DNA from: Muribaculaceae bacterium
GTDB taxonomy: Bacteria; Bacteroidota; Bacteroidia; Bacteroidales; Muribaculaceae
Assembly: GCA_029062985.1 (NCBI GenBank)
Contig: JAIDPA010000150.1
Coordinates: 1 to 45,379 of the forward strand
Reading direction: 5' to 3'
DNA length: 45,379 nt
Shown one piece after another: positions 1 to 45,379 of this stretch. The notes under the pieces are model-generated. The model ran no database searches and had not been told where the DNA came from. It saw only the letters and a program-made list of their open reading frames with translations. Every line of letters begins with the position of its first letter. Position 1 is the stretch's first letter. The position numbers were made by a program, and so were the translations under genes.

Positions 1-26
1 TGGCTCGGAGATGTGTATAAGATACA
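1..26. other. Residual Nextera adapter/mosaic end at contig terminus (artifact)
   Basis: TGGCTCGGAGATGTGTATAAGATACA closely matches the Nextera read-2 adapter ...TGGGCTCGGAGATGTGTATAAGAGACAG. Confidence 0.9.
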
Positions 27-267
27 TGTATTTGCCATATTGAGACCAACGCTCCAATTGATCTTTGATGGAAGTATAATTGTTAAAAGATTTATAGTCC
101 ATCATCTGAGAAATAGACGGATCGCCGTTACAGGGTTCGGATATTTTATATTCTGTTATCTTATGTGAAAACTCAGGCATCTTATCATTCGAGTTCTCCA
201 CTTTTTTTACTGTGAATTCTTTACTCCCATCTTTGTGGAGATAAAAAATAATAAAAAATTGTTCCAT
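27..267 (-). CDS. Partial hypothetical protein (N-terminus), third gene of the type III R-M operon
   Basis: Open minus-strand frame from ATG at 267 (MEQFFIIFYLHKDGSKEFTVKKVENSNDKMPEF...), starting 3 nt after the res stop; runs into adapter/contig end. Confidence 0.7.
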
Positions 268-270
268 AAT

Positions 271-2637
271 TTATGCTTGTTGAGGATAAAAACTGTTCCA
301 ATTAAGGGTATCTGTTGTGTTCAGAATAGGAAGAGGGCTATATAGCCAATTAGAACCTTTCTGCAAAATCACACCACCAAAAAGCGGCTGCTCAGTTGTT
401 GAGTTAATTTTGATATATTCAAGGAGAGCATTATGTTTATCAGTTGCAAATATATCACTTCCTGCACTTTTGGTATCGAAAAGATATATGTGTCCGTTCT
501 TCATGCGGATAACGAAGTCAACATAAAAAAGAGCCTTTTCGCCTCCTTCCCCCTTATGGTATTCAATGGCGTAGTTGGCTTTGCCGCTATCTCCATTCTT
601 ATACCACCAGTCAATATATTGTGAATTTGCTTCAAGGAATTCGACAAATTCCTTTTCGGGATTGGAAGCGGAGTTAAGTTGGATAAACGGCAAGAGTGCA
701 TGATTTTCTGCCGGGGCAACTTGGTTGGTTTCGGCATCATATACGCGCTGTTCCGGCACTTCCCATTTGTGCTCTTTATATACACGTGTTGCGGCTGCTT
801 TAGCGGCTGCTACCTGACGCTTACGCGCATATTTTTCAAGTGCCGTTTCAAGCAGACGGTCAAATTTAGGGCGGTTCTCGTGATAGAGCACCACTTTCTT
901 TGCATCGGTTTCGTAGATACCGAAAAAGTCAGCGATTAACTCCGTGAGGAAACTTGCAATCTTATCGGTGCGACCTTTGCGTTCAAACTGACCTCCCTTG
1001 CCGTCGATATAAGCAAGAAAAACACCATCAATCTCGCCGGAGGTGCGGGCGAATTTCGCGCGTTCCACCGTCAAGGTCTGCACTTCGTTTTGGAAGTGAA
1101 CGTCCTTAGGAATTTCAATGTTAATCGTCTTTACATTGAGACGGATTGAGTTCTGAACACGCCGACGATTTTCATTTATGGTTAAATCGTCAGTTTCGGG
1201 GAGCGGTTGGTATTCATCTTCATCGCCATGCATAGCGGCAAGTTCAGCAATAGAGAACAACCCGGCGCCCTGTTCGAGCTTCCAAAAGTCGGTCGCTGTG
1301 TCGTAAAGTACCCTACGGAAGTCGGGACCGAGATAATTACGCTCAATGTTAGGTCGCTCGGAATATACTGATTTCAGCGACACATTACAAAGATTGGCGC
1401 GGCGATGCGCGGTGAGCGTATCATTCAAGATGTAACCAGCATCAGCCGTTACTATATCTATCTTCTCTTTGGCGATGTCGGTATAGACGTAGCCGACGTT
1501 AAGCAATTCGTTAGGATAATGCCTTTGTTCCGGCATACGGAGTATTCGCCCTACGGTCTGAATAGTGAACTGATCGCTTTGGAGTTTACGGAAGATAAGC
1601 AGAACTGCTGCTCGCGGACAATCCCAGCCGAGAGCGATAGCCTCTTTGAACAAAAGAACCTGTGCGAGATTGTTGGGATTTTCAATCCCGGCAAGGTTTG
1701 ATTTCTCGTTAGAGAGCCAAACGGCGAGTTTACCGTTTTCTTCGGTAATATCGCACATATATTTAAGGTAAGTCTTGACCTGCTCGGCTACCTTTTCATC
1801 TTCCGTAGTCATTGACTCTTTCTTGTCGTTGGGAAGTTGAATCAGAAGCAGAGGATTGATGTAAACACCCTCGGCTTTATAAGCCTCGGCTATTTGGTTG
1901 CGCTTTTCGAGTGCTATTTTTATAAGGCGCTCGTTGAGTGCAGTTTCATTTTCGGTGCTTCTAACCTCTATTTCAGGGTTAAGCACCACCTCTTTCTTGA
2001 TCATCTCGGCTGCTATCACATCCTGACGATACACTTTTGTTCGCTCGTCCGGGAAGGCGGTTTTTGGAGTAGCCGAGATGCGCAGTTCAACTGTGGGATT
2101 GATTCGCTCAAGCACCGCCTTTGTCTTGTCGGCAGTGTTTGACCAGAACATGTGTTCCTCGTCGATCACTGCGACAATGGGTAAGCCCAGTTCTTCTTGT
2201 GTGCGTCGGGTTATCTCATATAACGATGCACTGCTCTCACTATCTCGCACCATTATATTTTTCTCCTTATTGACGCTCTCCCAATTTACAAACAGTATCT
2301 CGCCCGGTTGAATACCCTCGCTTTGGTCAAGTTCGTCAAACATCACCGGGGTAAGTTTTCTGGTTTCTCCGAAAGCCCCTTTGAGGCTCATGTAACTTTG
2401 GAGATGCAGTTTACGGGGAGCAAACCATATGAAGGCGCACTCCTTGAAACGGCTGTCGCCGCGTGTGCGTAGTTCGTCAACTATATTGGCAAGCGTCTGA
2501 CAGGCCATTACGGTTTTTCCGGCACCTGTTGGAGCCTCGAAAACAATCTTACGTCTGGAGCCTCCGAGGTTAAGCAACTTAATGGTCTTGTCGGTGAGTT
2601 CGCTGATTGCGTCCTGTTGATATATCAGTGTTTTCAT
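271..2637 (-). CDS. Type III restriction enzyme, Res (helicase/endonuclease) subunit
   Basis: 788 aa; Walker A APTGAGKT, DEEH box, SATPKT, QTVGRILRMPEQ, C-terminal PD-(D/E)xK-like ...YVDFVIRMKNGHIYLFDTKS; overlaps mod. Confidence 0.92.
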   Translation of the reverse strand: MKTLIYQQDAISELTDKTIKLLNLGGSRRKIVFEAPTGAGKTVMACQTLANIVDELRTRGDSRFKECAFIWFAPRKLHLQSYMSLKGAFGETRKLTPVMFDELDQSEGIQPGEILFVNWESVNKEKNIMVRDSESSASLYEITRRTQEELGLPIVAVIDEEHMFWSNTADKTKAVLERINPTVELRISATPKTAFPDERTKVYRQDVIAAEMIKKEVVLNPEIEVRSTENETALNERLIKIALEKRNQIAEAYKAEGVYINPLLLIQLPNDKKESMTTEDEKVAEQVKTYLKYMCDITEENGKLAVWLSNEKSNLAGIENPNNLAQVLLFKEAIALGWDCPRAAVLLIFRKLQSDQFTIQTVGRILRMPEQRHYPNELLNVGYVYTDIAKEKIDIVTADAGYILNDTLTAHRRANLCNVSLKSVYSERPNIERNYLGPDFRRVLYDTATDFWKLEQGAGLFSIAELAAMHGDEDEYQPLPETDDLTINENRRRVQNSIRLNVKTINIEIPKDVHFQNEVQTLTVERAKFARTSGEIDGVFLAYIDGKGGQFERKGRTDKIASFLTELIADFFGIYETDAKKVVLYHENRPKFDRLLETALEKYARKRQVAAAKAAATRVYKEHKWEVPEQRVYDAETNQVAPAENHALLPFIQLNSASNPEKEFVEFLEANSQYIDWWYKNGDSGKANYAIEYHKGEGGEKALFYVDFVIRMKNGHIYLFDTKSAGSDIFATDKHNALLEYIKINSTTEQPLFGGVILQKGSNWLYSPLPILNTTDTLNWNSFYPQQA

Positions 2638-4487
2638 TCGTCGCCTCCTTCCTCTGAAAATAGTCCACCAATTTCATCATCATTTTCTATAGCGAGTGCA
2701 TCTTCTTCCTCTGATTCGAGCGGTTTACGCTTCGGTTTCGGAAGGATGCGCTTGTAAGTGTTGTAAATAGCCTGCGGTAAGGCGCAAAGTTCAACTTTGT
2801 CGTTGACCGGCTCGAAACTTGCCTCCCACGGGTCCTCACTCGGAGAGAATACATAGACCTTAATCTTCGAGTCGGTTTCCACCTTTTCTATCATCTTGAC
2901 GATTTCATCTACATATCGTTCGTCATATATAATGAGCATTTTCTTATTGCCATGCTCGAAGTAACGATATATGTTTTTGAAGGTCGGCAGACCGGCAAAA
3001 GTCTTCTTCTCTGCATAAAGGTTTTCCTTGATGCAGAGCATATCGGTAGAGAGTTGAACTAAGCAACGCATATTTTTGGTGGAGCGACTGCGTCCTACAA
3101 AGTCAGTGCGATAGTAGCGGAGATTATTGTTGTGAAGTCCCTCTACGTACTCGCCATTCGGTTTCGTATAGCCCTCGATAACACGCTTGTTTCGCTCGTA
3201 AGTAACATTCTCGCAGATACCATTTTCATTGTTGGTGCAGAGAATACATGTACGATTACCTCCATCTTCGGCATTAAGTTGCATGACAGCGTGAAGCGTA
3301 GTGCCTGAACCTGCGAAGAAGTCAATAACGGTAACCGCTTTATTGAAATAGCTATTTGCTAATATCAATTTTTTAACCAAATTTACTGGTTTAGAATATT
3401 GGAATGGTCTATCTGTTGCAAAAACTTCTTTTAGAAGTTCATAGGCATCTTCATTTGTAGCACCTTCTTCTCGTCCGTCTATAAATGAGGGCATTGCTTT
3501 AATGGATTCATTATTATGCCGTATGACACGAACTTGGAAATTTTTAGTGTTAACAATGACCTCAGTGCCATTTTTTAGTTCTTGTTCAAGAAATTCTTGA
3601 CCCCATACAAAAGGTGCTTTTATTTTTACTGGAGTAATAAATGTTCCTCCTTTAGCAATTACATCTTCTATAAGTTCGCTCGCACTCGTACCTACACCAT
3701 AAACACCTTTTTTATATACTCCATCAGGGAGTTTTGTCTTAATTATATTTGGAGGGAAAGTAAGAACTTTAGCAGTATTGGTTCTTTTAATAATAGGTTG
3801 CGATTCACTATTCCTGGGTAACCCACCAAATAACTGAATGTTTGGATTGCGGGTATAAATCAGGATATATTCTGTTAGAGATACGACTTTATTAGAAAGA
3901 AAAGATCCTTTTCTTTTCTTAAACCAGACCAATTGACCTACAAACTTATTCCCACCAAATCCGTAATCAGGATCATCGCAAAGAAGTTTCAAATTGGCTT
4001 GTTCGTTATCATCTATGGAGATGAATATAACGCCATTTTCACTAAGTAGTTTTTTTGCAATGCGGAGACGTTTAGACATAAACGACAGCCATTTTGAATG
4101 ACGGTAGCTATCCTCGTTATCAACGTAAGAGTCGTTATAGACGAAGTCTTTGTTGCCAGTATTATAAGGAGGATCTATATAGATTACGTCGATTTTCCCT
4201 GCGTGGGTGTACGCGAGGGTGGCAAGGGCTTCGAGGTTGTCCCCCTCGATTAGAATATGGTTAGGCGCATCAGGACCCGCCTCAGTCAATGCACGGTCTT
4301 TATCCTCTACAAGTATAGGAAGCTCTTCGCGTAGACGTTCCTCCACGGCTTCCGGTTTATCCTCCCATACAAGTCCGTAAGTTTTATGTTCGCGCAATAG
4401 TCCGAGAAGAGCAGAACGTTCATCATCTGTAAGTCCCTTAATAGTCTTTATACGCTCAATCAGTTTGTGTCGGTCAGTCGCTTTCAT
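2634..4487 (-). CDS. Type III DNA-methyltransferase, Mod subunit (beta-class N6-adenine)
   Basis: 617 aa; DPPYNTGNKDF catalytic motif followed later by DFFAGSGTT SAM motif; operonic with res. Confidence 0.93.
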   Translation of the reverse strand: MKATDRHKLIERIKTIKGLTDDERSALLGLLREHKTYGLVWEDKPEAVEERLREELPILVEDKDRALTEAGPDAPNHILIEGDNLEALATLAYTHAGKIDVIYIDPPYNTGNKDFVYNDSYVDNEDSYRHSKWLSFMSKRLRIAKKLLSENGVIFISIDDNEQANLKLLCDDPDYGFGGNKFVGQLVWFKKRKGSFLSNKVVSLTEYILIYTRNPNIQLFGGLPRNSESQPIIKRTNTAKVLTFPPNIIKTKLPDGVYKKGVYGVGTSASELIEDVIAKGGTFITPVKIKAPFVWGQEFLEQELKNGTEVIVNTKNFQVRVIRHNNESIKAMPSFIDGREEGATNEDAYELLKEVFATDRPFQYSKPVNLVKKLILANSYFNKAVTVIDFFAGSGTTLHAVMQLNAEDGGNRTCILCTNNENGICENVTYERNKRVIEGYTKPNGEYVEGLHNNNLRYYRTDFVGRSRSTKNMRCLVQLSTDMLCIKENLYAEKKTFAGLPTFKNIYRYFEHGNKKMLIIYDERYVDEIVKMIEKVETDSKIKVYVFSPSEDPWEASFEPVNDKVELCALPQAIYNTYKRILPKPKRKPLESEEEDALAIENDDEIGGLFSEEGGDE

Positions 4488-4526
4488 GGAGATTCAAAAG
4501 AATCGCGGACTCTCCTCGCAATCAGT

Positions 4527-4776
4527 CTGGCAGGTTTATAAAAAAGACGTGAGAGTCTGTACTTCGCATATCTGTTCAATAGTGGTACCTGCCAGGGAAA
4601 CCCTTACAACCAGATTAGCTTTTCGAGACCTCACGCCGGTATATAACTATCCCAAACCCACTCCATGCCAATGAAGGCACAGAATGAGCCGGATAGGTAA
4701 ATACATACCCGTGAGCATCTACTTTAGCATTATTCCTGGTTGTAAATTCAAAAACTGGCAGGTTTTCTATTGAACA
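4527..4776 (-). ncRNA. Structured RNA element/leader upstream of mod
   Basis: Nested exact complements: TGTTCAATAG 4573-4582/CTATTGAACA 4767-4776; CCTGCCAG 4588-4595/CTGGCAGG 4755-4762; TTACAACCAG 4604-4613/CTGGTTGTAA 4736-4745; CTCACG 4630-4635/CGTGAG 4710-4715; GGTAT 4638-4642/ATACC 4705-4709; CTATCC 4647-4652/GGATAG 4691-4696; TGCC/GGCA hairpin 4666-4679. Confidence 0.7.
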
Positions 4777-4843
4777 AGAATAAAGCGCGAGTAAACGCCT
4801 TTTACATTAATTAAACTCCCACCACGTTTCCTCTCTCGAAACC

Positions 4844-4900
4844 CGTCGGCGTGAGTCTTTCCGCAAAGTTAATAACTTTCCCCCATTTTACCCCCAAAAT
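4844..4900 (-). repeat. Shared promoter repeat, copy A (upstream of RNA element and mod/res)
   Basis: GGCGTGAGTCTTTCCGCAAAGTTAATAACTTTCCCCCATTTTACCCCC; minus strand carries TAACTTTG (-7 TAnnTTTG). Confidence 0.85.
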
Positions 4901-5012
4901 ACCTCGGAAAATATCTCCTTAATTTCTTCCTTTTCTCAATTATAGACGTGTTCTTACCGGAAACCAAATAAAAATTACTAATTTTTTGACCTTTTATAAA
5001 AATTTCAATGAA

Positions 5013-5047
5013 AATTAGACAATTTTTGATGAAAAATTTGTCTAATT
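5013..5047. repeat. Near-perfect inverted repeat
   Basis: AATTAGACAATTTTT-GATG-AAAAATTTGTCTAATT (one-nt bulge). Confidence 0.8.
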
Positions 5048-5068
5048 AAAAAAAAAATCTCAATTTTG
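5037..5068 (+). promoter_or_regulatory. Bacteroidetes-type promoter
   Basis: TTTG (5037-5040), 20-nt spacer, CAATTTTG (5061-5068), one mismatch to TAnnTTTG. Confidence 0.5.
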
Positions 5069-5073
5069 CATTT

Positions 5074-5147
5074 GAAAAGCGCTTCATTAACCGAAAGGCT
5101 ACGTTTGACCGTAGTTGATTAGATGTAGGTTAATTGAGCGTTTTTTT
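5074..5147 (+). ncRNA. Candidate small RNA / terminator hairpin
   Basis: CGCTtcATTAACC (5080-5092) pairs with GGTTAATtgAGCG (5128-5140), then T7; inner hairpin CTACG-tttgac-CGTAG (5099-5114); promoter just upstream. Confidence 0.5.
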
Positions 5148-5970
5148 ATGGCTTTGCCTGTGAATAATCGCGACAATAATTACTTGGTTTAAATGACCAA
5201 TGCCGGTAAGGATATGTCCATTTATCTTTATATGACTGAATCCCCGTACTTACGCCTATATTGAAATTAGGTTTCAATTCATATATTTTTGAGAGAATGT
5301 ATTTATAAAGTTTTTCTTTTAAAACAGTGCGTTTCCCTCTTTTTCCGGTATCCGGTTGCTTGATTTTATGTTTATTATTGAGTCGGAAACACATTGCACC
5401 TAAAATAAGATCCAACAATTGTAAAGGAAGATGCTTGGATGAATCCACTTCAATAATATCATTCTCTTCAATTCGTATCTTATTAGCTTTAAAATTTACA
5501 TCGTTATTAAGATTAAGTATGTATTTCTTGAATTGTTCTACCTGAGAACCTCTTGCAGGAATATCGTCAATATATAACCTTACTCTCCTTTCATTCTCCG
5601 GCCAATCACAATATTTTAGACCAAATCCATGTTTTATGAATTCATAATAAAGAATTGTGAACTCATTTTCTTTGTGTCCTTCTGTAAGATAAACAGCCTT
5701 AAATTGATTGTTATGAAAGAAGATCCTTATCTTGGCATATCCTTTTTTTAGAATGTCAAAAATAAAGTCAACGATTCTAATATATTTTTCATAAGTGTAA
5801 CCATTAACCTTTTGCCATTTAATCTCCTCCTTAATACCTATTTCCTCACAAAGCTGAGTCAGATTAGAAATTATCTCCTCATAGTAGATACTATTTATAA
5901 GAATCCCACCATAAAAATTTGAAAAGTAGGCTCCTTTCTTATCACTTTCGTCTAACCAAATATATATCAT
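5146..5970 (-). CDS. DUF3800 domain-containing protein
   Basis: 274 aa; N-terminal MIYIWLDESDKKGAYFSNFYGGILI, internal YIDD and LQLLDLILGA typical of DUF3800. Confidence 0.75.
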   Translation of the reverse strand: MIYIWLDESDKKGAYFSNFYGGILINSIYYEEIISNLTQLCEEIGIKEEIKWQKVNGYTYEKYIRIVDFIFDILKKGYAKIRIFFHNNQFKAVYLTEGHKENEFTILYYEFIKHGFGLKYCDWPENERRVRLYIDDIPARGSQVEQFKKYILNLNNDVNFKANKIRIEENDIIEVDSSKHLPLQLLDLILGAMCFRLNNKHKIKQPDTGKRGKRTVLKEKLYKYILSKIYELKPNFNIGVSTGIQSYKDKWTYPYRHWSFKPSNYCRDYSQAKP

Positions 5971-6070
5971 TTTTTTATCCTTTTAAAGGTGTTCCCAAAC
6001 CTCAAATAATTTCTTCGAAGGTAGTATTACCATTCTAAAACATAAAATGACTAAATTTATTATAACTCTC

Positions 6071-6126
6071 CGTCGGCGTGAGTCTTTCCACAAAGTTAAT
6101 AACTTTCCCCCATTTTACCCCAAAAA
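6071..6126 (-). repeat. Shared promoter repeat, copy B (upstream of DUF3800 gene)
   Basis: CGTCGGCGTGAGTCTTTCCACAAAGTTAATAACTTTCCCCCATTTTACCCC. Confidence 0.85.
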
Positions 6127-6207
6127 ACAAAAAAATAATAGCAAGTTTTAATTATCATCTGCTCTGAAAGATTCTTACAGCGAGTAATTTATTATCACGG
6201 TCAAGAG

Positions 6208-6528
6208 TCATAATAAAATAGCATCGTTTTGTACATTCATATAGAATGCGGTATGTTCCTCAGCAGCCCATTCGCTTTTTGTATACAGCACCGGAGTGAT
6301 TTGTTCTCCAAGTTTCCATCCTATTTCAGTGAAAGGGTACGCATATTTCTCAAACGCATTTTCAATATCCACACCATCTTCCGCAACAATCAAAAGATCC
6401 CAATCAGACGAATTCACAGCCTCCCCTCTTGCTCGTGAACCATATAGATATACAGAAACCTTGGAATCAACAAAAAGTTCTTTTGCTAAATCCCTTATTG
6501 CAGTCAATATTTTATTAAAACGAGTCAA
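6208..6528 (-). CDS. MNT-type nucleotidyltransferase-domain protein
   Basis: YLYGSRARGEAVNSSDWDLLIV motif (GSxxxG...SDxDLL). Confidence 0.85.
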   Translation of the reverse strand: MTRFNKILTAIRDLAKELFVDSKVSVYLYGSRARGEAVNSSDWDLLIVAEDGVDIENAFEKYAYPFTEIGWKLGEQITPVLYTKSEWAAEEHTAFYMNVQNDAILL

Positions 6529-6571
6529 AATAAGATGTCATTTGAGTTATTCCTCCTACCACATAAATGGA

Positions 6572-6630
6572 GCCGGCGTGAGTCTTTCCGCAAAGTTAAT
6601 AACTTTCCCTCATTTTACCCCCAAAATACC
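6572..6630 (-). repeat. Shared promoter repeat, copy C (upstream of MNT gene)
   Basis: GCCGGCGTGAGTCTTTCCGCAAAGTTAATAACTTTCCCTCATTTTACCCCC. Confidence 0.85.
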
Positions 6631-6644
6631 CAGGGAAAAAAGTT

Positions 6645-7016
6645 CTATATCAGACCTTGTTCTTTACATCTTTCCTCATATTCCTCAATAAGAATTAAAA
6701 TATCTTTCTTCAATTCCGGAATATGACGTATCACTAATCCCCACAGGAACTCCGGACGAACAGAATCATAGCCATGTATGATTCTATTTCTGGTATTTAT
6801 TATTTCCTTGGCATGCGGCAACGGGAAATCGGTTTTAATCTTCAATATCCTATTTATAGCCTCTCCCATAATTTCTGTTTTTCTTTCAACAGCACTAATT
6901 CGGAGAATATCCTTCTCAAACACATCAAATCTTTTGGGATAATCTTCAAAAAAACTTTCAACTGCCCTAATGGCATCAAGCACATCATTAAGATAAACTA
7001 AAATATAATCATCCAT
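6645..7016 (-). CDS. HepT-like HEPN ribonuclease toxin (DUF86)
   Basis: RNRIIHGYD (Rx4-6HxY) motif; overlaps MntA gene. Confidence 0.85.
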   Translation of the reverse strand: MDDYILVYLNDVLDAIRAVESFFEDYPKRFDVFEKDILRISAVERKTEIMGEAINRILKIKTDFPLPHAKEIINTRNRIIHGYDSVRPEFLWGLVIRHIPELKKDILILIEEYEERCKEQGLI

Positions 7017-7314
7017 AAATCACTTTTTTTCTCTTGTCTATCATTTTTTTAAAGATTGGATTCAATCGCTTTCCATCTTCAATAAGATCCACCTTACGAT
7101 TAAACAGCTTTTCTAATGCGTAGCGAAGGGAAAAATAATTTGCAACATAATCAAATTTATCCGGATCCTGAGGCTCAAAATCTACAAGCAAATCAACATC
7201 ACTTCCTTCATTGAATCTTTCTGTAAGAATAGATCCAAAGACAGCAAGCGATCTGACCTTATGTTTCCGACATAAGTCAAAAATACGCTGTATGTTTAAT
7301 TCTATCAATCGCAT
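7009..7314 (-). CDS. MntA-like nucleotidyltransferase antitoxin
   Basis: LAVFGSILTERFNEGSDVDLLVDF; directly upstream of and overlapping HepT. Confidence 0.87.
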   Translation of the reverse strand: MRLIELNIQRIFDLCRKHKVRSLAVFGSILTERFNEGSDVDLLVDFEPQDPDKFDYVANYFSLRYALEKLFNRKVDLIEDGKRLNPIFKKMIDKRKKVIYG

Positions 7315-7332
7315 AGTATGCTAATTCCCCTT

Positions 7333-7390
7333 CAGCGTGAGTCTTTCCGCAAAGTTAATAACTTTCCACCATTTTAACCCCAAATACCTT
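7333..7390 (-). repeat. Shared promoter repeat, copy D (upstream of mntA-hepT)
   Basis: CAGCGTGAGTCTTTCCGCAAAGTTAATAACTTTCCACCATTTTAACCCCAAATACC. Confidence 0.85.
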
Positions 7391-7470
7391 GAAAATTAAA
7401 AACAATTTTACTCAAAAACTATAAAACACCATTTTTTAAATGCAAAACTTGTATCCGTTGCAAAATAAAA

Positions 7471-7500
7471 TTGTCTCTTCCCTTTTATTGCCTACCTTTG
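7471..7500 (+). promoter_or_regulatory. Bacteroidetes consensus promoter without adjacent ORF
   Basis: TTG (7471-7473), 19-nt spacer, TACCTTTG (7493-7500). Confidence 0.6.
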
Positions 7501-7910
7501 ATGCTTAATCTGCCCCTCATACTAAAACCTATACCCCTCCTCTCTCTCAAAATCCGAACGTTGAACCAGGGGGTATCTCTCTTGCAAAGTGAACCGGACC
7601 AAACTCCGAACCAACTCCGTAAACCTCTGGAATATAGCCGGTAAGATGATATAAGGAAAGAAAATCTTGGTCCACAAGTGGACCATAACTACATCTTTAG
7701 GAAAGAAAAAATCAACTTTTGCGATTGTAAGTAACTCAAATCCCTCCCATCCGCTTTGCTATAATTGCGAAAGTAAAAAATTCAACTAATACATAAATCC
7801 TAACAACCATAAAGGGATCTTATTGCCGACACCATATTCAAGGTTATCTGCCAAGACGCTGCGATATTTAGTAAACACGTTCCATAACTTACTAATTTTC
7901 GCAATGATAT

Positions 7911-7965
7911 AAAAATCTTTCTTTCTAAAGAAAGATTTTTACTGATTTTTTTCTTTCCAAAGAAA
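7911..7965 (+). terminator. Tandem hairpins, possible terminator
   Basis: AAAAATCTTTCTTT-ct-AAAGAAAGATTTTT (7911-7940) then TTTCTTT-cc-AAAGAAA (7950-7965). Confidence 0.5.
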
Positions 7966-8071
7966 GATTTTTATAATAATCAGACTGTCAGAGCTCTATA
8001 TCTATATTTCTGTTCAATTACTTTAATTTCTAACAAATCTCAAAAAACATATCTCTAAGGGATGCTTATAC

Positions 8072-8424
8072 TCATAACCCTAAGTCTTTTACAATTTTTT
8101 GAATCAGTGCTACATCAACAGTAGAAAAATCTGCTTTGTCATATATGTCTATAAGGTAAATTCTCCCCATACTTTCATTTACAACTTTTCATTTACAACT
8201 AAAGTATATGTAATCACTCTTGCACCTCCTGATTTTCCTCTTCCCTTTGACTTAATCGACATCCTTATTTTACGGATTCCAGGAGTGAGTTCATCTCCTT
8301 GAAAGGGATTTTCCTGTAATGATTGTGAAAAGTCAATGAGATCCTGTTTTAATGATCTGTGCCTTTTTGATAAAGCCTTAAACGCTTTTTCAAAATCAGG
8401 AGTAGGTATTATATCATAATTCAT
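8072..8424 (-). pseudogene. RelE/Txe-family toxin, frameshifted by a 14-bp tandem duplication
   Basis: MNYDIIPTPDFEKAFKALSKRHRSLKQDLIDF...GGARVITYTLVVNE then stop; after the duplication the other frame continues SMGRIYLIDIYDKADFSTVDVALIQKIVKDLGL*; direct repeat TTTCATTTACAAC at 8173-8185 and 8187-8199. Confidence 0.8.
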
Positions 8425-8647
8425 CAAACATATCTTGAATAGTCCTACGGGGAAGTTTCCCCTCTTCAATCATCTTTACCTGCTCAAGACCCTTACAAAT
8501 TCTGGTTGTCAACGAGTCTTCTTTTGAAACCGGAGTTATCTTAAATATACCCAGACGGGAGGAAATCAACACAGATTCTCCCTCAAGAGCCTTTGTCAGT
8601 ATTTTTGTCTGATTAGCTCTAAAATCTCTTGCACTTATTATTTCCAT
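8414..8647 (-). CDS. Phd/YefM-like antitoxin
   Basis: MEIISARDFRANQTKILTKALEGESVLISSRLGIFKITPV; overlaps toxin start by 11 nt. Confidence 0.7.
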   Translation of the reverse strand: MEIISARDFRANQTKILTKALEGESVLISSRLGIFKITPVSKEDSLTTRICKGLEQVKMIEEGKLPRRTIQDMFDEL

Positions 8648-8768
8648 ATAATTAAAATTTAGTTATTTTTGCAAATATAACAAATGGTAGCCAATTTGGT
8701 ACACAAATTACTAAATTTTATTTTTTGTTTTTACCCCTGCCGAGGAAAGAGATTTGACGTTTTTTTAT

Positions 8769-8776
8769 TACTTTTG
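8769..8776 (+). promoter_or_regulatory. -7 element of pyrC promoter
   Basis: TACTTTTG matching TAnnTTTG; no correctly spaced TTTG seen upstream. Confidence 0.5.
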
Positions 8777-8857
8777 CAATTGAGGAGCGAGGCTTAAGGC
8801 TTCTCCGCAAAAGCTATTATAATTTTCAAATCTCATTTTTCAATTTTCAATTCATCT

Positions 8858-10156
8858 ATGCCTTCTATACTTATAAAAAATGCCAACGTCTGGACCGAAG
8901 GACGCTTCATCAATGCCGACGTGGAGATAAGAAACGGTGTCGTTACCGCTCTTGACCCCGTTGCCTCCTCCCCTCTAAATTCCTCCCGTCATCTCCCTCC
9001 GTCTGCCGAAATCATCAATGCCAAGGGCATGTATATCCTGCCCGGACTCGTAGACATGCACGTCCATTTCCGCGAACCCGGCTATTCATATAAGGAAACT
9101 ATCAAGACAGGCTCCGAAGCTGCCGCTGCCGGAGGATTCACAACTGTCTGCACCATGCCCAACCTGAATCCAGCCCCCGACTCTCCCGAGAACCTCCTGA
9201 AGCAACTGGAAATAATACGTCGTGATGCAGTTGTCGAAGTGCTTCCTTACGCTACAATCACACGCCTGCGTATGGGCAAGGAACTTGTCGACTATGAGGC
9301 TGTCGCTGCTGATGTCTGCGGTTTCTCCGACGACGGCACCGGCGTGCAGGATGATGAAGTCATGCGTCGCGCAATGACTGAAATCGCAAAAACCGGAAAG
9401 ATTCTTGCTGCCCACTGTGAAGTGGAGGCTCTCCTCAACAAAGGGTATATCCACGACGGAACATACGCTCAGAAAAACAACCACCGCGGAATATGTTCGG
9501 AATCGGAATGGAAGGAAGTGGAACGCGATATAAAATTGGCTGAAGAAACGGGCTGCCGTCTCCACGTCTGCCACATATCCACCAAAGAGAGCGTAGCATT
9601 GATTCGCGATGCGAAAGCACGCGGAGTCAGAGTCACCTGCGAGACGGGTCCGCATTATCTGACTTTCTGCGATGAAGATCTGAAGGAAGATGGTCGCTTC
9701 AAGATGAATCCTCCTATCAGAAGCCGTGCTGACCGCGATGCCCTGCGTGAGGGAGTAGCCGACGGAACTATCGACGTCATTTCTACCGACCATGCTCCTC
9801 ATTCCGAAACAGAGAAAGCTAAGGGGCTTGAGAAAAGCGCGATGGGAGTGGTCGGTCTTGAAACCTCTTTCGCCGCAGTCTACACGACAATGGTGAAACC
9901 GGGTCTTATTTCCATGGAGCGTCTTGCCCATCTGATGTCGACCAACGCACGTGCCATCCTCGGTCTCCCTGCCGCCGGCGGTATAAAACCCGGAGTGCCT
10001 GCCGACCTCACACTGCTTTCCGGCGCCGGCACATCAATCGTCGACCCCCTGACCTTCCGCTCAATGGGGAAAGCCACACCCTATGCCGGACTCGAACTTT
10101 CCGGACACGTCGCTGCCACAATGTGCGCCGGGGAATGGGTCTTTAATAGGCTTTAG
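8858..10156 (+). CDS. pyrC: Dihydroorotase
   Basis: 432 aa; DMHVHFREPGYSYKE, STDHAPHS. Confidence 0.95.
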   Translation: MPSILIKNANVWTEGRFINADVEIRNGVVTALDPVASSPLNSSRHLPPSAEIINAKGMYILPGLVDMHVHFREPGYSYKETIKTGSEAAAAGGFTTVCTMPNLNPAPDSPENLLKQLEIIRRDAVVEVLPYATITRLRMGKELVDYEAVAADVCGFSDDGTGVQDDEVMRRAMTEIAKTGKILAAHCEVEALLNKGYIHDGTYAQKNNHRGICSESEWKEVERDIKLAEETGCRLHVCHISTKESVALIRDAKARGVRVTCETGPHYLTFCDEDLKEDGRFKMNPPIRSRADRDALREGVADGTIDVISTDHAPHSETEKAKGLEKSAMGVVGLETSFAAVYTTMVKPGLISMERLAHLMSTNARAILGLPAAGGIKPGVPADLTLLSGAGTSIVDPLTFRSMGKATPYAGLELSGHVAATMCAGEWVFNRL

Positions 10157-10266
10157 GCTCAAGGCTTTAGGCTTTAGGCTCAAGGCTTTAGGCTCAAGGA
10201 TTTAGGCTCGAGCCTAATGCCTAATGCCTAATGCCTAATGCCTAACACCTACAGCCTAATGCCTAA
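10147..10266. repeat. Convergent GGCTTTA/GCCTAAT tandem-repeat array centred on a palindrome
   Basis: GGCTTTAGGCTCAA units, perfect palindrome TTAGGCTCGAGCCTAA (10202-10217), then AATGCCT units. Confidence 0.9.
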
Positions 10267-10282
10267 AAAATTTGTATTAGAT

Positions 10283-10313
10283 TTTGGCATGTCGTGTTTT
10301 TTCATTAACTTTG
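10283..10313 (+). promoter_or_regulatory. carA operon promoter
   Basis: TTTG (10283-10286), 19 nt, TAACTTTG (10306-10313). Confidence 0.8.
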
Positions 10314-10321
10314 CACGCAAA

Positions 10322-10426
10322 ATGAATGACATGACGACATCAATCACAGGTCGATACTTGTTGGTTCTGCTTAACGCGCAGTCTTTTAACGGAAGCTTTT
10401 GCCGTCCGGCAACTTCCTTTTTTTGA
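10322..10426 (+). CDS. Putative leader peptide of the car/pyr operon
   Basis: MNDMTTSITGRYLLVLLNAQSFNGSFCRPATSFF*; reading frame spans terminator 1 and stops at the end of its T-run. Confidence 0.4.
   Translation: MNDMTTSITGRYLLVLLNAQSFNGSFCRPATSFF
10391..10424 (+). terminator. carA leader terminator 1
   Basis: GGAAGctttTGCCgtccGGCAACTTCC followed by T7. Confidence 0.75.
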
Positions 10427-10433
10427 TATTTCA

Positions 10434-10463
10434 GGGCAACTCGTCTGAGGGTTGCCCTTTTTT
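10434..10463 (+). terminator. carA leader terminator 2
   Basis: GGGCAAC-tcgtctgagg-GTTGCCC followed by T6. Confidence 0.8.
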
Positions 10464-10555
10464 GTATCCTGCGCTCAGGTAAGTATCCCTCGAGGTAGTG
10501 TCAGAAAGTCTGAATGGATTAAGCGGCAGAAAAAAGAAACAAATCAATATACACT

Positions 10556-11638
10556 TTGAAAATGAAACCCTACACAAAAAAACTTGTCCTTGAGGACGGC
10601 AGCGAATTCCCCGGCTACGGATTCGCATCCGACACCGAAAGAGTGGGTGAACTCGTCTTCAACACTTCTATGGTGGGCTATCAGGAAATCTTATCAGACC
10701 CCTCATACGCCGACCAGATTATTGTGATGACGTATCCCCTGATAGGAAACTATGGAATCACCGATGAAGACTACGAAACCAAGTTTCCATCTATCGGAGG
10801 CATGATTGTGAAGGAAAATAATGATTCTCCCTCCAACTTCCGCTACACCAAAACCCTCTCGGAAACCCTTGAGGAAAACAATATACCGGCTATCAGCGGA
10901 ATCGACACAAGAAAACTTACCCGCATTCTGCGGGATGCACAGGGCATCAGAGCCATAATCACCGACATCTCCACTCCTACCGAAGAGGCTGTCAGCAAAA
11001 TCAAAGCAAAGGAGCGTCCGCGCAATCTTGTCAGCCGTGTCAGCTGCAAGAAGCGCTGGTTTGCACGCACGACAGGCTACAAATATGATATCGTGGCGAT
11101 TGACTGCGGAATGAAATACAACATGGTGAGAAGTCTGAACGCTCACAACTGCAACGTGACAGTCGTGCCTTGGAACACCTCTGCCGAACAGATTCTTGCT
11201 TTTAATCCAGACGGAGTGCTCATCTCAAACGGTCCGGGTTCTCCCGAAGATGTGCCTGAAGTGGTGGAGACTATCCGGCAGCTTCGTGGCAAGGTCCCCA
11301 TGTTCGGCATCTGCCTCGGTCATCAGCTCATTGCCCTTGCCTACGGCGCGAAGATCAACCCTATAAACCCGGGGCATCGCGGAGGCAACCATCCCGTAAA
11401 AGACCTCACCAACGGGAAAGTGCTTATCACCGCACAGAATCATGGCTATGCAGTCGATAAGGATTCCGTAAAAGACACTCGTCTGGAAATCACCCATATT
11501 AATCTCCTTGACAACACTGTCGAAGGTTGCCGCTGTGTGGCTGACAAGGTGATGTCGGTGCAATTCCATCCCGAGAGCGCTCCCGGTCCGCAGGATTCAA
11601 TTCATCTGTTTGAGAATTTCATTGATCTCGTGAAATAA
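10556..11638 (+). CDS. carA: Carbamoyl-phosphate synthase small subunit
   Basis: Start likely ATG at 10556 or 10562; glutaminase motif MFGICLGHQLIALAYGAK. Confidence 0.95.
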   Translation: MKMKPYTKKLVLEDGSEFPGYGFASDTERVGELVFNTSMVGYQEILSDPSYADQIIVMTYPLIGNYGITDEDYETKFPSIGGMIVKENNDSPSNFRYTKTLSETLEENNIPAISGIDTRKLTRILRDAQGIRAIITDISTPTEEAVSKIKAKERPRNLVSRVSCKKRWFARTTGYKYDIVAIDCGMKYNMVRSLNAHNCNVTVVPWNTSAEQILAFNPDGVLISNGPGSPEDVPEVVETIRQLRGKVPMFGICLGHQLIALAYGAKINPINPGHRGGNHPVKDLTNGKVLITAQNHGYAVDKDSVKDTRLEITHINLLDNTVEGCRCVADKVMSVQFHPESAPGPQDSIHLFENFIDLVK

Positions 11639-11683
11639 TTCCCTGTTTTAAATTTCATCTTTAATTTTTCAATTTCATAGGCT

Positions 11684-14600
11684 ATGCCGAAACGTAAAGA
11701 TATAAAGAAAGTAATGGTGATTGGCAGCGGACCGATTGTCGTAGGTCAGGCTGCGGAATTCGATTATGCCGGCACTCAGGCTTGCGCTGCCCTCAAGGAA
11801 GAGGGGTATGAGGTGGTGCTTGTCAACTCCAACCCGGCTACCATCATGACTGACCCCGAGATTGCCCACAAAGTGTATATGGAACCCCTTACTCTCGAAT
11901 ATGTGGCTAAGATCGTGCGCTACGAACGTCCCGATGCCATCGTGCCGGGTCTCGGAGGTCAGACCGGTCTTAACCTTGCCGTGCAGCTTGCAAAGAAGGG
12001 TGTGCTTGAAGAATGCGGAGTGGAGATTCTCGGCACATCTTTCGACAGCATCGAGCGTGCCGAAGACCGCGAACTTTTTAAAGAACTTTGCGAAAGCATC
12101 GGCGAACCGGTGCTCCCCAGCGACGTTGCCTCAAGCATCGACCATGCTGCGGAGATTGCTGAAAAGATAGGCTACCCGGTGATTCTGCGTCCTGCATTCA
12201 CCCTCGGAGGCACCGGCGGCGGCTTTGCCGACAATGAGAAGGAACTGCGCGAACTGATGCGAACTGCCCTCGACCTCTCCCCCGTGCATCAGGTCCTCGT
12301 AGAGAAGAGTATAAAGGGTTTTAAGGAAATTGAGTTTGAGGTGATGCGCGATGCCAACGACACGGTAATAGCCATCTGCTCGATGGAAAACCTTGACCCC
12401 GTCGGCGTGCATACGGGAGATTCAATCGTTGTGGCGCCCGCTCAGACACTTTCCAATAAGGAATATCAGCTCCTGCGCGACAGTGCCCTCAAGCTTATAC
12501 GCGCCCTGAAGATTGAAGGAGGCTGCAATGTTCAGTTCGCTCTTGATCCCCTATCTTTCGATTATTATCTTATCGAGGTCAATCCTCGTGTGTCGCGTTC
12601 TTCAGCGCTTGCCTCCAAAGCATCGGGCTATCCCATTGCTCGTGTCAGCGCGAAAATTGCAGTCGGGCTCCACCTTGATGAAATTGACCTCGGGCATATT
12701 CCGGCAAGCTTCGAGCCGACGCTTGATTACGTCGTGACCAAGATTGCACGCTTCCCCTTCGATAAATTCGCTGACGCCTCCAATGAACTCGGCACTCAGA
12801 TGAAAGCCACGGGCGAGGTGATGAGTATCGGACGCACAATGGAGGAATCCCTTCTGAAAGCTGTCCGTTCGCTTGAGACGGGTGTATGCCATCTCCATAA
12901 CAAGAAATTTGACGAGATGCCCACCAATGAGATGCTTGACTACATCCGTCACGCCACAGACGACCGCATCTATGCCCTTGCCGAACTCATGCGCCGCGAT
13001 GTTGACGCCGGAATTATCTATAACCGCACCAAAATCGACATGTTCTTCCTTGATAAAATCAAAAACATTGTTGATTTCGAAAATGTATTGCGTGCGAACC
13101 CTGTCGACATAGAAGTGCTCAAAGAGGCAAAGGAAATTGGGTTCAGCGATAAATTCATTGGTCAGGTCTGGGGCAAGACTGAAGCGGAAATATATCAGCT
13201 GCGTAAGGAAGCAGGCATCCGCCCTGTCTATAAGATGATTGATTCCTGCGGTGCGGAATTTCATGCCAAGACCAACTATTTCTATTCCACCTACGACAGC
13301 GAGAACGAATCAGTGCCGTCTGAGAGGAAAAAGATTGTCGTGCTCGGTTCCGGTCCGATCCGAATCGGTCAGGGCGTGGAATTTGATTATTCCACAGTGC
13401 ATGCCATCTGGTCAATACGCAAGGCGGGCTACGAGGCAATCATCATCAACAATAACCCGGAGACTGTATCGACCGACCATACGACAGGCGATAAGCTCTA
13501 TTTTGAGCCTCTGACCGTGGAAGACGTCATGAATGTGCTCGACCTCGAAAAACCGGTTGGCGTGATTGTCTCCCTTGGCGGACAGACAGCCATTAATCTT
13601 GCGGAACCTCTCGCTGCCCTCGGAGCGCCCATAATCGGCACCGGAATCGAGGCTATAAGAAATGCGGAAGACCGCGGCTGTTTTGAAGCCATCATGGAGA
13701 AGCTCGGCATCCCGCAGCCCGAAGGTGTGGCAGTCACTCACATTGAAGAGGGTGTCGAGGCTGCTGCACGCATCGGCTATCCCGTGCTTGTGCGCCCGAG
13801 CTATGTGCTTGGCGGACGCGCAATGCAGATTGTCAGCAACGAGGAGCAGCTGCGCCATTACCTTCACACTGCCGTTGAAATCAACGTCGAGCATCCCGTG
13901 CTTGTCGATAAATATATCATGGGTAAAGAACTCGAGGTCGATGCCGTATGCGACGGAACAGATGTCTTCGTGCCCGGCATAATGGAGCACGTAGAGCACA
14001 CAGGTGTACACTCCGGCGACTCCATCAGCGTCTACCCCACTTTCAGCGTAAGCCACGAAGTGAAGCAGAAAATACTCGACTACACCGTGCGTCTCGGGCG
14101 TGAGATAGGAATAAAGGGTCTCTATAACATCCAGTTTATTGTTGACTCTAAGGATAATGTCTATGTGATTGAGGTCAATCCCCGCTCATCGCGCACAGTG
14201 CCCTTCCTGTCGAAAGCCACCGGTGTGCATCTCGCCGACATAGCCACAAGAGTGATGCTCGGACACTCCCTTAAAGAACAGGGCATAGATATTCTCTATC
14301 CCGAAGAGAAAAAGCGCTGGTTTGTCAAGACCCCTGCCTTCTCATTCTCCAAGTTGCGCGGAATGGATTCCTACCTCTCTCCGGAAATGAAATCCACGGG
14401 TGAGGCTATCGGTTACGACAAATCGCTCAAGCGCGCTTTGTATAAATCACTCCAGGCGTCAGGTATGACTGTCGCAAACTACGGCACTATCCTCGTGACC
14501 ATCGGCGATTCCGATAAACAGCGTGCCCTCCCCCTCATCCGCCGCTTCTATCAGCTCGGTTTCAACGTGGAAGCTACTTGCGGCACAGCCAATTTCCTGC

Positions 14601-14869
14601 GTGCCAACGGAATCCGCACACGCTTACTGCATAAGCTCAGCGAGGGGAGCGACGACATCACGGCTTCTCTTCGTCAGGGTCACGTCAACTACGTCATCAA
14701 CACCATGGAGCTTGCCGCCGACCATTCTCACCGTGACGGCTTCTATATCCGGCGGACGGCTGTCGACAATAATATTACCGTCTTCACCTCTCTGGAGACT
14801 GTGGAGGTGCTCCTTGATGTGCTTGAAGATATAACCATGAAGGTATCCACTATTGATGCCGAAGATTAA
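11684..14869 (+). CDS. carB: Carbamoyl-phosphate synthase large subunit
   Basis: 1061 aa; duplicated ATP-grasp halves, [20 protein letters not shown] and [18 protein letters not shown]. Confidence 0.97.
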
Positions 14870-14880
14870 AATCAGTTATC

Positions 14881-15633
14881 ATGAATATCAGAAACATATA
14901 TACTGTGGTCAGCAACCGCCAGCTCACCTATAAGACATGGGTGATGACTCTGAGGGGCGACACTGGCGCAATCACCGCTCCGGGACAGTTCGTAAACGTG
15001 GCAATTCCCGGGAAATATCTCCGCCGCCCAATCTCTATATGCGATTATTCGCATGAGCGCGGAGAAATTGTTCTCCTCTACGATGTCGTAGGAGAAGGGA
15101 CAAAGGCAATGAGCGGCATGAAGGAAGGGGAAAATGTGGATATGCTTGTCGGACTCGGAAACGGATTCACCGTTTCCGGTTCGTTCCGGCGCCCTATCCT
15201 TCTCGGAGGCGGCATAGGATGTGCCCCACTGCTTAACCTTGCACGCACATTGGTAAGAAACGGGAAAAATCCCGTTGCAATACTGGGCTATAACACTGCT
15301 GCCGACAGCTTCGGAATGGATCGCTGGTTTGAGGAAATCGGTGTGGAGGCATACATAGCTACTGTCGACGGTTCGGCAGGCACTAAAGGATTCGTAACCG
15401 ATGTCATAACTTCCAAAAGAATAAAAGGTGATTATTTCCATTCCTGCGGACCGATGCCTATGCTCAAAGCGCTCTGCAACTCTCTGGAAATGCCGGGCGA
15501 AGTAAGCATTGAAAGTCGCATGGGTTGTGGGTTCGGAGCTTGTGTCTGCTGCACGGTGGAAACACGCGACGGCGCCCGCAGGATTTGTAAGGATGGTCCT
15601 ATTTTCAGAAAGGAGGAGTTGATATGGAAATGA
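14881..15633 (+). CDS. pyrK: Dihydroorotate dehydrogenase electron-transfer subunit
   Basis: FAD/NAD fold plus C-terminal MGCGFGACVCCTVET [2Fe-2S] motif. Confidence 0.93.
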   Translation: MNIRNIYTVVSNRQLTYKTWVMTLRGDTGAITAPGQFVNVAIPGKYLRRPISICDYSHERGEIVLLYDVVGEGTKAMSGMKEGENVDMLVGLGNGFTVSGSFRRPILLGGGIGCAPLLNLARTLVRNGKNPVAILGYNTAADSFGMDRWFEEIGVEAYIATVDGSAGTKGFVTDVITSKRIKGDYFHSCGPMPMLKALCNSLEMPGEVSIESRMGCGFGACVCCTVETRDGARRICKDGPIFRKEELIWK

Positions 15634-16550
15634 AAAACGCATCTTTCGATTTGAGCGTATCGCTCAGCGGAGTTACTCTGAAAAACCCTGTTGTGCCCGC
15701 TTCAGGATGCTTCGGCTTCGGCTATGGAATGGCAGAATTCTATGATGTCGACATGTTAGGGTCAATATCATTCAAAGGCACCACCCGTGAGGCGCGTTTC
15801 GGCAACCCTCTTCCAAGAGTGGCAGAATGTCCTTCCGGACTTATCAATTCAGTAGGTCTCCAGAACCCGGGTATTGACGAAGTCATAGCTGTCGAACTCC
15901 CCAAAATGCGTGAGGCATTCCATCAGCCGATCATTGCCAACATCAGCGGCTTCTCTATCGACGAATATGTCGAGTGTTGTGAAAAAATAGATAAAGAGGA
16001 GCAGGTGGCTATAATCGAGCTTAACGTAAGCTGCCCTAACGTCCATGGAGGCGGAATGGCATTCGGCACGTGCGCTTCATCAGTTTCGGAAGTTGTCAGA
16101 GAAGTTAAGAAAGTAGCATCCAAACCCCTATATGTGAAGCTCTCTCCCAATGTTACGGATATAGTTGCGATAGGCAGCGCGGCAGTGGAAGCGGGAGCTG
16201 ACGGATTGTGTCTGATTAATACCCTTCTCGGAATGCGTATCGACATAAAGACCCGGCGTCCGGTGATAGCAAACCGCATGGGTGGTTTTTCAGGACCTGC
16301 TGTTTTCCCGATTGCCGTGAGAATGGTCAATCAGGTTGCCCACAGCTGCGGAGTGCCCGTTATTGGTTGCGGAGGAGTCTCGTCGGCTGAGGATGTCATT
16401 GAAATGATGATGGCAGGCGCTTCGGCAGTAGAAGTCGGGGCAGCCAATCTGGTTAATCCCTACGCATGCAAGGAAATAGTGGAGAATCTCCCGGAAGTGA
16501 TGGAGCGTCTCGGCATCAAATCCTTAAAGGAAATAATAGGGATTGTGTAA
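15624..16550 (+). CDS. pyrD: Dihydroorotate dehydrogenase (class 1B)
   Basis: NPVVPASGCFGFG, NVSCPNVHGGG, GCGGVSSAEDV; overlaps pyrK. Confidence 0.94.
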   Translation: MEMKNASFDLSVSLSGVTLKNPVVPASGCFGFGYGMAEFYDVDMLGSISFKGTTREARFGNPLPRVAECPSGLINSVGLQNPGIDEVIAVELPKMREAFHQPIIANISGFSIDEYVECCEKIDKEEQVAIIELNVSCPNVHGGGMAFGTCASSVSEVVREVKKVASKPLYVKLSPNVTDIVAIGSAAVEAGADGLCLINTLLGMRIDIKTRRPVIANRMGGFSGPAVFPIAVRMVNQVAHSCGVPVIGCGGVSSAEDVIEMMMAGASAVEVGAANLVNPYACKEIVENLPEVMERLGIKSLKEIIGIV

Positions 16551-16593
16551 TTTATTTCGACTAATTATCGTTACTAAAAGAAAAACCTGACTT

Positions 16594-17304
16594 ATGAACG
16601 CAAAAGACGTTATAATAGCCTGCGACTTCGGTTCTGCTGAAGATTGCCTCGCTTTTCTCGACAAGTTTAAGGATGAAGATAGAAAACCTTTCCTTAAAAT
16701 CGGCATGGAGCTTTTTTATGCTGCCGGACCTGAAATTGTCAAAGAACTCAAGAAACGCGGATTCAAAATTTTTCTTGACCTCAAGCTTCACGATATTCCA
16801 AACACAGTCAAGAAGGCAATGAAAGTGCTTTCAGGGCTGGATGTTGACATGGTCAACGTGCATGCTGCCGGCACTGTCGAAATGATGCGTGCCGCTCTTG
16901 AAGGACTCACTCGTGAAGACGGCTCCCGTCCTCTTCTGATCGCAGTCACTCAGCTGACATCTACATCTGAAAAAGCTATGCGTGAGCAGCTCCTCATTGA
17001 TGCCACCATCAACGACACCATTGCCAAGTATGCACAGAATGCCAAAGAGGCAGGTCTCGACGGAGTCGTTTGCTCTCCGCTGGAATCTGCTCTCGTGAAG
17101 GAGGCATGCGGAAACGAATTCATGACCATCACTCCGGGAATACGTTTTGCTGATTCCAAAGCGGACGACCAGGTGCGTGTGACAGATCCGGCTAAAGCGC
17201 GTGAAATTGGCTCCGACTATATCGTTGTCGGACGTCCCATCACGGCTGCGGAAGACCCTGTGGCTGCTTACCGCCGTTGTGTAAAAGACTTTCTCGCTGA
17301 ATGA
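16594..17304 (+). CDS. pyrF: Orotidine-5'-phosphate decarboxylase
   Basis: [29 protein letters not shown]. Confidence 0.95.
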
Positions 17305-17357
17305 AGGTGAGGTCCCCAAACCCCTATCAACCTAAACCCCAATCAACCCGAATTAAT

Positions 17358-17993
17358 ATGGAAACTGCAAAAAAAGTAGCTGCTGAATTACTCGGCATCA
17401 AGGCTGTTTTCCTCAGCCCCGCTAACCCTTTCACCTGGGCAAGCGGCATAAAGAGCCCCATATATTGCGATAACCGTCTTATCCTTACTGCTCCGAAGGC
17501 TCGTAAGGTGGTGGAAGAAGCTATCGCGGCGACTGTAAAAGATAAATTCCCCGAAGCTGAGGTGCTCATGGGCACTTCCACCGCAGGCATAGCCCACGCT
17601 GCTATTGCTGCATGGATTCTCGATATGCCTATGGGATATGTGCGCAGCGGAAACAAAGACCACGGAAGAGGAAACCGCATCGAGGGAAAACTCGAAAAGG
17701 GTCAGAAAGTTGTAGTGATTGAAGATCTGATCTCAACTGCCGGAAGCTGCATTGAAGTGGTCGAAGCTTTGCGCGAGGCGGGTGCCGACGTGTTGGGTGT
17801 TGTCAGCATCTTCACCTACGGAATGCAGAAAGGTATTGACCGTCTGGCTGCTGCAAACGTCACCAACTACTCCCTCTCCAATTTTGACACTCTCTGCGAA
17901 GTGGCAGTTGAAGAGAAATACATAACTCCTGAAGAAGAGGTGAAGCTAAAGAAGTTTATGGCTAATCCTTCAGATGAATCCTGGATGGCATGA
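17358..17993 (+). CDS. pyrE: Orotate phosphoribosyltransferase
   Basis: Start reassigned from 17301 to [21 protein letters not shown] motif [13 protein letters not shown]. Confidence 0.95.
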
Positions 17994-19078
17994 AACATCT
18001 TATCGACCCTACCGACCTCTCCAAAAATGAATTGGAAGAGATTATAGATCTTGCCCTTGACATTATTGACAACCGCCAGAAATATTCGGAAGTCTGCAAG
18101 GGAAAGAAACTCGCCACCCTGTTTTATGAACCCTCCACACGCACTCGCCTCAGTTTCACGGCTGCCATGATGGAATTAGGGGGCAACGTGCTCGGTTTTT
18201 CAGATGCAAAGAATTCTTCTGTCAGCAAAGGGGAAACATGTGCCGACACAACTAAGGTGATCAACTGCTTTGCCGACATCATAGCCATGCGTCATTTTGA
18301 GGAAGGTGCCGCTACCGTTTCAGCAATGAACTCCAATATTCCGGTCATCAATGCAGGCGACGGCAGCCATAGCCATCCTACTCAGACCCTCACTGACCTT
18401 CTCACCATCAAACGTGAAATAGGGCGTTTCGATAATATCACAATAGGCTTCTGCGGAGACCTGAAATTCGGACGCACCGTGCATTCTCTCATCAAGGCTC
18501 TCTCAATGTATTCAGGAGTAAAGGTGATTCTGATTGCTCCCGAACAGCTCCGTCTGCCCGACTACATGAAGGAGGAGGTGTGCGACCGCTACGGTGTGGA
18601 ATACCGTGAGGTAGACACAATGGAGGAAGTGATGGGAGACCTTGACGTGCTTTATATGACACGTGTGCAGAAAGAGCGGTTCTTTGATGAAGATGAATAT
18701 GACAGAGTCAAGGATTTCTTCATCCTGGATGCTGAAAAACTGAAACTCGCACGCCCCGAAATGCGAATCCTACACCCCCTCCCCAGAGTGAATGAGATAA
18801 GCACCGATGTAGATGCCGATCCTCGGGCTGCTTATTTCCGTCAGGTTGAGAATGGCAAATTCGTGCGTATGGCTCTCATTGCCAAACTCCTCGAATGGGC
18901 TAAAGACCCCTCTAAAACCACTAAGCTTGTACCTGACGACGCTGTGCGCGGGAAGTTTATATGTCGTAACAAACGTTGCATATCCAACATGGAGACCGGT
19001 GTGGAATCACTCTTCCGCCCCGCTCATGACAATTCCGGAGGTTATCGCTGCGTTTATTGCGAATCAAAACCGAAATAA
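17990..19078 (+). CDS. pyrB: Aspartate carbamoyltransferase catalytic chain with C-terminal PyrI-type zinc domain
   Basis: [26 protein letters not shown]-terminal CRNKRCISN...YRCVYCESK (Cx4C...Cx2C). Confidence 0.95.
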
Positions 19079-19101
19079 CTATAAATTTCATACCATTCCA
19101 G

Positions 19102-19144
19102 GAGCTGCTTATCAGGGTTGATCTGAATAAGCAGCTCTTTCTTT
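19102..19144 (+). terminator. pyr operon terminator
   Basis: GAGCTGCTTAT (19102-19112) / ATAAGCAGCTC (19127-19137) then T-rich tract. Confidence 0.85.
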
Positions 19145-19193
19145 CTGAATATGGGTATTTTTTTGTAATTTTGCAATGAAATTTCACTTCACT

Positions 19194-19949
19194 ATGCATA
19201 ATAAACATCAGGAATCTATCAAAGAGAAAGTTATCGGTTTTATCTGGCAACACATCTTATTGCTATTATCAATGTTTTTCATGACCCTTGGAGTTGCCCT
19301 TTGCGTGAGATCCAATCTTGGCAGCGGAGTCATATCTTCAATCCCTATGGCTTTTACCCTTGCCGGAGAAGCCGGACTTGCTCCCGGATGGACAATCGGA
19401 GGCTACACCAACATCATGAATATTATTCTTGTTGCCGCTCAGATTATAGTGCTTAGAAAAAAGTTCGAGCCGGTGCAGCTGTTTCAGCTCGTCGTCGGAT
19501 TCATATTTGGCGCTCTGCTTGACATTAATATGTGGCTGACGTCCTATTTCTCCTATTCTTCCCTCCTGAATCAGATTCTGGCACAGTTTATCGGCGCCTC
19601 CATTCTCGGCATTGCTGTCGCTCTTGAAATACGCTGCGGCTCGGTCACTATGCCCGGTGAAGGTATTCAGGTAGCCATTGCAAGAGTGACGGGAAAACCT
19701 TTTCCAATAATAAAAATAATGGTTGATACCACACTGGTTGTCATAGCTGTCATCTGTGGCTTCTGCTTCTTCGGCACCTGGCCCTGGACAGTGGTCGGCG
19801 CCGGAACTTTATTCGCAATGTTCTATGTGGGATATGTAGTGAAACTCGTCAATCCCCATCTGCGCTGGTTTGACCGATTGCTTGACTACCGACCCGGCTT
19901 CCGTCGCTACATATACGGACTGGCTCGTTTCATATATCCCAAAAAGTAA
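19194..19949 (+). CDS. YczE/YitT-like integral membrane protein
   Basis: Multi-pass hydrophobic protein; ORF-track start 19176 lies next to the -7 element TAATTTTG (19166-19173), so ATG at 19194 is more likely. Confidence 0.7.
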   Translation: MHNKHQESIKEKVIGFIWQHILLLLSMFFMTLGVALCVRSNLGSGVISSIPMAFTLAGEAGLAPGWTIGGYTNIMNIILVAAQIIVLRKKFEPVQLFQLVVGFIFGALLDINMWLTSYFSYSSLLNQILAQFIGASILGIAVALEIRCGSVTMPGEGIQVAIARVTGKPFPIIKIMVDTTLVVIAVICGFCFFGTWPWTVVGAGTLFAMFYVGYVVKLVNPHLRWFDRLLDYRPGFRRYIYGLARFIYPKK

Positions 19950-20124
19950 ATCAAGCGTATAAGTTGAGCATATAATAAGAAAGAATAGATTATTAATCAA
20001 CAAGACTTGAGTGGGAGAATAATTAAATTTGATAAAAGTTAAATTTATATATACTCTTGACAATCTGATGTTTTTTTCATAACTTTGTATCTTAAAACAA
20101 TTTGCAAATCAAAATAATAGAAAA

Positions 20125-20319
20125 ATGGCATTACCGATAGCATCTATACCGGTACTTACCGGAGAAGTTGCTCAGAGATTTGAGACGGAAGCGCAGGCTA
20201 ACTATCAGCGAAATCTCAATCGTACTGAGGAAGAAAAAATAGCAGAGGAAGAAGCCCTTGAAAGAGGTTTCACCAAGCTTCGCCGGATCTTGAGTAAAGC
20301 ACATCTCAGCGGCAAATGA
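20125..20319 (+). CDS. Small antitoxin-like protein
   Basis: 64 aa MALPIASIPVLTGEVAQRFETEAQANYQRNL...; promoter CTTG-N20-TAACTTTG (20056-20087); ATGA overlap with next short frame. Confidence 0.5.
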   Translation: MALPIASIPVLTGEVAQRFETEAQANYQRNLNRTEEEKIAEEEALERGFTKLRRILSKAHLSGK

Positions 20320-20414
20320 GTTTTTTAGAGGACAAATGTAGTCTCTTTCCCCTTTTATCACCAGAGGAGATAAGTGAATTTTCATGTGGTTTACCTAAAT
20401 TTTGGACTCATTGA
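20316..20414 (+). pseudogene. Truncated GNAT-toxin-like N-terminus
   Basis: MSFLEDKCSLFPLLSPEEISEFSCGLPKFWTH*; FSCG resembles the N-terminal motif of small GNAT toxins, then terminates. Confidence 0.4.
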
Positions 20415-20442
20415 TTATAAGTTTTTGAAAAAAATTAATCAT

Positions 20443-20558
20443 GCATCAAACCATTTTAGGATTTCCTCTGTTATAATATCAGAAAATCGTTTCATGATGT
20501 TAGGTTAGTTATTGAAAAAGTAAGAACGCAGTCGATGTGAATCGGCTGCTTTTTATTT
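20443..20558. repeat. ~110-bp dispersed repeat, copy 1 (possible IS remnant; hairpin at one end)
   Basis: GCATCAAACC...TTATAATATCAGAAAATCGTTTCATGATGTTAGGTTAGTTATT...GCAGTCGATgtgaATCGGCTGCTTTTT; also at 27840-27951. Confidence 0.85.
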
Positions 20559-21534
20559 AAATATCAAGCATAGCGGGATGTGCTTTTCGGAAAGCCTCAA
20601 GTTTTCCCCTTATCTCCGTTAAACGTCTTTTCTCTGCTTCAAGGCTTGCTTCTGAAGGAGATAATGTGGCATTCGGAAGTGGACGATGATTAAAGGCTTT
20701 CCAGATTTTCTCCCCTTCTTTCAAAATTGCCATCCCCTTTTCATCAAGGTAATTTTCCCTGAATTTTTCCCATATATAATCTACTGCTTCTTCCGACGGA
20801 TGCACAAGATCTGATGCATAAAACCGATAATCGCGCAGGTCATCATTCATAATCTCATAGGCGGGGAAATAATGACAATTGGAAAACCTGTTACATAATT
20901 CGTCTACAGCCAGACGCAACACTGCCTTTGAAACCGAATTTCCCTCAAAGCCATCTTTTAAATGCCTCACCGGACTGACCGTGAAGCCAATATTCAGTGC
21001 CGGATAGCTTTCTGTCAGGTCATTGACAAGCCTTGCCCACACCTCAACTATCTCTGCGATACTGACACGCTTCCGCGTAAATATTCGTGCCGGCTGCTTA
21101 TGACAGTTTGCGACAACGTAATCCTTTTCCTCAGAGAGATAATAACACCATGACGTGCCGAATGTGATGAAAAGCGTCCTGCCCTTATCAAGCATTTCCC
21201 GAAGAGTTTTCTGTCTCAGTCTAAATTCACGCATGACATCATCAATTGTTTCCGCTGCCATGGAGCTGTCTGCCAGCCATGTGCGATATAATCCTCCTGC
21301 ATGAAAAATTGATTTCCTGAAGGAGCTCTCATCCTCCCGAAGAAACACACGCAAAGCAATGTCTATCGACAAAGGATTGTAGAGGGTACCAAGAGGATTA
21401 GCGGCATTCCAGAGCGAGCGTCGCATCCTGCCTACAATATTTTCTGCAAAACATGAGCCTAACATGACGACAGGCAAATCCGGAGTCAATGAGATACTCT
21501 TCCCCTTCAACTCAAGTTCTGTTCTAAATTTCAT
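20557..21534 (-). CDS. GSCFA domain-containing protein
   Basis: Contains the family motif GSCFAENI near the N-terminus. Confidence 0.9.
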   Translation of the reverse strand: MKFRTELELKGKSISLTPDLPVVMLGSCFAENIVGRMRRSLWNAANPLGTLYNPLSIDIALRVFLREDESSFRKSIFHAGGLYRTWLADSSMAAETIDDVMREFRLRQKTLREMLDKGRTLFITFGTSWCYYLSEEKDYVVANCHKQPARIFTRKRVSIAEIVEVWARLVNDLTESYPALNIGFTVSPVRHLKDGFEGNSVSKAVLRLAVDELCNRFSNCHYFPAYEIMNDDLRDYRFYASDLVHPSEEAVDYIWEKFRENYLDEKGMAILKEGEKIWKAFNHRPLPNATLSPSEASLEAEKRRLTEIRGKLEAFRKAHPAMLDI

Positions 21535-21645
21535 AATGCTGATTTTTTTTGACAGTAAAATTATAAAAAATTGTTCTTATAATTACCTTTTTTGTTCTTC
21601 CTTTCCTAATGACGGCATTTCTTCCCCTTCAATCCCAAATTTTGT

Positions 21646-21676
21646 TTTGATGAATGATGGAATATTCATACCTTTG
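21646..21676 (+). promoter_or_regulatory. Efflux operon promoter
   Basis: TTTG (21646-21649), 19 nt, TACCTTTG (21669-21676). Confidence 0.75.
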
Positions 21677-21784
21677 TCTGCTGAAGTGAAATTCTCACTT
21701 CCCGAATCTTCCCTCAGTCATATATATATGGGCTCATATTAAACTGATGGAATTACCTGACATCCTCATTTACAAAAAATTCCA

Positions 21785-23128
21785 ATGAGATTTTTATTAA
21801 AATTCCTTTCATCATCCGTATTTTTAGCATCTTTGGCTTTACCGGCTTTGGCTAACAATAGCTCCGACACATTACGCCTGTCAAGAACGGAGTGTATCAA
21901 GATTGCTCTTCAGGATAATCCTACAGTCAGGGTTGCTGACCTGGAAGTCAAAAAAATGGATTATGCAAAGAAAGAAGTCATCGGCTCGTTATTTCCCTCA
22001 ATCGACTTTTCTCTTTCATATCAACGCTCAATCGAACTTCAATCGCTGAGCATGAACATGGGCGGGCAGTCAAGCACCATCAAAATGGGCACTGACAACA
22101 ACTGGAACACCGGATTCTCGGCTGCAATGCCTCTGATTAATCCTACTCTCTGGAAATCAATCAATATTTCCGACACTCAGATTCTGGCTGCACTTGAGCA
22201 ATCAAGAGGATCGCGCATAGATCTTGTCAATAACCTTAATAAAGCCTACTATGCCCTTCTCCTTGCTATTGATTCGAGGGACGTCATACACCAGAATTTT
22301 GATGTCGCAAAGATGAATGCGGATATCTATCGCAAACAGTTTGAACAGGGTACGGCATCAGAATATGACGTGCTACGTTCTTCTGTGCAGGTGACTAATA
22401 TTGAACCCGAACTCCTTCAGGCTGACATAGCAATCCGCCAGTGTCAACTTCAGTTGAAAGTGCTTATGGGCATCGACTCTTCCGCTGAGGTATGGCCTGA
22501 CATATCTTTGTATGACCTGAAACGTGATATGTATGGTCTGCCGGAAGGATTTGACAAAGGAATCGGCAACAACACTTCCCTGCGCGAACTTGACATCAAC
22601 AAGAAACTCCTTGAGCAGAATGTCGCTTTGCGCAAGCTTGCATGGCTGCCCACTCTCGGCGTGCAGTTTAACCTCAACTGGAACGCAATGTCAAACGGAA
22701 ATGCACTCAGGAATCAGACGTTCAATCCTTACAGCAACGTAGCCCTCGCCCTCAGCCTTCCGATATTTTCCGGCGGCAAAAAACTTTATGCTCTACGGCA
22801 GGCCCAGGTGCAACTGACAGAAATGAAATTTCAGCGTGAAAATCTCGTGAACTCCCTGAATATGCAGGTGGAGCTCGCCGTCGACAATATCAACAGGCAG
22901 GTGCGTCAGATTGCTGCCAGCGAAGAAGGAATGAAACAGGCAGCAAAAGCCTACGACATCATGCAGAAAAGTTTTGAAATAGGCGCTGCCACGTATCTGA
23001 ATCTGCGCGACAGTGAACTCGCAAACACCTCCGCACGCCTCTCCTATCTTCAAGCGATATATAACTATCTTGTCTCAACAAGCGAACTGAATGCCCTCCT
23101 CGGAAAGGATGAGACAGGTGAAAAATAA
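21785..23128 (+). CDS. TolC-family outer membrane efflux protein
   Basis: Signal peptide, long helical TolC-like sequence, followed by MFP and RND genes. Confidence 0.9.
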   Translation: MRFLLKFLSSSVFLASLALPALANNSSDTLRLSRTECIKIALQDNPTVRVADLEVKKMDYAKKEVIGSLFPSIDFSLSYQRSIELQSLSMNMGGQSSTIKMGTDNNWNTGFSAAMPLINPTLWKSINISDTQILAALEQSRGSRIDLVNNLNKAYYALLLAIDSRDVIHQNFDVAKMNADIYRKQFEQGTASEYDVLRSSVQVTNIEPELLQADIAIRQCQLQLKVLMGIDSSAEVWPDISLYDLKRDMYGLPEGFDKGIGNNTSLRELDINKKLLEQNVALRKLAWLPTLGVQFNLNWNAMSNGNALRNQTFNPYSNVALALSLPIFSGGKKLYALRQAQVQLTEMKFQRENLVNSLNMQVELAVDNINRQVRQIAASEEGMKQAAKAYDIMQKSFEIGAATYLNLRDSELANTSARLSYLQAIYNYLVSTSELNALLGKDETGEK

Positions 23129-23154
23129 ACTTCTTCTCTAATTTTAACATCATT

Positions 23155-24240
23155 ATGCGAATAAAACATTTATCATCTGCCGTCTGTCTTTCCCTGTTGG
23201 CTTCACTCTCTGTTTTCACTGCCTGTTCAGGAGATGACAAAAAAGCTACTGAAGAAAAACAAGAAACTGCTCCTGTGGTGGAAGTCAAGACCGTTACCGA
23301 ACAGGATGTCGACCAGATCGGAGAATATACTGCCACTGTCGAACCGGAGCTTATCAACAATATATCCTCGGCAGCACCGAATCGTATTAAGGAAATATAT
23401 GTCGATGAGGGTATGAACGTCGCTAAAGGACAACGACTCGTCGTCATGGACGACGTAAATGCCGTTACGTATCAGACTCAGGTTGACAATGCCAGGGCAA
23501 ACCTGAATAATGTGCAGCTCAACTATGATCGTGCCGTCGAACTGTACAAAATCGGAGGTGGAACCAAACAACAGGTCGACCAGATGGAAACCCAGCTTAT
23601 AAGCGCTCGAAATTCTCTGGCAGCTGCTGAACGCACTCTCCGGAATGCAAGGGAGAACACGGTGCTGACAGCTCCTATTTCGGGTGTGGTCACTGCCCGA
23701 AATTATGATCCGGGCGACATGACAGGTGCCTTGCCTGTGCTGACGATAGCCCGCGTGCAGCCGGTCAAGATTGTAATAAACGTGACTGAAAGCGAGCTTT
23801 CAAACGTCAGGAAAGGGATGCCTGCGAATATCACGTTTGATACTTACGGAGATGAAGTCTTCAACGGCACTGTATCAATGGTAGCGCCTACGGTCGACCC
23901 TGCCAGCCATACATTCGGAGTGGAAATCACTTCGACAAACTCTGATAATAAAATCCTTCCCGGTATGTTCGGCAGAGTAACCCTTAATCATGGCACAAAA
24001 ACTCGTGTCGTCGTTCCCGACAAGGCTGTCATAAAGCAGCAAGGTTCAGGCGACCACTATGTGTATGTCTATAATCCCTCCGACGGAACTGTCTCCTACA
24101 ATAAAGTGGAGCTTGGCAGACGTCTGGGTGCGGAATATGAGCTCGTGTCAGGAGTGGAATCCGGCGCACAGGTAGTCATTTCAGGCGCAAGCCGTCTTGC
24201 AAACGGAAAAAAGGTCACACTTAAAAATGCAAAACAATGA
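23155..24240 (+). CDS. RND efflux periplasmic adaptor (membrane fusion) lipoprotein
   Basis: Lipobox-like FTACSG; VDEGMNVAKGQRL and LTAPISGVVTARNYDPGDM motifs. Confidence 0.92.
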   Translation: MRIKHLSSAVCLSLLASLSVFTACSGDDKKATEEKQETAPVVEVKTVTEQDVDQIGEYTATVEPELINNISSAAPNRIKEIYVDEGMNVAKGQRLVVMDDVNAVTYQTQVDNARANLNNVQLNYDRAVELYKIGGGTKQQVDQMETQLISARNSLAAAERTLRNARENTVLTAPISGVVTARNYDPGDMTGALPVLTIARVQPVKIVINVTESELSNVRKGMPANITFDTYGDEVFNGTVSMVAPTVDPASHTFGVEITSTNSDNKILPGMFGRVTLNHGTKTRVVVPDKAVIKQQGSGDHYVYVYNPSDGTVSYNKVELGRRLGAEYELVSGVESGAQVVISGASRLANGKKVTLKNAKQ

Positions 24241-27200
24241 GTATTTACGGTTCGGCGGTAAAACGCCCCATTATGACCACCCTTTGCTTCGTCACGGTGA
24301 TCATATTAGGTCTTTTCTCGCTTGCAAAACTTCCCATTGACCTTTATCCGGACATCGACACCAATTCAATAATGGTCATAACGATGTATCCCGGAGCGAG
24401 TGCGAAAGATATAGAACAGAATGTGACGAAACCTCTTGAGAATACTCTCAACTCCGTAGAGCATCTTAAACATATCACATCCACATCAAGAGAGAATACA
24501 TCAGTAATCACCCTCGAATTTGAATACGGATATGACATCGACGTTCTGACTAATGACGTGCGCGATAAGCTTGACATGGTGAAGTCAATGCTTCCGGATG
24601 ATTCGGAAAACCCTATCATTTTCAAATTCTCCACTGACATGATTCCAATCTGTCTCCTTTCTGTCGAAGCAAAGGAGAGTATGAACGGTCTTTACAAGAT
24701 TCTTGACGATGCGGTTGCCAATCCGCTTGCCCGAGTTGACGGTGTAGGTTCGGTCTCTATTTCCGGTGCGCCTAAACGCGAGATACATGTTTATGTGGAT
24801 CCAGCCCGTTTAGAGGCTTATAACCTGTCAGTGGAGGCTATATCTTCGGTCATAGCGGCTGAGAACAGGAACGTGCCCGGTGGTTCGTTCGATATCGGCT
24901 CCAACACTTATGCACTTCGTGTGCAGGGTGAGTTTGACGACTCCTCCCAGCTTGCCGCGCTCCCCGTCGGCTCTTACGGAGGCAAGACAATATTCCTCAG
25001 AGATGTGGCGCGTGTGGCTGACAGTCTGGAGGAACGCACTCAGCAGACGTATATCAACGGCAATCAGGGAGCGATGATTATCATCCAGAAACAGAGCGGA
25101 GCCAACTCTGTCGAGATTTCAAACAAGGTGATGAAGATGCTTCCGACCCTTGAAAAAAATCTCCCTTCAGATATTAAGATAGGGGTAATCGTCGACACTT
25201 CCGACAATATCCGCAACACAATTGCCTCTCTCGTGGAGACGGTAATGTATGCGCTCCTGTTCGTAATGATTGTGGTGTTCCTTTTCCTCGGAAGATGGAG
25301 AGCGACGATGATTATCATCATCACTATTCCGGTGTCGCTCATTGCTTCTTTCATCTATCTTTTCGCAACAGGCAACTCATTGAATATCGTGTCGCTCTCA
25401 GCGCTATCGATTTCAATAGGTATGGTGGTCGACGATGCCATAGTGGTGCTTGAAAACGTAACCACTCATATCGAACGCGGCTCGGATCCTAAACAGGCAG
25501 CCGTACACGGCACCAACGAGGTGGCAGTCTCAGTAATTGCCTCCACCCTCACGCTTATTGCAGTGTTCTTCCCTCTCACTCTGGTCACGGGCATGACAGG
25601 CGTCCTTTTCCGTCAGCTCGGATGGATGGTCACCATCATGATGATTATTTCCACGGTCTGCGCTCTTTCTCTCACACCCATGCTATGCTCCCAATGGCTG
25701 AAACTGCGTAATCGCAACAGCAAAGGAATGAGCTGGTATCGCCCCATAGAGAAAGCTCTCGATAAGTTTGACGCAGCCTATGCAAGACTCCTTCAAAGAG
25801 TAGTCACCCACAAGACTGTCACCATCATTGTCTGTCTCGGCATATTTGTCGGCTCATGTTTCCTTATGAAATTTGTGGGCACAGAGTTTTTCCCGACACA
25901 GGATGACGGACGTCTCGGCGTAAATCTCGAACTTCCTATCGGTTCGCGTGTGGAAGAGGCTGAAGCTTCCATGGCGCGTCTTGACTCTTTATGGCGCAAG
26001 AAATATCCTGAAATAATGGTCCAGAGTTACACGGTCGGTCCGGCAAGTTCCGACAACACCTTTGCATCTCTTTCAGACAATGGTCCGCATATTATATCCA
26101 TGAACATACGTCTATCCGACCCCGGAGACCGTAAACGCCGTATTACTGAGATTGCCGATGAAATGCGAAAAGATCTCAATCAGGATTTTCCGGAATTCAA
26201 GAAAGCTCAGGTGATGGTCGGTGGCCGTCAGGGTGGCGGAATGGGTGGTCAGTCGGCTGTAGACTTCGAAATTTACGGCTATGATTTTGACAATACTGAT
26301 AAAGTGGCTCGCGAGCTTGCCGAGATATTGCGCGGCATAAACGGCACTGCCGATGTCATCATTTCTCGTTCGGATTACCAACCGGAATATCAGGTGGATT
26401 TTGACCGTGAAAAACTTGCAATGCACGGCATCTCCCTGCAGACAGCTGCCTACTATCTGCGTAACCGTATCAATGGAGCGACAGCTTCTCAGTTCCGTGA
26501 AGACGGTGAGGAATATGACATAAAGGTGATGTATGCTCCCGATAAACGCACACAGATTTCGGACATCGAAAACATCATGATATATTCCTCTACCGGTCAG
26601 GGTGTGCGTCTGAAGGAACTTGGGACAGTCGTAGAACGTTTCACACCCCCGACTATCGAGCGTAAGGACCGCGAACGTCTCATTACTGTTTCAGCTGTAG
26701 TGGATGGTGTGCCGATGAGTCAGGTCGTAGCCGATGCGGAAGCACAGATTGATTCCCTCGACCTCCCGCAGGGCATCTCTATTCAGATTGCCGGCAGTTT
26801 TGAAGACCAGCAGGATTCTTTCGCCGACCTCATGCTGCTCGGGTTGCTGATAATTATACTCGTGTATATCGTAATGGCTGCCCAGTTTGAATCGTTCACC
26901 TATCCGGGCATTATCATGACCTCTCTTCTGTTTGCCTTCTCAGGTGTGTTCCTGATTTTATGGCTGACAGGGCATACGCTCAACATCATGTCAATGATCG
27001 GGGCAATCATGCTTATCGGTATAGTTGTGAAGAACGGTATTGTGCTTATCGACTATATATCTCTCAACCGTGAACGCGGCATGGGAATACGTACAGCAGT
27101 GGTCGACGGCGGCAGGTCTCGTCTGCGTCCGGTGGTGATGACCACTCTGACCACAATTCTCGGTATGGTGCCGATGGCGCTTGGTTCAGGTCAAGGTTCG

Positions 27201-27353
27201 GAAATGTGGAAACCTATGGGTGTCGCCGTCATTGGCGGTCTGACATTCTCCACAATTCTCACTCTCCTTTTCGTGCCGACACTTTACTGTGTGTTTGCCG
27301 GAAATGGTGTTAAGAATCAGAGGAAAAAATTACGTAAGAAACTATTAGGGTGA
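24237..27353 (+). CDS. RND efflux transporter permease (HAE1 type)
   Basis: 1038 aa AcrB-like, GMVVDDAIVVLENV, PLTLVTGMTG. Confidence 0.95.
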   Translation: MSIYGSAVKRPIMTTLCFVTVIILGLFSLAKLPIDLYPDIDTNSIMVITMYPGASAKDIEQNVTKPLENTLNSVEHLKHITSTSRENTSVITLEFEYGYDIDVLTNDVRDKLDMVKSMLPDDSENPIIFKFSTDMIPICLLSVEAKESMNGLYKILDDAVANPLARVDGVGSVSISGAPKREIHVYVDPARLEAYNLSVEAISSVIAAENRNVPGGSFDIGSNTYALRVQGEFDDSSQLAALPVGSYGGKTIFLRDVARVADSLEERTQQTYINGNQGAMIIIQKQSGANSVEISNKVMKMLPTLEKNLPSDIKIGVIVDTSDNIRNTIASLVETVMYALLFVMIVVFLFLGRWRATMIIIITIPVSLIASFIYLFATGNSLNIVSLSALSISIGMVVDDAIVVLENVTTHIERGSDPKQAAVHGTNEVAVSVIASTLTLIAVFFPLTLVTGMTGVLFRQLGWMVTIMMIISTVCALSLTPMLCSQWLKLRNRNSKGMSWYRPIEKALDKFDAAYARLLQRVVTHKTVTIIVCLGIFVGSCFLMKFVGTEFFPTQDDGRLGVNLELPIGSRVEEAEASMARLDSLWRKKYPEIMVQSYTVGPASSDNTFASLSDNGPHIISMNIRLSDPGDRKRRITEIADEMRKDLNQDFPEFKKAQVMVGGRQGGGMGGQSAVDFEIYGYDFDNTDKVARELAEILRGINGTADVIISRSDYQPEYQVDFDREKLAMHGISLQTAAYYLRNRINGATASQFREDGEEYDIKVMYAPDKRTQISDIENIMIYSSTGQGVRLKELGTVVERFTPPTIERKDRERLITVSAVVDGVPMSQVVADAEAQIDSLDLPQGISIQIAGSFEDQQDSFADLMLLGLLIIILVYIVMAAQFESFTYPGIIMTSLLFAFSGVFLILWLTGHTLNIMSMIGAIMLIGIVVKNGIVLIDYISLNRERGMGIRTAVVDGGRSRLRPVVMTTLTTILGMVPMALGSGQGSEMWKPMGVAVIGGLTFSTILTLLFVPTLYCVFAGNGVKNQRKKLRKKLLG

Positions 27354-27487
27354 TTAGGTGATTAGGTGATTGGGTGTCAGGTGATTGGGTACCCAATCAT
27401 CCCAATCCCCCAATCTCCCAATACCCCAATCTCCCAATACCCCAATCTCCCAATACCCCAATCTCCCAATACCCCAATCTCCCAATA
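27353..27487. repeat. Convergent GGTGATT/CCCAATC tandem-repeat array centred on a palindrome
   Basis: TGATTGGGTACCCAATCA (27382-27399) perfect palindrome; five tandem 16-bp CCCCAATCTCCCAATA units (27408-27487). Confidence 0.95.
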
Positions 27488-27496
27488 AAGATTATT

Positions 27497-27790
27497 ATGC
27501 AAGCAATATTCATATCATACGATCAGGCACATCATCAGGCAATCATCGATATTCTTGACAGATGCTCGTGCCGTGGATTCACTGCCTTCGGAAACGTGCA
27601 GGGACGTGGATCCTACAAAGGAGAACCTCATTATGGCTCACATGCATGGCCCTCATTGGCTCAGGCTATGCTGACATTTGTCGAAGATGATAAAGTAGAA
27701 AATCTGCTGGCGCGTTTGAAAGCTCTGGATTTGGAGAAACCGCGACTTGGTCTTCGGGCATTCGTATGGACTATAAATCAGACAATTTAA
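27497..27790 (+). CDS. Small (~97 aa) PII-like protein linked to RND efflux operon
   Basis: MQAIFISYDQAHHQAIIDILDRCSCRGFTAFGNVQGRG...; start moved out of the repeat-derived N-terminus in the ORF track. Confidence 0.55.
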   Translation: MQAIFISYDQAHHQAIIDILDRCSCRGFTAFGNVQGRGSYKGEPHYGSHAWPSLAQAMLTFVEDDKVENLLARLKALDLEKPRLGLRAFVWTINQTI

Positions 27791-27839
27791 GAGCTCCGAA
27801 AATAACTTTCCGCGATAAAAATGAAAAATTTTCCTGACA

Positions 27840-27954
27840 GCATCAAACCTTTTCACGAGTTATGATGTTATAATATCAGAAAATCGTTTCATGATGTTAG
27901 GTTAGTTATTAAAAAGCAAAAGCGCAGTCGATGTGAATCGGCTGCGTTTCTTTT
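27840..27954. repeat. ~110-bp dispersed repeat, copy 2
   Basis: Same sequence as 20443-20558, GCAGTCGATgtgaATCGGCTGC hairpin at 27924-27945. Confidence 0.85.
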
Positions 27955-28013
27955 ATGAATTAAATAAAATAAAACAATAGGCTTCATTAGTAGCGTATGT
28001 CAAAATTATTTAT

Positions 28014-28021
28014 TAATTTTG
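28014..28021 (+). promoter_or_regulatory. -7 element of the pur cluster promoter
   Basis: TAATTTTG followed by C, matching TAnnTTTG. Confidence 0.6.
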
Positions 28022-28080
28022 CACTTGCAACCGAACTATCCCCCTTCCCTGAGAGGAGGCTATGGAATTTGTTGAAACGA

Positions 28081-28158
28081 ATGAATACACTTCTTGATTC
28101 ATACATATCCCGTTCCCGGCGAAAGCGAACCCTTACAGAGGGCTCGACGTGTATGAAT
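28081..28158 (+). promoter_or_regulatory. Candidate structured leader (three-way junction) upstream of purE
   Basis: ATTCATACA (28097-28105)/TGTATGAAT (28150-28158) enclosing a GAAA-tetraloop hairpin (28112-28130) and CCT/AGG hairpin (28131-28141); alternative hairpin ATGAAT (28081-28086)/ATTCAT (28097-28102). Confidence 0.45.
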
Positions 28159-28262
28159 GTGGTCTCTTTCTTTCAGTCAGTTTGTATTGACATTTTTAAA
28201 ATGTGCCATGTCATGTTCGGTTGTGCTCTAAAGATAAAAAACAGTAACAATATAACAGGACA

Positions 28263-28299
28263 GGACGCCTTGAGTTTTCATGGCGCCCTTTTCGTTTTT
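28263..28299 (+). terminator. purE leader terminator
   Basis: GGaCGCC / GGCGcCC stem followed by TTTTCGTTTTT, ending ~17 nt before the purE GTG start. Confidence 0.65.
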
Positions 28300-28315
28300 A
28301 ATCTTGAATAACAAA

Positions 28316-28786
28316 GTGAAAATAGGTGTTGTTATGGGCTCCTCCAGCGACTGGGGAGTTATGAAAGCCGCTCCTGAGACGCTTGCTCAGTTTGGCGTTG
28401 AATATGAAACTAAAGTGCTGAGTGCGCACCGCACTCCGGCAGAACTTGAAAAATGGGTCTCTTCCCTGCGCGACCGAGGATTCGGTGCTGTTATTGCTGC
28501 TGCCGGCGGCGCAGCTCACCTTGCGGGAGTTGTGGCTGCATTCACAACTCTCCCCGTTATCGGAGTCCCCATCAAGGCTAAAACTCTCGACGGACTTGAT
28601 TCTCTCCTGTCTATGGTGCAGATGCCTTCCGGAATACCGGTGGCTGTGGTGGCTATTGACGGCGCTAAGAATGCTGCCCTCCTGGCAATTGAGATGCTGG
28701 CTATCACGGATCCTCAACTAAAAGAGAAAATGGATCTCTTCCGCAAACAGCAGGCGGAAAAAGTGCTCGCATCCACTCTCGAATAA
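28316..28786 (+). CDS. purE: 5-(carboxyamino)imidazole ribonucleotide mutase
   Basis: [30 protein letters not shown] start proposed because ATG 28280 is inside the terminator stem-loop. Confidence 0.93.
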
Positions 28787-28850
28787 ATGAGAGGGACAGT
28801 TTTCACTGCCCGGTTTCCAATTTTCATCTTTCATCTTTCAATTTCTTATA

Positions 28851-31800
28851 ATGACTCCATATAGAATTTTTGTTGAGAAACGCGAGCCTTACCGCATTGA
28901 GGCAGAGAGTCTGCGCAATGAGCTTAACTCCAATCTCGCAACCAACATAAAAGACCTGCGTCTCCTTTGCGTATATGACCTTTTCGGTTTTTCTCCCGAA
29001 CTGGTGGAAAAAAGTGCATATAAGGTGTTTGGAGAACCTGCCACCGATTCCGTTTCAAAGGATATAGATCTCAACGGCAAGAAATATCTTGCTATTGAAT
29101 CTCTTCCCGGTCAGTTCGATCAGAGAGCTGCCGCTGCGGAAGAGTGTGTGAAACTCATTCAGCCTGATGCCGACATTGAAATCAGAAGCGCCAAGCTACT
29201 TATATTTGATGATGACCTGACTGAGGAAGACCTCAAAAAAATAGCCCACTATTCTATCAATGCTGTGGAAAGCAGAGAGAAAGATCTCTCCATTCTCGCC
29301 GCTCCGGAGCGTGCTGCTGCAAAACCGGTGGCTCTGCTTGAAGGCTTCCGCAACATCACTCCCGAACAGGCTCCCGAATGGTGTAAGGCTCACGGACTTG
29401 CCATGAATGGCGATGACCTGATGGAGGTGGTGAAATATTTTACTGCCGAAGGTCGTGACCCTAATGAAACAGAACTGCGTATTCTCGATACATACTGGAG
29501 CGACCACTGCCGACACACCACATTCACTACTGAGCTTACTGACATAAAAGTGGACGATTCTTTTGCAACTGCCGATATTGAAGAATCGCTGCGCCAGTGG
29601 CATAAAATCCGTAAGGAACTCGGACGCGAGAATAAACCTCTGTGTCTTATGGATCTTGCGACAATCGGCGCTCGCTATCTCAAGACCATCGGAAAACTTG
29701 ATGACCTTGAGCAGAGTGAGGAAAACAATGCGTGCAGCATATATGTCGATGTTGACGTCGACGGAAACACAGAAAGATGGCTCCTTCAGTTTAAAAACGA
29801 AACACACAATCATCCCACAGAGATTGAACCCTTCGGCGGCGCCTCTACTTGTCTGGGCGGTGCAATCCGCGACCCGTTGAGCGGACGAAGCTACGTATAT
29901 CAGGCTATGCGCGTGACAGGCGCGGGAGATATCTATAAACCAGTAAGCGAGACAATGGAGGGTAAACTTCCTCAACGTGTGATATCTCTGAGAGCTTGTG
30001 CCGGATATTCTTCCTACGGCAACCAGATCGGACTTGCGACAACTCATGTGCGTGAAATATATCATCCCGATTATGTTGCGAAGCGTCTTGAAGTCGGTGC
30101 TGTGGTAGGCGCTGTAAAGGCTGAGGACGTAAGACGCGAAAGCCCTGCTCCGGGCGATGTCGTACTGATGTTCGGTGGCAGAACCGGACGTGACGGCATC
30201 GGCGGCGCAACCGGCTCCTCTAAAGAACACACCACTTCTTCCCTTGAAGAATGCGGAAGCGAAGTGCAGAAGGGAAATGCTCCTGAGGAAAGAAAGATTG
30301 CTCGCCTGTTCCGCCGCCCGGAAGTGACACGCCTGATAAAGAAATCAAACGATTTCGGTGCAGGTGGCGTCAGTGTCGCAATCGGTGAACTCACAGACGG
30401 TCTTGACATTCATCTTGACCGTGTGCCTACAAAATATTCCGGTCTGAATGCCACTGAGCTTGCAATCAGCGAAAGTCAGGAAAGAATGTCTGTCGTGGTG
30501 GAAGCCAAAGATATGGAGGAATTCATGAAGTATTGCCATGAAGAGAATCTTGAGGTCAACCATGTGGCAGACGTGACTGACTCAGGCAGAATGCGTATGT
30601 TCTTCGGTGATAAAGTCGTTGCTGACCTCTCCCGTGAATTTATTGACTCTGCTGGTGCGCGTCATTTCGCGGAAGCGACAATTGGCACCATCGAGCCTAT
30701 TGACCCCTTCGAGCGTGAAATTAATGGCTCCGGGGTCAAGGAAAAATTCTTGAATATTCTTGCTGATGACAATGTTACTTCTCAGAAGGGACTTATCGAA
30801 CATTTCGACTCTTCCATCGGAAAATCTACCGTGCTGATGCCTTTCGGAGGAAAGACACAACGCACGGAAGCACAGGTTTCCGTGCAGAAACTCCCTGTGG
30901 GCAGTCATCAAACCAACACAGCCTCTATGATGGCATTCGGATTCAATCCGTTCCTGACATCATGGAGTCCGTATCATGGAGCTGCTTATTCAGTGATTGA
31001 GGCAGTGGCAAAGGCAGTGGCTGCCGGAGCTGACTATGAGAGAATGAGATTCTCATATCAGGAATATTTCGAAAGAATGAATTCAAGGAAGTCATGGGGT
31101 AAACCTTTGGCGGCTCTGTTAGGCACTCTGAGAATGCAGACTGAACTCGGACTTGCATCTATCGGCGGCAAGGATTCAATGAGCGGAACGTTTGCCAATA
31201 TAAGCGTTCCTCCGACTCTTATTGCATTTGGAGTCGCTCCCGTTGACGCTCGCAGCGTTATTTCTCCTGAATTCAAGACTCCCGGCAATTTCCTTTACAT
31301 TGTGCGCCATACTCCCCTCCCATCCCTTATGCCTGACACAGAGTCGTTAAAGCGCAATTATAAAATGCTGCATCGTCTGATTGGCGAAGGCACTGTTGTC
31401 GCTGCCTACGCTCTCGGGTTCGGCGGTCTTGCGGAAGCTCTTGCAAAAATGAGTTTCGGCAACGAAATAGGAGCAGAAGTGAAAGTGACGGAAAACGACC
31501 TGTTCAACTATGGCAACGGCTCAATTTTAGTAGAGAGCAAGGATATTCTGGAGCTTCCCGGATTTGAACTCATAGGAAAGACTATTGAATCTGCTGAGCT
31601 GAAAGTGAACGGAGAAACTATATCCATCGCCGAAGCATTTAAAGCCAACCGCGATAAATTCACTGCCGTATATCCTGACAAGACTTCCGTCAGCGGAAAA
31701 GTGGAAAACGCAGTCTCAGGTGAAAATACAGCTGTCTATAAAGGGGAGCCTAAGGAACATCCTGTGGTGTATCTGCCGATTTTCCCGGGCACTAACTGTG

Positions 31801-32558
31801 ACTACGATATGAAAGCTTCTTTTGAAAAAGAGGGAGCTGAGGTGACGACAAGTGTATTCATCAATCTCTCACCGGAAGATATCGAGAAATCCACCACTGA
31901 CATGGCAGCCCATATTGATGCCTGCGATATCCTTGCATTCTCAGGAGGCTTCTCTGAAGGCGATGAGCCTGACGGCAGCGGTAAGTTTATTGCAAGCGTA
32001 ATCATGAACGACAAGGTCAAAGCTGCTATTGAGCGCCTTCACGCACGCGGCGGTCTTATTCTGGGCATCTGCAATGGCTTCCAGGCTCTTGTGAAATCCG
32101 GACTGCTGCCATTCGGGAAAATAGGCGAACTCTCGACAGAATCCCCCACTCTTTTCCATAATGACATCAACCGCCACATATCTCAGATTGTGACCACACG
32201 TGTGGCTTCCGTAGCATCTCCCTGGCTCGATGGATTCTCCCTGGGAGAACTGCATTCCATCGCAGCCTCACACGGTGAAGGTAAGTTTGTCGCTAATGCG
32301 CAACTCGCTGCCACTCTCCGTAAGAACGGACAGATTGCATTCCAGTATGCTGACAGCGAAGGGAACGCCACAATGGATTCTCCTGCAAATCCAAACGGCT
32401 CGACGGAAGCTATCGAGGGTATTATCTCTCCTGACGGACTTATCCTTGGAAAGATGGGACACTCCGAACGTTATGAGGAGGGTCTGATGAAAAATATATC
32501 CGGCAACAAGCGTCAGAATCTCTTCGCTAATGCCGTGAAATATTTTCGTGGCAAATGA
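28851..32558 (+). CDS. purL: Phosphoribosylformylglycinamidine synthase (long form)
   Basis: 1235 aa; FKNETHNHPTEIEPFGGASTCLGG, C-terminal glutaminase ILGICNGFQALVKSG. Confidence 0.96.
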   Translation: MTPYRIFVEKREPYRIEAESLRNELNSNLATNIKDLRLLCVYDLFGFSPELVEKSAYKVFGEPATDSVSKDIDLNGKKYLAIESLPGQFDQRAAAAEECVKLIQPDADIEIRSAKLLIFDDDLTEEDLKKIAHYSINAVESREKDLSILAAPERAAAKPVALLEGFRNITPEQAPEWCKAHGLAMNGDDLMEVVKYFTAEGRDPNETELRILDTYWSDHCRHTTFTTELTDIKVDDSFATADIEESLRQWHKIRKELGRENKPLCLMDLATIGARYLKTIGKLDDLEQSEENNACSIYVDVDVDGNTERWLLQFKNETHNHPTEIEPFGGASTCLGGAIRDPLSGRSYVYQAMRVTGAGDIYKPVSETMEGKLPQRVISLRACAGYSSYGNQIGLATTHVREIYHPDYVAKRLEVGAVVGAVKAEDVRRESPAPGDVVLMFGGRTGRDGIGGATGSSKEHTTSSLEECGSEVQKGNAPEERKIARLFRRPEVTRLIKKSNDFGAGGVSVAIGELTDGLDIHLDRVPTKYSGLNATELAISESQERMSVVVEAKDMEEFMKYCHEENLEVNHVADVTDSGRMRMFFGDKVVADLSREFIDSAGARHFAEATIGTIEPIDPFEREINGSGVKEKFLNILADDNVTSQKGLIEHFDSSIGKSTVLMPFGGKTQRTEAQVSVQKLPVGSHQTNTASMMAFGFNPFLTSWSPYHGAAYSVIEAVAKAVAAGADYERMRFSYQEYFERMNSRKSWGKPLAALLGTLRMQTELGLASIGGKDSMSGTFANISVPPTLIAFGVAPVDARSVISPEFKTPGNFLYIVRHTPLPSLMPDTESLKRNYKMLHRLIGEGTVVAAYALGFGGLAEALAKMSFGNEIGAEVKVTENDLFNYGNGSILVESKDILELPGFELIGKTIESAELKVNGETISIAEAFKANRDKFTAVYPDKTSVSGKVENAVSGENTAVYKGEPKEHPVVYLPIFPGTNCDYDMKASFEKEGAEVTTSVFINLSPEDIEKSTTDMAAHIDACDILAFSGGFSEGDEPDGSGKFIASVIMNDKVKAAIERLHARGGLILGICNGFQALVKSGLLPFGKIGELSTESPTLFHNDINRHISQIVTTRVASVASPWLDGFSLGELHSIAASHGEGKFVANAQLAATLRKNGQIAFQYADSEGNATMDSPANPNGSTEAIEGIISPDGLILGKMGHSERYEEGLMKNISGNKRQNLFANAVKYFRGK

Positions 32559-32594
32559 TGAAAAATAAAATAAGGCAAAAAATATATATCCAAC

Positions 32595-33620
32595 ATGGCA
32601 AAAAGTTATGAAGCCTCCGGTGTGAATCTCGAAGCCGGATATGAAGTAGTAAGCCGAATCAAGAAACACGTAGCTTCCACCAACCGTAAAGGTTGCATGG
32701 GTAATATCGGTGCTTTCGGCGGTATGTTCGACCTCGGCTCGCTTGGCTATAAGCATCCGATTCTCGTGAGCGGCACTGATGGAGTCGGCACAAAACTGAA
32801 GATTGCTTTTGCTCTCGGCAAACATGACACTATCGGCATTGATGCCGTGGCAATGTGTGTCAATGATGTGCTTGCACAGGGCGCCGAGCCCCTCCTCTTC
32901 CTTGACTATGTGGCTGTAGGCAAGAATCATCCTGAAGTAGTTGAGGCTATCGTGTCCGGTGTGGCTGAGGGCTGCCGCCAGGCAGGATGTGCATTAGTCG
33001 GCGGTGAGACCGCTGAAATGCCGGGCATGTATGATGAGGATGATTATGACATCGCAGGCTTTACTGTAGGAGCGGTGGAGAAGGATAAACTCATCGACTG
33101 TTCAAAAGTGAAAGTTGGCGATGTGCTCGTGGGAATAGCTTCTTCAGGCGTTCATTCCAACGGTTTCAGTCTCGTCCGTAAGGTAGTTGCCGACAATAAT
33201 CTCGATCTGAATGCCAAACTTGAAGAAACAGGCGATCAGACTTTAGGAGAAATGTTGCTTACTCCAACAAAAATCTACTGCCGCCAGGTGCATGAAGTGT
33301 TGGATAAAGTAGATGTCCACGGGATAGCTCACATCACGGGCGGAGGTTTCGATGAAAACATACCCCGTATCCTTAAAGAGGGTCAGGGAGTGGAAATTGA
33401 GGAAGGCTCATGGGAGATACTTCCCGTGTTCCATCTTCTGGAGAAATATGGAAAGATTCCTCATAGGGAGATGTTCAATATCTACAATATGGGTATTGGC
33501 ATGGTTCTTGCGGTTGATGAAAAAGATGCTCCCGAGGTGATTGAGATCCTTACCCGTGCCGGAGAAAAGGCATCTGTCATCGGGCGTATTGTCGAAGGCA
33601 GCGGAGTCACAATAAAATAA
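32595..33620 (+). CDS. purM: Phosphoribosylformylglycinamidine cyclo-ligase
   Basis: [27 protein letters not shown]. Confidence 0.95.
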
Positions 33621-33629
33621 TCTCCTGAG

Positions 33630-34202
33630 ATGTCGAAAAAAAGAATAGCTGTCTTTGCAAGTGGCAACGGCTCAAATTTCGAAGCTATTGTAAAGGCTTG
33701 TGTAGAGGGAGTAGTGAATGCCGAGGTGGTGCTTTGCGTCACTGACCGCCCGGGAGCATACGTCACGGAAAGGGCAGCGCGTGCAGGTGTCCCCATGATT
33801 GAATTTCGTCCGAAAGATTATTCTTCAAAGGCTGAATTCGAGAGTATGCTCCTCTCTCATCTTCGTGAGAAAAAAGTGGAGCTTATCTGTCTTGCCGGAT
33901 ATATGAGGATTATCGGAGAAGTTCTTCTGGAAGCCTACGCAGGAAGAATCCTCAACATTCATCCCTCTTTACTTCCGGCTTTCAAGGGGGCTGACGCAGT
34001 CGGACAGGCTCTGGCTTACGGAGTGAAAGTTTTTGGAGTGACAGTGCATTATGTCGATTCTTCCCTGGATGGAGGAAAAATCATTGCTCAGGCGGCAATC
34101 CCTTACGAAGGGACAGACCGTGATGATCTCGAAGCGATGATTCATGCCCGCGAACATATCATCTATCCTGAGGCAATCAATAAGGTGCTCCCTTTGATTT
34201 GA
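33630..34202 (+). CDS. purN: Phosphoribosylglycinamide formyltransferase
   Basis: IAVFASGNGSNFEAI, LAGYMRI, NIHPSLLPAFKG. Confidence 0.95.
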   Translation: MSKKRIAVFASGNGSNFEAIVKACVEGVVNAEVVLCVTDRPGAYVTERAARAGVPMIEFRPKDYSSKAEFESMLLSHLREKKVELICLAGYMRIIGEVLLEAYAGRILNIHPSLLPAFKGADAVGQALAYGVKVFGVTVHYVDSSLDGGKIIAQAAIPYEGTDRDDLEAMIHAREHIIYPEAINKVLPLI

Positions 34203-34270
34203 TTTATTTCAATCCCATATCTAATAATAAAGATTTCGTAAATCTGCTTAATTACAACTGATTTTATTAT

Positions 34271-35800
34271 ATGAGAGCTTTAATAAGCGTAAGCGACAAG
34301 ACAGGCATTGTGGAGTTTGCCACTGCCCTTAAGAATCTCGGATGGTCGCTCATTGCGACCGGAGGCACTCTGAAAGTGCTTCGCGAAAGCGGTCTGGAAG
34401 TGGCAGACATTCAGGACATCACAGGATTTCCTGAAATTTGTGAAGGTCGTGTCAAAACCCTCCATCCGAAAGTACACGGAGGTTTGCTCGCCCGCCGCGA
34501 CAAAGAGGATCATATCCGCCAGATCACTGAAAACGGCATTGAGACTATCGAAATGGTGTGCGTCAATCTTTATCCTTTTGAAGCAACCATCGCGAAAGAA
34601 GGTGTGACTATGGAAGATGCTGTGGAGAATATCGACATAGGCGGTCCGTCCATGCTCCGCAGCGCTGCAAAGAATTTCAGAGATGTGACTGTCGTGTGTG
34701 ATCCTGCTGATTATTCCATGATAATTGAGGAGATAGCTGCCAACGGCAATACTCTTCCTGAAACACGCCTGAAGCTCTCAGCAAAAGCTTATACCCACAC
34801 TGCGCTCTACGACAGCCATATCGCAACCTACATGCGTAAGGCTGCCGGTCTTGACGAAAAGCTTTTCCTGGCTTTCGATTCTATCCAGACCCTCCGCTAC
34901 GGCGAAAATCCTCACCAGGCTGCCACTTTCTATCGTGCGCCTGAAGAGGTCTCTTATTCTGTGGCTCATGCACGTCAGTTAGGCGGCAAGGAATTAAGCT
35001 ATAACAACATCCAGGACGCTAACGCTGCCCTTAATATTGTCCGTGAATTTTCAGAGCCATTCTGTTGCGCCCTGAAGCACATGAATCCGTGTGGCGCCGG
35101 CGTCGGGAAAGATCTTCTCGAGGCATGGACCCGTGCATACGAGGCTGACAAAGTGAGCATCTACGGCGGTATAGTCGCTATGAACCGTCCTCTGACAGCC
35201 GAGGTCGCACGTCTGATGAAGCCTATTTTCCTCGAAATTGTAATGGCGCCTTCTTTTGAGCCGGAAGCTCTTGAAGTGCTTGCCTCTAAAAAGAATCTGC
35301 GTCTGCTTGAAGTGAAGATGGATAATATCCGCCAACCTCAGAAACAGTATGTAGGTGTCAATGGCGGACTTCTCGTGCAGGATTCAGATGTGGATTGCAA
35401 GGATATTACAGCCGATATGTGTGTGACTGAACGTAAACCGACCGAGAAAGAACTCAAAGAGATGGATTTCGGCTGGAAAATCGTGAAGCATGTGAAAAGT
35501 AATGCCATCGTTGTGGTAAAAGACGGTGCGACTGCCGGTGTCGGCGCAGGACAGATGAACCGTGTCGGCTCTGCCGAGATTGCACTTGAAGAAGCAAAGG
35601 CTGCCGGAATCACTGAAGGGCTCGTGCTTGCTTCAGACGGTTTCTTGCCTTTCGGCGACACAGTGGAACTCGCTTCCAAATACGGAGTGACTGCCATCGT
35701 ACAGCCCGGAGGAAGCATTCGTGACGAAGATTCCATCAAGGTAGCAAATGAAAAGGGCATCACAATGCTCTTCACGGGAATGCGTCATTTCAAACATTAA
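34271..35800 (+). CDS. purH: Bifunctional AICAR transformylase/IMP cyclohydrolase
   Basis: ALISVSDKTGIVEFA, RYGENPHQAA, CALKHMNPCG. Confidence 0.96.
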   Translation: MRALISVSDKTGIVEFATALKNLGWSLIATGGTLKVLRESGLEVADIQDITGFPEICEGRVKTLHPKVHGGLLARRDKEDHIRQITENGIETIEMVCVNLYPFEATIAKEGVTMEDAVENIDIGGPSMLRSAAKNFRDVTVVCDPADYSMIIEEIAANGNTLPETRLKLSAKAYTHTALYDSHIATYMRKAAGLDEKLFLAFDSIQTLRYGENPHQAATFYRAPEEVSYSVAHARQLGGKELSYNNIQDANAALNIVREFSEPFCCALKHMNPCGAGVGKDLLEAWTRAYEADKVSIYGGIVAMNRPLTAEVARLMKPIFLEIVMAPSFEPEALEVLASKKNLRLLEVKMDNIRQPQKQYVGVNGGLLVQDSDVDCKDITADMCVTERKPTEKELKEMDFGWKIVKHVKSNAIVVVKDGATAGVGAGQMNRVGSAEIALEEAKAAGITEGLVLASDGFLPFGDTVELASKYGVTAIVQPGGSIRDEDSIKVANEKGITMLFTGMRHFKH

Positions 35801-35820
35801 TTTCCAGACTTAAAAATTTT

Positions 35821-37074
35821 ATGGAGAGGAATAAAAAGGTTCTTGTAGTCGGAAGCGGAGGTCGTTGCCATGCCATAGTGAAGGCTCTCAGGCGTTCCCC
35901 ACAGGTAGAAAAAATCTTTTGCGCTCCCGGCAATGCCGGGATTGCAGAAGATGCTGAATGTGTGGCAATAGGTGTGGAGGATGTAGACGCACTTGTAGAG
36001 TTCGCTAAAAATAATGACATAGATCTTACTGTTGTCGGTCCGGAAGCTGCCCTCGCAAAAGGTCTCGTCGATGCTATGGAAGCTAACGGACTGAAAGCAT
36101 TCGGTCCGACAAAAGCTGCCGCACGCATCGAAAGCAGCAAGGAATTTGCCAAGCAGATTATGTCAAAATATAATGTCCCGACTGCTGCTTACGAAGCTTT
36201 CGATGATTTTGACAAAGCGTGGGAATATGTGAAGTCACGCCCTCTGCCGGCTGTCATAAAATATGACGGATTGGCTGCCGGGAAAGGTGTAGTGGTAGCT
36301 CTCTCTTATGAGGAAGCTGAGAATGCACTGCGCGACATGCTCCTTGATGAAAGTTTCGGTAAAGGAAGAGTGGTCGTTGAGGATTTTCTCGATGGTCCTG
36401 AATTCTCCTTCATGTGTGTGGTGTCTGGAAATAAAGTTTATCCCCTCGCGGTTGCGCAAGACCATAAACGAGCATTCGACGGCGATAAGGGTCCTAATAC
36501 CGGGGGTATGGGTGCTTACTCTCCTGTTCCATTCGTTACGGAAGAGATCAGACAGCAGGCTCTCACAGAAATCATTCAGCGCACTGCAGATGCTCTTGTC
36601 AAAGAAGGCGTTCCGTTCAAGGGAGTGCTTTACGGCGGCTTGATTCTCACTAAAGACGGTCCGAAGGTCATTGAATTTAATGCCCGTTTCGGCGATCCTG
36701 AGACAGAAGTGGTGCTGCCCCGTCTCGAAAGCGACATCTATGAGCTATTTGAGGCTGCCGTGGAAGGTCGCGATTGCGCGACTAAATGGAGTGATGACGC
36801 TTATCTTGGTGTCGTGCTTGCTTCTGAAGGATACCCCGGAAAGTATGTCAAGGGTGCCGAGATTAAAAATCTTGACAAAGTGAATGGAGAAGTATATCAC
36901 ATGGGCACAAAAAGAGACGGCGACAAACTGCTGACAGCAGGCGGACGAGTGCTCATGGTGGTCGGTAAAGGAAAAACCGTTGCGGAAGCTAATGAAGCTG
37001 CCAAGGCTGAAATCGAGAAAATCGACTGTTCTTCCCTTTTCCATCGCACAGACATCGGCAAGGCGTCTCTCTGA
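35821..37074 (+). CDS. purD: Phosphoribosylamine-glycine ligase
   Basis: VLVVGSGGRCHAI, KYDGLAAGKGVVVA, NARFGDPETEVVLPRL. Confidence 0.96.
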   Translation: MERNKKVLVVGSGGRCHAIVKALRRSPQVEKIFCAPGNAGIAEDAECVAIGVEDVDALVEFAKNNDIDLTVVGPEAALAKGLVDAMEANGLKAFGPTKAAARIESSKEFAKQIMSKYNVPTAAYEAFDDFDKAWEYVKSRPLPAVIKYDGLAAGKGVVVALSYEEAENALRDMLLDESFGKGRVVVEDFLDGPEFSFMCVVSGNKVYPLAVAQDHKRAFDGDKGPNTGGMGAYSPVPFVTEEIRQQALTEIIQRTADALVKEGVPFKGVLYGGLILTKDGPKVIEFNARFGDPETEVVLPRLESDIYELFEAAVEGRDCATKWSDDAYLGVVLASEGYPGKYVKGAEIKNLDKVNGEVYHMGTKRDGDKLLTAGGRVLMVVGKGKTVAEANEAAKAEIEKIDCSSLFHRTDIGKASL

Positions 37075-37109
37075 TTCATTCCCACAACTCGAAATCATGC
37101 TTTATTATT

Positions 37110-37961
37110 ATGACAATAAGCGGAACTCAATTAGCTAAAGAACTAAAGCAAGACGTCGCACGCCGTGTTGCGGAAGTTAAAGAAAAATATGGGCGTGCTC
37201 CTCATCTGGTGGTTATTCTTGTGGGAGAAGACCCTGCAAGCCAGTCCTACGTGAAAGGTAAAGGACGTGATGCTGAAGAAGTAGGGTTCAAAAGCACAAC
37301 AATACTCCGTCCTGCAGACATTACGGAGGAAGAACTCCTGGATATGATTGCTCAGCTCAACGCTGATGATTCAGTGGACGGTGTTCTCGTGCAGCTCCCT
37401 CTCCCGAAACATATAAATGAAGACAAGGTGATTGAGGCTATTGCCAAAGAAAAAGACGTTGACGGGTTCCATCCTGCTAATGTCGCGGCTCTCTGGCAGA
37501 AACTTCCCTGCACTCTCCCTTGCACTCCGAAAGGAATTATCAAACTCCTTGATAAAGCCGGAGTTGAGATTGAAGGTAAAAAAGCTGTGGTCATCGGCAG
37601 AAGTAATATTGTAGGGCTTCCTGCTTCTAAATTGCTTCTTGACCGTAATGCCACAGTCACTATCGCTCATAGCCGCACAAAAGATCTGGCAAAGGTCGCT
37701 GCGGAAGCTGATATCCTCGTCGTAGCAATAGGACGTCCTAAATTTGTCACTGCTGATATGGTCGGCGACGGAGCTGCCGTGATCGACGTCGGTGTGAACC
37801 GTGACCCTGAAACCGGTAAACTCTGCGGCGACGTGGATTTTGAGGCAGTAAAGGATAAGGCAAGTGTGATAACTCCTGTGCCTGGAGGTGTGGGTCCGAT
37901 GACCAGAGCTTGTCTCATGGAAAATACTCTTGAATGTTTCATCCGCAAAATGGAGAAATAA
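37110..37961 (+). CDS. folD: Bifunctional methylenetetrahydrofolate dehydrogenase/cyclohydrolase
   Basis: VQLPLPKHI, IGRSNIVGLPASKLL, TPVPGGVGPMT. Confidence 0.96.
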   Translation: MTISGTQLAKELKQDVARRVAEVKEKYGRAPHLVVILVGEDPASQSYVKGKGRDAEEVGFKSTTILRPADITEEELLDMIAQLNADDSVDGVLVQLPLPKHINEDKVIEAIAKEKDVDGFHPANVAALWQKLPCTLPCTPKGIIKLLDKAGVEIEGKKAVVIGRSNIVGLPASKLLLDRNATVTIAHSRTKDLAKVAAEADILVVAIGRPKFVTADMVGDGAAVIDVGVNRDPETGKLCGDVDFEAVKDKASVITPVPGGVGPMTRACLMENTLECFIRKMEK

Positions 37962-37985
37962 AACTACCCCTAATATTAAAAAAAA

Positions 37986-39284
37986 ATGATTGAAAGATAC
38001 GGAAGAGATATAATGCGTGAGGTGTGGACCGAAGAGAATAAATTCCGTGCATACCTCAAAGTGGAGCTTCTCGCTGCAGAAGCCTGGAGAGAATTAGGAG
38101 TAGTGCCTCCTGAAGACGTTGAAAAACTGAATGCCAACGCTACTTTCAATATCGACAGAATTAAGGAGATTGAGCTTCAGACACGTCATGACATCGTCGC
38201 TTTCACACGCACAGTCAGTGAAAGTCTCGGAGAGGAACGTAAATGGGTTCACTACGGGCTGACCTCTACCGATGTGGTTGACACTGCTAATGGCTATCTG
38301 TTCAAACAGGCTGATGCCATTTTGCTTCAGGATATCGAAGAATTTATTGAGATGCTTAAGAAGCAGGCAATAAGATTCAAGAAGCTCCCCTGCATCGGAC
38401 GCACCCATGGCATTCATGCCGATATAACTTCCTTCGGACTGAAGTGGGTTTTATGGCTTGCTGAAATGCGTCGCAATCTCGAACGCTTCAAAGAGGCTGC
38501 CAAAGGTGTTGAAGTAGGTAAGATAAGCGGTGCGGTTGGTAATTTTGCTAATATTCCTCCTTTCGTGCAGGATTATGTTTGTGAGAAATTAGGCATCGAA
38601 AGTTCTAAAGTAAGCACTCAGGTCATTCAGCGTGACCGCCACGCCTACTACATGGCTACTATTGCCCTGATCGGCGCAAGCCTTGAACAGATGGCTCTTG
38701 AAGTCAGAAATCTCCAGCGTACTGAAGTACATGAAGTGGAAGAAGCTTTCGGAAAAGGTCAGAAGGGCTCTTCAGCTATGCCGCATAAACGTAACCCTGT
38801 CAGCAGCGAAAATATATGCGGATGTGCCCGTGTGCTGCGCGGATACATGGCTACGGCTTATGAAAACGTAGCCCTCTGGCACGAACGAGACATCTCCCAC
38901 TCTGCGACAGAGCGTATCATCATGCCGGATGCTACCATCCTGCTTGACTATATGCTTAACCGCATGAAGGGAATACTTGAGAATATCGTAGTGTTTGAAG
39001 ACCAGATGATGGCAAACATTTATCGCACAAATGGTGTCATTTTTGCTCAGCGTGTCATGAATGCCCTTATTGATAAGGGATTCGCCCGCGAAAAAGCCTA
39101 CGACACTGTTCAGCCTATTGCAATGAAGGCTATGAGCATGGGAGCAAGCTATCAGGATCTCCTGAAACAGGATGCTACAGTCATGGGCGCATTGTCGGAA
39201 GAGGAGCTTGACAATTGCTTCACTCTCGATTATTATTTTAAAAATATCGACCACATATACAAACGCAATAACTTAGAAGAATAA
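37986..39284 (+). CDS. purB: Adenylosuccinate lyase
   Basis: GRTHGIHAD, GSSAMPHKRNPVSSEN. Confidence 0.96.
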   Translation: MIERYGRDIMREVWTEENKFRAYLKVELLAAEAWRELGVVPPEDVEKLNANATFNIDRIKEIELQTRHDIVAFTRTVSESLGEERKWVHYGLTSTDVVDTANGYLFKQADAILLQDIEEFIEMLKKQAIRFKKLPCIGRTHGIHADITSFGLKWVLWLAEMRRNLERFKEAAKGVEVGKISGAVGNFANIPPFVQDYVCEKLGIESSKVSTQVIQRDRHAYYMATIALIGASLEQMALEVRNLQRTEVHEVEEAFGKGQKGSSAMPHKRNPVSSENICGCARVLRGYMATAYENVALWHERDISHSATERIIMPDATILLDYMLNRMKGILENIVVFEDQMMANIYRTNGVIFAQRVMNALIDKGFAREKAYDTVQPIAMKAMSMGASYQDLLKQDATVMGALSEEELDNCFTLDYYFKNIDHIYKRNNLEE

Positions 39285-40579
39285 TGTCGGAAAGATTAGT
39301 TGTAATCGGCTCTCAATGGGGCGATGAAGGTAAAGGTAAAATTACCGACTATTTTGCATGCCGTGCCGATATGGTGGTGCGTTATCAGGGGGGAAACAAT
39401 GCCGGACACAGTGTAATGTTCAACGGGCATAAATACTCTCTCCAGAGCATTCCTTCAGGCATCTTTAATCCTGCCACTGTCAACGTCATGGCTAACGGCA
39501 TGGTGGTCAATCCTGAAAGTGTGCTCGTAGAATTGGAAAAGCTGCATAATCAGGGCATAACTGATTATCAGCTCTACATTTCTGACCGCGCTGCTATGGT
39601 GATGCCCTGGCATGCTGATCTTGACGGTGCTTACGAGTCGCTTAAAGGGGGCAAACTTATCGGCACGACTAAGAAAGGTATCGGGCCGGCTTACTGCGAT
39701 AAGTATAGCCGTATCGGACTCCGCATGGGCGACCTTCTCGAGCCTGAATATTTTGCGGAACGTCTGCGCGACGCTATGCTTCAGAAAAATCTCGAACTCA
39801 AGGCGCTTGGTTTGCCGGAATATGATTTCCGTAAAGTCTACGACAGATATATGGAAATTGCCGCTATCCTCGGTCCGCGTATCGTCGACACTTCTGCTCT
39901 TATCAATAAGGCTCTCCGTGAGGAAGGAAAGAAAATCCTTTTTGAAGGCGCTCAAGGAATGATGCTCTGCATTGATCACGGCACATATCCTTTCGTGACA
40001 TCTTCAACTCCTTCTTCCGCAAGCGTACCCGTCGGAGCCGGCATTTCTCCTAAATGGATTGAGAATGTCGTGGGCGTCGCAAAAGCATATTGTACACGCG
40101 TAGGTGAAGGTCCATTCCCGACCGAACTTCATGACAACATTGCTCATGAAATACGTGAAAGAGGTCATGAATACGGCACAGTGACAGGTCGTCCGCGCCG
40201 CGTCGGTTGGTTTGATGCCGTTGTTGCCCGCTATACAAGCCGTCTCGCCGGTATCGACTTCTGGGCGCTGATGCTCTTTGACGTGCTCTCCGGTCTTGAT
40301 AAAATTAAGATTTGCACTCATTATGAGCTTGATGGGGAAATAATCGACACTCCTCCCTCAACTATTGCCAAGCTTGCACGCTGCAAACCTGTGTATATCG
40401 AAATGGAGGGTTGGAAAGAAGATATATCGAATATCAAGAGCTTTGACGAACTCCCGGAATCTGCCAAAGCTTATGTTCGCAAAGTAGAAGAACTTACGGA
40501 AGTGCCCGTCGGTGTGGTCTCAGTAGGTCCCGACCGTTCTCAGACAATCCTTATTTCAGAAAAACTGAAGGAGTTCTAA
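39284..40579 (+). CDS. purA: Adenylosuccinate synthetase
   Basis: IGSQWGDEGKGKITD, GGNNAGH, GTTKKGIGPAY. Confidence 0.96.
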   Translation: MSERLVVIGSQWGDEGKGKITDYFACRADMVVRYQGGNNAGHSVMFNGHKYSLQSIPSGIFNPATVNVMANGMVVNPESVLVELEKLHNQGITDYQLYISDRAAMVMPWHADLDGAYESLKGGKLIGTTKKGIGPAYCDKYSRIGLRMGDLLEPEYFAERLRDAMLQKNLELKALGLPEYDFRKVYDRYMEIAAILGPRIVDTSALINKALREEGKKILFEGAQGMMLCIDHGTYPFVTSSTPSSASVPVGAGISPKWIENVVGVAKAYCTRVGEGPFPTELHDNIAHEIRERGHEYGTVTGRPRRVGWFDAVVARYTSRLAGIDFWALMLFDVLSGLDKIKICTHYELDGEIIDTPPSTIAKLARCKPVYIEMEGWKEDISNIKSFDELPESAKAYVRKVEELTEVPVGVVSVGPDRSQTILISEKLKEF

Positions 40580-40663
40580 TTTCAATTGTCGGCTCTTTTA
40601 ATGAAGTCGTTTTTAACGACTTAGTTGGCAAAGATATTTAAAAACCAAAATACCATATTCAGA

Positions 40664-42136
40664 ATGTCATTTTTAACGGAAAAAGTCAACGAAGAAGGAA
40701 TGACCTTTGATGATGTCCTTCTCGTCCCTGCATATTCAGAGGTGACTCCAAACATGGTGAATGTCCAGACACGCTTCTCTCGTAATATCACCCTCAACAT
40801 ACCTATCGTTTCTGCAGCTATGGATACAGTCACTGAAGCTGCAATGGCTATCGCTATTGCCCGCCAGGGTGGCATCGGTGTTATCCATAAAAATATGCCT
40901 ATAGAGGTGCAGGCTGCAATGGTCAGGAAAGTGAAACGTGCTGAAAGCGGTATGATTTTCGACCCCGTGACAATCACTCCTTCCCAGACTGTCGGCGATG
41001 CGCTCCGCATGATGCAGGAAAACCATATCGGCGGTATTCCGGTGGTGGATGAAGAAGGTAAACTTGTCGGTATCGTAACTAACCGCGATCTTCGTTTCCA
41101 GACAGATATGAATCTGCCTATTGACGAGGTGATGACCAAGGAAAATATCATCACTACAAAAAATCCTTCTCTGGTTGAGGCTTCAGAGATTTTGCTGAGA
41201 CATAAAATCGAAAAGCTCCCGGTAGTAGACGATAACAATAAGCTCATCGGGCTTATAACATACAGAGATATCACTAAAATCCAGGATTATCCCAACGCAT
41301 GTAAGGACGATAAAGGTCGTCTCCGTGTTGCAGGCGGTGTCGGCGTGACAAGTGATACTCTTAAGCGTGTTGAGGCTTTGGTCAATGCCGGGGTGGATGC
41401 AGTGGTCATTGACACTGCTCATGGTCATTCCGCAAATGTCGTAAATACCCTCAAGGCTGTTAAGCAACATTTCCCCCAGATTGATGTGCTCGTTGGAAAT
41501 ATTGCTACTGCTGAGGCTGCTGAATATCTTATTGCCAATGGCGCAGACGGTATAAAAGTGGGCATCGGTCCGGGTTCAATCTGTACCACACGCATTGTTG
41601 CCGGTGTCGGTGTTCCTCAGTTAAGTGCTATATTCAACTGTTCGCAGGTGGCTGCAAGACATGGTATCCCTGTTATAGGCGACGGTGGTCTCCGTTATTC
41701 AGGCGATGTGGTGAAAGCTATTGCTGCCGGCGCTGATTGCGTGATGATGGGTTCAATGCTTGCCGGTACGGAGGAAAGCCCGGGCGAGACTATTATTTAC
41801 AACGGCAGAAAATTTAAGGCTTACCGCGGAATGGGTTCAATCGAGGCTATGGAAGCCGGCTCCAAAGACCGTTATTTCCAGAGCGGCACTTCAGACAGCA
41901 GCAAGTTTGTTCCGGAAGGTATCGTTGCCCGCGTTCCATATAAAGGGACTTTAGCTGAAACTATCTATCAGCTTCTCGGAGGTCTTCGTTCAGGTATGGG
42001 CTATTGCGGAGCGAAGGACATTGATGCTCTCCACAATGCTCGTTTCGTAAGAATCACTTCCGCAGGTGTGATCGAAAACCATCCTCACGATGTAACAATC
42101 ACTAAAGAGGCTCCTAATTATTCACGCGCTGAATAA
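40664..42136 (+). CDS. guaB: IMP dehydrogenase
   Basis: [16 protein letters not shown] pair, [17 protein letters not shown]; start moved from 40625 to MSFLTEK. Confidence 0.96.
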
Positions 42137-42164
42137 TTTCCGGGATCTCCTAAAGAAAGAAAAA

Positions 42165-43691
42165 ATGGAAAAAATACTGATTCTGGATTTTGGCTCTCAA
42201 TATACCCAGCTGATAGCACGCCGTGTGCGCGAACTGAACGTGTATTGCGAGATTCATCCATTCAATAAAATTCCGGAGCTTGACAGCGACATCAAGGGTG
42301 TAATCCTTTCAGGTTCTCCCTCTTCGGTGCGTGATGCGGATGCTCCAAAACCTGATCTCTCTGCCATAAAGGGACATTTCCCCTTATTAGGTGTATGTTA
42401 TGGCGCCCAGCTTCTTGCAAATGAATTCGGCGGAGAGGTTGAAGGTGCGCCTTCAAGAGAATATGGACGTGCCATGCTGACTGTGGTGGCTCCTGAAGAT
42501 CCTCTCATGCTTAATGTTCCCTCCCCTACTCAGGTCTGGATGAGTCATGGCGACACGATTACCCGTCTTCCTGAGAGTTACCGCATAATCGGTTCAACCG
42601 AAAATGTAAAAGCGGCGGCTTATCATATAGAGGGTGAGAAAACATGGGGTATTCAGTTCCACCCGGAGGTGTACCATTCAACTGACGGAACCCTCATTCT
42701 TTCAAATTTCGTTCTCGGAATTTGTGGCTGCTCCGGCACATGGAGTCCCGCCTCATTCATTGAGACCACTGTGGAAGACCTTCGCAGCAAGATCGGAGAT
42801 GAAAGAGTGATTCTTGGCTTGTCAGGCGGTGTGGATTCATCTGTGGCAGCGATGTTGCTACATAAGGCAATCGGCGACAGACTGACCTGTATTTTCGTAA
42901 ACAATGGCTTGTTGCGTAAGAATGAGTTCAGCGATGTGCTTGATTCTTATAAGCACATGGGGCTTAACGTAATCGGAGTGGACGCTTCTGAACGCTTCTA
43001 TAATGACCTTAAGGGTGTCACTGATCCTGAACAGAAGCGCAAAATAATTGGACGTGATTTTGTGGAGGTATTCAATGCGGAAGCCAAAAAGATTAAGGAT
43101 GCTAACTGGCTTGCTCAGGGCACAATCTATCCTGACGTTATTGAAAGCTGTTCCGTAAAAGGACCGTCTGCCACTATCAAGAGCCATCATAACGTGGGTG
43201 GTCTTCCCAAAGAGATGAATCTGAAGATTGTGGAGCCTCTGCGTCTTCTCTTCAAAGATGAAGTTCGCCGTGTCGGCAAAGCGATGGAAATGGATCAGCG
43301 TCTTCTGGGGCGTCATCCTTTCCCCGGTCCAGGGCTGGGAATCCGCATCTTAGGCGAAGTTACGCCTGAGAAAGTACGAATCCTTCAGGAAGCGGATGCC
43401 ATTTTCATCAATGGTCTGAGGGAAGCCGGTCTCTATGATCAGGTCTGGCAGGCGGGAGTGATGCTTCTCCCTGTGCAAAGTGTAGGGGTCATGGGAGATG
43501 AGCGTACATACGAGAATTGCGTTGCCCTGCGTGCCGTTATCTCCACTGACGGAATGACAGCCGATTGGGTTCATCTTCCCTATGAATTCCTTGCCAAGGT
43601 CAGCAACGAAATCATCAATAAAGTGCGCGGTGTAAACCGAGTTGTCTACGACATCTCCTCAAAACCACCAGCCACCATCGAGTGGGAGTGA
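42165..43691 (+). CDS. guaA: GMP synthase (glutamine-hydrolysing)
   Basis: [37 protein letters not shown]. Confidence 0.96.
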
Positions 43692-43777
43692 TAAAGGCTC
43701 TTTCAGACCCCTCTGAACTATAGTCAATTACACCCCATTGAAGCAATCCACACGGATTGATACCAACCACTTACAAG

Positions 43778-43824
43778 CAATCCACGGTTAACTCGCTGAG
43801 TTTTCCGTGGATTGTCGCTTTTGC
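43778..43824 (+). terminator. Terminator after guaA
   Basis: CAATCCACGG (43778-43787) / CCGTGGATTG (43805-43814), TCGCTTTT tail. Confidence 0.7.
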
Positions 43825-43917
43825 CCGATTTGAGAGAATCGCCCCCGCTATTCATCCCCGATGGGAGAAAATGACCCCGATTCTGGTAACTCTGAATTTT
43901 TATGTGGTAATTTGTGC

Positions 43918-44871
43918 ATGAAACTATTTGAAGCAAATATTCGACAAATCCAAAATTGGAAAAAAGATTCATGGGAATCAGTAGAATACTATAATAATTG
44001 GTTTATTTCCTTCGCCCCTTCTGCATTTTTAGAAGCTCGCAATGGTTCTTTAGAAAAAGTTTTGTTAACATTTTCTAAGACCAATGACCTAATGAATATT
44101 ACTGTAGATACGATTCTGCAAGCGCCTCAAATCATCGAAGTCTTAAGAATAATGACTGCACCTCCTTTAGCGCAAGACAGACTTGTCGGCTTATCATACG
44201 TCAAAAAATCACTTTTGAAAACTTTGGAAAACGGCAAACTACCTAGAACTGGAATTAATAAAGAGATTATTGATTCAGTATTTCGGATGGTAAAAATAAT
44301 AGAGAAAATGTTCGATAACGAATTATTTCCCTGGCTTCATTCAAAGAATAGTATAACACCTCAACAAAGAAAACGAAGTGCAGCCATAGTTGCTGATCGG
44401 CTAACTGGTGTACTCTCTGATCCTATAATAAGAAATGCTCAAGAGGCACGACAGCTAAAAGCGATATCTGATTATTTAATGTCCAAAGGCTACAATTTTG
44501 TCGAAAGGGTTGACTCCTTAACGACTATGCCTCCGAAGTCTTATTCATTTCACGTAAACGTTCCTACTGTGATTGGACAAGACAGAAAGGTAAATATACC
44601 TATAGATGTTATTATAAAAATTAATGAACATTGTAGGTACCCTTTATTATTTGAATGTAAGTCTGCTGGTGACTTCACGAATACAAACAAACGACGAAAA
44701 GAAGAAGCTACTAAATTCATTCAACTAAGGAACACTTATGGAAATGATATCAAATTTTGTCTATTCCTTTGTGGATACTTTGATACGGGTTATTTGGGAT
44801 ATGAAGCAGCTGAAGGAATCGACTGGATTTGGGAGCATAGGATTTCTGATTTTGAAAAGTTAGGTATATGA
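43918..44871 (+). CDS. XamI-family-like type II restriction endonuclease
   Basis: ...PLLFECKSAGDFTNTNKRRKEEATK; overlaps by ATGA with a downstream adenine methyltransferase; alternative start 43861. Confidence 0.65.
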   Translation: MKLFEANIRQIQNWKKDSWESVEYYNNWFISFAPSAFLEARNGSLEKVLLTFSKTNDLMNITVDTILQAPQIIEVLRIMTAPPLAQDRLVGLSYVKKSLLKTLENGKLPRTGINKEIIDSVFRMVKIIEKMFDNELFPWLHSKNSITPQQRKRSAAIVADRLTGVLSDPIIRNAQEARQLKAISDYLMSKGYNFVERVDSLTTMPPKSYSFHVNVPTVIGQDRKVNIPIDVIIKINEHCRYPLLFECKSAGDFTNTNKRRKEEATKFIQLRNTYGNDIKFCLFLCGYFDTGYLGYEAAEGIDWIWEHRISDFEKLGI

Positions 44872-45379
44872 CAAATATAGAAAGAAAGAGGCAACAATTA
44901 CAGGCTACTCTAGATTCGGATAAGACTCTGGAGGAGCGCAATAAAATGGGGCAATTTTCCACTCCATATCCCTTAGCTCGACAAATCTGTGAATATATGA
45001 AAACATTTACAGGAGATCATATTGAATCGTTTCTTGAGCCTTCAATGGGGACTGGTGTTTTCTTTTCCTCTCTTTCTGAAATATCAGAGATTGGGGAGTC
45101 GGTAGGATATGAAATAGACACACACTATTTCAATCCAACGAAAGAGTTATGGAAAAAATATAATATACAGATAATAAACGAGGATTTTTTAGATGCTGTC
45201 CCTGATAAAAAATTTTCTCTCATTATTACTAATCCGCCTTATTCACGTCATCATCATATTCCATTACAAATAAAGCATAAGCTATCAGAAACTATAAAAT
45301 CTCTTTATGGTATAAAACTATCAGCTCTTGCTGGATTACACATATATTTTATCATATTAGCTACTCAATGGCTTAAAGA
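44868..45379 (+). CDS. N6-adenine DNA methyltransferase, truncated by window end
   Basis: MTNIERKRQQLQATLDSDKTLEERNKMGQFSTP...FLEPSMGTGVFF...LIITNPPYSRHHH; no stop before 45379. Confidence 0.85.
   Translation, partial: MTNIERKRQQLQATLDSDKTLEERNKMGQFSTPYPLARQICEYMKTFTGDHIESFLEPSMGTGVFFSSLSEISEIGESVGYEIDTHYFNPTKELWKKYNIQIINEDFLDAVPDKKFSLIITNPPYSRHHHIPLQIKHKLSETIKSLYGIKLSALAGLHIYFIILATQWLK

Follow-up and report, generated by a model that had tools for sequence, protein, structure and literature searches.

Introduction

In the antisense RNA attenuators that control plasmid copy number, complementary hypervariable hairpin loops set the specificity types, and control is exerted by attenuation. Attenuator leaders carry mutually exclusive antiterminator and terminator helices in the 5' leader, with a U-run before the gene. 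In the ToxIN type III antitoxin, a structured RNA with a terminator lies just upstream of a defence gene. Bacteroidales-1 (RF01693) and 6S-Flavo (RF01685) are structured RNAs from Bacteroidetes, and 6S RNA (RF00013) is present in one or few copies per genome. FopS/GibS is a multi-copy Bacteroidales RNA family with a terminator (PMC11697453). FopS has a single-stranded 5' seed and one terminator hairpin, acts in trans on susC and is described as deposited in Rfam (PMC11697453).

Here we analysed an element upstream of a type III methyltransferase gene, mod, in a 45,379-nt stretch of DNA from a Muribaculaceae bacterium (the whole stretch is termed the window). The element shares with attenuator leaders all three features given above. 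Unlike them, it is hundreds of nucleotides long, and we identified in it no leader peptide, tRNA site or known ligand. It has long-range hypervariable helices (V) and an additional pairing between the predicted terminator 3' arm (T) and a leader loop, and one genome may carry many copies, each before a different kind of gene. As in the plasmid copy-control RNAs, its complementary hypervariable hairpin loops fall into types; in contrast to them, both loops lie within one predicted transcript, and the copies precede defence and surface genes on contigs of the chromosome. It resembles FopS/GibS in copy number and terminator, but its 5' region is heavily structured, unlike that in the published description of FopS, and it matched no Rfam family. 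It differs from ToxIN in that no tandem repeats were seen on inspection, in that mod and not ToxN follows in the window, and in that the downstream genes are varied.

Structure of the element in the window

A preliminary description of the locus had proposed a multi-helix RNA at 4491-4776 with competing pairings. The seven nested helix pairs that it placed within 4573-4776 were all exact reverse complements, and so was the pair GACTCTC (4508-4514) and GAGAGTC (4551-4557). The second CTGGCAGG at 4527 was confirmed, and additional CGTGAG copies were found too. The competing pairings proved real and covaried throughout the family. The extent had been set too small, as the RNA runs from a promoter near 4871 to the U-run at 4540-4545. 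A weak local hairpin with a U-run had been suggested at 4540-4558; the U-run stood, but the mainly local hairpin did not, and T (4546-4558) instead formed, with P (about 4618-4637) as the 5' arm, the 3' side of a long predicted terminator hairpin. The minus strand from 4565 to 4785 folded at −94 kcal/mol (z −8.5), and 0 of 200 dinucleotide shuffles were as good; the plus-strand fold was weaker (z −5.2 over 313 nt). A long hairpin arising by chance was ruled out by the z-scores together with covariation. The parts of the RNA are listed in Table 1.

Table 1. Parts of the RNA and downstream genes, in window coordinates.
Feature	Position	Strand	Basis or remark
Putative promoter −7 box TAACTTTG, Bacteroides-type TAnnTTTG, for RNA and mod	4864-4871	−	Sequence reading
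5' stem-loop, AGACUCACGCC (4848-4858) with GGUGGGAGUUU (4813-4823)	4813-4858	−	Inspection; homologues have an equivalent stem
R hairpin AAAGGCGUUUACUCGCGCUUU	4782-4802	−	Conserved
GGCGUUUACU of R hairpin; alternative partner is the 3' half of Q (R:Q')			Cognate test, z −3.0
Helix V1, 5' strand	4767-4776	−	Partner 4573-4582, exact complement; V strands covary
Small hairpin H5, AAAA CCUGCCAG UUUU	4751-4766	−	
V2, loop of H5	4755-4762	−	Complementary to H3 loop
Helix V3, 5' strand	4735-4746	−	Partner about 4604-4615
Q, 5' flank of core; partner of P in the predicted read-through fold	4711-4729	−	Cognate test, pair counts
Apical core hairpin, common to both folds	4638-4710	−	MFE, alignment A1, pair counts
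P, shared strand; partner Q (antiterminator) or T (terminator)	4618-4637	−	Cognate test, forced-fold energies
Helix V3, 3' strand	4604-4613	−	Exact complement, covariation
V2' CUGGCAGG, loop of small hairpin H3	4588-4595	−	
Helix V1, 3' strand	4573-4582	−	Exact complement, covariation
T AGACUCUCACGUC, terminator 3' arm; alternative partner is leader loop 4508-4514	4546-4558	−	Cognate tests
U-run of predicted intrinsic terminator	4540-4545	−	
Second V2 copy (CCUGCCAG) in mod leader	4527-4534	−	Covaries with V2 in the window's sub-clade
Leader ('tail') hairpin; loop GAGAGUC (4508-4514) complementary to T	4500-4523	−	T:tail test
mod, type III DNA methyltransferase, downstream gene	2634-4487	−	Pfam N6_N4_Mtase, E 4e-32; PADLOC MTase_III
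res	271-2637		After mod

Distribution and conserved anatomy

The element is one copy of an undescribed, predicted RNA family of about 300 nt. A DNA search of related genomes returned the window itself and 14 other places. R1, a covariance model of the core, gave strong matches in many genomes of the window's genus, and a broader model, R3, found 13 copies in the window's own genome. R3 matches occurred in at least 28 of 340 Bacteroidales genomes (21 genera) and in all five sampled from the window's own family; among 399 genomes drawn from the whole phylum, the window's own genome alone matched. Non-identical close copies numbered 56, mostly from Muribaculaceae-type genomes. Among 85,488 species genomes, a pattern scan picked out 54 stretches, most of them labelled Muribaculaceae, Porphyromonadaceae or other Bacteroidales. 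Counts from the large genome searches are lower bounds, because strict filters were applied and few candidates were scored per genome. Weak R1 matches (25-55 bits) were genuine members with the same anatomy when inspected by eye, except L170, which is likely false. Four loci labelled as Pseudoflavonifractor or Clostridium MAG (L072, L076, L106, L117) are probably mis-binned Bacteroidales contigs. These searches support a Bacteroidales-specific RNA class, one of the two readings first offered for the locus.

Rfam 15 gave no match in the window. The region 4400-5150, at E up to 5, returned nothing except two chance eukaryotic matches, and 17 homologous loci returned nothing except chance microRNA matches; a confident match to an unrelated known family was not among them. 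We found no description of the RNA family in the open-licence literature. It does not appear to be described in the texts of the FopS paper PMC11697453, of PMC2864571 on Bacteroidales-1 and 6S-Flavo, of the B. thetaiotaomicron transcriptome map PMC7366714 or of the human-microbiome survey PMC8040213 (main text); an unnamed candidate in the supplementary tables may overlap with it.

The copies typically had the same order of parts. Promoter TAnnTTTG, 5' stem and R hairpin (AAAGCGUUUAC..) were followed by a 5' arm (UUCUUG..CAAGAA) holding V1, the small hairpin H5 and V3; next came Q (GCAACGGUAGAUGCC), the apical core hairpin and P (GGCGUGGGCUUCUGCGUUGC), and then the 3' arm (V3', hairpin H3, V1'), T, the U-run, the leader loop and the start codon. 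Nucleotide conservation was seen in Q and P and at the base of the core, and the apical core was very variable between subtypes. Of 98 copies, 88 carried TAnnTTTG at 110-210 nt upstream of Q, versus 18/358 control windows. A U-run followed 55-125 nt past P in 93/98 copies versus 198/560 control windows, and its placement was tight (65-76 nt past P, 5-95 percentile). An ORF on the same strand started 70-260 nt past P in 89/98 copies (median 127 nt), compared with 22/98 on the opposite side. The window has no TAnnTTTG between the U-run of the terminator and the mod ATG. Some copies (L145, L160) had no clear gene downstream, and others (L099, L115_702) had lost parts. At L115 (683-2494), two copies were 1.7 kb apart, the first without U-run or adjacent gene; this is a duplication or a decaying copy.

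Mutually exclusive pairings

Comparison of the copies established covariation of the V, Q:P, P:T and T:tail pairings, alongside the anatomy, promoter motif, U-run and gene placement; covariation across homologues had been named in the preliminary description as a check on the fold. In the cognate test, the duplex energy of true partners was compared with that of partners shuffled among representative copies (93 copies). The V strands were strongly cognate-specific (z −34), as were Q:P (z −8.7), P:T (z −7.8) and T:tail, i.e. T with the leader loop (z −5.2). For R:Q' the value was z −3.0. Control pairs that the model does not predict gave no signal in the same test (P:tail, z 0.3; Q:T, z 1.6). 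The V pairing was kept over 18 unrelated V types among 50 close copies (−30.1 versus −13.2 kcal/mol when shuffled). For many helices the test was one of duplex energy and not of a single curated alignment, and copies that are related do not count as fully independent.

RNAalifold gave no pairs on the diverse alignment A3, and the Q:P pairs were therefore set by hand in R3. In 99 distinct copies, in an alignment fitted to the model, Q:P had 99 cells changed on both sides versus 42 in shuffles, and its covariation score was 0.286 versus 0.220 shuffled, far above slid versions. The core hairpin in alignment A1 gave pair counts like those of Q:P. Q:P and P:T share strand P and both were cognate-specific, as in an antiterminator that excludes a terminator. 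When each arm was folded alone, the V2 segments were mostly unpaired (0.67 and 0.70 versus 0.43 and 0.55 for V1/V3), in keeping with a place in hairpin loops. The V2 copy in the mod leader tracked V2 through three variants, CCUGCCAG, CCGACCA and CCGGCCA (L001, L034, L117, L002, L072, L044, L086).

Predicted terminator and fold energies

A predicted intrinsic terminator lies between the promoter and the gene, which by sequence alone is the arrangement of an attenuator. In 93 members, the P:T stem had a median length of 19 bp and a median distance to the U-run of 0 nt. Forcing the P:T terminator fold placed the RNA 2-18 kcal/mol above the read-through or unconstrained fold (median 10), in an energy model that leaves out kissing loops and co-transcriptional order. 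The cost was 14.4 kcal/mol in the window copy and 0.8 kcal/mol in L008. Under this nearest-neighbour model the read-through fold is preferred for most copies, which counts against the attenuator reading. The two folds are best read as near-balanced in an attenuator leader. The forced terminator fold also contained R:Q' and the 5' arm, and we therefore regard it as a complete alternative architecture.

Downstream genes and V types

An attenuator-like leader for the type III restriction-modification system had been the other reading first offered. The attenuator part of it agrees with the pairings, but the restriction to mod does not hold, as homologues are not always beside mod: several are upstream of mod and several elsewhere. 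Copies preceded several type III Mod subfamilies, HKD-Snf2 helicases, HsdM, PsyrA-like proteins and DUF4391. In the window's own genome they were followed by mod, by a C10 peptidase and BspA/LRR proteins, by a VWA protein and a PD-(D/E)XK protein, and by a ZorA-like channel (at L152, a ZorA-like MotA/ExbB protein) and secreted proteins; elsewhere, by GmrSD, AbiGi and another Mod. At five loci (L088, L129, L133, L138, L139) the gene after the RNA encoded a small membrane protein of one and the same family (about 213 aa, MNPLLGSSLYDSLNRLVIGFLL..), and no Pfam match was found in the two members scanned (L088 and L129). A restriction to mod or defence genes was ruled out by the many downstream genes for BspA/LRR proteins, C10 peptidases and proteins of unknown kind.

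In the mod alignments, the target-recognition region of Mod (TRD; columns 195-490) was hypervariable between conserved flanks and was swapped between species. That of L086 was 98% identical to the window's, while those of other close Mods were about 12-25% identical. The idea that the V loops encode Mod target specificity was ruled out, as TRD identity was 0.22 both within and between V types. The varied downstream genes and the independence of the TRD indicate that the family is a leader of accessory genes and not a part of the type III system.

The V helices were hypervariable and fell into discrete types, which recurred within the window's own genome (UUCUCGCA four times, CUUCGCA five times). 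Strict insulation with one V type per genome is unsupported given these repeats, and cross-talk in trans is thus possible. A 28-nt sequence comprising the promoter and transcript start, GTTATTAACTTTGCGGAAAGACTCACGC, was found on the minus strand at 4849-4876, 6076-6103, 6576-6603 and 7335-7362, and within the window's own genome at these four sites only. The copies precede the RNA-mod unit, DUF3800, a nucleotidyltransferase and a HepT/MNT pair, the later ones without the rest of the RNA.

Discussion

We read the element as one member of a family of Bacteroidales RNAs working in cis as transcription-attenuator leaders, with a probability of roughly 0.6. It is best read as controlling accessory genes and not mod alone. 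A switch is suggested because the conserved order Q-P-T-leader, with its shared strands, is what a terminator and antiterminator require. Transcription would begin at the RNA's own promoter. Fold Y would use the long-range V1, V2 and V3 helices to bring Q onto P and keep P from T; no terminator would form, polymerase would read into mod, and T would then pair with the loop of the mod leader. Fold X would instead have its 5' arm closed on itself with H5, Q covered by R, and P:T formed directly before the U-run, ending transcription and releasing a free RNA of about 300 nt. The complementary V2 loops of H5 and H3 may kiss in X, which could seed the change to Y. The V helices would form early and favour read-through, and disturbing them would let P:T form; a ligand, a protein, a ribosome or an RNA of the same V type are candidates for this. 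We infer termination, exchange of the folds in the cell, expression of mod through read-through and a signal that shifts the balance.

It is rather unlikely that the RNA is a free-standing sRNA acting in trans, whose terminated product of 300 nt pairs with other RNAs through its variable loops, the gene being a neighbour reached by read-through. Nearly all copies have their own promoter motif and terminator, a terminated product of about 300 nt with exposed complementary loops would fit, several copies have V types in common, and multi-copy sRNA families such as FopS are known in Bacteroides (PMC11697453). However, the same-strand gene stands at a nearly fixed distance in 89/98 copies, and T covaries with leader sequence on the far side of the terminator (z −5.2), a pairing for which a stand-alone sRNA would have no need. 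Returning to the attenuator leader, we consider it unlikely, though conceivable, that the V loops serve as addresses by which RNAs of the same type recognise each other in trans through kissing. If so, copies of the same type would make up regulons built of RNA alone, in which defence and surface genes are switched together, and the terminated RNA would feed back on nascent leaders.

A ligand-binding riboswitch, in which the conserved core senses a small molecule and the V helices tune the balance, would suit the two-state terminator design and the conserved nucleotides in Q, P and the core base. The great variability of the apical core between subtypes and the lack of a common metabolic theme among the downstream genes make it quite improbable. 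Still less probable is an element that matters as DNA, such as a mobile hairpin or recombination site travelling with accessory genes. Copies do stand before accessory, often horizontally moving genes, and the promoter start occurs four times in the window; yet the conserved promoter, U-run and alternative pairings are unexpected for DNA hairpins, as are the G-U pairs frequent in conserved helices (U-G 62, U-G 43 and G-U 35 cells), and no window-type sequence was found in the phages, plasmids or viral contigs searched. The 6S RNA or Bacteroidales-1 identity raised in the preliminary description, to which the long paired ends and the Bacteroidales host had pointed, can be dismissed, as the covariance models of RF01693, RF01685 and RF00013 matched neither the window nor the 17 loci, Rfam gave no match at a useful score, and 13 copies lie in one genome.

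With two conserved folds and interchangeable variable helices, an attenuator leader of this kind makes the question of switching directly testable in cultured Muribaculaceae. To our knowledge, little is known about the regulation of defence genes. The family would place accessory genes of gut Bacteroidales, among them those for restriction-modification, Zorya-like, Snf2, AbiGi and GmrSD proteins and for secreted proteins, under one common layer of control.

Follow-up and report, generated by a model that had tools for sequence, protein, structure and literature searches.

A repeated promoter in a Muribaculaceae genome marks the start of a predicted family of structured, switch-like leader RNAs in Bacteroidales

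The window analysed here comprises 45,379 nucleotides from a Muribaculaceae bacterium (GenBank assembly GCA_029062985.1, contig JAIDPA010000150.1), and carries on its minus strand a type III restriction-modification pair (mod and res), a DUF3800 gene, a lone nucleotidyltransferase (MNT) gene and an mntA-hepT toxin-antitoxin pair (Table 1). The original prediction held that a ~50-bp minus-strand repeat occurs four times, each copy ahead of a different defence or toxin-antitoxin unit, and both statements stand: the copies are 92-100% identical to copy 1, their 32-nt core shows 0-1 mismatches per copy against a shuffled-sequence expectation of 0 matches, and the Pfam gene calls agree with the proposed units. 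No fifth copy was found in the genome (a draft of 323 contigs, 86% complete); the next best of the 13 hits (E 0.045) matches the generic -7 region alone. PADLOC matched 0 of 10 ordinary window genes. Among other features of the window, the lone MNT gene has no HepT of its own and comes immediately after the complete mntA-hepT pair in the direction of transcription; upstream of that pair, positions 7908-7975 contain two direct repeats of 24 nt and an inverted repeat of 26 nt (TTTCTTTCTAAAGAAAGATTTTTA); and a short tandem repeat, AGGCTTTAGGCTC, occupies positions 10148-10231, between a dihydroorotase-like gene and a downstream gene which is carA-like by eye.

Table 1. Genes, repeat copies and predicted RNA elements in the window
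Feature	Position	Strand	Evidence or remark
Type III res	271..2637	-	PADLOC REase_III
Type III mod, first gene behind the leader	2634..4487	-	Pfam N6_N4_Mtase, PADLOC MTase_III
Complete predicted leader RNA (~320 nt) ahead of type III mod	4540..4860	-	Fold z -8.25; profile match E 6.5e-65; covariation
Strand d (AGACTCTCACGTC), then U-run; putative terminator hairpin with c	4540..4558	-	U-run in 132/142 homologues
R2 (CTGGCAGG) and R1 (CTATTGAAC), 3' strands	4574..4595	-	
Strand c (CGGCGTGAGGTCTC), common to three mutually exclusive helices (with a, 1 or d)	4625..4638	-	
Strand 1 (GTAGATGCTCACGG); partner of strand c in the rod (antiterminator-like) state	4709..4722	-	
Rod helices R1 (GTTCAATAG) and R2 (CCTGCCAG), 5' strands	4755..4775	-	Hypervariable sequence, pairing retained
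P2 hairpin (AAAGGCGTTTACTCGCGCTTT)	4782..4803	-	Most sequence-conserved part
Strand a (GACTCACGCCG), the repeat's conserved 5'UTR; partner is strand b (P1) or strand c	4847..4857	-	
Repeat copy 1, promoter and predicted first ~22 nt of the leader RNA	4843..4903	-	-7 box TAACTTTG at 4871-4864
DUF3800 gene	5146..5970	-	Pfam PF12686
Repeat copy 2, promoter and strand a only, ahead of the DUF3800 gene	6070..6126	-	
Lone nucleotidyltransferase (MNT) gene	6208..6528	-	Pfam NTP_transf_2
Repeat copy 3, promoter and strand a only, ahead of the lone MNT gene	6574..6630	-	
mntA-hepT toxin-antitoxin pair	6645..7314	-	Pfam NTP_transf_2 and HepT-like
Repeat copy 4, promoter and strand a only, ahead of mntA-hepT	7329..7388	-	

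The promoter proposed within the repeat is also borne out. The sequence TAACTTTG fits the form TAnnTTTG, which is kept as a -7 box in 117 of the 119 leader members with a complete 5' end, and an upstream TTTG element was indeed found, 23 nt away in copy 1, slightly above the 19-20 nt of most homologues; in 74 of 117 homologous promoters a TTG stands 19-20 nt upstream of the -7 box. The family thus carries both elements of the sigma-ABfr promoter (TTTG / TAnnTTTG) described in B. fragilis and B. thetaiotaomicron, and agrees in -7 box and TTG spacing with the Bacteroides form, the difference being that the known promoter is an ordinary one and here it is joined to a leader RNA (PMC7366714). Transcription is predicted to start at ~4860 on the minus strand. 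The near-palindrome AAAGTTATTAACTTT had been read as an operator, which is unlikely given its presence in just 3 of 117 homologous promoters, all from close relatives, and a palindromic operator was rejected on this ground.

The key feature of the locus is a gap: copy 1 does not immediately precede mod but lies ~355-415 nt upstream of it, and the stretch between them is conserved in the relatives L016 and L015. Conservation beyond the -7 box had been taken as a sign of more than a generic promoter, rightly so, as the conserved 5'UTR corresponds to the first strand of a predicted RNA of ~320 nt, running on the minus strand from about 4860 to 4540. Its fold reaches -128.3 kcal/mol (z = -8.25 against shuffles; z = -6.96 in the L016 homologue), and its 3' end consists of a G+C-rich hairpin strand followed by TTTTTT at ~4545-4540, 53 nt before the start of mod (4487). 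Only copy 1 starts a complete leader; copies 2-4, ahead of DUF3800, MNT and mntA-hepT, retain the sigma-ABfr-type promoter and ~22 nt of the leader, the rest being absent. Truncated copies also exist in relatives: L054 and L015 keep ~140 nt, before a DUF4143-type ATPase, and L014 keeps the promoter alone. Since the truncation points vary (+22 nt or ~+140 nt), ordinary duplication or recombination is favoured over site-specific cassettes. Copies 2-4 would then be duplicated promoter fragments, giving their genes constitutive sigma-ABfr transcription without the switch.

Judged from the comparative evidence, the repeat is most readily described as a promoter joined to the opening ~22 nt of a structured leader RNA of ~330 nt, which belongs to a family spread through Bacteroidales, and that the leader is a real, conserved RNA family is nearly certain. 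DNA searches gave leader matches in 39 of the 111 genomes of the window's genus. A covariance model restricted to the leader core matched 197/399 genomes (23/30 genera) of the window's family and 24/395 genomes (20/208 genera, several other families) in an order-wide draw; in a phylum-wide draw of 399 genomes, the window's own genome was the only match, and outside Bacteroidales 0 of the 398 other genomes drawn were matched by this model, whose sensitivity is limited. An iterated DNA profile collected 142 distinct, essentially full-length members, with TAnnTTTG at the 5' end in 124, a U-run at the 3' end in 132, and an open reading frame of 80 aa or more no further than 450 nt away in 131, at a median of 55 nt downstream. 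As the model covered the core only, the presence of both flanking parts, 5' and 3', in almost all hits provides independent support. Other leader copies in the same genome are L161 (G000:C68 36303-36416), L159 (G000:C89 2028-2141) and L163 (G000:C99 4234-4345), followed respectively by a ZorA-like operon, by a vWA-domain protein and then two phosphatase-/kinase-like ORFs (by eye), and by a PDDEXK nuclease. A known RNA family was rejected, as neither the window nor 20 homologues from the genus gave a leader match to Rfam 15 at E 1-5, and 16 wider homologues gave none at the gathering score. Literature searches returned no description of the leader; thousands of unnamed candidates have been listed (Fremin and Bhatt, 2021; PMC8040213), and a fragment of the leader may be among them. 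A tRNA/tmRNA search of the leader found none.

The secondary structure was assessed by covariation in two alignments: A1, with 40 sequences of the genus, and A4, with 49 sequences, 47 of them unused in deriving the structure and most from other genera or families. Scores were compared with those of shuffles, 0/500 of which reached the score of the rod, a:c, c:d or P1 in A1, or of the rod, a:c, c:d or P3 in A4. The rod, formed by the long nested helices R1-R4 and C1 in A1, scored 0.535 against 0.210 for shuffles and no more than 0.125 after sliding; in A4, 90% of it is paired (0.522 vs 0.208). The rod is hypervariable in sequence and yet keeps its pairing, as the strands of the R2 helix illustrate: CCTGCCAG/CTGGCAGG for the window, ATCTGGCA/TGCCAGAT for L067 and CTTAGGAC/GTCCTAAG for L071. 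P1, the local pairing of strand a with strand b, scored 0.321 vs 0.206 in A1, and P3 was 87% paired in A4 (0.384 vs 0.257). For P2, 88.9% of cells are paired in A1, and the same pairs reach 90% in A4. Pairing of strand a with strand c scored 0.295 vs 0.164 in A1 and 0.296 vs 0.231 in A4 (86.5% paired), and that of c with d 0.308 vs 0.258 in A1 and 0.334 vs 0.285 in A4 (95% paired). A global closing helix b:d, noticed in minimum-energy folds, served as control and was rejected for want of covariation (0.186 vs 0.207 shuffled), so the test is able to fail. The replication in A4 is strong, albeit not perfectly blind, the register of some pairs having been picked between two reference sequences using A4 itself. 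Across R1-R3 (4775-4742 with 4610-4574 in the window), sequence differs between leaders and pairing persists, like a private code for each leader; perhaps these codes keep the several leaders of a cell from pairing with one another.

Strand c occupies a central position: with three mutually exclusive partners (a, 1 and d), each pairing covarying in A1 and A4, the leader is built like an RNA switch. Strands 1 and d are more alike than chance would give, with z above 2 in 25 of the 40 genus sequences. Two hallmarks of an attenuator or riboswitch are found here, namely mutually exclusive antiterminator-like and terminator-like helices with covariation, and a 5' leader with its own promoter and a gene close downstream. 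On these grounds the leader is probably a cis-acting transcription attenuator or riboswitch-like leader, in which c:d with the U-run would act as intrinsic terminator, while in the antiterminated state c would be held either by strand 1, together with the rod, or by strand a. Depending on some signal (metabolite, protein or elongation state), it would determine what fraction of transcripts continues into mod-res. Equilibrium folds prefer the rod to c:d, the median difference being ~17 kcal/mol, and c:d is nearly absent from minimum-energy folds; the unliganded long RNA should thus read through, and for termination either the kinetics of co-transcriptional folding or a bound factor would be required. 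Folding order might contribute, for example if P3 formed first and held the 5' strands of the rod. P2, being the most conserved stretch, is the best candidate recognition site. A leader-peptide attenuator is an unlikely mechanism, since no short reading frame is conserved in the leader and, from a GGGTATG start, neither frame nor length is kept among homologues. It should be considered that helices using strand c could covary jointly without all being functional.

Known systems offer partial parallels. The leader shares with trp-type attenuators and SAM-I its position between promoter and coding region, a hairpin with U-run before the gene, and near-identical strands (1 and d) competing for one strand (c). 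It differs from them in having no conserved leader peptide, a rod of hypervariable sequence, a third covarying partner of c at the extreme 5' end, and accessory genes behind it instead of one metabolic pathway. DUF3800 RNA motifs and other Rfam Bacteroidetes motifs are structured RNAs ahead of accessory genes. The present leader has a similar position and there is a DUF3800 gene in the window, but the leader lacks an Rfam 15 match and the window's DUF3800 gene has the promoter fragment only.

The genes found behind the leader are diverse. First genes fall into 54 clusters, the largest comprising 37 type III mod or related methyltransferases and 17 HKD-Snf2 helicases (PADLOC C3a139), followed by surface proteins of the C10-peptidase or LRR kind (12) and one type of small protein that is apparently membrane-bound (7); ZorA, SspB, GmrSD-like, PsyrA-like, a type I methyltransferase fusion, vWA-domain, PDDEXK, SPFH and fimbrillin are single types. 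About half of the first genes are defence-related, a fraction inflated by a model built from leaders linked to restriction-modification, and among more distant members secreted and surface proteins dominate. The idea that unrelated units have a promoter and 5'UTR in common is supported, as the same element precedes many unrelated defence genes in relatives; a defence-only regulon was rejected because many downstream genes of the wider family encode secreted or surface proteins. Proteins of ~215 aa (MNPLLGSSLYDSLNRLVIGFLLSLWLF...), apparently of the membrane, stand directly behind the leader in L248, L216, L219, L231, L196, L217 and L215; the single one examined, from L248, matched neither Pfam nor PADLOC.

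A relative of the window mod is present in 22 genomes of the genus, most of them with the leader. In L265, L268, L273 and L276, genomes without the large leader, the same mod is preceded by a second conserved leader of ~150 nt with its own TAnnTTTG box (GAGATACGGCGAGAGCCGAA...GTTACAGGCTTTGGTCGGCCTTCAGATGCTA) and no Rfam match; this different leader suggests that leaders are modular regulators. An N-terminal extension of Mod tied to the leader was also considered, and rejected as an artefact of split alignments. In the relatives L055 (5734-7964), L056, L059, L060 and L063, Sp-DndD (PF20306) and a DndD/PbeC-like ATPase come after the type III mod-res, which suggests a combined type III restriction-modification and Dnd-like module.

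Other readings of the leader deserve weighing. The U-run could equally be the end of a separate non-coding RNA, and the ~330-nt molecule either a small RNA working in trans or part of the defence systems themselves (bound by protein or guide-like), placed ahead of genes by co-inheritance. Its own promoter and U-run, the very stable and compact rod, the several divergent copies per genome and the lack of any sign of leader-peptide coding fit this explanation, which we nevertheless regard as unlikely: the downstream proteins are too diverse for one RNA partner, the distance from U-run to gene is typical of leaders, and the mutually exclusive partners of strand c include the terminator strand. 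Processive antitermination, in which the folded RNA would equip RNA polymerase with a factor for reading through long accessory operons, seems doubtful. The put RNA (HK022) and LoaP-type leaders are likewise structured RNAs starting long operons, many downstream operons are long here (mod-res-DndD-like, 3.4 kb + 3.4 kb HKD-Snf2/Eco57I pairs, large LRR proteins), and the strongly conserved P2 could be the factor site; against this, the present leader has its own terminator and competing strand, a conserved 1/d switch that would be superfluous for such an element, and it also precedes short single genes (L077, L085, L252). A mobile cassette format, or a regulon under a protein operator, with nothing but the 50-bp repeat to define it, to which the four copies ahead of four units and the further truncated copies before DUF4143-type ATPases (L014, L015, L054) had lent appeal, is very improbable, given the rarity of the palindrome, the differing cut points with no fixed insertion site, and the lack of any match in phage and plasmid collections or in an IMG/VR pattern search, by which spread via phages or plasmids was also rejected.

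What is new here is thus an uncatalogued, widespread, switch-like leader RNA behind a repeated "promoter". It is conceivable, if rather unlikely, that a new riboswitch-like Bacteroidales class senses one common cue (e.g., an infection-linked nucleotide, or a phage taking over transcription) and controls in concert many unrelated defence systems and the surface proteins to which phages are exposed; under this reading, the leader of the window may in addition work in trans, its strand c pairing with the strand-a tags in the mRNA 5'UTRs of DUF3800, MNT and mntA-hepT. The absence of such a large family from Rfam means that the annotation of these leader regions should change. Little is settled about the means by which bacteria silence their many costly defence systems until these are needed; if the proposed role is true, a single structured leader ahead of type III restriction-modification, HKD-Snf2, ZorA, SspB, GmrSD and surface-protein genes would give abundant gut bacteria a shared point of control that can be put to the test.
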